DNA of 64,000 bases from an uncultured Opitutales bacterium (GTDB lineage Bacteria; Verrucomicrobiota; Verrucomicrobiia; Opitutales; Seribacteraceae). This document shows, piece after piece, positions 1 to 64,000 of this stretch. Under the pieces are notes generated by a model. It saw only the letters and a program-made list of their open reading frames with translations. It had not been told where the DNA came from and did not search any database. The stretch is taken from NCBI GenBank assembly GCA_905612515.1, contig CAJQSI010000063.1, positions 1 through 64,000 of the forward strand. The letters are read 5' to 3'. Position 1 is the stretch's first letter. Every line of letters starts with the position of its first letter. Position numbers and translations under genes: made by a program.

Positions 1-572
1 ACGAGGAAATCGATTCCGGCCTCGGCCACATTCAGTGGGATGCCGCCAAAACTACTCATCGCATCGACGATGAATGTCCGCCCCAATTCTTTGACCACGG
101 ATCCGATTTCGTTCAGCGGATTAAGAATACCGGACGAAGTTTCGCAATGCACCAGGGCCACGTGGGTGATCTCGTTGTCATCGGCAAGGCGTCTGCGCAA
201 TTCCTGTGGATCCGGTTGCGTATTCTCCGTTACTTCAATCACGGCCGTTTCGATCCCATGCCGGTCCGCAATGTCGCGGATGCGTTTACCGTAAGCGCCG
301 TTGATGATGATCAGAAGCTTGCCATCGACTGGAATTGCCGAGGAAATCACGGATTCGATGCCGAACGTTCCCGCTCCCTGCATCAGTATCGCCTCGTAGC
401 CGTCCGCCTGACTGACGCCGGCAAGTGTTAGCAGGAGTCGCCGAATTTCGCCCACGACGGCAACGAACTCGGCGTCCCGCGATCCCAAGTCGCGCAACAT
501 CACCTCCTTGACGGCATTGCTGGTCGTGAGAGGCCCGGGAGTGAAGAGGAGTTTGTCTGTTTGCAGTGTCAT
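1..572 (-). CDS. phnW: 2-aminoethylphosphonate-pyruvate transaminase, N-terminal part (runs off window)
   Basis: PLP-dependent class V aminotransferase that moves the amino group of 2-aminoethylphosphonate to pyruvate, giving phosphonoacetaldehyde and alanine. I translated it by hand from the ATG at 570-572; the frame stays open to base 1, giving about 190 residues, half of the usual 360-370. Family signatures are the start TDKLLFTPGPLTTSNAVKE, the GAYGKRIRDIA stretch, HCETSSGILNP, and IVDAMSSFGGIP, the segment that carries the PLP-contacting Asp and precedes the (missing) Schiff-base lysine. It matches the order seen in PhnW rather than in serine-glyoxylate transaminases. The rest of the phosphonate pathway would lie to the left. 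Confidence 0.88.
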   Translation of the reverse strand, partial: MTLQTDKLLFTPGPLTTSNAVKEVMLRDLGSRDAEFVAVVGEIRRLLLTLAGVSQADGYEAILMQGAGTFGIESVISSAIPVDGKLLIIINGAYGKRIRDIADRHGIETAVIEVTENTQPDPQELRRRLADDNEITHVALVHCETSSGILNPLNEIGSVVKELGRTFIVDAMSSFGGIPLNVAEAGIDFL

Positions 573-897
573 AGGATTAGGTCGAAGGGATCTCGATCAC
601 CGACGGGTCAGCTACCGGGAGAAAATGCATTCTCAGCCCCGACAGCGCTGATCCACCGTCAAGATGCTCGCTCACGAGAGAAAATTATGGGAGGGACGGG
701 ATAAAGTGACACCTGTGGATTTGTTAACTTGTCTTGTAATTAGGCGAATGAGCAAGGCTTTTCGAGTAATCGGAGAAATCTGCGGGTTCGATTAAAGGTA
801 CGTCTCACTGCTTCACGTTCTCGGAGTTGGCTCCAGTACGAATTGAGTCCGTGGTTGATCCGATCGATTTTCGCGTGGGCGAGGTAGCGGGGAGGCC
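573..897. other. Gene-free stretch between phnW and the integrase remnant
   Basis: I see no convincing gene, RNA or terminator in these 325 bases. The stretch probably holds the phnW leader and promoter on the minus strand, and perhaps decayed sequence of the old island whose integrase lies next to it. Confidence 0.4.
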
Positions 898-2611
<1,714 letters not shown>

Positions 2612-2636
2612 AACAAACTCTCAAAGAACACCTCTA

Positions 2637-2665
2637 TATTTAGCCTACATTAGTAATTAGGTCAA
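2637..2665 (-). promoter_or_regulatory. Sigma-70-type promoter of ssrA
   Basis: On the minus strand, TTGACC (2660-2665) and TAAATA (2637-2642) are separated by exactly 17 bases. The predicted start is about 19 nt before the mature tmRNA 5' end, consistent with a short leader removed by RNase P. Confidence 0.6.
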
Positions 2666-2731
2666 GAATTCGAGCTAAAATTGACTAGTGGATTGATTTC
2701 TTTTGTCGGGGAGAATAGACTGGGTTTCCCG

Positions 2732-2759
2732 TTGCCTCCTTGTGTTATTTCCCTATAAT
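2732..2759 (+). promoter_or_regulatory. Sigma-70-type promoter of ppk1
   Basis: TTGCCT (2732-2737), 16-base spacer, and a perfect TATAAT (2754-2759). The predicted start is only about 10 nt before the GTG start codon at 2777, so the mRNA would have almost no leader and no Shine-Dalgarno sequence. Confidence 0.55.
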
Positions 2760-2776
2760 GTTTTCTTTCATTTCAA

Positions 2777-4852
2777 GTGACTGATTTAAAAGAAACGAGG
2801 ACCTCCGAACTTCCCTACTTCAACCGTGAGTTGAGTTGGCTTGCGTTTAACCGACGGGTATTGGAGCAAGCTTTTTCGGATAAATATCCTTTGCTGGAGA
2901 GAATTCGCTTTCTTTCCTTCGTTAGTTCCAATTTGGACGAGTTTTTCGAAATTCGAGTGGCGGGATTGCTGCAGCGCATCGACTCGGGGTCGATGAAGCC
3001 GAGTTTCGACGGTATTCCTCCGCCTGAGCTTTTGGACAAGATACGACTCGCGGCTTCTTCAATCGTAGAAGACCAGCACAAATGCTGGCGCGAGGTGCTG
3101 CAACCTAAGTTGAAGAAGGAGAAAATAGTTTTCAAGACGGTGGAAAGCTTGACGCCAAAGGAATCCGTTTGGCTTAAGAACTACTTTCGCCGCGAGGTCT
3201 ATCCCGTGCTGACGCCTCTGGCGATTGATCCCTCGCATCCATTCCCTCTCATTCACAATAAATCGCTGAACTTGATAGTTGCTTTGCGCAATCCACGAAA
3301 AAAGAGCAGCGGGCAGCTTATGGCGATTGTGCCTGTCCCGCGTATTCTTCCGCGATTGGTCAAGGTTGAGGGTGGGGCCAAAGGTTCCGACACTTTTCTT
3401 TTTCTTAGCGACGTGGTTCGTCATTACGTGGGGTCGCTTTTTCCCGGTCACAAGGTAACGGGAGCATGGGCCTTTCGAATAACCCGAAACAGCGATTTAT
3501 ACGTGGACGAGGAGGAGGTGGAGAATTTACTTCGCTCGATTGAGGATGAATTGCACAACCTCCGGAAAGGAGCTGCCGTTCGGTTGGAGATACGGCAGGA
3601 CGTCGATGAGGAAATCCTTCAGTACCTTCTCAAATCGATCAAGTTATCGCAAAAAGAGGTTTATCTGATCGATGGTCCCATAAATCTTTATCGTTTGATG
3701 AGCTTGCCCGATGCAGTCGATCGTCCGGACCTCAAGTTCGAGCCTTTTGTTCCCCGGGTTCCGAATGTCTTTACGAGTCGTGAAACTATGTTTGAATCGA
3801 TCCGAGAGTCCGATTTCCTCTTGCATCACCCGTTCGATTCTTTTGCTCCGGTCGTTGATTTTTTGAGGCAAGCCGCGGATGATCCTCAAGTTTTTGCAAT
3901 TAAGCTCACGCTTTATCGCACCAGTGGCGATTCTCCGATCGTCAATGCCCTTATGGCTGCCGCTTTAAACGGAAAGCAGGTAACGGCTTTGGTGGAACTT
4001 AAGGCTCGGTTCGACGAGGAGGCCAATATCAATTGGGCACGTAGGATGGAAGAGGTCGGGGTGCATGTTGTGTACGGCCTTGCTGGTTTGAAAACTCATT
4101 GTAAGTGCTGCTTGGTTGTACGAAGGGAAAAACGCGGACTTCGTCGTTATGCTCATTTGGGTACGGGGAATTATAATCCTGTTACCGCCCGATTATACAC
4201 GGATTATAGTTTCTTCACTTCAAATACGGGCCTTACTTCGGATGTGGCGAAGCTTTTCAATACTCTCACGGGGTACAGCAGAACCCCCAAGTTCAGTAAG
4301 CTGTTGGTTGCTCCCTTTGATCTTCATACCCGGATTATGGGGCTAATTCATGCGGAAACCAAAAAATCGAAAGCAGGCATACCTAGTCGAATTATCGTCA
4401 AGGCGAACAGCTTGATCGACCCCAAAACCATAAACGCTCTCTACGAGGCTTCTCAGGCAGGGGTTCGCGTGGACTTGATTATTCGTGGCATATGCGGTCT
4501 GGTTCCGGGAGTCAAGGGGCTCAGTGAAAACATACGTGTCCGTAGCTTGCTTGGTCGCTATCTTGAGCACAGTCGAGTGTATTACTTCGAGAATGGAAAA
4601 GACAGTCCCCTGGTCTTTCTGGGAAGCGCAGACTGGATGCCGAGGAACTTCTTCAATAGGGTGGAAGCTATTTTTCCCATTGAGAATCTTTCGTTGGCTC
4701 AAAGAGTGATCGAGGCATTGCATGGTTACCTTGGCGACAATGAATATGCTAATTTGTTGAAGTCCAATGGTACATTCTCGCTGGCCTCTCGTCGAACGGG
4801 CCAAAAGCCATTCTCGATACAAACTGCTTTGAGCAGGGCTAACTCTGATTAA
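2777..4852 (+). CDS. ppk1: Polyphosphate kinase 1
   Basis: Reversibly transfers the gamma phosphate of ATP onto long-chain inorganic polyphosphate. The 691-residue length is that of full PPK1. The N-terminal domain begins YFNRELSWLAFNRRVLEQA, a PPK1 hallmark, and the SSNLDEFFEIRVAGL segment follows. In the catalytic half, LKARFDEEANINWA and GLKTHCKCCLVVRRE contain the region with the phosphohistidine, followed by YAHLGTGNYNP. The GTG start is chosen because it directly precedes the conserved N-terminus and lies just after a strong promoter. It stands alone: ssrA is divergent upstream and the next genes are on the opposite strand. Confidence 0.95.
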   Translation: MTDLKETRTSELPYFNRELSWLAFNRRVLEQAFSDKYPLLERIRFLSFVSSNLDEFFEIRVAGLLQRIDSGSMKPSFDGIPPPELLDKIRLAASSIVEDQHKCWREVLQPKLKKEKIVFKTVESLTPKESVWLKNYFRREVYPVLTPLAIDPSHPFPLIHNKSLNLIVALRNPRKKSSGQLMAIVPVPRILPRLVKVEGGAKGSDTFLFLSDVVRHYVGSLFPGHKVTGAWAFRITRNSDLYVDEEEVENLLRSIEDELHNLRKGAAVRLEIRQDVDEEILQYLLKSIKLSQKEVYLIDGPINLYRLMSLPDAVDRPDLKFEPFVPRVPNVFTSRETMFESIRESDFLLHHPFDSFAPVVDFLRQAADDPQVFAIKLTLYRTSGDSPIVNALMAAALNGKQVTALVELKARFDEEANINWARRMEEVGVHVVYGLAGLKTHCKCCLVVRREKRGLRRYAHLGTGNYNPVTARLYTDYSFFTSNTGLTSDVAKLFNTLTGYSRTPKFSKLLVAPFDLHTRIMGLIHAETKKSKAGIPSRIIVKANSLIDPKTINALYEASQAGVRVDLIIRGICGLVPGVKGLSENIRVRSLLGRYLEHSRVYYFENGKDSPLVFLGSADWMPRNFFNRVEAIFPIENLSLAQRVIEALHGYLGDNEYANLLKSNGTFSLASRRTGQKPFSIQTALSRANSD

Positions 4853-4868
4853 GACCGACTAAAGCAGA

Positions 4869-5021
4869 TCAGTTTTTTTCTGAGCCACGAGAGAACCCGA
4901 GGATGAGGGCAAAAGACACGAGAAATATTCCTAATCCCACAACCGGATCTCTAACAAAACAAAGTAACAGTCCCAGAACGAGAACTGCAGGTGCAAGAGG
5001 ACGACGCCAGTCGAACTTCAT
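4869..5021 (-). CDS. Small two-helix membrane protein
   Basis: A 50-residue protein beginning MKFDWRRPLAP, with two hydrophobic stretches (LAPAVLVLGLLLCFV and VGLGIFLVSFALILGF) joined by a short RDPV turn and ending in polar residues. The frame extends further upstream, but the ATG at 5019-5021 is preferred because it lies 10 bases after the stop of the TonB-like gene, suggesting one operon. No family is recognised. It may help place or stabilise the TonB-like transducer, but that rests on position only. Confidence 0.55.
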   Translation of the reverse strand: MKFDWRRPLAPAVLVLGLLLCFVRDPVVGLGIFLVSFALILGFSRGSEKN

Positions 5022-5031
5022 GAACAAGGAA

Positions 5032-5868
5032 TTAGTTGACCCGGAAGGGAAGGGCAAGAGGCGAATCGATGCTTCCGCCGGGAGGTCGACCCACATTGCC
5101 CACGGAACGGCATACCTGAAGCACTAATTTGTCTAACGCGGGGTTTCCTGAGCGGCTAACGATTACAGGGGAGTAGATTACGCCTGCGGAAGAAATACGA
5201 AACTGAACTTTAGCTTCTCCGCCAATGGTCAATCCGGCCTGTGCCTGTAATCTTTGCCAGACAGCTTCTAGTTTGGCTTGGACGGAAGAAAGGTACCTAT
5301 TCAATTCATTCGGGTTTACTGCGGTGGAAGCGGTTTGAGAATTGGGGAACGGAATGGGGGGGAGGCGGAAGGCATTTCGATCAATAATTACCTTCGGTCG
5401 CGGTTTAGGTCGTTTTGGTGCAGGTTGGGGCTTCGCGGTGGGTATCTTGTGGTTTCTTTTAAAATCAGCCAACGAAATTGCCTTTGGCTTTTCGGGTTTC
5501 GGCTTCGGTTTTGTGATCGGCTTCGGTTTCGGTGGAGGGGGAGTGACCTTGATCGGTGGTTTGGGCTTAGGCTTAGGCTTTACGACTGGTTTAGGTTTCG
5601 GTTGCTCGACAGTTGGCTTTGGTTTCGGTTTAACTACGGGTGGTTTCGGTTTAACTACGGGTGGTTTCGATTTTACAATCGGTGCGGGTTTGGGAGAACT
5701 CTGTGCAAGAGTTGCGGAAGGGGGAGGGGTGGAAACCAACTGAAATACATGCCTTACCTCGGGTTCCTCGGTGCAGTTCGTCAACAATCCGACTACAGCA
5801 AAGCCGAGCAAACCCACTATGTGAAAGGCTGCTGAAAAGCAAAAGGCCCGTTTTTCTCCCCGCGACAT
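5032..5868 (-). CDS. TonB-like energy transducer
   Basis: A 278-residue protein with an N-terminal membrane anchor (about residues 9-30), a long Pro-Lys linker (about 50-150, many KPKP units) able to span the periplasm, and a C-terminal TonB-like domain. The last domain, with [31 protein letters not shown], a [12 protein letters not shown] helix and a final LPFRVN strand, fits the TonB/TolA C-terminal fold. TonB couples the ExbBD proton channel to outer-membrane receptors; TolA-like function is also possible. No exbB/exbD pair or receptor is adjacent, although a MotA/TolQ-like gene lies at 41743-42222. Confidence 0.8.
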
Positions 5869-6016
5869 AATTTTATTCTAAACCACAAAAATTAGCCTTC
5901 TACAACGAAAGCAATCCATCCGATTAATTTAGACAGTAAAGAGGGACATTTGTTCAAAGGTTTCCCTAACGAGAAATCCCACATGTTTAAAACGCAAATG
6001 ATCTTCCGGGAATGGA

Positions 6017-9000
6017 CTAAGGTGAACTCTGTATGAATTGCCCGTAAATTATAAGGTCGCCAGTTGCTTTTGTGGAAAGTGGCGAATCGGTTCCGGAAGC
6101 GTCACCGAACCATTGTTTAAATATATAGCCTTCTGCAGGAGTAGACTGCAATACGGCAGTCGCACCTTCTTCGTAGATACCACCTCCGCTGATTGTTCCT
6201 CCATCGATGGGGAAGGAAACGACCATGATCTCGTAGGTGGTGGCTATGGATTCCCAACTAGATGTTAGGTAGTTGTAATAAGCGAAACTGCCATCTGACA
6301 GTCTTGAGAAATAGTTCCACTCAAAAGTGTTTTGCGACCAAGCGTGCGGGTAGACGTCTTTGTTTGTCCAGAGCCAACCAAGACGTTGCGTCCAGAACCA
6401 CATGGATGAGTCGTTCTCCGGTTGGGTGAAGATCCAGCCGTAGTCATTGTGATAAGCCCAATTAGGGCTAGCTTGATGAAAGTAGCCGAACCATGAGCTT
6501 TCTTTCCATCCAGCCTCAACTGTTATCGCATCGAGGGCGAAGGAAAGGGTACCTGCGTCGGGATGACGCTCAAAGGTTACGACTAGATTGACGTTGCCTG
6601 TGACTGAAATGTTCTGGGTCAGCGAAGTGGATGCATTCTGGATGGCTCCCGACCAGTGAGAAAACTCGTACCCTTTGATGGGGTTGGCGACAAGCGTTAC
6701 ATTTTCGTCTAATTCGTAGAAACCGGTTCCAGAAATCGTGCCTGCGCCCAAAGGAACCGAAGTAACTTGAACTTCATACTTTATCTTTTCGAACGTTGCC
6801 GTGAGGATGGTGTTTTCGGATAGGGATACGGTCGTGACACTTGCGTTTGCATCCGTCGGAGTTCCCCCTCCTGTCCATCGGGCGAACTGATATCCGGTTG
6901 CGGGGATAGCTGTTATTGCGTTGCTTGCGCCGTATTCAAACTGTCCTCCGCCGGCGACTTCTCCACCTTCCGGAGGTTCGCTGGTTAGATTCAAGGTGTA
7001 CTGGGCTTTCACGAAGTTGGCGGTGACGTTGGTGTCGTCGATAAGGTGTATGTGAGTAGTAGCTAAGGATGGGGATAAGACGTTGGGACCTGTCCAACCG
7101 TTGAACACGTAACCGATGTTTGGTTCTGCGGTTACGTTCGCATCAGTCCCGTAAGCAAAGGTTCCGTTTCCATATACCGTTCCTCCCTCTCCCGCCAAAA
7201 CAGTGAGAAGATGGTTTTTAAGAGTAAACTTGGCCCTTAAGGATAAATCCGCATTCATCGTTATGGCGGGAGAGGCGGGAGTTGGAAGGGATGTCAAGTC
7301 GATCACGTTCAGTATCCCACCCATCCCAAAGTGAGTTCCACAACGATAACGGAGTGCGTTCGGCGTAGATGAATCGGGGGTGAAGGCTAGGAAACCGGAG
7401 GAAGATCGAGATCCCGAGACGTCATTTAGGAATTCGCCTGCGTAACCTGAAGCGTTGTCATCTCCGGTAGTTAGAAAGAAGGGGTGATCCGCGGTGGTAT
7501 TTCCATCGAGGCTGAACCGATAGGTGATTCCCCTAACCAAGGTCAGGTCCGGGCTTTCTCGATTGTCGACGTAGTATGCGCTCTGTCCTGCGGACAATTG
7601 GCGAGGAGATACTGTGACTTCATACTCAACGGTGCCGTTAAGTTCCCACGCTGACAATTGGTGACCGACTTCGGGAATTGCGGAGATTGAAACCGATGAA
7701 CCTCTTTCGTAAGTGCCGCTGCCGAACGGCGAGTGGTTGCCGTCGGTGAAGAGAACGAGTTTGTGCGGATTGGCGGCGAAGAATGCAGTTGCATTTACTT
7801 CCGCTACGTCGTTGCCCAAAAAAAGTTCGGTGGAGACGGAATTTGGATCGTTGGCGGTGGCGCCTGTTACTTGCCAGCCGAAGAAGTAAGCTCCGTTGTC
7901 AGGCAATGCTTGGACATTTGTCGTTTGGCCAAAGACGGTGGCTTGAGAACCTGTGGCGGTTCCCGGACCGGAGGCAAATACGTTGACTTGTATTGGTCTT
8001 GGCGAGAATACGGCGGACAGGACGAGGTCTCCTGTTGCTGAGATGGTTTGGGTGGAAGAGTTGGGAGATGCGAATGCAGTTCCGGTCCATTGTTCGAATT
8101 GGTAACCCGAGGCCGGGGTGGCAGTTAGCGTAAATGAATCGCCATGCAAGTGCGTACCGCTCCCAGTAGTCGAACCTGTGCCGATCGGAGAGACGGTGAC
8201 TGTTACACTATAGGGGAGTTTTTCGAATACGGCCGAAAGCGTGGCGGGACTTGTGAGCATTTGGGTAGTTGAGCTTGCATTCTCGTCGGTTGGGGAACCT
8301 CCCGACCAGTTGCTGAATCGATATCCTGTTGAAGGAATAGCTGAGATTGATGCGGCAGTTCCGTGAGGATAGGTTCCTGCGCCTCCGGTACTTCCACCTT
8401 CCTGTGGTGTCGATGAAAGCGACAGCGCATACTGGGCAACTTCGAAATTGGCTGTAATTACCCTGTCGTCGTTCACGGTTACGGTTGTAGTTTCTGACGT
8501 AGGCGAGGCAATCCCGGTTCCTGCCCAACCTGCAAAGGCATAACCTGAATCAGGCGAAGCGGTTACGTTCGCTTCTGTTCCGTAGTGGAATGTTCCGCCA
8601 CCTGTTGTACTACCGCCTGAACCGGAATTGACGGTCAGAACATGCTGATTCAAGGAAAAGTTAGCTCTGAGGGCAAAGCTTGCGTTGAGGTCGACTGTCG
8701 TGGTTCCGATGTCGAGGCTATCGATCAGAGAAGTAGCATCCATGACATGGATGACGTTCCCCATGCCGGCATGGTTTCCGCAATGAAAATAAAGGGTGGA
8801 GGGAGCGCCGATGTCGACCGTGATGCTAATAGTTCCGCTCGTTGCTCGTGAGTTTGTCACTCCGTCAAGGTATTCGCCAACATAGCCGTTGCCACCTCCT
8901 GATGAGTCGGTGCTAAAGTAAAAGGGATGATTTGCGGTTGAGCTGCCATCGAGGATGAATTGGTAGGTGTTGCCCCTGGCGAGTGTGAGGGCTGGGCTTT

Positions 9001-12000
9001 CCTGACCGTTGATCAAAAAGGCATTGACGGAAGAGTCGAACTGCCGAGGGGCGGTAGTGACCGCGAAAACAATGGTCCCGTTGACTTCCCATTCAGAAAA
9101 ACTGTACCCGGTGTCGGGGGTGACCGAGATGGAAACGGTTTCTCCATGTGAATAATTGCCGTCTTCGGAAGTGGAACCGCCGGTAGTTGCTACGAGATCA
9201 AGCTGGTGTCTAAGCGCCGAGAAGTGGGCGGTGGCATTGGCGTCTGAATTCAGGTCGAGGGCAACCGTTGCCGAGTTAAGTGAAAGGGGATTGGTGAGAG
9301 TGCCTCCCGATACACTCCATCCCAGAAATTGATATCCGGTAGCCGGGGTGGCGGAGAGAGTGACGGAAGAATTTTCTTCATAGGTCCCGCCGCCGCTTGT
9401 GGAACCCGAGCCAATGGGTGAGGCAAAGGTTTGCACGATTTTCCAGTTGGCGGGAACTAGCTCGAAATTGGCCGAAACGTTTCGGTCCTGGGTTATGGAT
9501 ACGTTAGTGGATGAAGAGGACGTATCTGAAATCCCGCCTCCGGTCCAACCTGTGAAGAAATAGCCGAGGTCCGGGACGGCTGTGATTGGGGCGGTTGCAC
9601 CGTAACTGAAGTTGCCGTCTCCTGTGGCGGAACCGCCGACGGTGGACGTTAGTTGCAATTGAAAGACTTGAGGAGTGAAAGTGGCGGATACGTTGCGGTC
9701 TTGCGTCATGTGGACCGAGGTGGATGATGCGTTAAGGTCTGCCAACCCTTCTCCCGCCCATCCTGCGAAAACGTAACCAGAAGCGGGCGTCCCGGTAACG
9801 TTGGCGTCCGTCCCGTATGCAAACGTTCCCGTGCCTGTGGCGCCACCGCCTCCGGTAGATACAATTGTTAGAAGATAGGTTTTCGCTTGGAAGTTGGCCG
9901 TGACGTTTCGATCACTTGTCATGTGCACGGTAGCATTGACTTCATTGGAATTGCTTACGCCGGCTCCCGTCCATCCTGTGAAATCGTAACCCAAGTTACT
10001 TGCTGCGCTAATATTGGCGGTTGAGTTGTAGTCATAAGTTCCCGAACCAGTGGTCGATCCTCCTTCTCCAGCCGTTAGAATTAGGGTGAATTGCCTGATC
10101 GCGAACGAAACGGAAACGTTTCGATCCTGCGTCATGTCGATAGTGGTGGTAGACGCATTTACGTCGGAAATGCCGGAACCGAGCCATCCTGCGAATTCGT
10201 AACCGGACTCCGGGGTGGCGCTTATCGCAGCTTGGGCGCCATGGGAAAATGTTCCTGGGCCAATAGTTGTTCCATTAGGTCCCGCGGAAACGATTAAGTT
10301 GTATTGGTTGATGGCGAAGTTTGCCGATACGGAACGAGACTGGGTCACGGAGGTCGTAGTGATTGTGGAGTTGGGGTCAGCTACGCCACTTCCACTCCAA
10401 CCCGTGAAATGATACCCGGGCGAAGGCGTTGCGGTAATGTTGGCGTCGGTTCCGTGTTGGAACGTCCCCGAACCTGTTGCTGTACCCCCCGTTGCAGCAG
10501 TTGCGTTAAGATCATAATTTTTCAGTTGGAAGATTGCGCTGACGTTGCGATCCTGTGTCATTACCACCGTGGTAAGGCTGGAATTTACGTCAGTGATGCC
10601 GGTGCCCGACCAACCTGTGAAGAGATACTCTGCATTTGGAGTCGCCGCAATCGGCACGGAAGAGTTCCAGTCGAAGGTTCCCGATCCCGTAACGGAACCT
10701 CCTGTGACTGCTGATGCTAGGAGTGTGTACCTGTTGATCGAGAAGGATGCGGAGACGTTGCGGTCCAGCGTCATGTCTACCGTGGTGGTGGAAGCGTTTA
10801 CGTCGGCAATGCCTACTCCGCCCCATCCGATGAACGAGTAACCGGTTTGCGGAGTGGCTGTAATTGTCGCTTGGGTTCCATGGTTGTGAGAACCTGGAGA
10901 GGATACGCCGCCACCTGTGGTTACGGCTGAAACGGACAGGGCATAGGAGTTTATGAGGAAGGTGGTGCTTGCATTTCGGTCCTGTGTCATCAGAACCGTA
11001 GTGTTTGCATCGGAAGTGTTGGTTATACCGACCCCGACCCAGCCCGTGAATTGGTATCCGACGCTCGAGGAAGCCGAGATTGGTGCGGAAGAGTTCCAGT
11101 CAAAGGTTCCCGATCCCGTAACGGAACCTCCTATGACAGCTGATGCTAGGAGTGTGTACCGGCTGATAGAGAAGGATGCGGAGGCGTTTCGGTCCTGCGT
11201 CATGTCTACCGTGGTGGTGGAAGCGTTTAGGTCGGTGATGCCTTCGCCGATCCATCCTGTGAAGGTATAGCCCGTTTGAGAAGTAGCGGTAATGGTAGCT
11301 TGGGTGCCGTGGTCGTGATTGCCGGAACTGGATACGCTCCCGCCCGAACCGGAGCTTGTGGTGAGTGAGTATGAATTGATGAGAAACGTAGCGCTTACGT
11401 TTCTGTCCTGTGTCATTAGAACCGTAGTGTTTGCGTCGGAGGGGTTGGTTATGCCGGTTCCGACCCAGCCCGTGAAGGAATAGCCGGTGTTTGGCGTTGC
11501 CGTGATTGGGGCGGAGGAATTCCAGTCAAAGGTTCCTGCCCCGGACACGGTGCCGCCGACTCCTCCGGATGCTATCAGAGTGTGTTGATTGATGGTAAAG
11601 GTTGCCGTGACGTTTCTATCCTGAGTTATGAGTACGGTTGTGTTGGAGGCGTTCAGGTCGGCGATACCATCGCCCGTCCAATCCTTGAAGGAATAGCCCG
11701 TGTCAGGGGTTGCCGATATTGCCGCTACAGTCCCGTAATCAAATACGCCTGCTCCTGACACGCTTCCACCCGTTCCGCCTGTTGCGCTAAGGGTGTAGGG
11801 ATTCAAGGTGAAGTGCGCCGTTACGGATCTATGTTGTGTGGCCGCGAGACTAATGGTTCCGTTCGTTTCGTTGGAATCCCCTGACCAATGGGAGAACGTG
11901 TATCCGGTTGTGGCCGTGGCAGTGAGAGTGGCGGTGGCGCCTTGGTTGTGAACCCCTGCTCCGGCAATCGTGCCGGATCCTACCGGGGAGGCATTGGCGT

Positions 12001-13627
12001 CGATCTGGTAGGAAGGCCAGCGACCGGTTCCGAGATTGTCTCGGCGAAATTTCGGCCAGTCCGAGTCGGCTAAATCCCACCCCGCCTTGACCGCGTACAG
12101 CTTCTTGTCGAAAGAGCCGAAGTACAGGGTGCCATTCGAATCGATGGTTAGGGAAGAGTCCACCACGTCCCCAATGACGACCGAATGATTTGTCATGCTG
12201 CTGTTCCAGTCCATGGAACCATTCGCATCGATGGCAAAGATATGGTTTTCGCCGCCTCCGAGGTATCCGACGACGTATACGGTTCCGTTTTTGTCTACGA
12301 CCGGCGAACTGTAGAACACGTCGCCAATCGGCTTTTCCCAGTTGGTCACCCCGAAATCGATGTCGATCGAGCGCAGGTATCCGTCCCGAGACATGAAAAA
12401 TACTTCGTTCGACAAACCGATCACAGGAGAGGAATCGACCCTGTCGGCAGTTGCGTACTTCCATCGCAAGACGCCGTTGGTGCCGTTGTCCTCCAATGAA
12501 TAGCAATAGCCATTGGCGCTTCCGAAGTAAATGTTGCCGTACAGGTCGAGGGCAGGGGAGGACTCAATGGAACTATTGGATTCGGAAATCGTATCCACGA
12601 GGTAAGTCCATTTGGAGGTTCCGTCTGGATTTACCGCATGGAAAGTCCCGTTGTCATCACCGAAATAGATGGTGCCGTCCTGACCTAGGGCGGCGGAAGA
12701 GGAGATCGGTTGCTCAGCGAAATACTCCCACTTGATGGAACCATTGGATTCCAGGGCATAGAAGAAGTTGTCGCGTGAACCGAAGTAGATCGTCCCGTCG
12801 GGACCTATCGCTGGTCCCGCCAGAACCAAGCTGTCCGTGGAGAAAGTCCATTTACCCGTCCCGTCAGGATTAATTGCGTGCAGCTTGTTGTCCCAAGATC
12901 CTACGTATATCGTGCCGTCATCAGCGATAGCGGGACTTGAGTCTACCCATTCTCCTGCTTGGTAAGTCCACTTTACGCCGCCGTCGGGATAAAAAGCGTA
13001 AAGGTTATTATCGCCCGAACCAACGTATATCGTGCCGTCTGAGCCGATGGTCGGCGATGAATAGATGGCGCCTCGAGTCGGTTGGCTCCAGACAATGTCT
13101 TGCACCTGTGGAATGTTTTGGGAAGAGCTTGAGTTCATGTCTACAGTCAAGGTGTAGACGGAATCTCCCTGATTGTTTCCGTTTGAGTTAGCTACCAATC
13201 CCGAGGCATAGAATGTGACCATGCCCACGTCGGAGGCAGGTGCCGTCCACTCGAAGGTCCATTGACCCGTAGTGGAAGGGGTGTTGTGCTCGGCGTATCC
13301 TCCGTCTATCGTCATTCCTGAAGATACCGCGGTCAAACTTCCGGCGTTATCATTTCCTGACTTAGCGATGGCTTGAAAGCCGTAACTACTGGCATTCTTG
13401 TCCAGTAATAGGCTCAGTTCGTATGTGCGGTTCGGGGTATAAAAAGACGGAAGGCCTACTATGGTGAAGTTGCTGTCTCCGTTATTTGCGTTACCCGCGT
13501 GACAAGAGGTGCAGTTTAGGGAGGTCGGGGGGTCCCCGGCACGACTGGTAGGAGGGTTAGCTTGATTCGCCAATGCGAAGCTTGTAGAAAGGGCAAAAGC
13601 GGCGACAATTAGAAATCTTAAAATCAT
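6017..13627 (-). CDS. Giant secreted multidomain protein: CxxCH module, PQQ-like propeller, about 23 InlB-type repeats, two cupredoxin-like inserts
   Basis: At 2,536 residues this is the longest gene in the window. A signal peptide ends near residue 20. Residues about 25-165 form a Reeler/choice-of-anchor-like module containing CTSCH (Cys39, Cys42, His43), a possible c-type haem site. Residues about 175-535 are PQQ-like propeller blades (repeated DGTIYVGS units). The rest is about 23 divergent InlB B-repeats with the core GYxFxxWxGxG, several almost identical. Two repeats carry an inserted domain whose motifs HPFYF and FHCGNHAGM (second copy HPFFL and YRCGTHFGM) match His-Cys-His-Met type-1 copper ligands. 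Near the C-terminus is a Trp/Tyr-rich segment (WFWTQRLGWLWTNKD). A likely cell-surface or exported adhesin; redox activity is an inference. Confidence 0.85.
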   Translation of the reverse strand: MILRFLIVAAFALSTSFALANQANPPTSRAGDPPTSLNCTSCHAGNANNGDSNFTIVGLPSFYTPNRTYELSLLLDKNASSYGFQAIAKSGNDNAGSLTAVSSGMTIDGGYAEHNTPSTTGQWTFEWTAPASDVGMVTFYASGLVANSNGNNQGDSVYTLTVDMNSSSSQNIPQVQDIVWSQPTRGAIYSSPTIGSDGTIYVGSGDNNLYAFYPDGGVKWTYQAGEWVDSSPAIADDGTIYVGSWDNKLHAINPDGTGKWTFSTDSLVLAGPAIGPDGTIYFGSRDNFFYALESNGSIKWEYFAEQPISSSAALGQDGTIYFGDDNGTFHAVNPDGTSKWTYLVDTISESNSSIESSPALDLYGNIYFGSANGYCYSLEDNGTNGVLRWKYATADRVDSSPVIGLSNEVFFMSRDGYLRSIDIDFGVTNWEKPIGDVFYSSPVVDKNGTVYVVGYLGGGENHIFAIDANGSMDWNSSMTNHSVVIGDVVDSSLTIDSNGTLYFGSFDKKLYAVKAGWDLADSDWPKFRRDNLGTGRWPSYQIDANASPVGSGTIAGAGVHNQGATATLTATATTGYTFSHWSGDSNETNGTISLAATQHRSVTAHFTLNPYTLSATGGTGGSVSGAGVFDYGTVAAISATPDTGYSFKDWTGDGIADLNASNTTVLITQDRNVTATFTINQHTLIASGGVGGTVSGAGTFDWNSSAPITATPNTGYSFTGWVGTGITNPSDANTTVLMTQDRNVSATFLINSYSLTTSSGSGGSVSSSGNHDHGTQATITATSQTGYTFTGWIGEGITDLNASTTTVDMTQDRNASASFSISRYTLLASAVIGGSVTGSGTFDWNSSAPISASSSVGYQFTGWVGVGITNTSDANTTVLMTQDRNASTTFLINSYALSVSAVTTGGGVSSPGSHNHGTQATITATPQTGYSFIGWGGVGIADVNASTTTVDMTLDRNVSASFSINRYTLLASAVTGGSVTGSGTFDWNSSVPIAATPNAEYLFTGWSGTGITDVNSSLTTVVMTQDRNVSAIFQLKNYDLNATAATGGTATGSGTFQHGTDANITATPSPGYHFTGWSGSGVADPNSTITTTSVTQSRSVSANFAINQYNLIVSAGPNGTTIGPGTFSHGAQAAISATPESGYEFAGWLGSGISDVNASTTTIDMTQDRNVSVSFAIRQFTLILTAGEGGSTTGSGTYDYNSTANISAASNLGYDFTGWTGAGVSNSNEVNATVHMTSDRNVTANFQAKTYLLTIVSTGGGGATGTGTFAYGTDANVTGTPASGYVFAGWAGEGLADLNASSTSVHMTQDRNVSATFTPQVFQLQLTSTVGGSATGDGNFSYGATAPITAVPDLGYFFTGWTGGGISDTSSSSTNVSITQDRNVSANFELVPANWKIVQTFASPIGSGSTSGGGTYEENSSVTLSATPATGYQFLGWSVSGGTLTNPLSLNSATVALDLNSDANATAHFSALRHQLDLVATTGGSTSEDGNYSHGETVSISVTPDTGYSFSEWEVNGTIVFAVTTAPRQFDSSVNAFLINGQESPALTLARGNTYQFILDGSSTANHPFYFSTDSSGGGNGYVGEYLDGVTNSRATSGTISITVDIGAPSTLYFHCGNHAGMGNVIHVMDATSLIDSLDIGTTTVDLNASFALRANFSLNQHVLTVNSGSGGSTTGGGTFHYGTEANVTASPDSGYAFAGWAGTGIASPTSETTTVTVNDDRVITANFEVAQYALSLSSTPQEGGSTGGAGTYPHGTAASISAIPSTGYRFSNWSGGSPTDENASSTTQMLTSPATLSAVFEKLPYSVTVTVSPIGTGSTTGSGTHLHGDSFTLTATPASGYQFEQWTGTAFASPNSSTQTISATGDLVLSAVFSPRPIQVNVFASGPGTATGSQATVFGQTTNVQALPDNGAYFFGWQVTGATANDPNSVSTELFLGNDVAEVNATAFFAANPHKLVLFTDGNHSPFGSGTYERGSSVSISAIPEVGHQLSAWELNGTVEYEVTVSPRQLSAGQSAYYVDNRESPDLTLVRGITYRFSLDGNTTADHPFFLTTGDDNASGYAGEFLNDVSGSRSSSGFLAFTPDSSTPNALRYRCGTHFGMGGILNVIDLTSLPTPASPAITMNADLSLRAKFTLKNHLLTVLAGEGGTVYGNGTFAYGTDANVTAEPNIGYVFNGWTGPNVLSPSLATTHIHLIDDTNVTANFVKAQYTLNLTSEPPEGGEVAGGGQFEYGASNAITAIPATGYQFARWTGGGTPTDANASVTTVSLSENTILTATFEKIKYEVQVTSVPLGAGTISGTGFYELDENVTLVANPIKGYEFSHWSGAIQNASTSLTQNISVTGNVNLVVTFERHPDAGTLSFALDAITVEAGWKESSWFGYFHQASPNWAYHNDYGWIFTQPENDSSMWFWTQRLGWLWTNKDVYPHAWSQNTFEWNYFSRLSDGSFAYYNYLTSSWESIATTYEIMVVSFPIDGGTISGGGIYEEGATAVLQSTPAEGYIFKQWFGDASGTDSPLSTKATGDLIIYGQFIQSSP
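6460..12010 (-). repeat. Tandem repeat array coding for InlB-type repeats
   Basis: Runs of about 230-bp coding units within the giant gene, each encoding roughly 75 residues. Units in the middle of the array (about 9.5-11.9 kb) are the most alike: the stretch encoding TGSGTFDWNSS recurs almost unchanged several times, suggesting recent duplication or gene conversion. Units toward the C-terminal end have diverged further. Confidence 0.75.
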
Positions 13628-13765
13628 GAGCGATTATGGGGACAGAACAAAAGGGAAGCTAGCTTCTAACTATTATATTAGCCCGAATTGTTGAAATCTT
13701 GCAAAGTAATTGATGCAGATTAGTCTTGGGTTTCGTAAGTTATTGGCTGTTAGTGGGTAACTGGT

Positions 13766-15163
13766 TTAATTGTGTTTTGCCATTTCGATCCTCACGAGGA
13801 AACACGAACCTTCTGAACTGGAAGATTCAAGCGAAACCTCGGCCTCGATGCGATGGGCCAGTTCGCGGCAGATTGCGAGACCCACGCCAGTTCCGCCGGG
13901 TTTGGAGCTTTGGACTGGTCGGAAAAGTCGCTCACGGATTTGTTCGGGTACGCCTTTGCCATCGTCCCTTACGCGAAGTTCCAAGTTTTCAGCCTCTTGC
14001 TTCCCTTCCAGTTTCACCTCTCCCTCGATAGACACCTCGATGGCGTTCTGCCCCAGATTTAGCAGGATGGGGAGCAGCAGGTTTGCTCGCAGGTTGTCCA
14101 ATTCGATTTCGGGGGCAACATTTTCGATTGTGAGTTTCACGTTAGCCTTTTCGGCGGCAGGGTGGAGTCGTTGGCGAGCCAACTCGAGGATTTCGGTCAG
14201 GCTGAACGAATAGGTGACCTCGTCGGCTTCAGTCTCGTTCAAGGTTCCGAGCGTTTCCTGTATGATGGCTTGCATTCGGTCGGTGGCTTCTGTCAAGAGA
14301 CGTCCATCTTCTCCAGCATCGCCTCCTTCCTCTCGTTGCTCCCGCGCATAGTCCCGTAGGCCCGCCAAGGGATTCTTCAAGGCGTGCATCAAGTGGGAGG
14401 TCACGGCTCCTACGCCGGCGGCCTTACAGGCTTGGGCCAAGCGTTGGTTAGACTCCACCAGTTTTTGCGTTCTTTCGGCCAAGGCATCTTGGGAACGCCT
14501 TAGTCGTCGCAGGAAAGATATAAAGACGAGCAATATGAGACCGCCGCCACCCGTGAAGGCGAACAAGCCTTGGCGAATCAGTTTCCCGTCGAGGGCTTTA
14601 CGTTCGGCAGCCAGAGGATCGCCTTCCATCTGTAATAAGATGAAGCCCGATTCTCGATCCTCCCCCAACCAATGAAGAATGGAAAGTTGGGCGGGCTCTC
14701 GGAACTGGACCAGTGGAGTATTGCGGGCGATTTCGAAGTCGGCTGCGGTAGGAAGAACTTCATCTTCGATTGCACTGAAGGAGGCGAGAGCATCTCCCTC
14801 GTCATCGAATGATATCGCTCCCTTGACTTCGGGGATTTCCAATGCTCGCAAGGCGCTTTCCTCCAAGACCTCCTCGCTGTCGTGAAGAAGTTCGTTCATT
14901 CCGAGCTCGATGTAGTCCAAATCCCGAACCAGGGCATCGTCCGCAACCATCTTGAACGTTTCCTCAACCAGTGGGGTCATTGCCCCCGCAATGCGAGCGA
15001 GAGCTTCCGTCCGCAATTGTTCGCGGAGGTCGAACAGCAAAACCGCAAGCATTACCCCATAGGTGGCGAGTATTATGGCAAGAGTTCTTCGCGAACCCAG
15101 AAAGCCCTCCTGTGTCCCTTTAATTGAATTACCCATCTTAACAAAATGGTTCAGTTCGACCAT
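13766..15163 (-). CDS. Membrane sensor histidine kinase
   Basis: A 465-residue two-component kinase. Two transmembrane segments (about 27-45 and 203-218) enclose a periplasmic sensor of about 155 residues. The dimerisation helix carries the phosphoacceptor His260 in SHLMHALKNPL, and the ATPase domain has the N box (LLNLGQNAIEVS), G1 (DDGKGVPE) and G2 (GGTGVGLAICREL). The ATG at 15161-15163 has AGGA about 7 bases upstream, and the gene overlaps the stop of the preceding barrel gene by 13 bases, so the two are translationally linked. The likely partner is the NtrC-type regulator at 18882-20303, the only response regulator in the window. Confidence 0.9.
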   Translation of the reverse strand: MVELNHFVKMGNSIKGTQEGFLGSRRTLAIILATYGVMLAVLLFDLREQLRTEALARIAGAMTPLVEETFKMVADDALVRDLDYIELGMNELLHDSEEVLEESALRALEIPEVKGAISFDDEGDALASFSAIEDEVLPTAADFEIARNTPLVQFREPAQLSILHWLGEDRESGFILLQMEGDPLAAERKALDGKLIRQGLFAFTGGGGLILLVFISFLRRLRRSQDALAERTQKLVESNQRLAQACKAAGVGAVTSHLMHALKNPLAGLRDYAREQREEGGDAGEDGRLLTEATDRMQAIIQETLGTLNETEADEVTYSFSLTEILELARQRLHPAAEKANVKLTIENVAPEIELDNLRANLLLPILLNLGQNAIEVSIEGEVKLEGKQEAENLELRVRDDGKGVPEQIRERLFRPVQSSKPGGTGVGLAICRELAHRIEAEVSLESSSSEGSCFLVRIEMAKHN

Positions 15164-16326
15164 TTCATTCCTGCGGAAAATACGTTTGCCTCGTATTCGT
15201 AGTCAGGATCGTTGGATTCGTCTCGTTCACTTTTCCATACGGCAAAGATATTCCACTTCTCATTAATTTTACGATCTGCCTCAAACTCGTTGGCAATGCC
15301 ATTTCTTTTGAAAAGTTCACTGGCCGAGGTTTTTCTGATATCGTATTTGGAATGAGAGGCTCTTATCGTTGCCGAAAGGGTCCATGGGCCTATTTCGTGA
15401 GAAAGCTTCAGGTTTCCGTTGAGGCTCGTATAATCGTAATATCCGCCTGCATTGTCAGTGGTTTTGTGGACGTATCCAGATAGGCTCACTTCCCAGTCAT
15501 CTTCTTTTCCAAGAGTTCTTGATCCGTTAATTCCCGATCCCACCGTACGAGTCTCAGAGGTGGAGTTCATGGAGAATCCATCTCTGTCCTTTTGCAGGCG
15601 TTCATCATAGTCTTTCCATCTACTGAAAATGTAAAAGTTTATGGCTCTGTCCTTTTCGCCTTTCCACTTCAGGATCGATCGAAATTCCTTTTCTCCGTAA
15701 TCCTCTGAACTCATGGCGTAGATGTCTCGGGCGGCGGCCAATTCCAAAGTCCCCGTGAGGCCTTCTCCCAACGGAAACGATACGAACGGACGCATTTCGC
15801 TCTTGTTCGATTGGACCATGAAGGAATAGGGGGAATCGAGGTTCTCCGACATATCGAAAACCATATCGTAATAGGTGTGACGTAACCGTATCCCCCTCCC
15901 GAATCCCGTGGTGGGGGAAGTCACCGAGTATTCGGCTTGCGCCAGAGCTATTCCGGTCAGGTCGAGGCTTGGTATGCCACTGTAGTAATTGCCCTCGCCG
16001 TAAAGGTATATGTAAAGAACGCTAGCGTCCTTTCCCATTCGCAGCAAGAACGCGTCCACGCTCGCTGCAGCGAAGCCAGCCTCCGTTTGTAGGTGAGGAC
16101 CTTGGAGCGGGTTGTCGGAATGTCCGCCCCCGAGCATTAAATTTAAGTTTTTCGACCATGGGGAAGGCTTCTTCTCGAGTGCCTCTTCGAGCCCTTCTCC
16201 AAAAAGTAGTTCCTCCAGCATTTCGTCCGTGAAGTTTCCGTCCTCTTGGGCGTGAATAAGGCCTAGGGGAATAGACAGTCCCATGAGCATAGCCATGGGG
16301 GCAAGAGCAACGAATCTCAAATGCAT
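15151..16326 (-). CDS. Putative outer-membrane beta-barrel protein
   Basis: About 391 residues. Of several in-frame starts I prefer the ATG at 16324-16326, which gives a clean signal peptide (MHLRFVALAPMAMLMGLSIP, cleavage near IHAQ). The mature protein has an acidic helical start (DEMLEELLFGEGLEEALE), then alternating amphipathic strands such as LNLMLGGGHSDNP and ends in an aromatic-containing strand. This is the pattern of a single barrel of roughly 16-18 strands, but no named family was recognised. Co-translated with the histidine kinase downstream, it could be a surface sensor or a channel for the kinase input. Confidence 0.7.
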   Translation of the reverse strand: MHLRFVALAPMAMLMGLSIPLGLIHAQEDGNFTDEMLEELLFGEGLEEALEKKPSPWSKNLNLMLGGGHSDNPLQGPHLQTEAGFAAASVDAFLLRMGKDASVLYIYLYGEGNYYSGIPSLDLTGIALAQAEYSVTSPTTGFGRGIRLRHTYYDMVFDMSENLDSPYSFMVQSNKSEMRPFVSFPLGEGLTGTLELAAARDIYAMSSEDYGEKEFRSILKWKGEKDRAINFYIFSRWKDYDERLQKDRDGFSMNSTSETRTVGSGINGSRTLGKEDDWEVSLSGYVHKTTDNAGGYYDYTSLNGNLKLSHEIGPWTLSATIRASHSKYDIRKTSASELFKRNGIANEFEADRKINEKWNIFAVWKSERDESNDPDYEYEANVFSAGMKWSN

Positions 16327-16480
16327 ATTCAAGCTTTCGATTCTCTCATGGTTAGAGAAAATTGGAAAGAGGAATTCATCAGGCAAAAAGAAGACTGAAC
16401 GAAGTAAGCCTTGTCATCTTGCAGTGGCGAAGCGGCGAACGTCTCTCGAGGAAAAGGCTCGAACATCTCCTCAATATCTC

Positions 16481-16516
16481 AAAAAAGAGGAGACGAACCT
16501 AGGTCCGTCTCCTCTT
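16481..16516 (-). terminator. Intrinsic terminator after the coiled-coil gene pair
   Basis: On the minus strand, GAGGAGACG (complement of 16506-16514) and CGTCTCCTC (complement of 16487-16495) form a 9-bp stem, extendable through the inner CCTAGG palindrome, followed by six T. It ends the transcription unit of the gene at 16572-17831 and separates it from the barrel/kinase pair. Confidence 0.85.
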
Positions 16517-16571
16517 CTGCCGGTCGCGTGGTCGGCAGATTTTCCTTCGCGAAACTGTTTAAATGATTAGG

Positions 16572-17831
16572 TTAGCGTGAAGTGCGACTGGAGCCTTCTT
16601 CCTTGGTGTTCCTCACTTCTTTACGCAACTCCTTTTGGGCAGCCTTCAACTCCTCGTGCTTCTCTTTTTGAGCAGTCCGGAACTCGTCGAGCGCAGCTTT
16701 CCTAGCGGTTGCTTGCTCGGCGACGAGTCTTTTAATGTTTATAGCGACTTCTTCTTGGTTGGCGTTTTCCTTTGCCTCGGCAATTTTAGCTGCTAGTTCG
16801 TCTTGAGCTTCTTTCAATTTGTTGCTTACTGCCTTTCTCGCCACATGCAAGGTCTTCTCGACTTTTTTGACTTCCGCAATCTTTGCCTTTACCGCGGCGG
16901 GAGGTTCGGGGCGTTCCTTGCGCTCAGGACGTTTTGCCTTTAGCTCTTCGTGTACTTTGTCGGCGGCTTCCTTGATCGCAGCGAAGCGAGCTTCGTTGTC
17001 CTTCTTGAATTCCTCGACTGCCTTGCGAGCGTCTTCCCTAGAGGCATCATCACCAAGTTGGGATAGCTTGGCCTTCATTTCTTCCATTAGGCCTTTCTTG
17101 TCACTCTTGATGCCGGCTAACTCGGCCTTGGTCTCATCGGAAAATTCTGGGCGAGGAGGAGCTGGTGGACGTACTACAGGTGGGCGTTTGGGTTCGGGCT
17201 TGGGCCTGTCCTTTTTGGCTAAGTCCGACTTGGCGTTCCTTTCGATCCAAGCACAAAGCGTGCTGCTTCCCATTCCTTCAAAGCCCTTGGGCAATGGGCG
17301 GAGGTCTTTAGTCTGTATGGCAGGAGGACGTCCCCAGTGCGGAGGGAATTTCTTTGGTGGCTCCGGTCGTGGTGGGAAGATGCAGATGACGACTTCAGGT
17401 ATTTTCTTGAGTTCGGCCAAACGAGTTTCAAGAACCCTGAGATCGGCTTGATTCAGGGCTAATGATTTACCGAGTGGTGATTCTGGATGAGTTTCTTCCT
17501 CGGAAAACTTGTTGCGTTCGGCCCATTCCTTCTTCTCGGCAATTAACCGCTCGATATGCTTGTATTCCGCAACCGGATCGGGTTTCTCAGGTTTTTCAAC
17601 CTCAGGGCGAGGCTTTCCAACCGGCTGACCGGCACCCGCTTGAAGACGATCGTCAATGCGATCCTTGTCGCTGTCGATCCAGTTTTGGATTTTCGGACCA
17701 GGAGTGACGAAACCTTCATTGTCGAGCCATTGGCCGAACAATCGCTCCCTGTCAGGTGCTTTATCGTTGGCAAATGTAATTGAACCGAGGCCCATCGACA
17801 GAGCCATTAAGACTGATGCTAATTTTTTCAT
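16572..17831 (-). CDS. Periplasmic Lys/Glu/Ala-rich coiled-coil protein A
   Basis: A 419-residue protein with a signal peptide (MKKLASVLMALSMGLGSITFA). An acidic N-terminal part (ERLFGQWLDNEGFV, then DSDKDRIDDRL) is followed by Pro-rich linkers and by a long charged helical region rich in Lys, Glu and Ala. From SDETKAELAGIKSDKKGL to the C-terminus it is clearly paralogous to the next gene upstream, down to the shared SRTS ending. The N-terminal half is unique. Function unknown. Size, secretion and helical repeats suggest an envelope chaperone or stress protein, but no Spy/CpxP motif was found. It is 38 bases after its paralog and shares its promoter. Confidence 0.7.
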   Translation of the reverse strand: MKKLASVLMALSMGLGSITFANDKAPDRERLFGQWLDNEGFVTPGPKIQNWIDSDKDRIDDRLQAGAGQPVGKPRPEVEKPEKPDPVAEYKHIERLIAEKKEWAERNKFSEEETHPESPLGKSLALNQADLRVLETRLAELKKIPEVVICIFPPRPEPPKKFPPHWGRPPAIQTKDLRPLPKGFEGMGSSTLCAWIERNAKSDLAKKDRPKPEPKRPPVVRPPAPPRPEFSDETKAELAGIKSDKKGLMEEMKAKLSQLGDDASREDARKAVEEFKKDNEARFAAIKEAADKVHEELKAKRPERKERPEPPAAVKAKIAEVKKVEKTLHVARKAVSNKLKEAQDELAAKIAEAKENANQEEVAINIKRLVAEQATARKAALDEFRTAQKEKHEELKAAQKELRKEVRNTKEEGSSRTSR

Positions 17832-17869
17832 TCTTTTTTGGTGTTTGATTAATTAAAAGTGGAGGAGAT

Positions 17870-18688
17870 TTACTCGGAGGTCCGACTGTCGCCAGTTTCC
17901 TTCGCAGCTCGGACGGCTTCCTTTAGTTCTTTGTGAGCGGCCTTCAGTTCTTCATGCTTGTCCTTGTTGTCGGACTTAAACTTCTCGATAAGAGCCTTGC
18001 GGTCTTCTTTCGTGGCATCTTTGAGTTCTTTTCTAAGGTCGTTCCGAGACTCATGGAGCTTTTTGCCTACTGCCTTAACTGCGGCAATCTTGGCTTTGAT
18101 CTCGGGAGTGGGTTCCGGGCGTTTCTTACGTTCGGGGCGTGCAGCTTTCAAGGCTTCGTGAACCTTGTCGGAAGCTGCTTTGATTGCGTCGAAACGATCT
18201 TTGTTGGCTTCGCGGAAGGTTTCGACTGCGGCTCTTACGTCCTCTTTCGATGAATCCTTGCCAAGTCCAAGTTTTTCAAGCTCTTCGCCAATTGCAGCCT
18301 TAAGTGCATCCTTGTCACTCTTTATAGATTTCAGTTGAGCTTTAGTTTCGTCGGAAAGCTCTGGTTTGGCAGGTCGGACTTGGGGGCGCTTGATCAGTGG
18401 TCTCTTGGCGTCGGTTTGAGGCTTTTTGCCTTTGCCTAATTCCCTTTTCCCTCCAACTGCTTTCTTGTCGCCCAGAGACTTTGTCAAACTATCCCATTTG
18501 GCTTTTGCCTCATCCTCGGTGAGTTTCCCGGCGGCAATTGCCTCTTTAAGGCTTTTACCAAATGCTGCGAGCTTGGAAGAATCAGGTGCTTTACGCACTG
18601 CGGTAAGTGCTTTTCGCTCTTCAGAAAAGGCCAACGAACCCATTGCTAGAATTCCTGTGGCGAGAATGATGATGATTGATTTTTTCAT
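17870..18688 (-). CDS. Periplasmic Lys/Glu/Ala-rich coiled-coil protein B (paralog)
   Basis: About 272 residues from the ATG at 18686-18688, the start that gives a proper signal peptide (MKKSIIIILATGILAMGSLA). The mature protein is nearly all charged helix. The block from SDETKAQLKSIKSDKDAL through ARPERKKRPEP to SRTSE repeats in its downstream neighbour, so the pair arose by tandem duplication. A segment KLTEDEAKAKWDSLTKSL resembles the short helical hairpins of small periplasmic stress proteins. It is first in the transcription unit, about 30 nt after the start predicted from the sigma-54 promoter at 18729-18744. Function unknown. Confidence 0.7.
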   Translation of the reverse strand: MKKSIIIILATGILAMGSLAFSEERKALTAVRKAPDSSKLAAFGKSLKEAIAAGKLTEDEAKAKWDSLTKSLGDKKAVGGKRELGKGKKPQTDAKRPLIKRPQVRPAKPELSDETKAQLKSIKSDKDALKAAIGEELEKLGLGKDSSKEDVRAAVETFREANKDRFDAIKAASDKVHEALKAARPERKKRPEPTPEIKAKIAAVKAVGKKLHESRNDLRKELKDATKEDRKALIEKFKSDNKDKHEELKAAHKELKEAVRAAKETGDSRTSE

Positions 18689-18728
18689 AAAAACTTGAAC
18701 TTGAATTAATAAATTATCCAATTCCCTT

Positions 18729-18744
18729 TGCATTGTTTATGCCA
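18729..18744 (-). promoter_or_regulatory. Sigma-54 (-24/-12) promoter candidate
   Basis: The minus strand reads TGGCATAAACAATGCA, with the obligatory GG and GC exactly 10 bases apart and good agreement with TGGCAC-N5-TTGCA. It sits 40 bases before the start codon of the first coiled-coil gene, and the next gene upstream encodes a sigma-54 activator. Confidence 0.65.
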
Positions 18745-18881
18745 CTTCTACAAGTTTTCCTAATACGCTTAAACATAGAAAGATAGGGAGTTTGTTCTTT
18801 GGTCTTAACTTGTGGCTGTTCTTTGTTTTTTGGTGAATATTCCCCATGGCGGGAGATGTGGTGGGGATTATTTCCCAACCT

Positions 18882-20303
18882 TCACTCTTCTTTTTTTTGC
18901 AACCTGTAGCGCAAATAGTCTCTGGGGACGCCGAGAAGGCGAGCGGTTTCCGAAATGTTCCCGGATGACTGGTCGATTCCCATTTCGATCAGTCGCAGGA
19001 TGGCTTTTTCCAAGTCGAATCCTTCAGCAGGGAAGCGAAAGTCAGTATTCAGCCAATCGTCGGAATCCCTCTTTTGGGAATTCGATGTGTCGGATTCATC
19101 GGTTGGGAGAAGGTTGAAGCTAAGTTTTTCGCCTTTGTCGTACATGACCAAGGCTCGCTCGAGTTCGTGGGCGAGTTCCCGAGCATTCCCAGGCCATGAG
19201 TGCTGCAAGAGTTGTTTCTCCCCTTTGTCGGAGAAATCGGGCATTGGCAGGTTGTACTTGCTTGTCAGTGAGTTTAGGAAATGTCGGGCCAATAGCAGGA
19301 TTCCTTCCTCTCGTTGAGCGAGTGGAGGTATTTTTATCCTGAGGAGATCCAGTCGGTGATAAAGGTCTTCCCGAAAGGAGCCCTGCTTGATCATTTCCCT
19401 CAGGTCTTTGTTGGCTGCAGTGATTACGCGAACGTCGACTTGAATTTCCTTGTTTCCACCGAGTCTGCGAATCTTGCCGTTCTCTATGGCTACCAGTACC
19501 TTTGCCTGGGCTGCCCTCGACAGGCTGGCGATTTCGTCCAAAAAGAGGGTGCCGTCGTCAGCTGCCTCGAAGAGCCCAATACGCGCGCCCTTGGCATCAG
19601 TGAAGGCGCCTTTTTCATGCCCGAACAGCTCGGACTCGACGAGGTTGTCGGGAATAGCGGAGCAATTTACCTCGACCCAAGGACCGTCCGAGCGGGGGCC
19701 GTTTTCATGAATCCAGCGGGCATAGGTGGATTTTCCTGATCCTGTGGGACCCTCGATGAGCACGGGAGGGAGGTTGCTTGCCAGCCGATTGTCGGCATCG
19801 AGTATTTTCTCGAGCATGACAAGGTCTTGGGAGAAAGCTCCGTCAAATAACAGTTCTTCGCTCTTTCTCTTCGCTTCCGTGCGGTCGTGTTCGCGGATTC
19901 GTCTTTTGCGCCGATGGGCATCGGCGTGGGAGAAAACCAAGGGCAATTCCTCGAGGTCGAAGGGTTTGGCCAAGTAGTCGGATGCACCGAGACGAAGCGC
20001 CTCCACGGCGGAACGCACTCCGCCTTCCCCCGTCATAAGCACCACTAAGGTGTTTTCGGGAACCGCTTGCTCTTTAAGCAAGTCTAGGCTTTCGCCGTCG
20101 GGGAGGTTCAAGTCGAATAAAGCGCAGTCGAAAGAGAGTGCCTTCAGGGACTGTCGAGCTTCCTCCATACTTGCTGTATGGGTGACTTCGGCTCCCATCT
20201 TTTCCAGCAGCGCAGTTATCCTCTTGGTCAAGAGAGTCTCGTCTTCAAGCAGAAGAACCTCCTTGTCATGAAAGAAATTCGAGTGATTCCCGTGGTCGGT
20301 CAT
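18882..20303 (-). CDS. NtrC-family sigma-54-dependent response regulator
   Basis: 473 residues in three domains. The receiver (about 15-125) has the acidic pair Glu20-Asp21, phosphoacceptor Asp64, Thr91 and Lys113. The AAA+ domain has Walker A GPTGSGKS (185-192), Walker B GTLFLDEI, and a sigma-54 contact loop GAFTDA (232-237) in place of GAFTGA, a variant also found in active members. The C-terminal Fis-type helix-turn-helix includes NISETARLLGVPRDYLRYRL. It probably activates the sigma-54 promoter just downstream and pairs with the histidine kinase at 13766-15163. Its start codon lies within attL of the mobile element: the insertion replaced the native leader, including an AAGGA ribosome-binding site now stranded at attR. 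Confidence 0.93.
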   Translation of the reverse strand: MTDHGNHSNFFHDKEVLLLEDETLLTKRITALLEKMGAEVTHTASMEEARQSLKALSFDCALFDLNLPDGESLDLLKEQAVPENTLVVLMTGEGGVRSAVEALRLGASDYLAKPFDLEELPLVFSHADAHRRKRRIREHDRTEAKRKSEELLFDGAFSQDLVMLEKILDADNRLASNLPPVLIEGPTGSGKSTYARWIHENGPRSDGPWVEVNCSAIPDNLVESELFGHEKGAFTDAKGARIGLFEAADDGTLFLDEIASLSRAAQAKVLVAIENGKIRRLGGNKEIQVDVRVITAANKDLREMIKQGSFREDLYHRLDLLRIKIPPLAQREEGILLLARHFLNSLTSKYNLPMPDFSDKGEKQLLQHSWPGNARELAHELERALVMYDKGEKLSFNLLPTDESDTSNSQKRDSDDWLNTDFRFPAEGFDLEKAILRLIEMGIDQSSGNISETARLLGVPRDYLRYRLQKKEE

Positions 20304-20325
20304 TGGGCAATATCTTTAGTTATTG
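20300..20325 (+). other. attL of the serine-recombinase element
   Basis: Reads TCATTGGGCAAT, AT, then CTTTAGTTATTG. The TCATTGGG part recurs directly at attR. The CTTTAGTTATTG part is the exact reverse complement of the first 12 bases of attR. Crossover dinucleotide GG is placed at 20306-20307. Confidence 0.75.
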
Positions 20326-20379
20326 ACGGACATCCCATTAACGGAAGCGAAACTTTTCTAAACTAACAACCACAAAAGA

Positions 20380-22071
20380 ATGACCCACGAAATGAAAAAG
20401 AAGATCCTCTCCGCCTACGCGATCTCTTATCTCCGATTCTCCTCAGTCGTTCAAGGCAAGGGAGACTCCCGCACCCGGCAAAACGCATCTCGAGATCGTT
20501 GGCTCGAAGCTCATCCCGAGATCCCTCTCAAGCGTGAGATGAACGACCTCGGCCTTTCTGCATTCTCCGGGAAGCATGTGGCGAAGGGTGACCTCGGCGA
20601 CTTCCTCACTCTTTGCGAGTCGAAGGACTTTCGAGCCGAGACTGCTCGCCGGGACGTCTACCTGCTAGTCGAGAACCTCGACCGCTTGAGCAGAGAGCGG
20701 ATCCTCAAGGCATTGGCTCAACTGGAAGGGATCCTCGCGAGTGGGGTGAAGGTTGTCACCCTCTGCGATGGCAAGACCTACGACTCGAAGAGTCTCGATA
20801 GCGTTGGGGAGGTGCTGATGGCGATCTGCACAATGGCGAGAGCGCACGAGGAGAGCGCCATCAAGTCGGCTCGGATTGCTTCCTCATGGGCAAAGAAACG
20901 CAAAGAAATTCGAGACGGGAAGAAATCGACCTCGAAAGTCCTCTTGCCGACTTGGATCCGCAAGGAGGGGGAGGGGTTCAAGGTCAACGAAAAGGCCGCC
21001 AAGGTTGTCCGGAGGGTCTTCGAGCTTGCTTGCGAAGGGAAGGGAGTCACGGCAATCCGCAACGCGATGAATGCGGAGGGACATCCCTCTTTGAACCACT
21101 TGCGCCGAGGCACGGGAGGCGTCTGGAATATTGTCACAGTCAACGACCTCCTCAAGGATCGGAAAGTCATCGGAGAGATTCAACTCCGCAAATTCCTTCG
21201 AGATGAGAATGATGATTATGTTCAAGACGAGAAAGGCAGGAAGCAGAAGGAGGACTCGGGCGATCCGATCAAGGACTATTATCCGCCGATCATTGACCCA
21301 GCGACCTTCGCGAAGGCTCGGAAACTTATCTTTCGGAACTTCTCCAGACGGGGCAAGAGGTCGTTTCATGGTTACAACCTATTTTCGAAGATTGCCTTCG
21401 ACAAGAAGACCGGGGAGACCATCCAAATCCATACAGGAGGCAAAAAAGAAGTAAAACCGGGTGAACTAAAGTACACTTGGAACTACATCCCCACCGGGAT
21501 TCGTAACGGAACGAGAAAGGGAGCGAAAGCCGGATGGATCGGATGGCATCTCGAGAAACTATTCTTTGCCACGATCACGCAGGCCTTGAACGTCGAAGGA
21601 TCGGTCGCAGGAGCGGAGGCAGACCTTGCTCTTGCCGAGGAGCAACTCAAGGAAGCAAAGACTCGGATCAAAGGCCTCGAGACCTTTCTCTTCGACTCAA
21701 TGGGGGACGAGGACTTCGATCCCTCGGGGATCCGCGAAAAGCTCAAGGCTCAACAATCGGTCGTGAAGTTCAAGATCGAAGAGGTCGAGAAACTCAAGGA
21801 CGAGATCCACGCCGGAGCCGGAGCGATCCGCATCGATCCGAAGGAGACCGACCGCTTGAAATTGATCGAAGTCATCCGGGCGAACGTTCAAAGGATCGAT
21901 CTCGATTGCGAGAGCAAGGAGTTCCGATGCGTTCTAATGAACGGGATCGAGTACGATGTGAAGAGGGTCGAGGGAGGATGGTCGATCGAGTCGGATCACT
22001 TCGATCCCGGCGAGAAGGAAGTCTTCACCTCGATCGAGCAACTTCGCAAGCTCAAGAAAAAGGCCGCTTAG
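20380..22071 (+). CDS. Large serine recombinase (integrase of the element)
   Basis: A 563-residue site-specific recombinase. The N-terminal resolvase domain has AISYLRFSSVVQGKGDSRTRQ, with the catalytic Ser in the RFSS motif, followed by VENLDRLSRE, the conserved active-site Asp-Arg-Leu-Ser-Arg. The recombinase domain starts near FELACEGKGVTAIRNAMN. A long coiled-coil-like helix (VAGAEADLALAEEQLKEAKTR and on) is typical of large serine integrases, but the cysteine zinc ribbon usual in this region was not obvious. The attL site 55-80 bases upstream fits the common attP-next-to-int layout. Codon use is richer in ATC, CTC and GAG than in its neighbours, in keeping with transfer. Confidence 0.92.
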   Translation: MTHEMKKKILSAYAISYLRFSSVVQGKGDSRTRQNASRDRWLEAHPEIPLKREMNDLGLSAFSGKHVAKGDLGDFLTLCESKDFRAETARRDVYLLVENLDRLSRERILKALAQLEGILASGVKVVTLCDGKTYDSKSLDSVGEVLMAICTMARAHEESAIKSARIASSWAKKRKEIRDGKKSTSKVLLPTWIRKEGEGFKVNEKAAKVVRRVFELACEGKGVTAIRNAMNAEGHPSLNHLRRGTGGVWNIVTVNDLLKDRKVIGEIQLRKFLRDENDDYVQDEKGRKQKEDSGDPIKDYYPPIIDPATFAKARKLIFRNFSRRGKRSFHGYNLFSKIAFDKKTGETIQIHTGGKKEVKPGELKYTWNYIPTGIRNGTRKGAKAGWIGWHLEKLFFATITQALNVEGSVAGAEADLALAEEQLKEAKTRIKGLETFLFDSMGDEDFDPSGIREKLKAQQSVVKFKIEEVEKLKDEIHAGAGAIRIDPKETDRLKLIEVIRANVQRIDLDCESKEFRCVLMNGIEYDVKRVEGGWSIESDHFDPGEKEVFTSIEQLRKLKKKAA

Positions 22072-22245
22072 ATCTGTCCTTGGAAAAAGCGAACGCCCCA
22101 CCCCCAAAAGAGAAAGGATGAGGCGCTCTAAGGACTCTATTCAATTCAATACCAAACTATATATAATGGAGGCGTCAACATGCTCGCAAACGTACCGGGT
22201 ACACTAAAAAATTAATTGTGTAAGGGAAAAGCGAGGGGCGGGGGT

Positions 22246-22272
22246 CTCCTAGCGAGTACTTCGGGCTAGGAG
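22246..22272. other. Hairpin downstream of the LamG gene
   Basis: CTCCTAGC (22246-22253) and GCTAGGAG (22265-22272) form a perfect 8-bp stem with an 11-base loop. No T tract follows on either strand, so if it terminates the LamG transcript it needs a factor. Confidence 0.4.
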
Positions 22273-22290
22273 GAACCGATAAGGGGGGGG
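22263..22290 (+). repeat. Left copy of imperfect inverted repeat flanking the LamG gene
   Basis: GGGCTAGGA, a variable middle containing CCGA, and a G8 tract. The reverse complement of 23203-23230 has the same order, so the pair brackets the LamG/PEP-CTERM gene. Confidence 0.5.
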
Positions 22291-22316
22291 TGACGGAGAC
22301 CGAGACGGACCAATGG

Positions 22317-23168
22317 CTAGGCCGACTTCTTCTTCCTCCGTCGCCACTCCCGCAGACCGCACCCGGCGGCGGACAGCAGACCGAGGGACGCGAAGACAGA
22401 GGCCGGTTCGGGGGCGGTGCTGGTGCCGGCGGCGAGGGCGCTCACCTCGCTGGCGCTGAGGGCATGATCGTAAACCCGGAAGTCGTCCACTTGTCCGAAA
22501 AGGAATTGTTTAAAAGTACTGGAATTGTACTGTTGCACACCAATGTAGCTAGGTGCGGTAGATGCCTCCAGCACTCCCGATCTTGCCGTGTTTGCAACCT
22601 GTGATCCGTCAACGAAAATAGTTTGGTTTGATCCATCATAAAGAGCAACTATGTGAGACCAGCTTCCTAGGGTCAATAACGATGAGGGGGAATCCAAACC
22701 GTTATTATTAATTTTGTAATCGATTACACTGCTTGTTCTAAGGCCCACTTTGATTGTTTCAAACGAGCCAGTTGTAGTCTTAGGTCTATGAAATAGGAAA
22801 GGTCCACCACTCGAACTGCCACCAACAAAAGAAGCAGGTTTCACCCACATCGCCACCGTGAAATTTGTGCTCAATGAAGAAGTGGAGGCAGAAGGCACCT
22901 CCACGTAATCGTTCGTTCCGTCAAAGTCCAGCGCTCCGCCGACCATCCCTGTGGTCCACTCCGAACCCGTCATGTTGGTGAGGGTGCCTGTGTTTCCATT
23001 ACCGCTGGAGTCGGCCGCGGTGGTTCCCGATGTTTCGTCGAACTTATAGTGAGCAATCAGCCCCGCGTGCGACGCGCAAACTCCAAGCAGGAACAACGCT
23101 GGCAAGAAGAGACGACTGCAAAGGAGAGTTGTAGAGAAAGAGAACATAGTGTCAAACTGTGATGACAT
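22317..23168 (-). CDS. LamG-domain protein with PEP-CTERM sorting signal
   Basis: About 283 residues. A signal peptide ending near ASHA precedes one LamG/concanavalin-like domain (AHYKFDETSGTTAADSSGNGNTG, then GALDFDGTNDYVEVP, FTVAMWVKP and VDDFRVYDHALSASEV). The C-terminus has PEPASVFASLGLLSAAG plus an Arg/Lys tail, a PEP-CTERM signal processed by exosortase in exopolysaccharide producers. Start candidates are ATG 23166-23168 (chosen; AGAAG 7 bases before it) and ATG 23145-23147. It is cargo of the element. The host must supply exosortase, since none is encoded here. Confidence 0.85.
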   Translation of the reverse strand: MSSQFDTMFSFSTTLLCSRLFLPALFLLGVCASHAGLIAHYKFDETSGTTAADSSGNGNTGTLTNMTGSEWTTGMVGGALDFDGTNDYVEVPSASTSSLSTNFTVAMWVKPASFVGGSSSGGPFLFHRPKTTTGSFETIKVGLRTSSVIDYKINNNGLDSPSSLLTLGSWSHIVALYDGSNQTIFVDGSQVANTARSGVLEASTAPSYIGVQQYNSSTFKQFLFGQVDDFRVYDHALSASEVSALAAGTSTAPEPASVFASLGLLSAAGCGLREWRRRKKKSA

Positions 23169-23202
23169 AAACCAACTTCTACGGGGATATGTCAAGGGGG
23201 TT

Positions 23203-23230
23203 CCCCCCCCTCGGCCCTCTTCCTAGCCCC
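23203..23230 (-). repeat. Right copy of imperfect inverted repeat flanking the LamG gene
   Basis: Its reverse complement has GGGCTAGGA, CCGA and a G8 tract as in 22263-22290, with a few substitutions and a 2-base gap. Confidence 0.5.
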
Positions 23231-23332
23231 TAGCGAACTCGACTAACGGGGCCATGTCCGCGAGGGAGTTCCCATGCCCTCTGCCATTCTCTGCGCGCCT
23301 CTTGAGATTCTCGAACCGCCTTTCCTGCCTTC

Positions 23333-23404
23333 TTACGGTTTATTTCAACTTCTGTATAATTCTTATAATTTCTCTTAACTGAGAAAAAACCGTTAAAACC
23401 GTTA
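23333..23404. other. Iteron-like repeats beside an AT-rich stretch: candidate replication origin of the element
   Basis: Two perfect tandem 9-mers AAACCGTTA (23387-23395 and 23396-23404) and an inverted near-copy AAACCGTAA (complement of 23333-23341) bracket a very AT-rich 45-base stretch. The element encodes a DnaB-family helicase and a replication-type protein, so an origin here is plausible but unproven. Confidence 0.4.
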
Positions 23405-23471
23405 TCCGCTCGTCGTTTCGATGCGGTAGCGGCGCTCTTGACGCCATTGGGCGGTTGGGTATGGTGGTGGG

Positions 23472-23834
23472 ATGGGAAAGCATGAATGGCAGCATTATGT
23501 TTGGGGGCTGATCATTGTAATGCTCTCCCCGTTCTCGACCCCCGTCATTTTAAATTGTTTGATGTGGTTGGTTTTGGGCATGTGCCACCTTGTCGAATCC
23601 ATCTTTGTGAAAACTGATGAATGGGATTTCGATTGGTTTATCAATGTTTCTTTCGATCTATGGCAACACGGAGACAAGCAAGAATGGTTGTACTGGTTCG
23701 TGGACAAACAAAACGAATTTTGTTTGTGGTTTAACGCGATAGAAAGCGGTTACGAACAACAATGTTGGCTTAGTTCTCCAATACTTCCGCTTCAAGCGTT
23801 TCTCTTTTTTTTAGCGTGGTATTACGAGGTATAG
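23472..23834 (+). CDS. Trp-rich membrane protein of unknown function
   Basis: 120 residues with 11 tryptophans. Hydrophobic stretches near residues 11-40 (WGLIIVMLSPFSTPVILNCLMWLVLGM) and at the C-terminus (LPLQAFLFFLAWYY) flank a polar, aromatic central part (FDLWQHGDKQEWLYWFVDKQ). No family recognised. It lies alone on the plus strand of the element between the iteron-like site and a hairpin, so it may have its own promoter. A holin-like or membrane-toxin role could be considered, but nothing in the sequence decides it. Confidence 0.5.
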   Translation: MGKHEWQHYVWGLIIVMLSPFSTPVILNCLMWLVLGMCHLVESIFVKTDEWDFDWFINVSFDLWQHGDKQEWLYWFVDKQNEFCLWFNAIESGYEQQCWLSSPILPLQAFLFFLAWYYEV

Positions 23835-23874
23835 CTATAGAGCTTGGGGGTTTCCAAAGGGGGAAAACGATAAG

Positions 23875-23901
23875 GCAGGGAACCCATAGGGGAGTCCCTG
23901 C
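23875..23901. terminator. Hairpin between convergent genes of the element
   Basis: GCAGGGA (23875-23881) pairs with TCCCTGC (23895-23901), loop 13. It lies between the ends of the membrane-protein gene and the helicase gene. No T run, so a factor-dependent or two-way terminator at best. Confidence 0.35.
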
Positions 23902-23963
23902 TACTCAACCTCGGTTTACCGCCCCGCCGCCATGAAGCGGTTGCCCCACCCCGCCTAATCCCC

Positions 23964-25259
23964 TCACCGAAACCTCATCTTCCCTCTCTCGAAGACTAGG
24001 CAAACAGCTCCTTTCGTACCGTTCCTGTTCTTCAGCACTTTGACGGCAATCTCCTCTGTCGGCGAACTCTCCTGCTCTTTTTCGTTTCGACGTTGTAGGA
24101 TGATTACCACGTCCGCATCTTGTTCTCCCGCATACTTGAGGTTTTGCAAACCCGGATCTGATGCACCTTCTCGATTTATCTGGGAAAGGCAGATGAGCGG
24201 TATCATCAACTCCTGTGCTAAGTTCTTCAGTTCCAGCAGGAGGTGTTCTTGCTGTTCGAATTTTGATACTCCTCGCCCTTTCAGCAACTGAACGTAATCG
24301 ACGACGATCAACCCGGGAGGATCGGTTCGCAACTTTGCCTTCATTCGAATGTCGTTAACCGTTAACTTTGAAGAGTCATCTATTGTGAGAGGAATCTCCA
24401 CGAACTTCTTTGCGCTCGCATCGAGATTCGCCTTTTCTTCAGTCGAATAGGATTCGCCGTACCGGACAGGGATTTGCGTCTCGGAGATCAGTACGCGACT
24501 GCCGAGTTCTCGAGCCATCATTTCCATGGAGAAGAACATGACCGGGATGCCTTCGTCTCTTGCGACGTTCATTGCGATCTGAAGGGCTAGAGCCGTCTTC
24601 CCCACCGAAGGACGAGCCGCAATAATAATCAACTCGCCGGGACGCATCCCCGTGACGATCTCGTCCAGTTCGGGGAATCCCATAGCAGGGTAAGCATTTT
24701 CTCCATTTTGCATGGAAAGTTGGTGGTGGAGAGCGTCCTCTACGATTTCACCGATATGCCGTACGGAACGATTGCCTGTCTTTCTAATGATGGAGGCGAT
24801 TTTCTCCGCATGGTCGGCAAGTAGTTCGTTGATGGGGATTTCTCCAGTTGCGTCCTTGTCATCAAATTCTCGATTGAAACGATCGAAATCTCTTCGATTG
24901 AAGGCATCGCGAACTTGCTCGGCGAACTTCACCACGTGGTTCGGGGTTTCGACCCTATCAGTTATCCCCATGAGGGCTGCAAGGGCATCCGGGTGCAGCT
25001 CCCGGTCCTCGGGTGTCAACTCCAGCTCGATTCCTATCTCGTCGAGACAATCATCGGAAGAGCAAATGATTTCGAAAAACCTTCGATTTCTGTCTTTTGA
25101 GAACATCCGAGGTTCAACTATGTTTCGAGCCTTGATTAAAGCATCGGGCCAGTTGCATCGATCGCTGAGAAGAGATCCGATGACGCCCTCCTCTGCATCT
25201 TCATTGAAACGGCTTTCAGTTATCTTTTGTTGGTGTTCGTCGTACTTCTTCTTTTCCAT
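23964..25259 (-). CDS. DnaB-family replicative helicase of the element
   Basis: 431-residue RecA-like hexameric helicase. The N-terminal DnaB domain (EEGVIGSLLSDRCNWPDALIKA) is followed by a linker and the ATPase core: Walker A in ARPSVGKTALALQIA, FFSMEMMARELGSRVLI, Walker B GLIVVDYVQLLKG, LICLSQINREG, and the arginine-finger region near QRRNEKEQ, ending with VCLVFERGKMRFR. The ATG has AGGA 6 bases upstream. It follows the winged-helix gene by 19 bases, as helicase and initiator genes do in phage and plasmid replication modules. The bacterial chromosome must carry another dnaB, so this one most likely serves the element. Confidence 0.9.
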   Translation of the reverse strand: MEKKKYDEHQQKITESRFNEDAEEGVIGSLLSDRCNWPDALIKARNIVEPRMFSKDRNRRFFEIICSSDDCLDEIGIELELTPEDRELHPDALAALMGITDRVETPNHVVKFAEQVRDAFNRRDFDRFNREFDDKDATGEIPINELLADHAEKIASIIRKTGNRSVRHIGEIVEDALHHQLSMQNGENAYPAMGFPELDEIVTGMRPGELIIIAARPSVGKTALALQIAMNVARDEGIPVMFFSMEMMARELGSRVLISETQIPVRYGESYSTEEKANLDASAKKFVEIPLTIDDSSKLTVNDIRMKAKLRTDPPGLIVVDYVQLLKGRGVSKFEQQEHLLLELKNLAQELMIPLICLSQINREGASDPGLQNLKYAGEQDADVVIILQRRNEKEQESSPTEEIAVKVLKNRNGTKGAVCLVFERGKMRFR

Positions 25260-25278
25260 GATGAGTCCTATTTGAGTG

Positions 25279-25728
25279 TTAGTATTTTGTAGAAATGAAA
25301 TCGTTATTACTTCTATTGTTTATATTCTTTATATAGTGGTCACCCGGGGTCGTACCCGAGGTACCCGGCTTTTTCACAATCTGGGTACTCGGGGTGGTCA
25401 GCTTGAGGTGGTATTCAGAGCAGGATTTCGGCACCCTCTCTGCTAGAATCAGATCTAAATCGACCAGTTTTTTGATCGCAGGCTCGATGGTTTTCTTTGC
25501 GAGATTTGATTCACGGGCCAGTCGCCTGTCGGTGATGGCAAACCATGCCCTGCCGTCATCGTCTTCCCTAACTTTTCCCTGCCAGATCTCTTGCAGACAG
25601 AGTTTGTGCAAGGTTATGAAAACAATGAAGGGAGCCTTTTCCCTAACCTTGCAATTCTGGACTAATATTTCCCATCCTTTAAAAGGTACGGAAAAGAAGG
25701 CCAAATTAGTATTCGTTTTTCTTTCCAC
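25279..25728 (-). CDS. Winged-helix replication-initiator-like protein
   Basis: 149 residues from a GTG start at 25726-25728. The pattern APFIVFITLHKLCLQEIWQ, AWFAITDRRLARESNLAKKTIEPAIKKLVDLDLILAERV is a winged helix like those of phage replisome-organiser and RepA-type proteins (first helix, turn, recognition helix KKTIEPAIKKLVDLDLI). The C-terminal tail is low-complexity and rich in Thr, Pro and Asn. It lies directly upstream of the DnaB-family helicase, so it may load that helicase or bind the iteron-like site at 23333-23404. This role is inferred. Confidence 0.6.
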   Translation of the reverse strand: MERKTNTNLAFFSVPFKGWEILVQNCKVREKAPFIVFITLHKLCLQEIWQGKVREDDDGRAWFAITDRRLARESNLAKKTIEPAIKKLVDLDLILAERVPKSCSEYHLKLTTPSTQIVKKPGTSGTTPGDHYIKNINNRSNNDFISTKY

Positions 25729-25774
25729 GACACATAAGGTCGCAGATTTGAGAGGGAAAGAAAAACAGAGTTAC

Positions 25775-26488
25775 CTAGACTTTTGCTAAGCAATTTCTTT
25801 CTTTTTTACTCTTTACAAACTTCTTCAATCGTGCGCGTAGAGTTTTTTCCTCGTATCCCGAAAAGCCAATTTCTCGAAAATGTGATTTCATTTTTTCCAT
25901 AGATTCTTTTCCTAAATCTCCATCCCATTCCGTCACCATATAAAACTCAATCGGATCTTCATGCTTGATTTGACTTAGTCCTTCCCTCCACTCCCGGAGA
26001 ATATGAAGCAATCCTTTGTGCTGAGTCCTTTTGTCATCCGTCCATCCCGTACAGAACGGATGATGCACGAGCATGGACTGAATTACTTCGATTGAGGATA
26101 TGCCTCCATCATGGTGATCTTCACAATCATCCGAAACTCTCTTGCTTTGCCAATGGGCGGTACTCAAAGATATTCTATGAATATCGTCCATTTCTTCAAC
26201 ATGCTTGAATAAGTAAGGGGGAATTAAGGAATGAGCGTTCCATTCAATTATAAGAGCTTCGATAAGATCATCGGAAATTTTGAAGTTTGGATCATACTCT
26301 TTGTAGCGCTCGACCAATTGGCGTACTGCTGAATACAGAAAATCTTTGATCGGCACCTTCTTTGACCCCTTCTCTTCGATGACTTTCAACCGTGCTTCGC
26401 GATCCTCTTCGCTCAGTGGTTCAAGCCATTCCTGCAAAAGACTCCCCAACGCGTCTTCGGGTTCGGGGGGGGGGCTTATCAGTGACAT
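25775..26488 (-). CDS. Unknown element protein with a C10 tract after codon 4
   Basis: 237 residues, acidic at the start (PPPEPEDALGSLLQEWLEPLSEEDREARLKVIEEKG) and basic at the end (TLRARLKKFVKSKKERN), with no hydrophobic segments. No family recognised. The first codons ATG TCA CTG ATA AG are followed by ten C (complement of 26465-26474). A slip of one base would end translation early or put the gene out of frame. First gene of the replication transcription unit, 46 bases before the winged-helix gene. Its base composition is more AT-rich than the host genes. Could be an element regulator or a replication accessory factor. Confidence 0.6.
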   Translation of the reverse strand: MSLISPPPEPEDALGSLLQEWLEPLSEEDREARLKVIEEKGSKKVPIKDFLYSAVRQLVERYKEYDPNFKISDDLIEALIIEWNAHSLIPPYLFKHVEEMDDIHRISLSTAHWQSKRVSDDCEDHHDGGISSIEVIQSMLVHHPFCTGWTDDKRTQHKGLLHILREWREGLSQIKHEDPIEFYMVTEWDGDLGKESMEKMKSHFREIGFSGYEEKTLRARLKKFVKSKKERNCLAKV

Positions 26489-26570
26489 TCTCTTTGTCCA
26501 TGGAAACCCTAGTATTTAAGCAGGATTCAAGGCTTTTTCATGCCTCGGAATAAAGTGAAAGTAAAACTTG

Positions 26571-26595
26571 CAATAACTAAAGTCATTGGGACAAT
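26571..26595 (+). other. attR of the serine-recombinase element
   Basis: Reads CAATAACTAAAG, then TCATTGGG, then ACAAT. The first 12 bases are the exact reverse complement of the element side of attL, and TCATTGGG is repeated directly. Crossover GG at 26589-26590. Beyond it on the minus strand lies AAGGATTGTCCCAATG, the original ribosome-binding site and start of the regulator gene. Confidence 0.75.
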
Positions 26596-26733
26596 CCTTT
26601 ACACGAACCAGGCTTGGGAGAAAGACTATTTTTTCATATGTGAATTCTGGACTACTGCATCTCCGTTTTGAGATAGTTTCCAATTTCTTGGCTTTGGCTT
26701 GACGGATAGGTGTTGTGGAGAAAGTTTTCTTGT

Positions 26734-27177
26734 ATGCCTAAACCCGAACCTGAAAAACTTTCAGCTGATGAAGCTCGAGTCGAGGCTCTGCGCGTAGTGG
26801 CGGAGGACCGTTTTCCATACCTCGCCACTTTGGATGCCGATCAACCTCGGTTGCGCCCCGTTTCGCCAGTGAAAACGGACGGTTTTACCGTGTATGTCGC
26901 CAATCTGAAAAGTTACGGCAAGACCGCCGAAATCGAGGCTAACCCGAAAGTGGAGCTATGTTACCTCGACAAGGGGCACGATCAAGTGCGAATCACTGCA
27001 GTAGCGGAGGTGTTGAAGGAACGTGAGGCGTTGGAGTCGATATGGAATGAGAATCCGCTTCTTCGTCAGTATCTGGGTAGCGTGGATAATCCTGAGCTAA
27101 TTGTCTACAAGATGGTGCCGAATCGGGTGCGGTTCATGCGGGAATGGGCTCTGGAATACCACGAAGTGGCCATTTGA
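26734..27177 (+). CDS. Pyridoxamine 5'-phosphate oxidase-like flavin-binding protein
   Basis: 147 residues from the ATG at 26734. The split-barrel pattern EALRVVAEDRFPYLATLDADQPRLRPVSPVKTDGFTVYVAN, SYGKTAEIEANPKVELCYLDKGHDQVRITAVAEVL and the C-terminal YKMVPNRVRFMREWALEYHEV match the general-stress-protein-26/PNPOx-like family that binds FMN, F420 or haem. Not a true PdxH, which is longer. The substrate is unknown. It would be the divergent neighbour of the NtrC-type regulator if the element were removed. It converges on lpdA with a 4-base gap. Confidence 0.8.
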   Translation: MPKPEPEKLSADEARVEALRVVAEDRFPYLATLDADQPRLRPVSPVKTDGFTVYVANLKSYGKTAEIEANPKVELCYLDKGHDQVRITAVAEVLKEREALESIWNENPLLRQYLGSVDNPELIVYKMVPNRVRFMREWALEYHEVAI

Positions 27178-27181
27178 ATCT

Positions 27182-28588
27182 CTAGAGGGAGTGTAGTCCG
27201 CGACCATCGGAGGCAAGGGCGGCTTCCTTTAGTGACTCGGACAGGGTGGGATGTGCATGAATTGTTCGGGCGAGGTCCTCCGCGGAGCCTCCGTATTCCA
27301 TGTGGGCTACTGCAGATGCGATGAGCTCGGAAGCGTTGCGGGCCACGATCTGGATGCCCAGCAGGCGATCCGTCTCGGCGTGGGCGACGACCTTGACCAG
27401 ACCTTCCGTGGCATCGGTGGCGAGGGCTCGGCCGTTGGCGGATAGGGGGAAGGTTCCGCAACGAACCGGGATATTACGTTCCTTGGCATCTGCTTCTCCT
27501 AAACCGACGTTGGCGATCTCGGGATCGACGTAGATTACGCCCGGTACTAGGTCGTAGTTCACATGACCGGATTGCCCCGCGAGGATCTCGGCACAGGCTA
27601 CGCCGTCTTCTTCCGCCTTGTGAGCGAGCATCGGACCTGGGATTAGGTCACCGATTGCGCGAATGCCGTCGACGTTGGTCCGAAACGCCCCGTCCACAGT
27701 TACGCTGCCTCTTTTGTCCGTGACCACTCCAACTTCCTCCAAGCCAAGACCGTCGGAGCAAGGGGCGCGTCCTACCGCCACAAGTACTTTGTCCGCTTCG
27801 AAGGTGATGTTTCCCTTGGGGCCTTCTGCCCGCAGGGTTACTCCCGATTCTCCTATGTCCACTCCCGTCACCTTGGTCGATAGGGAGAATTTTAATCCCT
27901 GCTTTTCCAGGATTCGTCGTGCGGCTTTCGCTACTTCGGGATCGAATCCGGTGGCAATCTCGGGTAGGAATTCGATAATGTTGACTTCGGAACCGAGCCT
28001 TGCCCATACGGACCCGAGCTCGAGACCTATAGCTCCTCCGCCTATTACGGCAAGTTTGGCGGGGGCTGAGTCGAAGGCGATGCCGTGGTCGCTATGGACG
28101 ATGCGTTCGCCGTCGTAAGGCATGAATGGGAGTTCGACGGGCTGGGAGCCTGTGGCCAAAATTATTTCCTTTGCCGTTACGGTTTGGATTCCTTCTTTGC
28201 CGGATACCTCGACTTGACCGTCGCCAAGAAGTTTGGCTGTGCCCGTAAGGATCTCGATGCCGCGTTTTTCGACAAGCATACGCACCCCCTTACCAAGTTT
28301 ATCGACCACGCCGTCCTTTTTCTTCATGAGGGCGGAAATGTCTATGGAGACCTCTTTGGCAGTTATCCCGTGTTTCTTCGCCCCGTGGAGGAGTTCGTGA
28401 TAAATCTCCGTGGAATGAAGGAGTGCCTTGCTTGGAATGCAGCCGACGTTCAGGCAGGTGCCGCCAAGTCGAGGGTTCTTTTCGACAATCGCCGTTTTTA
28501 GTCCGAGTTGGGAGCATCGAATAGCACAGACATAGCCTCCGGGACCAGCGCCGATGATCAAGGCGTCGTAGGAATTGTATTCGGGCAT
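27182..28588 (-). CDS. lpdA: Dihydrolipoyl dehydrogenase (E3)
   Basis: Flavoprotein that reoxidises dihydrolipoyl groups with NAD+. 468 residues. FAD-binding GAGPGGYVCAIRCSQLG is near residue 13, the redox disulfide is Cys45/Cys50 in GGTCLNVGCIPSKALLHS, the NAD-binding motif is VIGGGAIGLELGSVWARLG, and the C-terminal active-site His-Glu dyad lies in HAHPTLSE. Last gene of sucA-sucB-lpdA, 5 bases after sucB, so it is the dedicated E3 of the 2-oxoglutarate dehydrogenase complex and perhaps shared with other complexes. Confidence 0.96.
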   Translation of the reverse strand: MPEYNSYDALIIGAGPGGYVCAIRCSQLGLKTAIVEKNPRLGGTCLNVGCIPSKALLHSTEIYHELLHGAKKHGITAKEVSIDISALMKKKDGVVDKLGKGVRMLVEKRGIEILTGTAKLLGDGQVEVSGKEGIQTVTAKEIILATGSQPVELPFMPYDGERIVHSDHGIAFDSAPAKLAVIGGGAIGLELGSVWARLGSEVNIIEFLPEIATGFDPEVAKAARRILEKQGLKFSLSTKVTGVDIGESGVTLRAEGPKGNITFEADKVLVAVGRAPCSDGLGLEEVGVVTDKRGSVTVDGAFRTNVDGIRAIGDLIPGPMLAHKAEEDGVACAEILAGQSGHVNYDLVPGVIYVDPEIANVGLGEADAKERNIPVRCGTFPLSANGRALATDATEGLVKVVAHAETDRLLGIQIVARNASELIASAVAHMEYGGSAEDLARTIHAHPTLSESLKEAALASDGRGLHSL

Positions 28589-28593
28589 CGTGT

Positions 28594-29877
28594 TTAAATT
28601 TCGAGCGTCAGTCGCACGGGGTTCTCAAGAGCTTCCTTCACTTTTACCAGAAAAGTAACTGCCTCGCGACCGTCGACGACTCGGTGATCGTAGGATACCG
28701 CCAGATACATCATGGGACGTACGACTACTTCACCGTTCACCGCCATAGCTCGCTCCTGTATGGCGTGCATCCCGAGGATGCCGCTTTGGGGAGGATTAAG
28801 GATGGGAGTGGAAAGCATAGAACCGTAAATGCCACCGTTCGTTATGGTGAAGCAACCGCCCTGCATATCCTGAAGAGTGATCTTCCCGTCACGCGCCGCG
28901 TGGGCGTAATTTATTATGGTTTGTTCTATCTCAGCAAAGGAGAGTTTCTCGCAGTCCCTCACGACAGGAACGACCAAGCCTTTCTTCGTGCCCACCGCTA
29001 CCCCAATGTCGAAGTAATGGTTTTGAACTAGGTTTACGCCTTCCATCCGTACGTTCAGCTCGGGGACGTCTTTGAGTCCGTGGACGACGGCTTTGATGAA
29101 GAACGACATGAACCCTAACTTTACGCCGTTTTTGGCAACGAAGCTTTCCTGGTGTTGCTTTCGCAGGGAAATGATTGCCGACATGTCGGCCTCGTTGAAG
29201 GTGGTGAGGATGGCGGCAGTCTGCTGAGCCTCCACAAGGCGCGATGCGATCTTGCGGCGAATAGGGCTGAGAGGCTTGCGGGTCGATCGCTCATCCGAAC
29301 TGGCGGTTGTAGCAGGTGTTGTTAGTGGGGCGGGAGCAGGGCGAGGCGTTGGATCGGGTGGCGAAAACTTCACTTCTTCCGCAGGGGGTGCCTTGGTTGC
29401 GGCTAGGGCGTCGGCCTTGGTGATTCTTCCATCCTTACCCGATCCTTCGATTGCATTAGAATCCAGATCATGTTCGTCCACTATTTTACGAACGGCGGGA
29501 GATAAGTGAGGGGCAGTTGCTTGAGGCTTAGGCTTGTCTTCAGATTCAGGTGAAGGTGGCGCAGGTTCGGGTTTGGATTCCTCGGGTTTTTCGTCAGGAG
29601 TCTGTTTGTCTTCGACCGGAGCGGATGCCGGGGCGCCTGTGGCGGTTTCGTCGATGATGGCGACAACGGCCCCGATCTCCACTTCTTCGCCTTCCGCCGC
29701 CTTTAGGCTTATGGAACCTGAGGATTCCGCCGCTCCCTCTTGAGTGATCTTATCGGTCTCCAGTTCGTATATCGTTTGGCCTTCTTCGACGAAGTCTCCG
29801 TCGTTGACGTGCCAGGTTGTGAGGATCCCCGATGAAATGGATTCGCCGAGGGCGGGTATCTTTACTTCGATGGCCAT
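28594..29877 (-). CDS. sucB: Dihydrolipoyllysine succinyltransferase (E2 of 2-oxoglutarate dehydrogenase)
   Basis: 427 residues. One N-terminal lipoyl domain with the modified Lys43 in [11 protein letters not shown], an Ala/Pro/Glu-rich flexible linker (about 80-120), a peripheral-subunit-binding domain ([34 protein letters not shown]), a second linker, and the catalytic domain starting [18 protein letters not shown] and ending with the active-site [12 protein letters not shown]. The single lipoyl domain and the position between sucA and lpdA mark it as SucB rather than AceF. Core of the complex in the cytoplasm. Confidence 0.95.
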
Positions 29878-29892
29878 GGTATAAAAAAGGTG

Positions 29893-32646
29893 TTAGGTCG
29901 TGCTTGAATCAATGCCGAGAGCATTGGTCACGATTTCGGCCTGCTCTTTCCTGTGCAAGGTGAGGGAGCCTGTGGCGGGACTAGCGGTAGGAGTCCGCCC
30001 GACGTATTCAGGGCGAACTTCGAGCTGTTTTTCCAAAATAGGGCTGAGGAAGTTCCAAGCCCCCATGTTTTCCGGTTCCTCTTGGCACCAAACGATGCGC
30101 TTGGCTTTGGCATAGGGTGCGGTAACTTCTTTGAACCGATCTTCATTAAAGGGGTAGAATTGCTCGACCCTTACGATGGCGGTCTTATTTGTGCGAATAT
30201 TTTCGCGTTCTTCAAGCAAGTCGTAGTATATTTTGCCCGAGCAGAGCACGAGCGTCTCGACCTTTTTGGGAGGAATGGGATCATCTAGGAATTCTCCGAA
30301 TTGACCATCCGTGAACTCTTTCAGATCTGATACGCAAGACTTGTGGCGAAGTAAACTCTTAGGCGTCATCACAATAAGAGGCTTGGCATATTCTTGCTTC
30401 TTTTGTCTGCGAAGTGCATGAAAAAACTGAGCCGGAGTAGTGAAATTGCAAACGACAATGTTGTCTTCCGCGCAGCCTTGAAGAAACCGTTCCAGTCTAG
30501 CCGAACTGTGCTCGGGACCTTGTCCCTCAAAGCCATGAGGGAGGAGCATGACTAAGTCGCTGACCGCTCCCCACTTGTCTTCACCGCTCATTATGAACTG
30601 GTCTATGATTACTTGGGCACCGTTGGCGAAATCGCCGAATTGGGCTTCCCAAATCGCCAGCATCTTTGGGTAGTCGAGCGAATAACCGTAATCGAAAGCT
30701 AGCACGGCTGCCTCGGATAGCAGCGAGTTGTAGACGCAAAACTTCGCCTGCCTGTCCTCCATGTTGATCAAGGGGATGTAACGGGTGCGGTCCTCGGCGT
30801 CGTACCACGCAGCATGGCGATGACTGAAGGTTCCTCGCTTGCTGTCCTGACCGGAGAGCCTGACGGGGGTCCCCTCGAGCATCAGCGAGCCAAAGGCAAG
30901 CTGTTCGGCAAAGCCCCAGTCGATGTTTTTACCTTCGGCAAAGTTTTTCTTTTTGGCATCGAGTTGTCGCTTGATCTTCGGGTTCAGGCGAAAATCCTTT
31001 GGCGGGGTGGTCAGGGCTTTGGCGACTTTTGCCAGGTCCTTCTTGGAGACCGAAGTGCCTGCGACGGAAAAGTCATATGGAATCTGGGTAACCGCAAGAG
31101 ATCCCTCGAAGGTGCTGGATTTCTTGATCGTCTTTACCTTTTCGAGGGAGGCGTCCAATTGTCGCCGCAGTTGGTCGTGAATTTTCTTACTTTCTTCCTC
31201 GGAGATAACCCCGTCCTCGATCAGTTGCCTAGTCAAGAGATCGGATACGGGCGGCATGGCCTTGATTATCTTGTATAGGATAGGTTGGGTGAAGGCGGGT
31301 TCATCCGCTTCGTTGTGGCCGTACTTTCGGTAGCAGTTGATGTCTATGACGACGTCTTCGCCGAATTCCTGCCGATAGGCTAGGGCGGTTTCCGCGACCA
31401 TTGCAACGGCGAGGGCATCGTTACCGTTTACGTGAAAAATAGGGGCTTCGATGCTTTTTGCAACATCGGTACAGTAGAGACTGGAGCGAGCGTCTGCGGT
31501 ACTTGTGGTAAAACCGATCTGGTTGTTTACGACGATGTGAATCGTGCCGCCGGTTCGATAGCCGGCCAATTTGGAAAGGTTGAACACCTCGGCAACCATT
31601 CCTTGCCCGGCCATAGCCGCATCACCATGAACGAGGATTGGAAGAACCCGGGTCCTCTTTTCGTCGCCACGCAGTCTTTGTCGTGCTCTGGCCTTTCCCT
31701 CGACCACGCCGTTGACGACTTCCAGATGACTTGGGTTTGGGGAGAGATGAACGCCCACTTCGCTCCCATCTGAAGTTTCCCTGACGGACTCATAGCCCAA
31801 ATGGTACTTTACGTCGCCGCTTCCATGAGCGGCGTCGGGAACGAAATTTTCCGAAAACTCCCGAAAGATGAATTCATGGGATTTGCCTAGAACGTTGGCG
31901 AGTATGTTGAGGCGACCTCTATGGGCCATTCCCATGACGATTTCTTCCACCCCGTTGGCTGGGCATTTCTGCAGGATCGAGTCCAAGGCAGTGACGAGAC
32001 TTTCACCGCCTTCCAGAGAGAATCTCTTTTGGCCAACGTAACGAGTGTGGAGGAAGTTTTCGAATTCTTCAGCCTGTACGATTTTACGCAGTACCCGAAT
32101 TTTCTCTTCATTACCGAAGTCGGGGACATTGCAGTTCCTTTCCATCCGGGCTTGGAGCCAACGCCGTTTTTTCGTCGACTGTAGATGGAGGTACTCGGTG
32201 GCGACGTTTCCGCAGTATGTGAGTTTCAGGCGATCCAAGATCTCTTGCACACTCATTTTTACACCCCCCAGGTAATTTCCCGTAAAATGGACTTCTTGCA
32301 AGTCGCCCTGATCGAAACCCAACCTTTCCATCGATAGGCGTGGGTTTTCTTCAATCACTTCCTTCAGGGGGTTGAAGGACGCTTGGGTGTGGCCTATTGA
32401 TCGAAACGCGTAGATCGCTCCGTAAAGACGGGCGTGCTTTTCAACGTTTATCGAAGAATCTCCGGGGACTGAGGTGGTGGCAGTCGAGACCGGTGGAGCC
32501 ACTCCGTTTCCGTCGACTCCCAAGTGGAAGCCCTCAAAGAAATACTGCCACTCGGCTGCGAGAGAGGAGGGGGTTTCGATCCATTGAGCGTATCGAGCAT
32601 CGATTTCATCAATGTTCCATCGCGATGCGAATGTTGGGTTGTCCAT
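29893..32646 (-). CDS. sucA: 2-oxoglutarate dehydrogenase E1
   Basis: Thiamine-diphosphate-dependent decarboxylase of the TCA cycle. The 917-residue length is that of the SucA family. The N-terminal E2-contact helix ([33 protein letters not shown]) is present. [46 protein letters not shown] and [10 protein letters not shown] lie in the ThDP-binding region, and [18 protein letters not shown] and [16 protein letters not shown] follow. The beta domain has [20 protein letters not shown] and [22 protein letters not shown]. First gene of the operon, 15 bases before sucB; the divergent neighbour is the MtnA-like gene. Confidence 0.96.
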
Positions 32647-32772
32647 GTTTTTAGGTAATGCGGAATAGGCTCAGTATAGTTCCGTACGCCTGAAAACAAG
32701 TAAAAGTTCGCAAATTTCAAAATAGTGCCTTGATCGTTGACTCACGAAACTCGAAATTCATAGATAAATAGG

Positions 32773-33885
32773 ATGTTAGTAGATGGACAACTTTTTCGCA
32801 CAGTATGGATCCCCGAGGGGGATGATGTCCTTGTCCGCATTATTGATCAACGTTCCCTTCCATTTCGTTTCGAGACAGCCGACTTGCATACGGTAGAGGA
32901 GGTGACTGTAGCTATACGGGACATGTGGGTTCGTGGTGCTGGTTGCATTGGAGCAGTTGCTGGTTACGGCATGTGGTTGGCGGCTTGCGAGGCGGCCGCA
33001 ACTGCAAGTTTCTCGACTTTGTTCAAGCGGTTTGCGGAAACTCTTCGAAGTGCTCGCCCCACTGCCGTGAATTTGTCTTGGGCTGTGGATCGCCAGCTGC
33101 AAGTTGCTTCAAGTGTTTCGGATGCCCCGGGAAAGGTAGCTGCCATTCGTGCCGCTGCTCAAGAAATTGCCGACGAAGACGTCGCTGCTTGTCGATCCAT
33201 TGGGGAGCACGGTATTCGTCTTTTTCGTGATGCTTCAGAACTCAACGGTGGTTCTCCGGTGAATGTGCTAACCCATTGCAATGCAGGTTGGTTGGCTTTC
33301 GTTGATCATGGTTCGGCCACTGCTCCCATTTATAGTGCTCATGATGCCGGCATCCCAGTGCACGTTTGGGTAGACGAAACCAGACCTCGTAATCAAGGAG
33401 CTCGCTTGACCGCATGGGAACTGGGACAGCATGGAGTGCCGCATACCGTAATTACCGACAATGCCGGGGGGCATCTGATGCGTACCGGCCAAGTCGACTT
33501 GGTTATTACGGGAACGGATCGGACTACCTCCACGGGTGACGTCGTCAACAAGATTGGCACTTATCTCAAGGCGGTTGCGGCACATGATTGCAATATTCCA
33601 TTCTACGTTGCCCTTCCTTCCTCTACTTTCGACTGGTCGGCTAGTGATGGTCTGACAGATATTCCCATCGAGGAACGCTCAGGCAACGAGGTCAGCTCCA
33701 TCGAAGGACTTTGCAATGGCGTGGAAACCACGGTACATCTTCTGCCTCAAGGCTCTCACGCTGCAAATCCTGCGTTTGACGTGACTCCCGCCCGTCTCGT
33801 AACCGGACTCATTACCGAGCGGGGAATCTGCAAGGCAAATGAAGAAAGCATACTTGGACTCTTTCCCGAAAAAAAGCTTAGCTGA
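32773..33885 (+). CDS. MtnA-family aldose-ketose isomerase
   Basis: 370-residue member of the S-methyl-5-thioribose-1-phosphate isomerase/eIF2B-alpha-like family. MWVRGAGCIGAVAGYGMW matches the family RGAPAIG region, NVLTHCNAGWLA carries the catalytic Cys, DETRPRNQGARLTAWEL is a family signature, and GTDRTTSTGDVVNKIGTY carries the catalytic Asp. The 3-base gap to an aldolase/dehydrogenase fusion is more like the isomerase-aldolase pairs that salvage 5-deoxyribose or methylthioribose (DHAP shunt, DrdI/DrdA type) than the aerobic methionine salvage pathway, of which no other gene is seen here. The sugar-1-phosphate is an inference. Confidence 0.82.
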   Translation: MLVDGQLFRTVWIPEGDDVLVRIIDQRSLPFRFETADLHTVEEVTVAIRDMWVRGAGCIGAVAGYGMWLAACEAAATASFSTLFKRFAETLRSARPTAVNLSWAVDRQLQVASSVSDAPGKVAAIRAAAQEIADEDVAACRSIGEHGIRLFRDASELNGGSPVNVLTHCNAGWLAFVDHGSATAPIYSAHDAGIPVHVWVDETRPRNQGARLTAWELGQHGVPHTVITDNAGGHLMRTGQVDLVITGTDRTTSTGDVVNKIGTYLKAVAAHDCNIPFYVALPSSTFDWSASDGLTDIPIEERSGNEVSSIEGLCNGVETTVHLLPQGSHAANPAFDVTPARLVTGLITERGICKANEESILGLFPEKKLS

Positions 33886-33888
33886 ATT

Positions 33889-35865
33889 ATGAAAAGTCTT
33901 TGGAACGACAAGGAAGCCGCTGACTGTAAAGAATCCGATGGCGAACTCGGACTCCGGGCTTACTCGTCGCGCCTGCTTGGAGCGGACGAATCTCTCGTCC
34001 TTGCCGGTGGTGGCAATACTTCTGTCAAGTTGAGCGAGCCAAATGTCCTCGGAGATGATGTCGAGCTTCTCTATGTAAAAGGAAGCGGTTGGGATCTTTC
34101 CGAGATCGAACCTCCGGGTTTTGCCGGAGTCCGCATGGATCACTGCCTGAGATTACTGGAATTGCCCGAGCTGACAGATGCCGTGATGGTCAACGAGCTC
34201 AAAACCCATTGCACTCTTGCCTCCGCTCCCACGCCCTCGGTGGAAACTCTTCTTCACGCATGCCTTCCCTTTACCTATGTCGATCACACGCATGCAGATG
34301 CGGTTGTTACCTTGACAAACCTCGCCGATGGCGAAGCCCGCGTCCGTGACGTCTATGCCGATCGCGTTCTCTATGTTCCTTACGTAATGCCCGGTTACGA
34401 TTTGGCGAAGTATTGCGCCGATCTCTGGGCGCGTGAAGGTCGAGACGATCTCGAAGGCATCGTGCTACTCAAGCACGGCATGTTTTCATTTGGACAGGAT
34501 GCCCGTGAGTCCTACGAAAGGATGATTTCTCTTGTCAACCAAGCGGAAGATTATCTTCGAGCTCAGGGCGTTTGGGAACTTTCGCTTCCCTCTGAGGAAC
34601 CGCCATCCCATTTGGATGCTCCGTCACTAGCCGCTTTGCGTCAGTCTCTTTCCACGGTTGCGGGTTTTCCCATGCTGCTACGGGCCAATCGCTCTCCGAG
34701 GGCTTTGTCTTTTGCCCGAAACAAGCAGTGGACGGAGGCTCACAAGCGAGGGACCGCTACCCCCGACCACGTTATCCGTGTGAAACGGTCACCATTGGTC
34801 GGGCGTGGCATGACAGCCTACGCGGAGTCGTATGGTGAATCCTTTAGCCGCAACGCCGCCAAGGTTGCCGGCGGGGAACGCCTCTCCATGCTTGATCCCG
34901 CCCCTCGTCTCGTTCTCGATCCTGAGCTCGGTCTCCTGTCCGCCGGGCGTCGACCGAGCGACTGTGCCGTAGCCGAAGCCATCGCTCTTCATACTTTCGA
35001 CATAGTTGAACGAACGGAAGCTCTCGGTGGGTACGAACCCGTGGGCGAACTGGACCTTTTCCGCATGGAATACTGGGAACTTGAACAGGCCAAACTAAAC
35101 AAGCTAGAGACACCTCCTGTTTTCGCCGGGGAGGTCGCTCTCGTTACCGGTTCCGCATCGGGCATCGGTCGAGCCTGCGTGAACTCTCTTCGATCTCGTG
35201 GATGCGCGGTGGTCGGTCTCGACCTCGATTCCGCCGAGCCTGCGATCGACTATCTCCCTATCGTCGGCGACCTTGTCGATTCCGAATTCGTAGAGGACTC
35301 AATCGCCAAAACCGTGGAGGCTTTTGGCGGTCTTGACGTATTGGTCCTGAATGCCGGTCTTTTTCCGCCAACTCAACGACTTGAGGAACTGGATGACGAA
35401 ACTTGGAGCAAGACCATGGCGCTAAACTTGGATGCAAACCAACGCCTTCTGCGTCTCTGTCATCCGTTTCTGAAATTATCTCCAAACGGAGGTCGCGTTC
35501 TGGTAGTGGGATCAAAAAACGTGCCGGCTCCCGGTCCGGGCGCTGCTGCATATTCCGCCTCCAAAGCGGCCATGACTCAAGTTGCTCGCGTTGCCGCCCT
35601 CGAATGGGCCGCAGACGGCATCCGCGTAAACGTTCTGCACCCCAACTCCGTTTTCGATACTAACCTATGGACTTCAGAAATACTCGAGAAACGCGCACAA
35701 GCCTATGGGATGACTGTCGAGGAATACACACGTCGCAATTTACTCAAGACAGAGGTGTCTTCGCACGACGTCGCTGAGGCTGCCTGTGAACTTTGTGGTC
35801 CTCGCTTTTCCAAAACCACGGGTGCCCAAGTTCCCATTGATGGCGGAGAGGAGCGAGTCGTTTGA
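33889..35865 (+). CDS. Bifunctional class II aldolase / short-chain dehydrogenase
   Basis: 658-residue fusion. The N-terminal half is a class II (AraD/FucA-like) aldolase: GGGNTSVKL, VKGSGWDL, metal-binding VDHTHADAVV and the later LLKHGMFSFG. The C-terminal half is an SDR: cofactor loop VTGSASGIGRA, LNAG, and catalytic Tyr and Lys in AAYSASKAAM. Fusions of this type are known as rhamnulose-1-phosphate aldolase/lactaldehyde dehydrogenase (RhaEW/YuxG). With the MtnA-like isomerase just upstream, a likely reaction is cleavage of a 5-deoxyketopentose 1-phosphate into DHAP and an aldehyde, which the second domain would oxidise or reduce. No kinase or phosphorylase gene is adjacent. Confidence 0.88.
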   Translation: MKSLWNDKEAADCKESDGELGLRAYSSRLLGADESLVLAGGGNTSVKLSEPNVLGDDVELLYVKGSGWDLSEIEPPGFAGVRMDHCLRLLELPELTDAVMVNELKTHCTLASAPTPSVETLLHACLPFTYVDHTHADAVVTLTNLADGEARVRDVYADRVLYVPYVMPGYDLAKYCADLWAREGRDDLEGIVLLKHGMFSFGQDARESYERMISLVNQAEDYLRAQGVWELSLPSEEPPSHLDAPSLAALRQSLSTVAGFPMLLRANRSPRALSFARNKQWTEAHKRGTATPDHVIRVKRSPLVGRGMTAYAESYGESFSRNAAKVAGGERLSMLDPAPRLVLDPELGLLSAGRRPSDCAVAEAIALHTFDIVERTEALGGYEPVGELDLFRMEYWELEQAKLNKLETPPVFAGEVALVTGSASGIGRACVNSLRSRGCAVVGLDLDSAEPAIDYLPIVGDLVDSEFVEDSIAKTVEAFGGLDVLVLNAGLFPPTQRLEELDDETWSKTMALNLDANQRLLRLCHPFLKLSPNGGRVLVVGSKNVPAPGPGAAAYSASKAAMTQVARVAALEWAADGIRVNVLHPNSVFDTNLWTSEILEKRAQAYGMTVEEYTRRNLLKTEVSSHDVAEAACELCGPRFSKTTGAQVPIDGGEERVV

Positions 35866-35867
35866 AA

Positions 35868-36326
35868 TCAGTACGAAATTTTAATCTCTTCGGGGTCGAA
35901 CAACAAATTCACCGCTGAACCGTAACTCGCTTCTTCGATAAAGGGGGCTAGTATTTCAAGGACCGATGGATCCTGCTGGAATTCGGGCTTGGTCGAGGGG
36001 TGCGGCCAATAGACCAAGCCCTTCTCAAACGATTCTATCCCCGAGGGGCGTATCTCACATTGGTAAAAGGAGAAGTTTTCTGCAGGCATGACTGGACTCC
36101 ATTTTACATTGGGCAAGCTCTTCCATGACTTGCCGATCCGAAATAGGAGTGGAGCGATGGAGACGTTTAATGTCCCTCTGTGGTAAGAGGACAGGTCCAG
36201 TCCTCGCTCTGCGAATCTGGGGATTTGCAAGGCCAAGGTCCCTTCTGGAAAACGATCGTCCCCTGCCATGCCGGATGCCACCCTGTGTCCTTTCTTCACT
36301 ACGCCTTTGACTATCCTCTTTTCCAT
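35868..36326 (-). CDS. Conserved hypothetical protein with a RibK-like motif
   Basis: 152 residues without signal or membrane segments. VKGVVKKGHRVASGMAGDDRFPEGTLALQIPRFAERGLDLSSYHRGTLNVSIAP resembles the pattern of CTP-dependent riboflavin kinases (DUF120), in which a glycine-rich strand is followed by YPGTLNV. The C-terminal half (FYQCEIRPSGIESFEKGLVYWPHPSTKPEF) is not typical of that family. This is a weak, pattern-based similarity, and no function can be assigned. It converges on the aldolase gene with a 2-base gap. Confidence 0.5.
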   Translation of the reverse strand: MEKRIVKGVVKKGHRVASGMAGDDRFPEGTLALQIPRFAERGLDLSSYHRGTLNVSIAPLLFRIGKSWKSLPNVKWSPVMPAENFSFYQCEIRPSGIESFEKGLVYWPHPSTKPEFQQDPSVLEILAPFIEEASYGSAVNLLFDPEEIKISY

Positions 36327-36385
36327 GATTGCTTTATTCTGAGCGATCAGTCCCCCAGGTTGATCCCAGAGAGGGGCTCTAAGCC

Positions 36386-37135
36386 TTATTCGTCACCCTC
36401 ACCGAAACGAACTTTGGCGTTTTTACGGAAAGTGCGTTCGGCATCAAGAATGGATTCGAGAACTTCTTCGGTTGTCTTTCCTGCGGCATCGCGAGCGGCG
36501 GAAATCCATGTGTCGCATTCGTTTTGATCCATGAAGCGGGCAGCTTCGAGGAGTTGGCTCTGGTCTTCCTTGGGAATGACGATGAACCCGTGTTTGTCGG
36601 CGTGGATCAGTTGTCCGGGCTGTACCTTAATTCCAAAAACATCCACCTCGCAATTCCAGCGAACCGGACAGGAGTAAGCGTGCCCGACGCACAATCGGCG
36701 GGCGAGGGCCTTGAATCCGGCGTTGGTCATTTCGTCGACATCGCGTATGGCTCCGTCCTGAATGCAACCGACGCATCCCAGTGAGCGGCAGACGTTGGCA
36801 TTCACCTCGCCCCAGCAAGTGCCAGCGCAATCCGGGTGATCAAGGTCTTGGGTGACCACGATTTTTGGTCCGGGCACGCTTGCCAGGTATTCCCGGTATT
36901 CTGCCCATGCATCAGGGTTATTTATTGGATGCTTTGGGTTGCTTGGCTCGAAGACCGCGGTTACGGCACAGCCGACCATAGGCCCCATTTGCGGCATAAA
37001 GTCCCGGACGTCCTCAAGGTTGGCGTACCCTCCCGTCCGTTCCTTATTCGTTATCTGCTCCCAACCGTTGTAAATGGTGGGTGTGTTCCAGCGCTTGAGT
37101 CCCAGTAGTTCAGCTTGGCTGAGTTTTCGACTCAT
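36386..37135 (-). CDS. RraA-family protein
   Basis: 249 residues from the ATG at 37133-37135, whose ATGA overlaps the stop of the small zinc-finger gene upstream. That overlap argues against the longer frame. MSRKLSQAELLGLKRWNTPTIYNGWE, GPMVGCAVTAVF, CAGTCWGEVNANVCRSLGCVGCIQDGAIRDVDEM and HADKHGFIVIP fit the RraA/HMG-CHA aldolase fold, in which Gly-rich and Arg-Asp residues bind a divalent metal and an oxo-acid. It may be an aldolase or decarboxylase; binding of RNase E is much less likely outside proteobacteria. Confidence 0.8.
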   Translation of the reverse strand: MSRKLSQAELLGLKRWNTPTIYNGWEQITNKERTGGYANLEDVRDFMPQMGPMVGCAVTAVFEPSNPKHPINNPDAWAEYREYLASVPGPKIVVTQDLDHPDCAGTCWGEVNANVCRSLGCVGCIQDGAIRDVDEMTNAGFKALARRLCVGHAYSCPVRWNCEVDVFGIKVQPGQLIHADKHGFIVIPKEDQSQLLEAARFMDQNECDTWISAARDAAGKTTEEVLESILDAERTFRKNAKVRFGEGDE

Positions 37136-37350
37136 GGGCAAAAGCACTTGAAGAACCGATGACCTGTCCCTCCCGATCCAATTTTGACCCGTATTGGGTG
37201 CATGCAGCGGGGGCAGTGACCGGTATAGGCAGTACCTTCTTTGTTTTTGTAGATTCTGCCGTAGCTTCCGCAACGAACGTAGTGTATTCCCAAGAAAGAG
37301 CCTCCGCGCTTTCTTGGATTATCGCGAGGTTGCTCTTGGTTCGGGTTCAT
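37132..37350 (-). CDS. Small CxxC zinc-ribbon-like protein
   Basis: 72 residues. A basic Pro-rich start is followed by FLGIHYVRCGSYGRIYKNKEGTAYTGHCPRCMHPIRVKIGSGGTGHRFFKCFCP, containing CPRC and a final CFC plus an upstream Cys, enough for one zinc site. It is joined to both neighbours by 4-base ATGA overlaps, start to start-stop, which supports its reality and coupled translation. Function unknown; nucleic-acid binding is possible. Confidence 0.7.
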   Translation of the reverse strand: MNPNQEQPRDNPRKRGGSFLGIHYVRCGSYGRIYKNKEGTAYTGHCPRCMHPIRVKIGSGGTGHRFFKCFCP

Positions 37351-38048
37351 TCCTCAAATTTTCCGTGCTGTTCCCGCACTAAACCATCGACTTGTCTGGA
37401 TGATATGTGGGCTTGTACCGACATACCATCCGTTCGGGCAAGTATTTCGGATACCCAAGATTCCACCTTTTCTTCGATGAACTTCAATTCCTTGTTGGCT
37501 GCGGGGTCGGCGGTCAGGGCGGTGAAACTGGTTTGAAGGTCGCTTACGGCGGCGTCGGTTTGCCCAAGCATTTCATGGAGTGCGTTGAGCATCCTCCGGA
37601 CGGATGTGGCATCGACTGACTTTTCAGACGCCAAAGCTTCTACGTGATGCTTCACCGGATGCTGTTTGATTTTTGGGGCCTTAGGCCCGGCTCCCTTGAA
37701 GAGCTTGAAGGACTTTTCTTTATTCTCTCCACTGAAGAGCAGTCGCTTGTTGAACTCGAGGGTGGCCAACCATTTGAGCTCTACGACCAACTCCCTAAGT
37801 CGTTCCGTTGTTTGTTCTTCTTCCTCTTGCTGCTTTTTCTTTGGAAGGAACTTTTCTTCACCGACCTCGGCCAAGCCGGCCATTGTCTCGAGTACGTCCA
37901 GAGTGCGATTCAATACATTCTGCTGGGTCTGCAGAAAAGATATGGCAGTCTGAAGGTGCTCTTCAAGTTTCTCCTTCGTCTTGAGAGGTATTTCGTCCTC
38001 CTTGAACGGAAGCTTTTTCTTCGTGTAGTTGGATAAACGCAGACGCAT
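37347..38048 (-). CDS. Flagellin-like helical protein of unknown role
   Basis: 233 residues from ATG 38046-38048 (a GTG 24 bases upstream is possible). The order of its parts recalls a stripped-down flagellin: MRLRLSNYTKKK, then AISFLQTQQNVLNRTLDVLETMAGLAEVGE, ERLRELVVELKWLATLEFNKRLLFSGE (flagellin has a similar leucine-rich helix ending in FNG..LF), a short middle, and a C-terminal helix pair from VRRMLNALHEMLG. Key terminal flagellin residues are not conserved. No hook, export or basal-body gene is nearby, so a motility role is doubtful. It starts the coupled trio with the zinc-ribbon and RraA genes. Confidence 0.55.
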   Translation of the reverse strand: MRLRLSNYTKKKLPFKEDEIPLKTKEKLEEHLQTAISFLQTQQNVLNRTLDVLETMAGLAEVGEEKFLPKKKQQEEEEQTTERLRELVVELKWLATLEFNKRLLFSGENKEKSFKLFKGAGPKAPKIKQHPVKHHVEALASEKSVDATSVRRMLNALHEMLGQTDAAVSDLQTSFTALTADPAANKELKFIEEKVESWVSEILARTDGMSVQAHISSRQVDGLVREQHGKFEE

Positions 38049-38097
38049 GGGCAAGTATGGGAAAGCATTCACTTTGTGACTTAATGCCAGTGTGAAA

Positions 38098-39234
38098 TCA
38101 AGCTGAAAGCACCTTCTCAGGAGGTAAGTCGGCCCGTCCGGGAAGAGAAGACTGGTAAAAACCTCCGCCGAGCAGGCGTTCTCCGTCGTATATGGCGATG
38201 ACTTGTCCGGGTGCGAGAGCTCGTTGAGGTGACTCGAAAGTAACTTCTACCGATCCGTTTCCTAAGGGGTGAAAGTCAATCGGAGTGGACGGGTCTCGAT
38301 AACGAGGTTTAGCCAACAGTTTTTGTCTGCCTGTCACGGGTTCGCTAACGAAACTCAAATCGTCTACGATAAAGGATGTCCCCCAAAGTCCCGGGGCATC
38401 CGCACTCTCAAACGCAACAATTAGTCTTTTTGCAGCCGGATCCTTTCCCACGACCACGAAATTTTCGTTATCGGTGTTTGACGGCACTCCTATACCCCTC
38501 CTTTGGCCCAAGGTATATCTATGCAACCCGCGATGCTCGCCAACTACTTTCCCCTCGCAAGTTACGATTTCTCCGGGCTCGTCATCCAGAAATCCCTCAA
38601 GGAATTCGGACACCTTCACTTTACCGAGAAAGCATATGCCTTGGCTATCCTTTTTGTCGGCAACGGGAATGTTCCGCTCTTTGGCGATTCGGCGTACCTC
38701 GGGCTTGGCGATTTCGCCTAAGGGAAATCTCGCCGCCGTCAGTTGCTTTGGCAGGATGCGGGCGAGGAAGTAGGACTGATCCTTGTTCTTGTCCAGACCT
38801 TCCCATAACTGGCGCGTGCCATTCTCGGCTAGCTCCCGTCTGCAGTAATGACCCGTGGCCAAAGCCTCGAATCCTCTATCCTCGGCGTACTCGAGCAATT
38901 TCCCAAACTTCATCCGGCGGTTGCAGGTCACGTCCGGATTGGGAGTAATCCCATTTCGGTAACCTTCCACCATGGGCCGGACCACGTTCTCTTGATAGAA
39001 ATCGACGAAGTTCACGACTTCAAATGGAATTCCCAAACATTCTGCGACGTCTTGGGCGTCAGCAAGGTCCTGTGCTCCGGGGCAATCGCCCAGCACGTCC
39101 GTTTCGTGTTCCCAGGTCTTCACGTAGACCCCTTCCACCTCGTGCCCAGCGTCGACCAGTAAGGCCGCCGCCACGGCGCTGTCCACTCCTCCGGACAAGG
39201 CCGCCATCACTCGCTCATTTCTTCGGGACGTCAT
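38098..39234 (-). CDS. mnmA: tRNA-specific 2-thiouridylase
   Basis: Thiolates U34 of Lys, Glu and Gln tRNAs, using ATP and a persulfide sulfur donor. 378 residues. ATP pyrophosphatase P-loop AALSGGVDSAVAAALL, DCPGAQDLADAQDVAE, catalytic Cys in TPNPDVTCNRRMKFG, ATGHYCRR, DQSYFLARI and the second Cys in DSQGICFLGKVKVSEFL. The C-terminal barrel contains LGQRRGIGVPSN. The ATG at 39232-39234 is chosen because GGGAG precedes it by 6 bases; an in-frame ATG lies 12 bases upstream. Confidence 0.94.
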   Translation of the reverse strand: MTSRRNERVMAALSGGVDSAVAAALLVDAGHEVEGVYVKTWEHETDVLGDCPGAQDLADAQDVAECLGIPFEVVNFVDFYQENVVRPMVEGYRNGITPNPDVTCNRRMKFGKLLEYAEDRGFEALATGHYCRRELAENGTRQLWEGLDKNKDQSYFLARILPKQLTAARFPLGEIAKPEVRRIAKERNIPVADKKDSQGICFLGKVKVSEFLEGFLDDEPGEIVTCEGKVVGEHRGLHRYTLGQRRGIGVPSNTDNENFVVVGKDPAAKRLIVAFESADAPGLWGTSFIVDDLSFVSEPVTGRQKLLAKPRYRDPSTPIDFHPLGNGSVEVTFESPQRALAPGQVIAIYDGERLLGGGFYQSSLPGRADLPPEKVLSA

Positions 39235-39318
39235 ATTTTCTCCCATACTATATTTCTATGACCTATCCGCAAAGATTTTTCGATTGTCGAGATTGGCTCA
39301 TCCCTATTGTTGCATGGC

Positions 39319-41688
39319 ATGGCAAATAAGGTTTTGCGGATTTGGCGGGAATCTCGCGATTGCGGGCTCGTGGCTCTGGATCGAGATTGGAATGGCGAAC
39401 CCATTGCTGATTTCCCATCGGAATGGAAGTCAGATGATGGGGCAGGGGAGTTTTCCCCGCTATCGCCAACCGAGCGAGGGTCTCTTTGTGGTTATGCTCG
39501 CGTAGGTGACCAGGCATTGTTTCTTGTCGAGCCGATCCTTTATCCCTTCTTACTTCGTCCCGGCGCCAAAGCTTATTTGGCAGGGCCCTTCAACGACTGG
39601 GAAAAGGCCAGCGGTAACGATGATTGGCTTTTGACTCCTCGGGAAGACGGACTCCTCGGCCTTGAGAAACCTTGGGGTGAAGTGGCGAGTTTGGCTCCGT
39701 TCCCGTTCAAGTTCATTAACGGAGACGGGAAATGGCTAAACCCGCCGAACGAAGCTCCAAACATCGAGCAATCCATGCCGGGGGCGCGAAACTTGATCTT
39801 TCGAAAGGATCGTTTTCACCGGGATCTTCTTCGTTTTTCAATTCCTCCCGACTTTGCTTCCGAAACCATTGATGAGTTGGCCGAGCGGTTGATTCCCGAA
39901 GGTTGGTTCGGTGTTCGCGTGGAATCAGGGGAAACCCGCTTTCGACTCTTTGCCCCAAGGGCGAACGAGGTGACCGTTCACCTCTCTGAGAATCTTTCCT
40001 CCTTCCCTAGCGAAATATATTCTCTGGACAAGGATGAATCGGGAGCTTGGGAGATCAACCTGCCCAACGACCTTTCCGGATGGTTCTATGCCTACCGGGT
40101 AGGAGGCTCCAATGAAGAGACTTGCGCCGATTTCAATCAATCCGTCGAAGTGCTGGACCCTTACGCCCTTGCATGCGTTGGGCCAACCGGTCCTGGCATC
40201 GTTTTGGACCCCCGAACCGTCGGATCAACAACTGCCGAGCCTTTTGTTTCTCCTGCTCGTGAAGATCTGGTGATCGTCGAGGCTCACGTTCGCGATTTGC
40301 TCGCAAAGGCTTCTCTCGACCTGACCCCGTCCGAGCGACTCGGCTTTGCCGGTCTCGCCAAGTGGATCCGCTCGGACGATTGCTACCTGTCTCAACTCGG
40401 AGCCAACGCCGTGGAACTGCAGCCCATTCTCGAGCCCGATGCCGAGACCCCCGACGAATACTTTTGGGGGTATATGCCGGTCAACTTCTTCGCTCCCGCC
40501 TCTCACTATTCGTTAAACCCCGAGCAAGCATCCGGCATTAGAGAATTCCAAGAAGTCGTCTCGGCCTTCCACGGCAAGGGAATGGCCGTCATCCTCGATC
40601 TCGTTTACAATCACATCGGAGTGCCCAATCACCTCGCCCGCGTCGACAAGGGACTATACTTCGCCACCGACAAGTTCGGTCGCCTGACAAACCACAGCGG
40701 TTGCGGCAACGACCTCAGGTCCAATTCGTCCGCCGCTCGCCGTCTAGTAATCGACAGTCTGAAGTACCTTGTACGAACTTTCGACGTCGATGGCTTTCGT
40801 CTCGACCTTGCCGAACTTCTAGGCATCGAGCTTCTGTGCGAGATCGAGCGAGAGCTTCTCGATATAAAGCCGAGCCTGCATCTGATCGCCGAGCCATGGA
40901 GCTTCCGCGGACGCCTCCCCGATGCCATGAGCGAGACCACCTATTCTCTCTGGGGAGACGATCTTCGGGAAGGACTTCTCCAATACGCCAGAGGCAAAGG
41001 TGAAGCCTCCTCCGTTCTTCGCTGGCTTCAAGGTTCGCCCGGTAGCGTCTCTGCTCGTCCTTCCCAAACGGTAAACTACGTCGAGTCGCACGACGATTAC
41101 GCCTTCATCGATCGTCTCACGGAAAGACCTCGCCGAAATGGCTCTAATCCCACTGCACTCGATATCCGCCGTCATCGCCTCGCCCTCGCCGTGTTGCTGG
41201 CCTCTCCCGGCGTTCCCATGCTCTCCGCCGGGCAGGATTTTCTTCGCTCCAAAAAAGGAGTTCGAAATACCTACCTTCGCGGCGCCCTCAACGCCCTCGA
41301 CTATTCCCTTCTCGAAAAACATTCCGAGCACCATGCATACGTTCGCGATTGGATTGCCCTTCGCCTATCCGAAACGGGGAAGCTTCTACGTCCTGCCGAG
41401 CATCCTCCCAAAAGTTACTACCAATCCTTCCAATCTAAAGACGGGCAAGCCGCAGCCCTTCTCATCAACGCCGACCAATCCAAAGGACCCATTCGCCTCT
41501 TGTTCGCCGTCAACCCATTAGCTAATAAAGATGTCCTCTTGCCTGTAACTCCAGAGCAACTCGGAGAACCCGTTCTTGTCGCCGATTCGGAGAAAGTATC
41601 AACGCAAGGTCTTCAAGATATCTTTGTTCGCAGGGACGGGTTCCTCCGCCTGCCCTCGATCTCCTCTGCGACGTGGACGATTGCTTAA
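39319..41688 (+). CDS. GH13 glycoside hydrolase, pullulanase/debranching type
   Basis: About 789 residues. An N-terminal region of about 180 residues contains a CBM48-like part (LRPGAKAYLAGPFNDWEKA), then a second carbohydrate-binding-like domain (FRLFAPRANEVTVHL). The catalytic TIM barrel has the GH13 regions I DLVYNH, II GFRLDLAELL (nucleophile Asp), III LIAEPW (acid Glu) and IV YVESHDD (stabilising Asp). VVEAHVRDLL, with H and R, is typical of isoamylase/pullulanase relatives. It likely hydrolyses alpha-1,6 branches in glycogen or related glucans. No signal peptide, so cytoplasmic. It stands alone between convergent genes. Confidence 0.88.
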   Translation: MANKVLRIWRESRDCGLVALDRDWNGEPIADFPSEWKSDDGAGEFSPLSPTERGSLCGYARVGDQALFLVEPILYPFLLRPGAKAYLAGPFNDWEKASGNDDWLLTPREDGLLGLEKPWGEVASLAPFPFKFINGDGKWLNPPNEAPNIEQSMPGARNLIFRKDRFHRDLLRFSIPPDFASETIDELAERLIPEGWFGVRVESGETRFRLFAPRANEVTVHLSENLSSFPSEIYSLDKDESGAWEINLPNDLSGWFYAYRVGGSNEETCADFNQSVEVLDPYALACVGPTGPGIVLDPRTVGSTTAEPFVSPAREDLVIVEAHVRDLLAKASLDLTPSERLGFAGLAKWIRSDDCYLSQLGANAVELQPILEPDAETPDEYFWGYMPVNFFAPASHYSLNPEQASGIREFQEVVSAFHGKGMAVILDLVYNHIGVPNHLARVDKGLYFATDKFGRLTNHSGCGNDLRSNSSAARRLVIDSLKYLVRTFDVDGFRLDLAELLGIELLCEIERELLDIKPSLHLIAEPWSFRGRLPDAMSETTYSLWGDDLREGLLQYARGKGEASSVLRWLQGSPGSVSARPSQTVNYVESHDDYAFIDRLTERPRRNGSNPTALDIRRHRLALAVLLASPGVPMLSAGQDFLRSKKGVRNTYLRGALNALDYSLLEKHSEHHAYVRDWIALRLSETGKLLRPAEHPPKSYYQSFQSKDGQAAALLINADQSKGPIRLLFAVNPLANKDVLLPVTPEQLGEPVLVADSEKVSTQGLQDIFVRRDGFLRLPSISSATWTIA

Positions 41689-41742
41689 TAGCTTTCGGCG
41701 CAAGTGTGAATCGGCCGCTAGGTATGAAATAGAGGAACCGTT

Positions 41743-42222
41743 CTACCTTTTCTCGGCGAAGGTGTGACGCAAGTATACGAATAGTCCTTGCGAGACCAAC
41801 ACGGCAATGACCACCCCGGACATGGCTGTAGCGACTTTTTTTCCGATCATTTCAGGGTCTTCCAGATTGGACATGGTGTTTATGATTCCGAGCATTACGG
41901 CCAAGCCGCCACCGGTTGCGGCATATCTCCTGCCGCTTTCGGAGATTTCACAATATTCCCGATTGGGCTCCGGTTTTATTACGCATGCCAAGAGCGCCTT
42001 GGGAATATAGGCGAGGAAGGTCGCTTGATGGGTGGACAGCAAGCCGCAGAAGGTGACCCCAAATACAATTGCGATTTCCGCGGGATGTATAAGCCAGGCC
42101 GGACTTCCTCCCGCCAAGGCAAAGCCGCCGAACACAACGTAAACGAAACCCACGATGCCCGAAGTCCGCAGAATGGTGTCCAGTGGGTTGAACTTGGAAT
42201 CTAGTGCTATGCCTTCATTCAT
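41743..42222 (-). CDS. Compact MotA/TolQ-like membrane protein
   Basis: 159 residues with four predicted transmembrane helices. FGGFALAGGSPAWLIHPAEIAIVFGVTFCGLL matches the first half of MotA (GG..L..PAE...I.G). GGGLAVMLGIINTMSNLEDPEMIGKKVATAMSGVVIAVLVSQGLFV matches helices 3-4, including the channel-lining stretch and the DP before helix 4. The large cytoplasmic loop that carries the torque-generating residues in MotA (usual total 250-290 aa) is cut to about 25 residues (KPEPNREYCEISESGRR). No MotB/ExbD partner is adjacent. It may be a stator-like proton channel used for something other than flagella. Confidence 0.7.
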   Translation of the reverse strand: MNEGIALDSKFNPLDTILRTSGIVGFVYVVFGGFALAGGSPAWLIHPAEIAIVFGVTFCGLLSTHQATFLAYIPKALLACVIKPEPNREYCEISESGRRYAATGGGLAVMLGIINTMSNLEDPEMIGKKVATAMSGVVIAVLVSQGLFVYLRHTFAEKR

Positions 42223-42283
42223 TGTATTGTCCTGTCGTAAGCGTTGATTTTGTGAGAAGGCGGCACGAACAGTCGAAAGTTTA

Positions 42284-42532
42284 TCACTGCGAGGTGATCC
42301 ATCCGATCATGGCCAGCAAGCAACACCCGCTGCCAATCGCCAAAAGCCAGTAATTCTCCGAGAGGACGTCTGCAGGTCGGTATTGCCTGCATTTTTCGCA
42401 ATGCTCGGCGTCATTGGAATTTCTGCTCCCGCAGTTTGGGCAATCTTCAATACTTCCCGATCCCAAGTTGAGAACGAAGAAATAAAGAGCGGGCATTAAC
42501 AGTAGGAACAGAGCCAAGCAAATTAATGGCAT
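42284..42532 (-). CDS. Small membrane protein with a cytosolic zinc ribbon
   Basis: 82 residues: an N-terminal transmembrane helix (LICLALFLLLMPALYFFVL), a zinc ribbon CPNCGSRNSNDAEHCEKC, and a C-terminal helix (WLLAIGSGCCLLAMIGWI). The two CxxC pairs, 11 residues apart, are a typical zinc-ribbon spacing. Function unknown. It lies 61 bases upstream of the MotA-like gene on the same strand. Confidence 0.7.
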   Translation of the reverse strand: MPLICLALFLLLMPALYFFVLNLGSGSIEDCPNCGSRNSNDAEHCEKCRQYRPADVLSENYWLLAIGSGCCLLAMIGWITSQ

Positions 42533-42614
42533 TTGCCAATATAATGTATATGTACTATCTGTGCAAATTATTTTGTCGAAACAGCACAGCTGTCGACCTC
42601 TGCAGGTCTCGGTT

Positions 42615-43256
42615 CTAGTAGAGTCCGTCCCGCGAATAACCGCCTTGGTGGCAGTTTAGGCAGGTTAGGGTACTTTTTACGGGATGCTTGAGAAACTTTA
42701 GGTCTCGTCCCGGTTTTCCCATGGGCGCGTTGGAGCCGACCTTGAGCAGTTGGCCTTGTTTCAATACGGCTTCCTCTCCCTTGGGGTTGGTCACCTTCAC
42801 TTCGCCTTCGCAAACGCATACCTGGCTTTCCTTGTTCTCCGTGACGGAGGCGCTGAAGGCAGTCCCGCGAATCCCCGCGGAGGCGCCCGGCATATCTACG
42901 CTGAAGGAAGAATCCTTCTTCAGCTTGGGCACCCGCACCCAGAGGAATCCAGTATCTAGGTCGAGGATGGACTTGGCGGCGTCTCCCTCCTTCGACTTCA
43001 TGGTCATTTCGCTTTTCTCGTACACCACGAGCTGACCGCCGTTTTCCAGACGAAGGATCACCATTTGCCCGAGACCCGTGACAATGGTGTCGCCGTCCTT
43101 AATGGTAAGTCCTTTTGTCACGGGCAGGACTTGGTCGCCCGATTTGTATTCGGCTTTTCCGATGACGACTTCGACCACGGACCCTTTTTCCGCCTGTCCA
43201 AGAAGGCTGCCAAATAAGCTGAGCAAAAGGGCAAATGTCGCAAACTGTTTTCGCAT
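42615..43256 (-). CDS. FecR-domain protein with C-terminal CxxCH motif
   Basis: 213 residues with signal peptide (MRKQFATFALLLSLFGSLLG). The FecR domain reads VVIGKAEYKSGDQVLPVTKGLTIKDGDTIVTGLGQMVILRLENGGQLVVYEKSEMTM, then GFLWVRVPKLKKDSSFSVDMPGASAGIRGTAF and CEGEVKVTNPKGE. Unlike anti-sigma FecR proteins, it has a signal peptide instead of an internal membrane anchor. The last 15 residues hold CLNCH (Cys199, Cys202, His203), a c-type haem or disulfide site. Ten bases before its downstream neighbour... it follows the porin-like gene by 9 bases and shares its operon. Likely periplasmic. Confidence 0.8.
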   Translation of the reverse strand: MRKQFATFALLLSLFGSLLGQAEKGSVVEVVIGKAEYKSGDQVLPVTKGLTIKDGDTIVTGLGQMVILRLENGGQLVVYEKSEMTMKSKEGDAAKSILDLDTGFLWVRVPKLKKDSSFSVDMPGASAGIRGTAFSASVTENKESQVCVCEGEVKVTNPKGEEAVLKQGQLLKVGSNAPMGKPGRDLKFLKHPVKSTLTCLNCHQGGYSRDGLY

Positions 43257-43265
43257 GGTTTCCTC

Positions 43266-44597
43266 CTAAAATTTAAATTCAGTCTGAACGTAGGCCCATT
43301 GGGTGGTGTCGTTTTCGCCCCATCCCCAATGGGAGTCTCTCCAATCCGTAATGAGCTTGCCGGGAAAAAAGAGGGAGTATCCAGCGGTAAAACTACGATT
43401 GGGATTTTTCCCGAACCTCAGGTGTAAGTCCAGTTCGGAACCGACATCCTTGCTGGCTTCCGTTGTACCCGGCCAATCGTTGCGAGGGGGATCTATCCAC
43501 CACCATGCCGGAGAAAGGTCGGCAACGTACCATGCGGAATCCTGAGAGTGCAGGTAGAATTGGTGAAACTCGATCAGGGCCTCCACTTTCGGATGGACGT
43601 CTGCGAACATATACAGGGTGATCATCTCTGCATTCATCATGCTCATCCAGTCCATCGCTCCCGAGCGAACGTGTCTGTTGGCGAAGGGGGGAATGAAGGT
43701 TTCGTGTCGTCCGGGCGTGCCGCTGTCGTCGCCGGATGACAGGGAGTATTCGATGCCGATGTTTCTCACCACGGAGTGATCCACGAAATAGTCCAAGTTG
43801 GCGACGAGGTTGTAGGCTTGCAGATCCTTGTTCTCGGCTGCCTTCATCTTTCCCGTCTGATAGTTGACCATCCAATGGTAGAAGAGAGGTATGGAAAGCT
43901 TGCCTTCCATGCGCGTGCCGAAGTTGTAGACCTCCAGTTCGGGGTCCCCGCTGAGGGGCAAGCTGTCCTGTTCATCTCCTATGCCGAAGTACCAAAGGTA
44001 GAACTCATTGATGGTTCGGGTGGGGGAAGTCCTTTCCAGATTTATGCCCGCAAGTCGGTTGTGACGATCCTTTGCCAATTGGCCGTAGAGGACGTCCAAG
44101 TCCCACGTAGATCCATCCCGATAAAACTTCAGTGCGTCGAAACTATTTCCTTCCATGTCCCAGTCGTCGCCATCGATCAAGATGCCTCGATTGTAGCTCA
44201 GTTCTTGTCTGCCCACGCGAAGGTTCAGGGTGTCCGAACCCGGAAATGAAAAATCCAAGTAGGCTTGATGGAGGCGATGGACGTCTTCCTCGGGGGGGCG
44301 CTTGAACTCGGCTTCGTCTAGTATGCGGCGGCCAAGGCGAAGTTCCAGAAGGTGGCGCTTTCGGCCCAAGGAGAGGTCGGCCCGGAACTCGTGCTCCAGT
44401 TCGGATGAATCGGTGTCTTTCCTGTTTCTTTCGTAAAGCCCGTAATCCTCGAAGAGGGTGGCCCGGTAGCGCAAGTCGGCAGAGAGATCGATCTGAGCTT
44501 TAAGTGTCGGACCTGTTGTCGATGCAAGGGTTCCCAAAGCAAGCAATACCAGTCTGTGGCGACCAAGTCCTTTAATGCATTTCAGGAAAGCTAGCAT
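43266..44597 (-). CDS. Porin-like outer-membrane protein, alginate-export family type
   Basis: About 443 residues from the ATG at 44595-44597 (a longer start at 44648 is possible); the signal-like segment LVLLALGTLASTTGPTLKAQ follows. The body is regular amphipathic strands: DLSADLRYRATLFEDYG, LHQAYLDFSF, TLNLRVGRQELSYNRGILIDGDDWDMEGNSFDALKF, the latter typical of the alginate-export/porin group (conserved GRQEL and R.G.L). It ends with aromatic TQWAYVQTEFKF for outer-membrane insertion. Substrate unknown. First gene of a two-gene operon with the FecR-domain protein. Confidence 0.78.
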   Translation of the reverse strand: MLAFLKCIKGLGRHRLVLLALGTLASTTGPTLKAQIDLSADLRYRATLFEDYGLYERNRKDTDSSELEHEFRADLSLGRKRHLLELRLGRRILDEAEFKRPPEEDVHRLHQAYLDFSFPGSDTLNLRVGRQELSYNRGILIDGDDWDMEGNSFDALKFYRDGSTWDLDVLYGQLAKDRHNRLAGINLERTSPTRTINEFYLWYFGIGDEQDSLPLSGDPELEVYNFGTRMEGKLSIPLFYHWMVNYQTGKMKAAENKDLQAYNLVANLDYFVDHSVVRNIGIEYSLSSGDDSGTPGRHETFIPPFANRHVRSGAMDWMSMMNAEMITLYMFADVHPKVEALIEFHQFYLHSQDSAWYVADLSPAWWWIDPPRNDWPGTTEASKDVGSELDLHLRFGKNPNRSFTAGYSLFFPGKLITDWRDSHWGWGENDTTQWAYVQTEFKF

Positions 44598-44738
44598 GTT
44601 GCCTGAAAGGAGTAAGTTTCCGAGGTATTGCCGGCAACCCTTGAACACAGGCCAGTGATTATGAATTCCGAAAGGAGTGTGTGCGAAGAAGAATACTCGA
44701 CTGTTTCCGGAAGTGCCGGTCGCCGTGTGGGCAATCGA

Positions 44739-45521
44739 TTATTGCGGGGTCAGAACAGTCTTTTGCTTGTCGACGAGTTCCCCGATGCCTTTTTCGGCAA
44801 GCGTGAGAAGTTCGTCGAGTTGGGCGCGGGTATAAGTGGCTTCCTCGCCGGCGGATTGTACCTCGACGAATTCGCCGGAGCCCGTCATGACGACGTTTGC
44901 GTCGACGGAGGCGTCGCGGTCCTCGGGGTAGTCGAGGTCGAGTACGCAACGATTCCGGTACACGCCTACGGATATGGCAGCAAGGTGATCGAGGATGGGA
45001 TCTTCCTTGAGCTTCCCATTGTCAAGTAGGCTGTTGACGGCAATGCGAGCGGCAAGCCATGCACCGGTGATGGAGGCTGTACGAGTACCACCATCGGCTC
45101 GGAGAACGTCGCAATCTATCCAGAGGGTTTTCTCGGGCAACTTCTTTAGGTCGAGGACGGCTCGGAGGGAGCGGCCGATTAGGCGCTGTATCTCGATGTT
45201 CCGTCCGTCTTGCCGTCCTTTGCTTATGGGGCGATCCTTCCGAGTGAGGGTAGAGTAGGGGAGCATGCCGTATTCTGCGGTAAGCCATCCGCCCTGCACT
45301 TTCTGGCGTTGCATCCAATTCGGCACCTTGTTCTCGATCATTACGGCGCATATGACTTGGGTGTTGCCGAAGGAGGCGAGCACGGATCCGTCGGCATGAG
45401 GAGCGATTCCGGGTTCAAGCCTTACTTCGCGCATTTGATCGGTTTCGCGACCGGACGGGCGGACGAACACTTGTTCGAGTTGCTCCTCTAGAGAGCCGTG
45501 GTTTTCGGAGTCAGGCTTCAT
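44739..45521 (-). CDS. rph: Ribonuclease PH
   Basis: Phosphorolytic 3'-5' exoribonuclease that trims tRNA 3' ends. 260 residues. Markers: EQVFVRPSGRETDQMREVRLEPGIAPHADGSVLASFGNTQVICAV, WLTAEYGMLPYSTLTRKDR, GRNIEIQRLIGRSLRAVLDL, WIDCDVLRADGGTRTASITGAWLA (phosphate-binding RADGGTR) and DLDYPEDRDASVDANVVMTGSGEFVEVQ. It overlaps the end of the MBL nuclease gene by 11 bases, and so is coupled to another RNA-processing enzyme. Confidence 0.96.
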   Translation of the reverse strand: MKPDSENHGSLEEQLEQVFVRPSGRETDQMREVRLEPGIAPHADGSVLASFGNTQVICAVMIENKVPNWMQRQKVQGGWLTAEYGMLPYSTLTRKDRPISKGRQDGRNIEIQRLIGRSLRAVLDLKKLPEKTLWIDCDVLRADGGTRTASITGAWLAARIAVNSLLDNGKLKEDPILDHLAAISVGVYRNRCVLDLDYPEDRDASVDANVVMTGSGEFVEVQSAGEEATYTRAQLDELLTLAEKGIGELVDKQKTVLTPQ

Positions 45522-46863
45522 ATTGCTTAAGTGGTTCGGGGTCTATGACGTTGGAGGGAGAGTCGGCGAGGGCTTCTCGAAACCAATCCCTTGCCTTGGG
45601 GTCGCCGTGGTGAAGGAAAATCGTCTTGGGTTCAAGCTTTTTGGCGAGGGCCAAGAGTTCTTCGCGGTCGGCGTGCCCGCTAAGGTCGTATTGGCGAATG
45701 CGAGCGCGGACGGGAGTAATGTAGTCGATTGCCTCGAAGGTGAAATCCTGTCCGTTTTGCTTGGTGAGGAGCTTGCCGCCCGGAGTGTCGGGGTCGCAGT
45801 AGCCGACGAAAATGATGGTGTTGCGGTCACTCCCCAGTAGCCCCGAGGCCAATGCGTAGGAGGGGGTGTTCTCCACCAGCATGCCGCTGCTCACTAGGTA
45901 TATTCCGGGTTGGTTTGGTTCGCGTCCCGGTTCTATGCGGCGGGCGACGGGACGTACTCCAAGGCTTTTCAGCACCTTTCGGCTGAAGTTCACTTGGTGG
46001 CTCTGCTTGGATATCTCGTGAAAATAGTTTACGAGGTCCATGCCGAGTCCGGAACAAAATACGGGTGCGGGAGGGATGGCTCCGCGCCGACGAGCCTCTT
46101 CAAGAACAACGAGCATTTCCTGCATGCGGCCAAGCGCGAATACGGGAATGAGAACTGAACCACCTCGCTTGATGGTCTTTCGTATGTCTTCCAGTACACG
46201 GACGATTTCGGCTTCGCGTTGCTTTTCGGGAGCTCGCGCGGTGAGACCGCGGGTAGTCTCCAATACTAGGATGTCTACCGGATCCATGGGTGGCTTGGCC
46301 CCTTTTAGGATGCGTTGGTCGTTGAAGAGGACGTCGCCCGTGAAAAAGATACTTTTGCCGTTTCGGGATACGGAGCAAGAGGCCGCTCCAACCACATGGC
46401 CTGCGTGGTGAAGGGTAACCTCAAGCGTGTCACCGTCTTTTTCGAATACGAAGGGTTTCTCGAGGTCAAGTAGTTGGAAGCGATCCTTGAGAATGGAAAC
46501 GTCTTCACGATTATAGAGGGGGTACTCGGGCAGGTTTAGTTCGCCGCGTTGGCGTTTCATCACTGACACCGAATTGCTCAACATCCTTCGGGCAATGGCA
46601 CGGGTGGCTTGAGTCGCGAGAATGGGTGTGTCCGGGTTTTCTCTAGAGAGGACGGGTAGGGAGCCCAAGTGGTCGAGGTGGCAGTGCGTGAGGACGATGA
46701 AGTCGAGGGAGTTACGTTCGACTAGCGAGAACTTGGGCATTGCCTCGTTTCCCGCTAGCTTGGGGTGGAGTCCGCTGTCGATGACGAAGCGAAACGGGCC
46801 GACCTCAACGAGGAGACTGTTGGCGCCTATGCCCCCGCTGGGATTGAGATCCGTGAGTTTCAC
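45511..46863 (-). CDS. Metallo-beta-lactamase/beta-CASP ribonuclease-like protein
   Basis: 450 residues, starting at the GTG 46861-46863 that overlaps the TGA of apaG (GTGA). The longer frame upstream is rejected because it is translated from apaG out of frame. The metal-binding HCHLDHLG and the later HHAGHVVGAASC, FFTGDVLF and a C-terminal LSGHADREELL with LHHGDPKA give the MBL ligands. The beta-CASP part contains VLIPVFALGRMQEMLVVLEEA and FVGYCDPDTPGG. RNA cleavage in CPSF-like style is expected from the family. It is sandwiched between apaG and rph. Confidence 0.9.
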   Translation of the reverse strand: MKLTDLNPSGGIGANSLLVEVGPFRFVIDSGLHPKLAGNEAMPKFSLVERNSLDFIVLTHCHLDHLGSLPVLSRENPDTPILATQATRAIARRMLSNSVSVMKRQRGELNLPEYPLYNREDVSILKDRFQLLDLEKPFVFEKDGDTLEVTLHHAGHVVGAASCSVSRNGKSIFFTGDVLFNDQRILKGAKPPMDPVDILVLETTRGLTARAPEKQREAEIVRVLEDIRKTIKRGGSVLIPVFALGRMQEMLVVLEEARRRGAIPPAPVFCSGLGMDLVNYFHEISKQSHQVNFSRKVLKSLGVRPVARRIEPGREPNQPGIYLVSSGMLVENTPSYALASGLLGSDRNTIIFVGYCDPDTPGGKLLTKQNGQDFTFEAIDYITPVRARIRQYDLSGHADREELLALAKKLEPKTIFLHHGDPKARDWFREALADSPSNVIDPEPLKQYEA

Positions 46864-47270
46864 GAAAGGGCCGGGTCGGGTCGGGTTTCGTCGGGAATCT
46901 CGAGGCGAAACTCCGGTATTCGCACTCGGATTTTGTTTTCGAACTCGTCTACGCCATGAAAGGATCCGGAAGCGATTGCACCGATGTGGGTAAGGTGATA
47001 ACTGTTGTAGGTGAAGGTTTCTCCAGTTGCGAGGACGGGAGTTTCGCCCACAACCTTGTCGCCCTCCACGACGGTTGTGGTGTCGTCGTCGTTTTTCAGG
47101 ACCCATTTGCGACCGAGAATGGTTACGGTTCGGTCGGAGAGGTTGTGAATGCTCAAGAAGTAAATGAATGCGTGGGAGAGCGTGCTGGGTAGATTCACGT
47201 TCTCGCGATGGTGAACGAGTTTGTCCAAAACTACGCGAAGGCCCTCTAGTTCGATGGTTTCTTGAGTCAC
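46860..47270 (-). CDS. apaG: ApaG-domain protein
   Basis: 136 residues. The single ApaG (DUF525) beta-sandwich reads VNLPSTLSHAFIYFLSIHNLSDRTVTILGRKWVLKNDDDTTTVVEGDKVVGETPVLATGETFTYNS, with HIGAIASGSFHG at the end, the conserved order of the family. Family members bind phosphate compounds or act as protein-interaction modules; the enzymatic role is unsettled. First gene of the coupled trio apaG, MBL nuclease and rph. Confidence 0.88.
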   Translation of the reverse strand: MTQETIELEGLRVVLDKLVHHRENVNLPSTLSHAFIYFLSIHNLSDRTVTILGRKWVLKNDDDTTTVVEGDKVVGETPVLATGETFTYNSYHLTHIGAIASGSFHGVDEFENKIRVRIPEFRLEIPDETRPDPALS

Positions 47271-47408
47271 AAAAGGTTTTTCTAAAAAAACCGAATATTA
47301 CTGAAGGAATAGGTAACGCCAAACCTTTTCATGGTGAATTAGCGGAAACTTTAGGGTTATTTGCGAAAAACGCTTGCTCCTTCGCCAACCTGTCGCACAA
47401 GAGGCGTG

Positions 47409-48974
47409 ATGCAACGTTTGGCTCTTATATCAGTAAGCGACAAGTCGGGAGTTCTTCCTTTTGCCAAGACCTTGGTGGATGAACTCGGCTTTCGCATTCT
47501 TTCCACCGGCGGTACTGCCCGCCTTTTACGCGAGAATGGCGTGGATGCCGTCGAGGTCAGCGACCATACCGGATTTCCCGAAATGATGGACGGCAGGGTG
47601 AAGACCCTTCACCCAAAGATCCATGGCGGCTTGCTCTGTCTGCGGAACAACGAGGAACACTGCCAAGCTGCCGAGGCGAACGACATCGAGATGATCGAGT
47701 TGGTGGTGGTGAACCTGTATCCCTTCGAGGAAACGGTGGCTAAACCGGGGGTGACCTTGGCGGAGGCGATCGAGCAGATCGATATCGGTGGTCCCTCCAT
47801 GCTCCGCAGCGCAGCAAAAAATAATCGCGACGTTACGGTTGTGTGCGATCCGGGCGACTATGATCGTGTGCTCGATTCGCTCAAGGCGAATGACGAGGCG
47901 GCTCTTTTGGCCTTGCGCTCGGAGTTGGCCCTCAAGGTTTATCGGCGTACTTCTGAATACGATGGCGCCATCTCCGAATACTTGAGCGAGCAAGCGTTAA
48001 AGGACGCTGATGAACCCGATCTCGATTCCATTTCAGGCTTTCCAAAAGTTCTTGCAGTCGATTCCGAGAAGGCGATGGCCTTGCGTTACGGGGAAAACCC
48101 ACACCAGCAAGCGGCACTCTACGGATCCTTCATGGAGCATTTCGACCAGCTCCAAGGCAAGGAGCTGAGCTACAACAATATTCTCGATATTTCCGCCGCT
48201 GCATACCTGATCGGCGAGTTCGAGCGTCCTACGGTAGCAATCCTCAAGCATACGAATCCTTGCGGTGTCGCTTGCGCCGACCATTTGACCGATGCTTGGG
48301 ATCTTGCTTATGAAACTGATCGGCAAGCTCCGTTCGGCGGCATTATCGTCGTGAACAACACAATGGATGAACACTTGGCCTCAAAAATCGCAGATATTTT
48401 TTGTGAGGTTATCATTGCTCCCGGTTTTACTCCCGGGGCCCAAGAAATATTCGGAAAGAAGAAAAACCTGCGCTTGCTGATTTCTAGGTCCGGATTCGGT
48501 CCCGAGACTCTGCAGGAGATTCGTACCGTTCCCGGTGGGTTTCTCGCTCAGGATAGAGATCAAAAACGCATCAACCCCAAGAGCTACACCGTTCCCACCA
48601 AAAGAGAACCTACCGAAGAGGAATGGCGAGCCTTGCTTTTCGGTTGGCGCGTAGTTCGACACGTAAAGAGCAATGCCATCGTCTACGCTGGGCTGGAGAG
48701 AACTCTCGGTATCGGTGCCGGCCAGATGTCTCGGGTGGATAGCTCTAGAATCGCCGTATGGAAGGCAGGGGAGGCCGGGTTGTCGTTGGATGGTTCTATC
48801 GTGGCCTCGGATGCTTTCTTCCCGTTTGCCGATGGATTGATTGCCGCAGCCGACTCAGGAGCCAGTGCCGCGATTCAGCCTGGTGGTAGCGTTCGAGACG
48901 CAGAGGTGATCGCCGCCGCGGACGAACGCGATATGGCCATGGTCTTTACGGGGTCTCGTCACTTCCGCCACTAA
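47409..48974 (+). CDS. purH: Bifunctional AICAR formyltransferase/IMP cyclohydrolase
   Basis: Last two steps of IMP synthesis. 521 residues from the ATG at 47409, which has AGAGG about 5 bases upstream; the longer frame is not needed. The N-terminal MGS-like IMP cyclohydrolase domain has [27 protein letters not shown] and [16 protein letters not shown]. The formyltransferase domain has [45 protein letters not shown], and ends in [11 protein letters not shown] and [10 protein letters not shown] monocistronic gene in this window. Confidence 0.96.
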
Positions 48975-49058
48975 TAATTCAACTGATGGAAATCCTCCGA
49001 AAGACCTTGCGAGAAAGGAATTTCGGCCTAAATTGATATTAGGATAACCTTTTATCTG

Positions 49059-49853
49059 ATGATTATCAAACTTGCGCCTTTGTTCTGTTCTCTCGTTCTT
49101 GCGTCTTGGTCTTTTGTTCTTGGCGGATGCGGAGCCGCTGTTCTTTCCGACGAAGGCTTGGCCAAGCAGGCCGGCAATCAGTTTAATCAGATGAAGAAGA
49201 AGGAGAAGATTTCGACCAATTCTTCCCACAATCAGATGATTCAACGGATCGGCAAACGTATAACCGATGTGGCGGAGGTCGATATTCAGGGGACCGAGTG
49301 GGAGTTCGTGGTTTTTGAGAAATCGGAGCCGAACGCTTTTGCCATGCCGGGCGGCAAGGTGGGCGTTAATAGCGGATTGATCGTTTTGTCGGATGGAAAC
49401 GAGGATGAGGTAGCAGCCGTAATCGGTCATGAGATTGCTCACGTCGCCTTTCGGCACAGCAACAAAAGAATGTCACAGGCGATGGGTTTGGCTCTCGGGG
49501 GGGCAATTCTCGAAGTGGCTATGCGGAAAGAGGATAAGACGGACAGGCAAATAGCGAGAGGCGCTTACGGAGTTGGGGCTACCGTTGGTTTGGCTTTGCC
49601 TTTCAGCCGATCTCAGGAACGCGAGGCTGATCACCGAGGCATTTACTACGCGGCTATGGCCGGATACGACCCTCGAGCGGCAATCAGCTTTTGGAAAAAA
49701 ATGCAGTCCAAGTCGAAGAGCCGAATGCCCCAGTTCCTCTCCACCCATCCCGATTCTGGAAATCGTATAACATTTCTTCAAGGCAATATGGATCGCGCCT
49801 TGGCCCTTTATCGCGAAGCAAAAGCATCTCGAGGGGAAAAACCCAACCCTTAA
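49059..49853 (+). CDS. M48 family zinc metallopeptidase lipoprotein
   Basis: 264 residues with a lipoprotein signal (LASWSFVLGGC, lipobox LGGC). The M48 catalytic domain has EPNAFAMPGGKVGVNSGL, the zinc-binding HEIAHVAFRH and the third ligand Glu in EREADHRGIYYAAMAGYDPRAA, followed by STHPDSGNRI. Related to the LoiP/YcaL group of periplasmic quality-control proteases, though no BepA TPR domain is present. It should act at the inner face of the outer membrane or the outer face of the inner membrane. The next gene begins 20 bases after its stop. Confidence 0.9.
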   Translation: MIIKLAPLFCSLVLASWSFVLGGCGAAVLSDEGLAKQAGNQFNQMKKKEKISTNSSHNQMIQRIGKRITDVAEVDIQGTEWEFVVFEKSEPNAFAMPGGKVGVNSGLIVLSDGNEDEVAAVIGHEIAHVAFRHSNKRMSQAMGLALGGAILEVAMRKEDKTDRQIARGAYGVGATVGLALPFSRSQEREADHRGIYYAAMAGYDPRAAISFWKKMQSKSKSRMPQFLSTHPDSGNRITFLQGNMDRALALYREAKASRGEKPNP

Positions 49854-49873
49854 TCGGTTTCAACCGAAAACTA

Positions 49874-51250
49874 ATGTCTCTTCTTTCCGATCCCGCTCGG
49901 GCTCTTAGCGAGTATGTTTCTCACGCCAGTGTTTCCGCTGATTCCACTTTTGCAACAGGGGTAAGCTCCGCTCGTGAATTTGCCGTTTCCCGGCTCAAGG
50001 AGCTAGGCTTTGCCGTCGAAGTCGTCGAGACGCCTATCCATCCTGTCGTTCTCGGCACTCGCGGGGATCCTTCTTGGCCTCATTTAGTTATATACGGTCA
50101 TTACGACGTCCAGCCTCCCGATCCACTCGACCTTTGGGACAGTCCTGCTTTCGAAACCGAGATTCGCAATGGTCGCTTATACGGGCGAGGGGCTGCCGAC
50201 AACAAAGGTCCGCAAATCGTACATATGGCCGCTTTGGCTCGAGTCTTTGAGAAGCATCCCGATCTACCCCTTCGCATCACATACTTGATCGAAGGCGAGG
50301 AAGAAATTGGAAGCCCGAGTTTCAACGGTTTTCTTAACGACCATAAAGAGAAACTCGACGGCGACATGGTGTTGGTTTCGGATACCGGCAGTCCAAGTCC
50401 GGAGCAACTGGTCATTACCACGGGGTTGCGGGGCCTCACGGCCCTTGAGGTTAAGGTGATAGGCCCAAAGCAGGATTTACATTCTGGTGTGCATGGAGGC
50501 CCTCTGCTTAATCCACTGCAGGCATTAGCGGAGATTTGTGCATCGCTTCACGATTCCGATGGAGCTGTTAACGTTCCGGGTTTTTACGATTCGGTTCAAG
50601 ATCCGGAAGATTGGGAACGAGATGAATTGAAGAAGATGCCCTTGACGGAGAATCAGTACGCCGAGTTTCTAGGGATCGACCATTTTTATCCTCCCAAGGG
50701 CTTTTCGCCCTTGGAATCTCTTCGGTTTGCGCCGACTCTCGAATTCAACGGCATGGGCGGTGGTTACCAAGGAGAAGGTTCCAAGACCGTCATTCCCAGC
50801 GAGGCATTCGTCAAGATCACTTGTCGATTAGTACCTAACCAAACGGCCGATGAGATTACGAGCTTGGTCAAGGAAACCATCGAGAGTAGATGCCCTCCGC
50901 AGGTTAGGGTCGAAGTGAAGGTCACGGGTGGCGGCGATCCCTACGTCGTGATTCCCCCCGGTAAACCGGGTGCCGATCTCGACTCCCCGGCTTTGCTCAA
51001 GAAAGCTTTCGCGGCAGCTGAGAATCGTATCGAAGAAGCGTTTGGAACTCATCCCATCTACCTTCGAGAGGGTGGGAGCATTCCAATCATTGGTGATCTT
51101 AAAAGGGTCGTGGGATTGGATTCATTGCTGATCGGACTCTTCACCAACGAAGACAACCTGCATGCGCCCAACGAGAGTTTTCACCTAGGCATAATGGACA
51201 AAGCCATAGATGCATTTGAGAAATTGTTTCTCGATTTGGCCGATAGGTAA
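49874..51250 (+). CDS. M20-family metallo-dipeptidase
   Basis: 458 residues from the ATG at 49874 (a longer in-frame extension overlaps the protease gene and is rejected). Zinc ligands and motifs of the M20 family: VIYGHYDVQPPDPLDLW, YGRGAADNKGP, LIEGEEEIGSPSF, DTGSPS, and late HLGIMD. The dimerisation lid lies between GLRGLTALEVKVIGPKQDLHSGVHGG and KTVIPSEAFVKITCRL. Closest in layout to the dipeptidases of the PepV/CPG2-like ArgE superfamily with about 460 residues. Cytoplasmic. Confidence 0.88.
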   Translation: MSLLSDPARALSEYVSHASVSADSTFATGVSSAREFAVSRLKELGFAVEVVETPIHPVVLGTRGDPSWPHLVIYGHYDVQPPDPLDLWDSPAFETEIRNGRLYGRGAADNKGPQIVHMAALARVFEKHPDLPLRITYLIEGEEEIGSPSFNGFLNDHKEKLDGDMVLVSDTGSPSPEQLVITTGLRGLTALEVKVIGPKQDLHSGVHGGPLLNPLQALAEICASLHDSDGAVNVPGFYDSVQDPEDWERDELKKMPLTENQYAEFLGIDHFYPPKGFSPLESLRFAPTLEFNGMGGGYQGEGSKTVIPSEAFVKITCRLVPNQTADEITSLVKETIESRCPPQVRVEVKVTGGGDPYVVIPPGKPGADLDSPALLKKAFAAAENRIEEAFGTHPIYLREGGSIPIIGDLKRVVGLDSLLIGLFTNEDNLHAPNESFHLGIMDKAIDAFEKLFLDLADR

Positions 51251-51289
51251 AAACTAATCTTGGCTCGGCAACCAAAACCTTTGGCTAGG

Positions 51290-51874
51290 CTAATTGTTCT
51301 TTAGGATCAGGAACTGAGCCCTGCGGTCGACCTTAGCTTTGCTTGCGGATGCGTTCGGGACTGATTTTTCATCCCCGATGGAAATGACATCGATCCTAGA
51401 TGCGTCGCACCCAAGATCCACTAAGTAATTCTTAACAGTGGAGGCCCGTCTGTCTCCCAAGGACTTGTTGTACTCGGGAGTTCCTTTCCAGTCGCAGTAT
51501 CCTTCGATAATTACACTGGCCTTGGGGGAACTCTTCATGAAGTCGGCCACTTCCTTGACTTTCGGGCGTTCCGCGGCGGCTAGGTTGTATTGGTCGAAAC
51601 CGAAGAAAACAGGGTCGAACGGGCGTATCACGTTATCCGGGTCGCTAAATGCTGCGAGATTGGGATTTCGCTGAGACAGAATATCATCGTTCAGAGGGTT
51701 GTTGATCAGGGGGCCTCCTTGGGCGAATTCGTCAGCACCTGTGTTAAATCCTACCCCCCCGTTTTCACTGCCTGATCCACCCCGGTTCAAAGTTGTGTCG
51801 GGATCTGTGTTTTTTTTGCAGCTAGCAAAGGAGAAAATTAACAGAATGAGCCAGAATGCGTTAAATATTTTCAT
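51290..51874 (-). CDS. Pal-like OmpA-domain lipoprotein (copy 1)
   Basis: 194 residues with a lipobox at the start (IFSFASC, Cys about residue 19). A Gly/Asn-rich linker precedes an OmpA-like peptidoglycan-binding domain: PVFFGFDQYNLAAAERPKVKEVADFM, VIIEGYCDWKGTPEYNKSLGDRRASTVKNYLVDLG, SIGDEKSV and RRAQFLI. The Asp and Arg of the LGDRRA segment are the expected diaminopimelate contacts. The unusual C-D-W after EGY/EGH is shared with its neighbour, so both come from one duplication. They tether the outer membrane to the cell wall. No tolB/tolA is nearby. Confidence 0.88.
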   Translation of the reverse strand: MKIFNAFWLILLIFSFASCKKNTDPDTTLNRGGSGSENGGVGFNTGADEFAQGGPLINNPLNDDILSQRNPNLAAFSDPDNVIRPFDPVFFGFDQYNLAAAERPKVKEVADFMKSSPKASVIIEGYCDWKGTPEYNKSLGDRRASTVKNYLVDLGCDASRIDVISIGDEKSVPNASASKAKVDRRAQFLILKNN

Positions 51875-51886
51875 GGCTTGATGAAG

Positions 51887-52492
51887 TTAGCTGTCCTTTT
51901 GGACGAGGAATTGAGCTTTCCGCTCTAAGCTTGCCGTTGAGGAATTTGCATTTGGCGTCGATCCCACATCACCCATGGACCTTACGTCGATGCGATTGGC
52001 GTCGCACCCAAGGTCGATCAGGTATTGCTGGATGCTGGATGCTCGTCGATCGCCAAGCGCCATGTTGTAGGCCGGTGTGCCTTTCCAGTCGCAGTGACCT
52101 TCGATAAGGATGCGAGCATCACGATTGATTTGCATGAACTCGGCTACTTGCTGCAGTTTGGGTCTCTCGTCTTGGCCAACGTTGTATTGGTCGAATCCAA
52201 AGTAAATGGCCTCGAATGGCTTTTCGGCTAGCTCGATGGCACCAGGGGCTTCCCATAATGAGTCTTGAGGCTTAAGACCGTCACCCTCGAAATTATTTTC
52301 AAATGATTCGCCAGAAGCGGCCCAGTCGCCATCTCCCAATCCTCCCCCAGTGCCGTCGCCATTCATGAAAGTGTTGCGCCCACCGCTTTTAATGAGCACC
52401 GTGTCTTCAGGATTTGGTCCTTCCTTCTTGGAACAACCAAACGAAAACCCGACCCAAATTCCACATACTACCAACAACTTTATTTTTTTCAT
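51887..52492 (-). CDS. Pal-like OmpA-domain lipoprotein (copy 2)
   Basis: About 201 residues from ATG 52490-52492 (preferred because MKKIKLLVVCGIWVGFSFGC gives a lipobox). A Gly/Asp-rich linker is followed by the OmpA-like domain: AIYFGFDQYNVGQDERPKLQQVAEFM, LIEGHCDWKGTPAYNMALGDRRASSIQQYLIDLG and RKAQFLVQKDS. Roughly half of the domain is identical to copy 1. Located 12 bases upstream of copy 1 and likely co-transcribed. Having two tandem Pal paralogs suggests specialised or growth-phase-specific wall anchors. Confidence 0.88.
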   Translation of the reverse strand: MKKIKLLVVCGIWVGFSFGCSKKEGPNPEDTVLIKSGGRNTFMNGDGTGGGLGDGDWAASGESFENNFEGDGLKPQDSLWEAPGAIELAEKPFEAIYFGFDQYNVGQDERPKLQQVAEFMQINRDARILIEGHCDWKGTPAYNMALGDRRASSIQQYLIDLGCDANRIDVRSMGDVGSTPNANSSTASLERKAQFLVQKDS

Positions 52493-52568
52493 AATATATA
52501 CTTTCCACCACAATTTTAAAGCAAGTCATTCCCATAACTCAGCTGGGGAAATCAACTATCCCCTTTAA

Positions 52569-53432
52569 ATGGACTTCGTCAACGAGAAAACGTTCGAGAA
52601 ATCACCGGTTTGTATTTTAGTCGACAACGGTTCCCTGAAACCGGAAGCCATTCTGGCCCTTCGACGAGTGTCCGAGCAATTGGCATTTCGTACGAATTTG
52701 GACTTCCATGCCGCCGGGCTGCTTCATTCCGACAAAGTGGATGCTTTGCATTTGGGTGGCCGACCCGCTCGTGTATTGGTGGAGTCGATGCAGGAGTTGC
52801 TAGAGGAGGGACATCGAGACTTCCTTATCCTGCCTTTTTTTCTCGGGCCTAGTCTCGGTATCGTGGATTGGCTGCCTAAGAAACTGGAAGTCTTTCATAA
52901 AAACTATCAAGGCCTAAAGGTTAAGGTAGCCACTTCTTTGTTTGGAGATGGGGCTGGAGCAGAGTCTTTGGCTTCGGCGATTAGGGATGGGGTGGGGGAG
53001 GTCGTGCAACGGGAGGGATTGCGACGTCTTTTTGTCGCCCTTGTCGATCATGGGACCCCCGCAAAAGGGGTGAACGAGGTTCGCGAGCGGGTAGCCGAGA
53101 TTGCGGAGTCCTTGCTTGGCGACAAGGTTGGGGGTCTTGCGAGTTGCTCGATGGAGCGCCGGGCCGAACCTGAATACGACTTCAATGACCCCCTCTTGGC
53201 GAACTTGTTGCAGGATCGCAAAATGGTGCCGGCTGGCGACGTCGTGGTCGCCTTGCTTTTTCTTTCTCCTGGAAGGCATGCGGGAACCGGGGGCGACGTC
53301 GAGGTGATTTGCGAAGAGGTGCGACGAGACAGGGACGATTTACGAACGTTTTTGACGGAACCGCTCGGGGAGCATCCGGCAATTGTCGACCTCTTGGAGC
53401 AACGTGTGCGTGAATGCCTTGACGCGGATTGA
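52569..53432 (+). CDS. CbiX/SirB-type chelatase-like protein
   Basis: 287 residues. Two half-domains as in long-form CbiX: PVCILVDNGSLKPEAILALRRVSEQL, FHAAGLLHSDKV, FLILPFFLGPSLGI, then FVALVDHGTPAKGVNEVRERV and VVVALLFLSPGRHAGTGGDVEVICEEV. Family members insert Co2+ or Fe2+ into sirohydrochlorin. The catalytic His of GHGS is replaced by Asn in VDNGS in the first half but kept as VDHGT in the second, so activity is uncertain and metal handling may differ. No other cobalamin or sirohaem gene is nearby. Confidence 0.75.
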   Translation: MDFVNEKTFEKSPVCILVDNGSLKPEAILALRRVSEQLAFRTNLDFHAAGLLHSDKVDALHLGGRPARVLVESMQELLEEGHRDFLILPFFLGPSLGIVDWLPKKLEVFHKNYQGLKVKVATSLFGDGAGAESLASAIRDGVGEVVQREGLRRLFVALVDHGTPAKGVNEVRERVAEIAESLLGDKVGGLASCSMERRAEPEYDFNDPLLANLLQDRKMVPAGDVVVALLFLSPGRHAGTGGDVEVICEEVRRDRDDLRTFLTEPLGEHPAIVDLLEQRVRECLDAD

Positions 53433-53463
53433 CCTTACCCAAGTTCCCCTTCAACTTTTTCCC

Positions 53464-54561
53464 ATGAAACTCAAACCAAATTCGAGAATGAGCAAATCCC
53501 TCCTCCTCCTTTCCCTTCTGTTCGGTCCCCTTTCAACTGGTGAAGCTTGGGCCGATCTTAGGTTATACCTTGCCAATCGCCATGACGACTCGCTTATGCG
53601 TTTCGACATGGACGAAATCTCGGGGGAGCTGACTCTACGCCAGACTCTCAAATTGGAAGGGGAGCCTGCCCCCATGTGCGTGAGTCCCGACCAACGTACT
53701 CTCTATGTCGCAAGGCGCAAGGCGGAGAAGGTGTCGGCTTTTTCGATTTCTCCCAAGGACGGTTCCGTGAAACTGATTTCGGAAACGTCGATTCCCGGTC
53801 AAGGCGGGGCTTGTTACCTCTCGCCCGATCGTTCGGGCAAGTTTCTGCTTTCGGCCTATTACTTCGAGGGCAAAGTAGCCGTGCATCGGTTAAGAGAGAA
53901 CGGTTCCGTAAAAGAGGGAGCCATCCAAACCATCGCTACCGAAAAGAACGCTCACTGCATCCTGCCGGACCATCGCAATCGACTTGTCCTCGTCCCTCAC
54001 ACTGGTCCAAACGCAGTTTACCAGTTCATTTTTAACGAGAAGACGGGCAAGCTGAGTCCAAGCAAGTTCGCGAAGTACGTGCCCGAAAAGAAATTATCCC
54101 CGCGACACGTTGCTTATCATCCGGACGGGAAGTTCGTATATGTGGTAAACGAAGGTAGCTCCTCCGTTACGGCTTGTCACATAAAGAGCGAAGCCATCCA
54201 TCCCATTCACACCCTGTCAACTTTGCCCGCCGACTTCAAGGAACGCAACTCCTGCGCCGACGTCGAGGTGCATCCTTCGGGGAAGTTTCTCTATTGCTCG
54301 AATCGGGGGCACGACAGCGTGGCCATGTTCGCCATCGATGAAAAGACGGGCCGTCTCACTTCCCTCGGCCAAGAGCGTACGGAGAAAGTTCCACGATCCT
54401 TCAACGTAGATCCTACGGGAAATTTTCTCGTAGCCGCCGGTCTTCGGGCGAACAAGCTCACTGTCTTCCGGATCGATCAAGGCACGGGGAAACTGAAGCC
54501 GCTCAAGACCTACGAAGTCGGCAAGGGCCCGACTTGGGTGCAGATCCTGAAGCAAGGGTGA
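53464..54561 (+). CDS. Secreted lactonase-type seven-bladed propeller
   Basis: 365 residues from ATG 53464 (ATG 53488 is an alternative); signal peptide LLLLSLLFGPLSTGEAWA. The propeller has repeated blades of the 6-phosphogluconolactonase/YbhE type: LRLYLANRHDDSLMRFDMDEISGELTLRQTL, PDQRTLYVARRKAEKVSAFSISPKDGSV, HVAYHPDGKFVYVVNEGSSSVTACHI and VEVHPSGKFLYCSNRGHDSVAMFAID. Cytoplasmic Pgl enzymes lack a signal, so this copy is probably a periplasmic sugar-lactone hydrolase. Confidence 0.82.
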   Translation: MKLKPNSRMSKSLLLLSLLFGPLSTGEAWADLRLYLANRHDDSLMRFDMDEISGELTLRQTLKLEGEPAPMCVSPDQRTLYVARRKAEKVSAFSISPKDGSVKLISETSIPGQGGACYLSPDRSGKFLLSAYYFEGKVAVHRLRENGSVKEGAIQTIATEKNAHCILPDHRNRLVLVPHTGPNAVYQFIFNEKTGKLSPSKFAKYVPEKKLSPRHVAYHPDGKFVYVVNEGSSSVTACHIKSEAIHPIHTLSTLPADFKERNSCADVEVHPSGKFLYCSNRGHDSVAMFAIDEKTGRLTSLGQERTEKVPRSFNVDPTGNFLVAAGLRANKLTVFRIDQGTGKLKPLKTYEVGKGPTWVQILKQG

Positions 54562-54604
54562 CGACCCGCTTCTGCTCCGGCGCCGAAGCCTATCCTAACG
54601 ATTC

Positions 54605-55645
54605 ATGATTGAAATTCCCGAGCAAGGTTTCGCCGACCTCGATGCTTTGGAAGACCATCTGTCCGAGCCATCCGAAGCTCTTGTTACCGAACTTGCCAAA
54701 GCATCCGGCGATTGGCTCTTCGTTGGGGCAGGAGGCAAAATGGGCCCGACCATGGCGCGTATGGCCCGCAAGGCTCTTGATCGAGCGGGAAACCCCGTTC
54801 GCGTAAGCGCTGCATCGCGATTTTCTGATTCTCGAGCCCGTGAAAGCTTGGAGAGGCATGGGATCGAGACATTTGCGGCAGATGTTCTCGATCGCGAATC
54901 CGTGGACAAACTGCCGGAGGCGGCGAACGTAGTCTTCATGCTCGGGATGAAGTTTGGAATAACCACAAACCCTTCCCTCGCCTGGGCCATGAATACGCAG
55001 GCTCCCGCCATTGTTGCGGAACGCTTTTATAACGCTCGTATCGTGGCTTTTTCCTCGGGCAACGTATATCCCTACGTTTCCGTGGACACCGCTGGAGCAA
55101 GCGAGGAAACACCCACCGAACCCGTGAGTGAGTACGGGTGGTCTCTCCTCGGTCGCGAACGAACCTTTGAGCATTTTTCTCGCGTGAACGACATTCCCGT
55201 AACCATCGTTCGTTTAAATTATTCCGCGGAACCACGTTATGGCGTGCTCGTGGATCTCGCTCACCGTATTCTCGATCGTGAGCCCATCGACCTTTCCATG
55301 GGTCACCTCAACTTCATTTGGCAACGCGATGCGAACGAGCACGCCCTTCGTGCCTTCGGTCTCTCCGCCTCTCCAGCCGCCATCGTCAACGTGACCGGGG
55401 CGGAAGTGCTTGCCGTTCGAGACTTGTCGGAACGATTGGGTTTCGCCCTCGACATCGACCCCGTCTTCACCGGAGAACCTGCCGCCACCGCACTGCTGAA
55501 CGATGCTTCCAAGTCTCACCGCGTATTTGGACCGCCCCTTGCTTCAACCGATGAGGCTGTCGCCGCCGTCGCCAACTGGTTGAAGGTCGGTCATTCCACC
55601 TTGGGCAAGCCAACCAAGTTCGAGGCTCGCGACGGAAAGTTCTGA
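54605..55645 (+). CDS. NAD-dependent epimerase/dehydratase-like protein with altered active site
   Basis: 346 residues, extended-SDR fold. The cofactor loop WLFVGAGGKMGPTMA and downstream FAADVLDRESVDKL (residue D for adenosine contact), FSSGNVYPYV, and a C-terminal GEPAATALLNDAS are typical. The catalytic YxxxK is replaced: the Tyr is in SEYGWSLLGRE, with Gly at the Lys position and Arg next to it. It is directly followed, 2 bases later, by a DapA-superfamily gene; the pair may handle one sugar acid. Confidence 0.75.
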   Translation: MIEIPEQGFADLDALEDHLSEPSEALVTELAKASGDWLFVGAGGKMGPTMARMARKALDRAGNPVRVSAASRFSDSRARESLERHGIETFAADVLDRESVDKLPEAANVVFMLGMKFGITTNPSLAWAMNTQAPAIVAERFYNARIVAFSSGNVYPYVSVDTAGASEETPTEPVSEYGWSLLGRERTFEHFSRVNDIPVTIVRLNYSAEPRYGVLVDLAHRILDREPIDLSMGHLNFIWQRDANEHALRAFGLSASPAAIVNVTGAEVLAVRDLSERLGFALDIDPVFTGEPAATALLNDASKSHRVFGPPLASTDEAVAAVANWLKVGHSTLGKPTKFEARDGKF

Positions 55646-55647
55646 AC

Positions 55648-56730
55648 ATGTCCGCCGATTTGCCCATGCCTGACAAAGTGGTTGTCGACTCTCTTCGCGA
55701 CGGCATCGTCATTCCTGCTCATCCTTTAGCCCTTACTGCCGAACGCAAGCTGGACGAGCGCCGCCAGCGAGCCCTCACTCGGTATTATTTGGATGCCGGC
55801 GTCGGCGGCTTGGCCGTGGGCGTGCACACCACTCAGTTTGCCATCCGCGAACCGCAGTACGACCTGCTTCGTCCGGTACTCGAGCTTGCTGCAGAAACGA
55901 TTCGCGAGCATGAGGAGAAAACGGGAAGGCGTATCGTTCGCGTTGCCGGGGTTTGCGGGCAAACTGAGGACGCCTTGCGTGACGCCGAACTGACCCGCGA
56001 ACTTGGCTACGACTTGGGATTGCTCAACCTGTCCGCCTTTCCCGATGCCGACGACGCTACCCTGCTTGCCCATGCTCGCCGCTTAGCCGAAGTCATCCCT
56101 CTCTTCGGTTTCTACCTTCAGCCAGACATCGGGGGGCGTTTGTTGTCGCGGGAGTTTTTTCGGGAATTCGCCGCCATCCCGAATCTTGTCTCCGTAAAGA
56201 TGGCAGCTTTCGACCGCGAACTTACCCAAGAAGCCATCGAGGGCATCGAGGATTCCGGTCGCGGCGACGAAGTCATCCTCTATACGGGCAACGACAATTT
56301 CATCATCGAGGACCTGACCGAGGGTTACCTCATCCCTACCGCTAACGGACCTAAGCTTCAAAGTATGGCGGGAGGTCTGCTCGGGCACTGGGCTGTCTGG
56401 ACAAAGGCCGCCGTCGAGACCTTGGAATTGATCAAGCAAGCTCGAGTTACCGAAAATTTCGATCCCGCCGATTTCGCCGAACTAGCCTCCCAAGTCACCG
56501 AGATGAACCACTTCCTCTTCGATTTCGACAATGCGTTCCATGGCTGTATTCCCGGCGTCCACGAAATTCTTCGACGCCAAGGTCTGCTCGAAGGAACTTG
56601 GTGTCTGAATCCCGACGAAGTCCTCTCTCCCGGACAGGCCGAAGCCCTAACGAGAGTTTCCGAGGCATACCCGCACCTTACTGACGACGTCTTCGTGGCC
56701 GAGAATCTCGACCGATGGATGGCGAACTAA
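55648..56730 (+). CDS. DapA-superfamily Schiff-base lyase/aldolase
   Basis: 360 residues, longer than DapA (about 290). The barrel begins with IVIPAHPLALTAERKLDERRQRALTRYYLDAGVGGLAVGVHTTQFAIRE, in which the phosphate or carboxylate-binding GxGG and T-T residues fit the dihydrodipicolinate synthase/N-acetylneuraminate lyase family. The Schiff-base lysine is in NLVSVKMAAFDRE. VHTTQFAIREPQY and GFYLQPDIGGRLLS are family-wide in verrucomicrobial sugar clusters. Its partner is the epimerase-like gene. A sugar-acid or keto-deoxy-sugar aldolase is likely; the substrate is not decided by the sequence. Confidence 0.8.
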   Translation: MSADLPMPDKVVVDSLRDGIVIPAHPLALTAERKLDERRQRALTRYYLDAGVGGLAVGVHTTQFAIREPQYDLLRPVLELAAETIREHEEKTGRRIVRVAGVCGQTEDALRDAELTRELGYDLGLLNLSAFPDADDATLLAHARRLAEVIPLFGFYLQPDIGGRLLSREFFREFAAIPNLVSVKMAAFDRELTQEAIEGIEDSGRGDEVILYTGNDNFIIEDLTEGYLIPTANGPKLQSMAGGLLGHWAVWTKAAVETLELIKQARVTENFDPADFAELASQVTEMNHFLFDFDNAFHGCIPGVHEILRRQGLLEGTWCLNPDEVLSPGQAEALTRVSEAYPHLTDDVFVAENLDRWMAN

Positions 56731-56876
56731 AGGTGCTTCAGGGTTCACTTCCTAAAAATACCTATTGTTCATCCAAGTAAGCGAACTCGAGGAAGTCGCA
56801 AGTTGTCCGAATCGTTTTCTTGACCTCACTTTTCCTCTGTTTACCTTTGTCGGGTTTATCTCTTTGAACTAACCGT

Positions 56877-58517
56877 ATGGAAATTTATCTGCATCAGGAC
56901 GGTGAACGTTCGGGACCATATACCTTGGAAAACCTCCAGGCTTGGCTCGAAGCCGGGCAATTGACCGTTTCCGACGCCGCCTGGTTCGAGGGTTGCTCGG
57001 ACTGGGTCACGATACAGGACGTCCCGGGCATCATGCTGCCCGGCGGCGATCATCTCGTGAACGTCTCCACCGTGCCGCCGTTCGAGTCCTACCAAGGGGA
57101 CGAACCCTATGTCTTCGTAAGCTACTCCCACAAGGACGCCGCCGTGGTCTACGAGGAGATCACGCGACTCCACGAGGCCGGAGTCAACGTATGGTACGAC
57201 GAAGGCATCGAGGCCAGCAACGAGTGGCCCGAGGAAATCGCCAGGGCGGTCGTCGATTGCTCCGTGTTCCTCGTGTTCGTCTCACCGCGGGCCACCGCCT
57301 CGGTCAATTGCCGCAACGAAATCAATTTGGCCCTCAACGAGAACAAGCCCTTTCTCGCCATTCATCTGGAGGAAACGGAACTGCCGCTCGGTCTCCGGCT
57401 CCGCATGGGCGATCTTCAGACCATTTTGCGCTACAAGCTCCCAGTAGACCGCTACCAAAAGAAAACACAGAACAGTCTGGAGCAACTTCTCGGCAAGAAA
57501 CCGGCCAGGTCGAGAACAAGACCTCCCATCACCCAGCAAGCCGAGGCCACTCACGCAACCACCAAACCCGTTGAGCAGGCCGTCCAGACCGATGCCACCA
57601 CTCCATTCAAGCCCCGACGTAAGGGCCTCGCCGTGGCTTTGGCCTCCATTCTCCTCATTGCCTGCAGCTTGCTCGGTTACCTGTTTCTCGGCGATGATGG
57701 CGACGAGACCACTTCCACCGCCACCTTCACGCCCGGCCAACCCTGGACGGTGCCGACGGCATCGATTGAAATGCTCTGGTGCGAGCCGGGTACCTTCATG
57801 ATGGGCAGTCCTGAGAGCGAGGAAGGGCGTGAGCTCGACAGAAAAGGAAAAAAGTATTTCGACGAAACCCGGCATCAAGTGACGCTGGCCAAAGGATTTT
57901 ATTTGGGCAAATACGAGGTCACGCAGGCCCAGTGGAAGAAGGTCATGGGTACCTCACCCAGCAAGTTCTTCGGCGAAAATCGTCCAGTCGAACAAGTGAA
58001 ATGGACGGAGGCGGTGCGGTTCTGCGAAGAGCTTACTTTGGCCGAACGCAAGGCGGGACGATTGCCCGATGGTTGGGAATATTCGTTGCCGACGGAGGCC
58101 CAGTGGGAATATGCCTGCCGAGCGGGTACCACCACGATCTTTTCCTTTGGCAACAGTCTGTCGAGCAAGCAGGCCAACTTCAATGGAACGAAACCTTACG
58201 GGGGAGCGGAAGCAGGTGTCTTTCTCGAACGAACCACCGATGTGGGCTCCTACTCAGCCAACCCGTGGGGCTTTTACGACATACACGGGAATGTTTGGGA
58301 ATGGTGCTCCGACTGGTACGGCGACTACCCGAGCAGTACGGTCCGCGACCCCATGGGACCAGCGACTGGCTCGCTTCGCGTCTATCGCGTCTATCGTGGC
58401 GGTGCTTGGTACTACTTCGCCCAGGACCTGCGTTCCGCGTCTCGGCACAGGAACGTGCCGGACGGCCGGTTCAACTCCGTGGGCTTCCGCCTCAGTTTGC
58501 GGCAGACGGGGAAATAG
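56877..58517 (+). CDS. GYF_2-TIR-transmembrane-SUMF1 receptor-like protein
   Basis: 546 residues. GYF_2 domain (1-55, IYLHQDGERSGPYTLENLQAWLEAGQL), a TIR domain (77-175) starting FVSYSHKD with E116/E119/E120 around the expected catalytic glutamate and SVFLVFVSP, a linker, a transmembrane helix (about 250-271), then a SUMF1/C-type-lectin domain (about 296-540): IEMLWCEPGTFMMGSPESEEGRE, LGKYEVTQAQWKKVMG, YSLPTEAQWEYACRAG, GNVWEWCSDWYG and RGGAWYYFAQDLRSASRHRN. The SUMF1 lacks the FGE catalytic cysteines of the final segment, so it probably binds ligands instead of making formylglycine. Topology: TIR inside, SUMF1 outside. Confidence 0.88.
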   Translation: MEIYLHQDGERSGPYTLENLQAWLEAGQLTVSDAAWFEGCSDWVTIQDVPGIMLPGGDHLVNVSTVPPFESYQGDEPYVFVSYSHKDAAVVYEEITRLHEAGVNVWYDEGIEASNEWPEEIARAVVDCSVFLVFVSPRATASVNCRNEINLALNENKPFLAIHLEETELPLGLRLRMGDLQTILRYKLPVDRYQKKTQNSLEQLLGKKPARSRTRPPITQQAEATHATTKPVEQAVQTDATTPFKPRRKGLAVALASILLIACSLLGYLFLGDDGDETTSTATFTPGQPWTVPTASIEMLWCEPGTFMMGSPESEEGRELDRKGKKYFDETRHQVTLAKGFYLGKYEVTQAQWKKVMGTSPSKFFGENRPVEQVKWTEAVRFCEELTLAERKAGRLPDGWEYSLPTEAQWEYACRAGTTTIFSFGNSLSSKQANFNGTKPYGGAEAGVFLERTTDVGSYSANPWGFYDIHGNVWEWCSDWYGDYPSSTVRDPMGPATGSLRVYRVYRGGAWYYFAQDLRSASRHRNVPDGRFNSVGFRLSLRQTGK

Positions 58518-58525
58518 CCTTTTCT

Positions 58526-58641
58526 GTCATTGCGAGGAGGGATTGAATCCCGACGAAGCAATCCAGCGGGAGTGAGGGACATCTCAAGAAACAATGCCGA
58601 CTGGATTGCCGCGTTGGTCTTACGACCTTCCTCGCAATGAC
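58526..58641. repeat. Palindromic interspersed repeat (MITE/REP-like)
   Basis: 116 bases. The outer arms GTCATTGCGAGGA (58526-58538) and TCCTCGCAATGAC (58629-58641) are exact inverted repeats; inner CAATCCAG and CTGGATTG also pair. This belongs to a type of repeat that is very common in diverse bacteria. It lies between convergent genes, and could fold as a terminator in both directions. Confidence 0.8.
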
Positions 58642-58667
58642 ATGAAAGTCCGGGGGCCCTTGCCTGC

Positions 58668-59657
58668 TTACTTTTCCACTAGCCAGATATTCTGGAAGCG
58701 AACCGGGTTGCCGTGCCCTTGGAGGTGGATTTGGCCCTTTTCCTTTTCGGGGCGTCCGCCGCCGGCTCCGGTTCCCTTGTCCAGTTCGAAGTCGTCGTGG
58801 ATGACCACGCCGTTGTGGCGGGTGGTAATGCGGGCGTTCTTTACTTTCTTTCCGTCCTTGAAGCGCGGGGTGGTGAAGTCGAGGTCGTAGGTTTGCCAAG
58901 CAAGGGGAGGGAGGCACATGTTCACCGCGGGAGGTTTCTTCCTATATAGGGCACCGCAGAAGTTGAACTCTCCCTTGATCCCGAATGAATCGAGGATCTG
59001 TGTCTCGTAGTTGTTGAATATGTAAACACCGCTGTTGCCGCGGTCCTGGCTGCCGGGCTTGGTCTTCGGCTTGTAGGGTGTGCGGAACTCGAGGTGGAGG
59101 GTGAAGTCGCCGAAGGAGTCCATTGATACTACGCCTTCCTTGAGCAATTCACCGTCCAGCTTCTTGCCGGCCGAGAAGCGGTCGGTATCCTTGCCGCCGA
59201 AGAGCACCTTGGCGTTTTTGGGGGCGGCTTTGCCGAGGGTCGGGCTTTTGCGCTCCACGCGGTCGTAGACGAACAGTTTTTCGTCGCCCTTAATTCCGGT
59301 CGCCGTGTTTCCCGTGATGACCACGGTTTCGCCGCCTGAGGCTTTCAAGGTGGTCTTGCCCCCTTTTGTTTCACCCTTGAACAAGGTGAACTCGTTGTTC
59401 TCGGCTCCGCTGCCGGGGAGACCGCCTTTGTAGAGCGCTGCCTGAAATTTCCCGTCTCCAAGCGCCACCACCTGTAAACCATGCCCGCCGGAGTCCTTGC
59501 CGATTGCAGCAGATGCGGCGTATTCGCCTTGGACTGCGAAGTCGGGATCCTTGGCGGCTTCGCCCGGATCGGTGATTGCCGAACTGGGCTTGGCGGCTTC
59601 CAAAATGGCCAGACCCGCTAGGGCCAATGATGTTATGATCAATGTACGCTTCTTCAT
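58668..59657 (-). CDS. Secreted DUF1080 (3-keto-disaccharide hydrolase-like) protein
   Basis: 329 residues with signal peptide (MKKRTLIITSLALAGLAILEAAKPSSA). The C-terminal DUF1080 domain (about 150-329) reads VLFGGKDTDRFSAGKKLDGELLKEGVVSM, DFTLHLEFRTPYKP, GNSGVYIFNNYETQILDSFG, and ends with KGQIHLQGHGNPVRFQNIWL. DUF1080 proteins have a concanavalin-like fold and are thought to hydrolyse 3-keto-disaccharides. It follows the PQQ-like propeller gene by 25 bases, forming a two-gene operon for an envelope sugar-oxidation pathway. Confidence 0.86.
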   Translation of the reverse strand: MKKRTLIITSLALAGLAILEAAKPSSAITDPGEAAKDPDFAVQGEYAASAAIGKDSGGHGLQVVALGDGKFQAALYKGGLPGSGAENNEFTLFKGETKGGKTTLKASGGETVVITGNTATGIKGDEKLFVYDRVERKSPTLGKAAPKNAKVLFGGKDTDRFSAGKKLDGELLKEGVVSMDSFGDFTLHLEFRTPYKPKTKPGSQDRGNSGVYIFNNYETQILDSFGIKGEFNFCGALYRKKPPAVNMCLPPLAWQTYDLDFTTPRFKDGKKVKNARITTRHNGVVIHDDFELDKGTGAGGGRPEKEKGQIHLQGHGNPVRFQNIWLVEK

Positions 59658-59682
59658 TGTTTTGTTGGGGTGGATAGGTCGT

Positions 59683-60909
59683 TCAACCGTCGATGCAAAA
59701 AAGGTGATTTACGCCACGAACGTAAAGGCGTCCATTTGAAAAAGCGGGCGTGGCGAAGGTTTTCTCTCCCACCACGTTTTCGGCCACGATCTCGAATGTT
59801 GGTCCCGGTTTTACGACGGTCATTATGCCTTGGTCCGACAGGAAGTATACAAGGCCGTTTGCCTTGAGTAGAGATGCGCTGTGTCCGCCCTTGAGCCTTT
59901 CCATCCACAATCTCTCCCCTGTTTTGGCCACGAAGCAACTGGTTACGCCGCTGTCGGCCACCACGATGAAGTAGGGTCCGATGGCAACCGGACTGGGAAC
60001 GTAGGAGGCGCCCTTGGTCGTTTGCCAGACGACGTGAGTCTTGGTTACGTTTCCGGAACCGTCGGGACGAATGGCCTGCATGAAGCGCTTGGGGAACCCG
60101 CAGGTCATGAACAGAAGGTCGCCGTTGTAGACCAAGGATGCGACGTATTGCTGGGTGGGACCGTCGCTGATCCAGTGCTGCTTTCCAGTATCGGGGTCGT
60201 AACTGGCGACGCAAAGACTACCCGAAAGGATCAACTGATTGCGCCCCTTTATAGTTCGCAGCAGTGGTGTACAGTAGCTGCGCGTGTTGTTGGGGCGATC
60301 CGTTTTCCATATCGTCTTGCCGGTCTTCTTGTCGAGGGCAACGAGATAGCCGGGACCGTCGTGGTCGCCGTTTACGATCACCTTGTCTTTCCAGAGCACG
60401 GGCGAAGAACAATAGCCGTGGATGCTGGAGAACACGCCCGGGCGAACTTCCCACAGTTTCTTTCCGTCGAGATCGTAGGCGGCGACGAACATGTGGTTTT
60501 GGTCCAGAAAACTTAGGTATATGCGTTCGCCATCGCAGGAAGGCGTGCTGGAAGCCCGGCTATTTAGGCGATGGACCCGTTCCAAGGGGGATTTCAAAAC
60601 TACCTTCCTCCAGAGTTCTTTCCCGCTTTTTCGATCCAAGCAGAGCAATTCGCGCGTTTCCGTTTCCTCTATGACTGCGACGACGTATATTCGATCCCCG
60701 ATGATGATCGGCGAGGCGTGCCCCTTGCCCTTGATCGGTGTTTTCCAAACGAGATTCTCAGGTAACTTCCACTCGACGGGTGCTTTCGGGTCGCTGACGG
60801 TGCCGTCCCCCAATGCCCCTCTCCATGCAGGCCAATCTTCGGCGTAAGCATGTGAAGTGAATCCGTTTGCGGCGAAAGCTGCGCAGGCTAAGATTAAGAA
60901 TTTGCTCAT
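59683..60909 (-). CDS. Secreted PQQ-like beta-propeller protein
   Basis: 408 residues from ATG 60907-60909; the signal peptide ends near SHAYA. Repeated blades such as GDRIYVVAVIEETETRELLCLDRKSGKELWRK, GERIYLSFLDQNHMFVAAYDLDGKKLWEV and GYLVALDKKTGKTIWKT show the eight-bladed PQQ/WD-type propeller. There are no clear PQQ-dehydrogenase metal ligands, so it is more likely a scaffold or binding propeller than an enzyme. Divergent from the aldehyde dehydrogenase operon, with the palindrome at 60980-60996 between them. Confidence 0.84.
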   Translation of the reverse strand: MSKFLILACAAFAANGFTSHAYAEDWPAWRGALGDGTVSDPKAPVEWKLPENLVWKTPIKGKGHASPIIIGDRIYVVAVIEETETRELLCLDRKSGKELWRKVVLKSPLERVHRLNSRASSTPSCDGERIYLSFLDQNHMFVAAYDLDGKKLWEVRPGVFSSIHGYCSSPVLWKDKVIVNGDHDGPGYLVALDKKTGKTIWKTDRPNNTRSYCTPLLRTIKGRNQLILSGSLCVASYDPDTGKQHWISDGPTQQYVASLVYNGDLLFMTCGFPKRFMQAIRPDGSGNVTKTHVVWQTTKGASYVPSPVAIGPYFIVVADSGVTSCFVAKTGERLWMERLKGGHSASLLKANGLVYFLSDQGIMTVVKPGPTFEIVAENVVGEKTFATPAFSNGRLYVRGVNHLFCIDG

Positions 60910-60979
60910 TTCGCGAAGTTGTCGGTTCAGGAGTGTTTGGCCAGTCAAAACCATGCTTCGGTTAAGCTTTGTCCTTGAA

Positions 60980-60996
60980 GGTCAATCGGATTGACC
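60980..60996. promoter_or_regulatory. Perfect palindromic operator candidate
   Basis: GGTCAAT and ATTGACC, 7-base arms around CGG (60980-60996). It lies between the divergent propeller gene and the aldehyde dehydrogenase gene, and its right arm is the -35 box of the latter, ideal for repression. Confidence 0.6.
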
Positions 60997-61021
60997 TAGC
61001 TTTTGCTTTACTTGCTATATT
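60991..61021 (+). promoter_or_regulatory. Extended -10 promoter of the aldehyde dehydrogenase operon
   Basis: TTGACC (60991-60996), a 19-base spacer, and TGCTATATT with an extended TG before TATATT (61016-61021). The long spacer may be compensated by the extended -10. The predicted start is about 40 bases before the ATG. Confidence 0.45.
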
Positions 61022-61069
61022 GTGTCCACATGCCCTCCATACTTCAAACCCAAGCAATAATTTAATCGC

Positions 61070-62560
61070 ATGAGTTCCGAACAATCTCTCCAAGCTGAAA
61101 TCAAAGACATTTTGTCGCAAGGCCCAATCTCCGGTTTTGCCGGCGGAGAAGAGTTGGCTTCCTCGAGTGGAGAGACCTTTCCCGTATATGATCCGGGAAG
61201 CGGAGAAAAACTAGCCGACGTACATAACCTACAAGCCGAAGACGTTGATCGGGCGGTGGAGTTGGCCGGCCAAGCTTTCGAGAATGCCGAATGGGCCGAT
61301 CTTCCGGTTAACGAGCGGTGCGTTTACCTGCACCGCTTGACCGACGAGGTGGAGAAGAGGAAGCCCTTGATCTCTCACCTGGAGTCCATGGACTGCGGGA
61401 AAATTCTCGGACAAGCCGAGGACGACGTTCAGAACTTCATCGATACCATGCGCTACTTCGCGGACCTCGCCCAGAATATGCAACTGCGGACGGTACTTGC
61501 TGTCAAAGGCCATGAGGCAGCCTACGCACGGCATCCGTGGGGCGTTTGCGGGAGCATCGTGCCATGGAACTTTCCTTTTCTTCTTTGTGGTTGGGGCATT
61601 GCTCCGGCTTTGGCCGCAGGCAACACGGTGGTCGTAAAGCCCGCCGAGGATACTCCGCTCACCACGCTTTACCTAGCCCGTATGGTTAAGGAAATTGGTT
61701 TTCCGGACGGCGTAGTGAACGTCGTGCCCGGTTTGGGTGGAGTTACGGGAGCAGCTCTTTCAGCAAACTCAAAGCTTTCCCGAATGTCCTTTACGGGTTC
61801 ACCTGATGTCGGGCGTCTGGTGGCAGCCGAATGTGGTCGTAATCTAGTTCCCGTTAAGCTCGAGCTCGGTGGGAAGGGAGCTGCGGTGGTCTTTGACGAC
61901 GTCGACGTTCCGGAGGCCGCCCAAAAGCTTGTTGAAGCCATTACCTTTCACACGGGTCAAGTCTGTTGTGACGCCACCCGCTGGCTTGTACAGAAACCTG
62001 TTTACGACGAATTCGTCAACGAAGTGTCCGAGCGCATGCAAAAGGTAGTCATCGGTTATCCTTCCGATGAAGGATCCGCAATGGGACCCGTGGTGAGCGA
62101 GAAGCAGAAGAGTCGCGTGCTCGGCTACCTTGAGAAAGGTATTGGTGAAGGTGCTGAGGTCGTCTTGGAGGGTGGGGCCGCCGAGGTTGAGGGACGCCCT
62201 GACGGATATTATGTGAAGCCGGCGCTTCTTGCTGGTTCGCTCGACAACGTTGCCGCTCGCGAGGAAATTTTTGGCCCTGTGGCTTATCTCGCGCCCTTCG
62301 ATAGCGAGGCAGACGCATTGGCCAAAGCGAACGACACTCCCTACGGTCTGGCCAACAGCGTTTGGTCAAGCGACCTCGGGCGTTGCCAGCGAGTCGCCGA
62401 ATCCTTCGTCGCCGGCAATGGTTGGATAAACAGTCACAACGTGGTCGTGCATGGCGTTCCCTACGGTGGCGTCAAGCAGAGCGGAATGGGTGGCGGAGTA
62501 GGTTCACTGGAGACTCTTCTCGACTATTACCGAGGTATCTCGGTTATACGTCCCCTTTAG
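61070..62560 (+). CDS. NAD(P)-dependent aldehyde dehydrogenase
   Basis: 496 residues, full ALDH length. NAD-binding VPWNFPFLLCGWGIAPALAAGNTVVVKPAEDTPLT, catalytic Glu in ELGGKGAAVVFDD, nucleophilic Cys in TGQVCCDATRW, EIFGPVAYLAPF, and the C-terminal GYGGVKQSGMG-like VPYGGVKQSGMGGG. Nearest in layout to betaine-aldehyde or gamma-aminobutyraldehyde dehydrogenases; substrate not decided. First of three linked genes (PIG-L deacetylase and NagB-like protein follow), so it may oxidise an aldose or amino-aldehyde made in amino-sugar breakdown. Confidence 0.92.
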   Translation: MSSEQSLQAEIKDILSQGPISGFAGGEELASSSGETFPVYDPGSGEKLADVHNLQAEDVDRAVELAGQAFENAEWADLPVNERCVYLHRLTDEVEKRKPLISHLESMDCGKILGQAEDDVQNFIDTMRYFADLAQNMQLRTVLAVKGHEAAYARHPWGVCGSIVPWNFPFLLCGWGIAPALAAGNTVVVKPAEDTPLTTLYLARMVKEIGFPDGVVNVVPGLGGVTGAALSANSKLSRMSFTGSPDVGRLVAAECGRNLVPVKLELGGKGAAVVFDDVDVPEAAQKLVEAITFHTGQVCCDATRWLVQKPVYDEFVNEVSERMQKVVIGYPSDEGSAMGPVVSEKQKSRVLGYLEKGIGEGAEVVLEGGAAEVEGRPDGYYVKPALLAGSLDNVAAREEIFGPVAYLAPFDSEADALAKANDTPYGLANSVWSSDLGRCQRVAESFVAGNGWINSHNVVVHGVPYGGVKQSGMGGGVGSLETLLDYYRGISVIRPL

Positions 62561-62569
62561 GATGCAGGC

Positions 62570-63370
62570 GTGAGTTCAAAAGTCGCCATAGCCGTCGCGG
62601 CTCATCCCGACGACGTCGAGTTCATGATGGGTGGGACCCTCCTTCTGTTGAAGCAAGCCGGTTGGGAGACTCATTACCTGAACGTGTCCTCCGGAAATTG
62701 CGGAAGCCAAAAGATGAATGCCGAGGAAACGGCCCAAGTTCGTGGCGATGAAGCCCAACGGGCTGCGGAATTACTTGGCGCTACATGGCATCCCGGTTTT
62801 TCCAACGACTTGGAAATCCTCTATGACGTAGGGCACCTGCGCAAGCTTGCCGCCATCCTTCACGAGGTGGCTCCCGACGTCGTGCTCACGCATTCTCCTC
62901 AAGACTACATGGAGGACCACGAAAACGTTTCCCGGCTGGCCGTGACGGCCGCGTTTACGCATTCGATGCCCAATTTTGAGACAGATCCCCCGACAGAGCC
63001 TCCCTTCAATGAACTGTCCCTCTATCATGCCATGCCCTACGGTTTACGCGACAACCTGCGAAAGAGAGTAGATGCCGGTTTGTTCGTGGACGTCACTTCC
63101 GTTGCCGAACTCAAGCTCAGCGCACTTGCCGCCCACGAGAGCCAACGCTCTTGGTTGGATGCAAGCCAAGGCCTGGATTCTTATCTGGCCAAAATGGAAG
63201 AATTAGACCGTGAAGTGGGAAAACTGTCGGGGCGTTTCGAACGCGGCGAAGGTTGGCGGCGACACCACCACCTTGGCTTTAGTTCGGAGGACATGGATCC
63301 GCTTGCTGATGCTCTGGGCGAGTTTTGCTACATTAACGAGGAATACGAAAGGAACTTGGATCATGCCTAG
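62570..63370 (+). CDS. PIG-L/LmbE-family deacetylase
   Basis: 266 residues from a GTG 9 bases after the dehydrogenase stop. Zinc site [12 protein letters not shown] (His-Asp-Asp), [35 protein letters not shown], and the third ligand region [17 protein letters not shown]. Members deacetylate N-acetylglucosamine groups of small molecules or glycolipids (BshB, MshB, LmbE). Its neighbour is a NagB-like deaminase, and its stop overlaps that gene by 8 bases, so an amino-sugar pathway on free or linked GlcNAc is the likely role. Confidence 0.88.
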
Positions 63371-64000
63371 GAAACTCAGTTGCATAGCTCCCGATTGGTG
63401 GGACTACACCACTCTCGAGGATGATTTGATCAACAACGCCGCAAAGCTGACCGAGAAGGATTTGCTTGAATTGTCTCGCCCCGGTTTCGAGGTGCGGATG
63501 TACGACACCCTGGAGGATTTTTACTTGGCTGAGGCTCTGGAGTACGTCGAGGCTTGGAAGCAGGCTACGCCCGACAATCCCTCCGGCATCTGTGGACCCA
63601 TCGGACCGACCGAGCAATTGCCTTTGGTTGCCAGACTGGTCAACGAACTCGAGATTTCCTTAAAGGACGCTCATTTCTGGGGAATGGACGAGTGGTTTGA
63701 GGCTGGTCGAGAGGTGCCTGCGAATCACCCGCTATCCTTTGAAAAAGCGGATCGTGAATTATGCTTTGATCGTATCCGTGAGGATCTTCGCCCACCCGAG
63801 CAAAATCTTCATTTCCCGAAGGTGGATGTTTCCGCTTTTCGCGAAAGCTGGAATGGTGTCCGATGCGTAGTCATGCAGGGAGGGCAGGGGGACGTGAAGC
63901 ATTGGGCGTTCAACGATCCCTTTCGTCGCGAAGGCGCCCATGCGGACGAACCGCCGAGTCCGGAAGAATACCGTAAGCTGGCCACCCGCGTTGTCGAATT
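63363..64000 (+). CDS. NagB-like glucosamine-6-phosphate deaminase family protein, 5' part (runs off window)
   Basis: Translated by hand from ATG 63363; open to the right edge for 212 residues. A 70-residue N-terminal extension precedes the fold: [56 protein letters not shown], in which GPIGP takes the place of the glycine-rich phosphate loop and HFWGMDEW matches the family (NagB has F..DEY). [19 protein letters not shown] recalls the GIGxDGHIAFNEP motif, here altered to [14 protein letters not shown]. The changes suggest an unphosphorylated or unusual amino sugar as substrate. Overlaps the deacetylase by 8 bases. Confidence 0.82.

Follow-up and report, generated by a model that had tools for sequence, protein, structure and literature searches.

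A candidate membrane TIR receptor of Opitutales with a SUMF1 ectodomain ending in a DGR-like variable region

Domain organization and predicted topology

The gene located at positions 56877-58517 (+ strand) of the window, the stretch of 64,000 nucleotides from an uncultured Opitutales bacterium analysed here, begins with ATG and encodes a GYF_2-TIR-TM-SUMF1 protein of 546 amino acids plus the stop codon. As far as can be judged from sequence, this protein is probably a membrane TIR signalling receptor, with a ligand-binding tail that either still is or once was a dispersed target of a diversity-generating retroelement (DGR).

The N-terminal GYF_2 domain (aa 4-51; 56886-57029, +) obtained 42.4 bits against its Pfam profile (cut-off 25.8) and is a probable cytoplasmic adaptor; the profile also matches the GYF domain of AgmX (PDB 7z3c), a gliding-motility protein whose adaptor GYF it thus resembles. 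It is followed by a TIR_2 domain (aa 79-181; 57111-57419, +; 70.6 bits for a cut-off of 28) modelled with pLDDT values mostly above 90, by a transmembrane helix (aa 253-271; 57633-57689, +) and by a C-type-lectin-like ectodomain of the SUMF1/FGE-sulfatase family (aa 298-539; 57768-58493, +; 143 bits for a cut-off of 23.3). Among PDB sequences, the latter is matched best by TvpA (2y3c), a DGR variable protein of Treponema denticola, with an E value of 1.3e-23. In the AlphaFold model of the full protein, the GYF_2, TIR and transmembrane parts are good and the second half of SUMF1 is poor, with low confidence. In the alignment to the solved human FGE, the segment MCHRSYC corresponds to WYYFAQD and both catalytic cysteines are absent, as the earlier note had stated; formylglycine chemistry is therefore excluded. 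Since the Pfam scores exceed the cut-offs and the GYF_2-TIR module recurs in 15 family genomes, the gene and its domain order are real, and a chance origin of the layout at 56877-58517 is excluded.

The TM helix is the only hydrophobic segment (Kyte-Doolittle mean 2.48) and was modelled as a helix from residue 250 to residue 270, so that the receptor-like arrangement TIR - membrane helix - SUMF1 proposed in the earlier note is borne out by both the Pfam domains and the hydrophobicity profile. Its N flank is positively charged, with five Lys or Arg among the 30 residues that precede the helix, against none among the 30 that follow. Because of this bias, the positive-inside rule predicts an N-in/C-out orientation, with the TIR domain in the cytoplasm and SUMF1 beyond the inner membrane. 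Cells of the Opitutales/Verrucomicrobiota type (Gram-negative) are enclosed by two membranes, and the sensor face is consequently predicted in the periplasm. The surface sensing suggested by the earlier note is not supported, as nothing places the ectodomain on the outer surface.

The TIR cassette family

The family sample was composed of 42 genomes; the window's own assembly (G000) is 52% complete. Proteins sharing the GYF_2-TIR half (class A) were found in 15 of the 42 and are 51-65% identical over this half. Their N-terminal half is constant and their C-terminal half is exchanged: the ectodomain is a single SUMF1 in the window gene and L028, SUMF1 plus LamG in L026/L058, two SUMF1 domains in L033/L063, SUMF1 plus a bacterial Ig-like domain in L036/L066, and an unassigned extracellular region in genus g4. 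In all seven proteins fetched from genus g2 (L027, L029-L032, L034, L035), TIR is followed by a second GYF_2, a TM helix and an LRR-like domain, this last assignment being based on Pfam hits below the cut-off, the spacing of repeats and a weak Foldseek match to the bacterial LRR protein 4q62; the structure model of an LRR-type relative, of low confidence, alternates helix and strand. The corresponding g2 genes (L055, L056, L057, L059, L060, L061 and L064; for example L060:5995-7668) are single copy and display a mirror image of the Toll layout.

A second class (class B) consists of proteins of about 490 aa, organized as TIR-linker-SUMF1 without TM, which most genomes of the family encode, and a class A or B protein occurs in 39 of the 42 family genomes. 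The C terminus of these soluble proteins (L040-L054, and L017:5653-7218 on the - strand in the window's genome) is strongly conserved and non-variable; the L017 gene adjoins a gene of 652 aa whose C terminus appears nucleotide-cyclase-like by eye.

The public records of the family relatives carry the labels Opitutales or Opitutia (Verrucomicrobiota). Elsewhere, class A was detected only in records labelled Opitutales, Opitutia or Verrucomicrobia, and the TIR relatives next in line are spread over many phyla. Of the 80 loci fetched, about half have a predicted hydrophobic helix, in some cases inside the TIR domain and then doubtful. The organization TIR-TM-X is clear in several loci, as TIR-TM-SUMF1 in Methylacidiphilales (L079) and Xanthomonadales (L107) and as TIR-TM-FlgO-TPR in Pseudomonadales (L095). 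This layout therefore recurs, the form with GYF_2 being a lineage-specific version.

Catalytic features of the TIR domain

Two features of TIR NADases are present, the TIR fold, whose nearest solved structure to the model is the TIR domain of SARM1, and the catalytic glutamate in helix C. The latter, Glu148 (codon 57318-57320, +), aligns with the catalytic Glu of NADase TIRs, as in BtTir (7uxr), so that the residue on which the earlier note had made its proposal depend is in place. Glu148 is invariant in 16 of 16 class A proteins and is also found in class B; the surrounding residues S142, N144-N147 and N150-L153 are likewise invariant in the 16 proteins. A third feature is absent: the conserved Trp that precedes the catalytic Glu by four residues in BtTir and AbTir is replaced by Asn144 (codon 57306-57308, +). 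In AbTir, this Trp is needed for cyclisation, and the substitution W204A lowers the activity and changes the product (PMC10937652); in our reading of the alignment, W204 would be the equivalent of Asn144. One possible reading, which we rate as less likely than not, is that TIR acts as a non-enzymatic scaffold and recruits partners together with GYF_2 without cleaving NAD+. The loss of the Trp and the likeness of GYF_2 to the adaptor of a gliding-motility protein point in this direction, whereas the invariance of Glu148 and its surroundings suggests a retained active site. A scaffold would be compatible with a receptor and bears on its output only.

The C-terminal tail

The last ~115 nt of the gene look like a DGR variable region (VR; 58386-58499, +). 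As in DGR targets, this region lies within a C-type-lectin-fold domain, at the extreme C terminus. Its framework differs from the template of the genus, with 17 mismatches outside the adenines of this template (TR1), and matches nearly letter for letter a SUMF1 gene of genus g4 (L144/L193, genome G041), the sole sharer of this framework that was found. Between the two genes, third-position differences affect 4 of 37 codons in the tail and 97 of 184 codons upstream (p=1.2e-6), and differences at first and second positions are at least as frequent in the tail as upstream. Identity in the tail is thus 53% at the amino-acid level and 84% at third positions, against 64% and 46%, respectively, in the SUMF1 body. 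The drop in third-position differences is absent from the control SUMF1 L066.

To locate adenine sites, the real templates present in G027, G030 and G038 (genus g3) served as surrogates, one extra codon of L144 being dropped. The differences between the window gene and L144 fall on 14-15 of 25-28 template A sites and on 6-7 of 68-71 other sites (p from 5e-5 to 6e-7; from 2e-4 to 9e-6 for codon positions 1 and 2 alone), a footprint that rests mainly on this one partner sequence. When the tail was removed, phylogenetic analysis joined the window SUMF1 body to the other TIR-class SUMF1 domains and not to L144, with a support of 86/92, which is not in the strongest support class. Tail and body therefore differ in history, as predicted by retrohoming or by conversion from a VR-bearing copy. 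The same tree overturned a BLAST suggestion that the body came from lipoproteins of the genome itself.

At the 5' edge of the VR, a 9-nt tandem duplication (CGCGTCTAT twice; 58377-58394, +) encodes RVYRVY, where the other VR copies have a single RV-x-RGG; it is a possible junction scar. Just 3' of the stop codon, we observed an imperfect inverted repeat (58519-58648) with 48-nt arms, 75% complementary, and a 34-nt spacer, of the type CATTGCGAGG...GAAGCAATCC; look-alikes were seen by eye in the DGR locus of G027. In G041, the VR-bearing SUMF1 gene is followed by a kinase-SUMF1 gene (L193:8717-11322, contig C17).

Variable regions and DGRs in related genomes

VR copies were detected in dispersed SUMF1 proteins of the window's genome (L018-L022) and at the loci L136-L160 and L198-L202. 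Their third positions are nearly identical and their variable codons adenine-specific, and the proteins that carry them have a kinase, GYF_2, vWA-like or lipoprotein scaffold. Many of the copies are found on a short contig or not far from the start of one. At the C termini of the SUMF1 genes of this genome, the copies keep the framework codons and third positions, and NNC, NNT and NCG codons are replaced. The genus template was inferred from the VR copies themselves, with adenines placed at the variable sites; relative to it, the genus copies L136, L147, L148, L151 and L154 have 13-16 differences at A sites and none elsewhere. Clean or near-clean VRs are found in the genome or genus in a Ser/Thr kinase-TM-PEGA protein (C97), a GYF_2-TM protein (C19), lipoproteins (C20, C109) and an Ig-like multi-SUMF1 protein (C22), and in G011 in a SUMF1 lipoprotein that is vWA-like by eye. 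As the same type of sensor is mounted on kinase, GYF_2, vWA and lipoprotein scaffolds, the TIR protein is to be seen as one output among several. On contig C109 of the window's genome (L162:1501-1560, near ~9568), an intergenic remnant contains only the last 25 nt of a VR and a conserved downstream stretch (about AGCAAGTAGCGGAGTGAGCCGTA), which is found 3' of most VR copies and is possibly the 3' element of the homing site.

Real DGRs are present in the sister genus g3, complete in G027 and G038 and as reverse transcriptase (RT) plus template in G030. The locus of G027 (L190, C34) contains the template (6077-6241), an RT with YMDD (6280-7254), an HRDC accessory gene (7288-7776) and a SUMF1 target of 1020 aa (8037-11096), where 16 and 20 of 32 A sites are changed vs 1 and 2 other sites. 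The corresponding values are 11-15 of 31 A sites vs 0-4 others in G038 (L191, C10). An RT with YMDD and a template region were found in all three loci (L190, L191 and L192, the last on contig C238 of G030), the HRDC accessory in L190 and L192, and multi-SUMF1 targets with adenine-specific VRs in L190 and L191.

In the window's genome, four genus mates and G041, searches with Pfam RVT_1 and with the sister DGR RT as query recovered no RT. No template with the backbone of the window VR was detected in G000, its genus mates or 273 genomes of the order, the viral contigs contained no template/VR patterns, and the HRDC accessory gave only weak matches elsewhere, within open frames of far greater length (623-888 aa). 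In G009 and G010, the contigs that carry VR copies are short, or the copies lie near their starts, and the element may for this reason be hidden by an assembly broken at repeats; a lost DGR, of which the window VR would be the fossil, may also account for these results.

These missing elements, the 17 mismatches with TR1, the conserved, non-VR tails of the relatives L058/L062/L063 and the lack of VR-like tails in the SUMF1-bearing TIR relatives of genus g3 could point to a membrane TIR receptor with an ordinary SUMF1 ectodomain, whose tail is either a fast-evolving loop or the product of a one-off gene conversion from a DGR-diversified paralogue. A conversion from a VR-bearing paralogue would leave a footprint similar to that of retrohoming. 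We consider this alternative unlikely: the silent sites are near-identical and NNC codons are replaced between two genera, the differences are concentrated on the adenines of independent real templates, and third positions would not stay conserved in a fast-evolving loop. A tail that is or was a DGR target remains our preferred interpretation.

Genomic context

In the window, the neighbours of the gene are an epimerase-like, a DHDPS-like and a 3-keto-disaccharide hydrolase gene, a gene for a PQQ-propeller protein and an aldehyde dehydrogenase gene. The relatives are located between bc1-complex and endonuclease III genes in genus g2 and beside thymidine phosphorylase in genus g3; these loci are syntenic within each genus and contain no defence genes recognisable in gene names read from the translations. 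Apart from a generic match to the aldehyde-dehydrogenase family, no partner gene adjacent to the TIR gene is common to the window and the relatives. Further upstream (51290-52513, - strand), two adjacent homologous lipoprotein-like ORFs of 194 and 208 aa form a tandem duplication, with OmpA-like C termini by eye.

The program padloc returned no match in the five window neighbours, and no ThsA-like partner lies nearby. The defensive or self-killing role raised in the earlier note, in which an anti-phage or abortive-infection effector would sense a ligand, deplete NAD+ and kill the cell, is very improbable, despite a modelled TIR nearest to SARM1 with the conserved Glu148, weak matches to ThsB-type TIRs and the TIR domains found among DGR targets of putative conflict systems in other bacteria (PMC10907252), given the metabolic and syntenic neighbours without cognate effector, a class A or B TIR in nearly every family genome, unlike patchy defence islands, and a periplasmic sensor that is unusual for phage sensing. 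Because of the metabolic neighbours and the lack of padloc matches, we consider a receptor for signalling more likely than a suicide device against phages.

Proposed mode of action

The protein would act as a one-component receptor, with GYF_2 and TIR in the cytoplasm and one signal-anchor helix crossing the inner membrane. The catalytically dead SUMF1 domain of C-type-lectin fold would bind a ligand in the periplasm, and ligand binding or receptor clustering would gather the TIR domains and so trigger their output, either cleavage of NAD+ or TIR-TIR scaffolding with recruitment of a partner by GYF_2. The C-terminal ligand-binding strip would have been overwritten at some point by mutagenic retrohoming from an adenine-rich template, a process that may or may not still act on the window gene. 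The specificity of the receptor could in this way change without touching the signalling half, as in the sister kinase, GYF_2, vWA and lipoprotein SUMF1 proteins.

More tentatively, and with slightly less than even confidence, a DGR acting in trans might, in one verrucomicrobial lineage, diversify the side with which a whole set of membrane signalling proteins (TIR, Ser/Thr kinase, GYF_2, vWA and lipoprotein types) binds ligands in the periplasm. The result would be a bacterial counterpart of the Toll-like receptors in which the sensor can be rewritten, the TIR half being a cassette that other members of the family join to an LRR-like or a LamG ectodomain. Receptors of the Toll type and diversification like that of antigen receptors are usually treated apart and as animal inventions; here they would be joined in one bacterial polypeptide. 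The window gene offers a concrete test case for a role of DGRs in free-living cells, the change of receptor specificity, and variation is predicted to be restricted to adenine-derived codons, of NNC or NNT type and lying between 58395 and 58490, within the last 38 codons.

Comparison with known systems

A literature search by name for the TIR+SUMF1/FGE architecture returned nothing relevant. With the SUMF1/formylglycine-generating enzymes, the window protein shares the PF03781 fold family and differs by the replacement of both catalytic cysteines. TvpA also bears a C-terminal VR on a C-type-lectin fold, but the matched chain has neither TIR nor GYF_2. The TIR fold is common to Thoeris ThsB and other defence TIRs, and PF08937 passes its cut-off (23.9 vs 21.2); the score of TIR_2 is however far higher, no ThsA-like gene lies next door and the layout is that of a membrane receptor.

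Like animal Toll and Toll-like receptors, the protein associates an ectodomain, a single TM helix and a cytoplasmic TIR. The resemblance noted earlier is strengthened by the family members with LRR-like ectodomains. The order is reversed, the window TIR being N-terminal in a type II topology, and the sensor is SUMF1 and not LRR; the likeness would at most be one of function, and homology outside TIR is not claimed.

Close parallels are DGR proteins of cyanobacteria and Thiohalocapsa (PMC7517822, PMC10907252), where a C-terminal C-type-lectin/FGE domain with VR is likewise preceded by an N-terminal signalling domain (kinase, TIR or CHAT) and dispersed paralogues have one template in common. The cyanobacterial targets combine kinase, caspase-like and TIR-like domains with C-terminal lectin folds in dispersed paralogues that are mostly predicted cytosolic (PMC7517822), binders anchored in the membrane are frequent among cellular DGR targets as a whole (PMC8144416), and DGR-TIR proteins elsewhere were proposed as conflict systems (PMC10907252, PMC7159879, PMC8195603). 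The window gene differs by its occurrence in Opitutales, by its exchangeable ectodomains, by a genome in which the RT was not found and by a TIR and a VR predicted on opposite sides of a TM helix. DGR-diversified bacterial TIR proteins, mostly predicted cytosolic, were thus already known; what appears to be new is the combination across the membrane, with a TIR inside and, outside, a SUMF1 that bears a VR, in a family of cassettes where LRR-like ectodomains are used as well.
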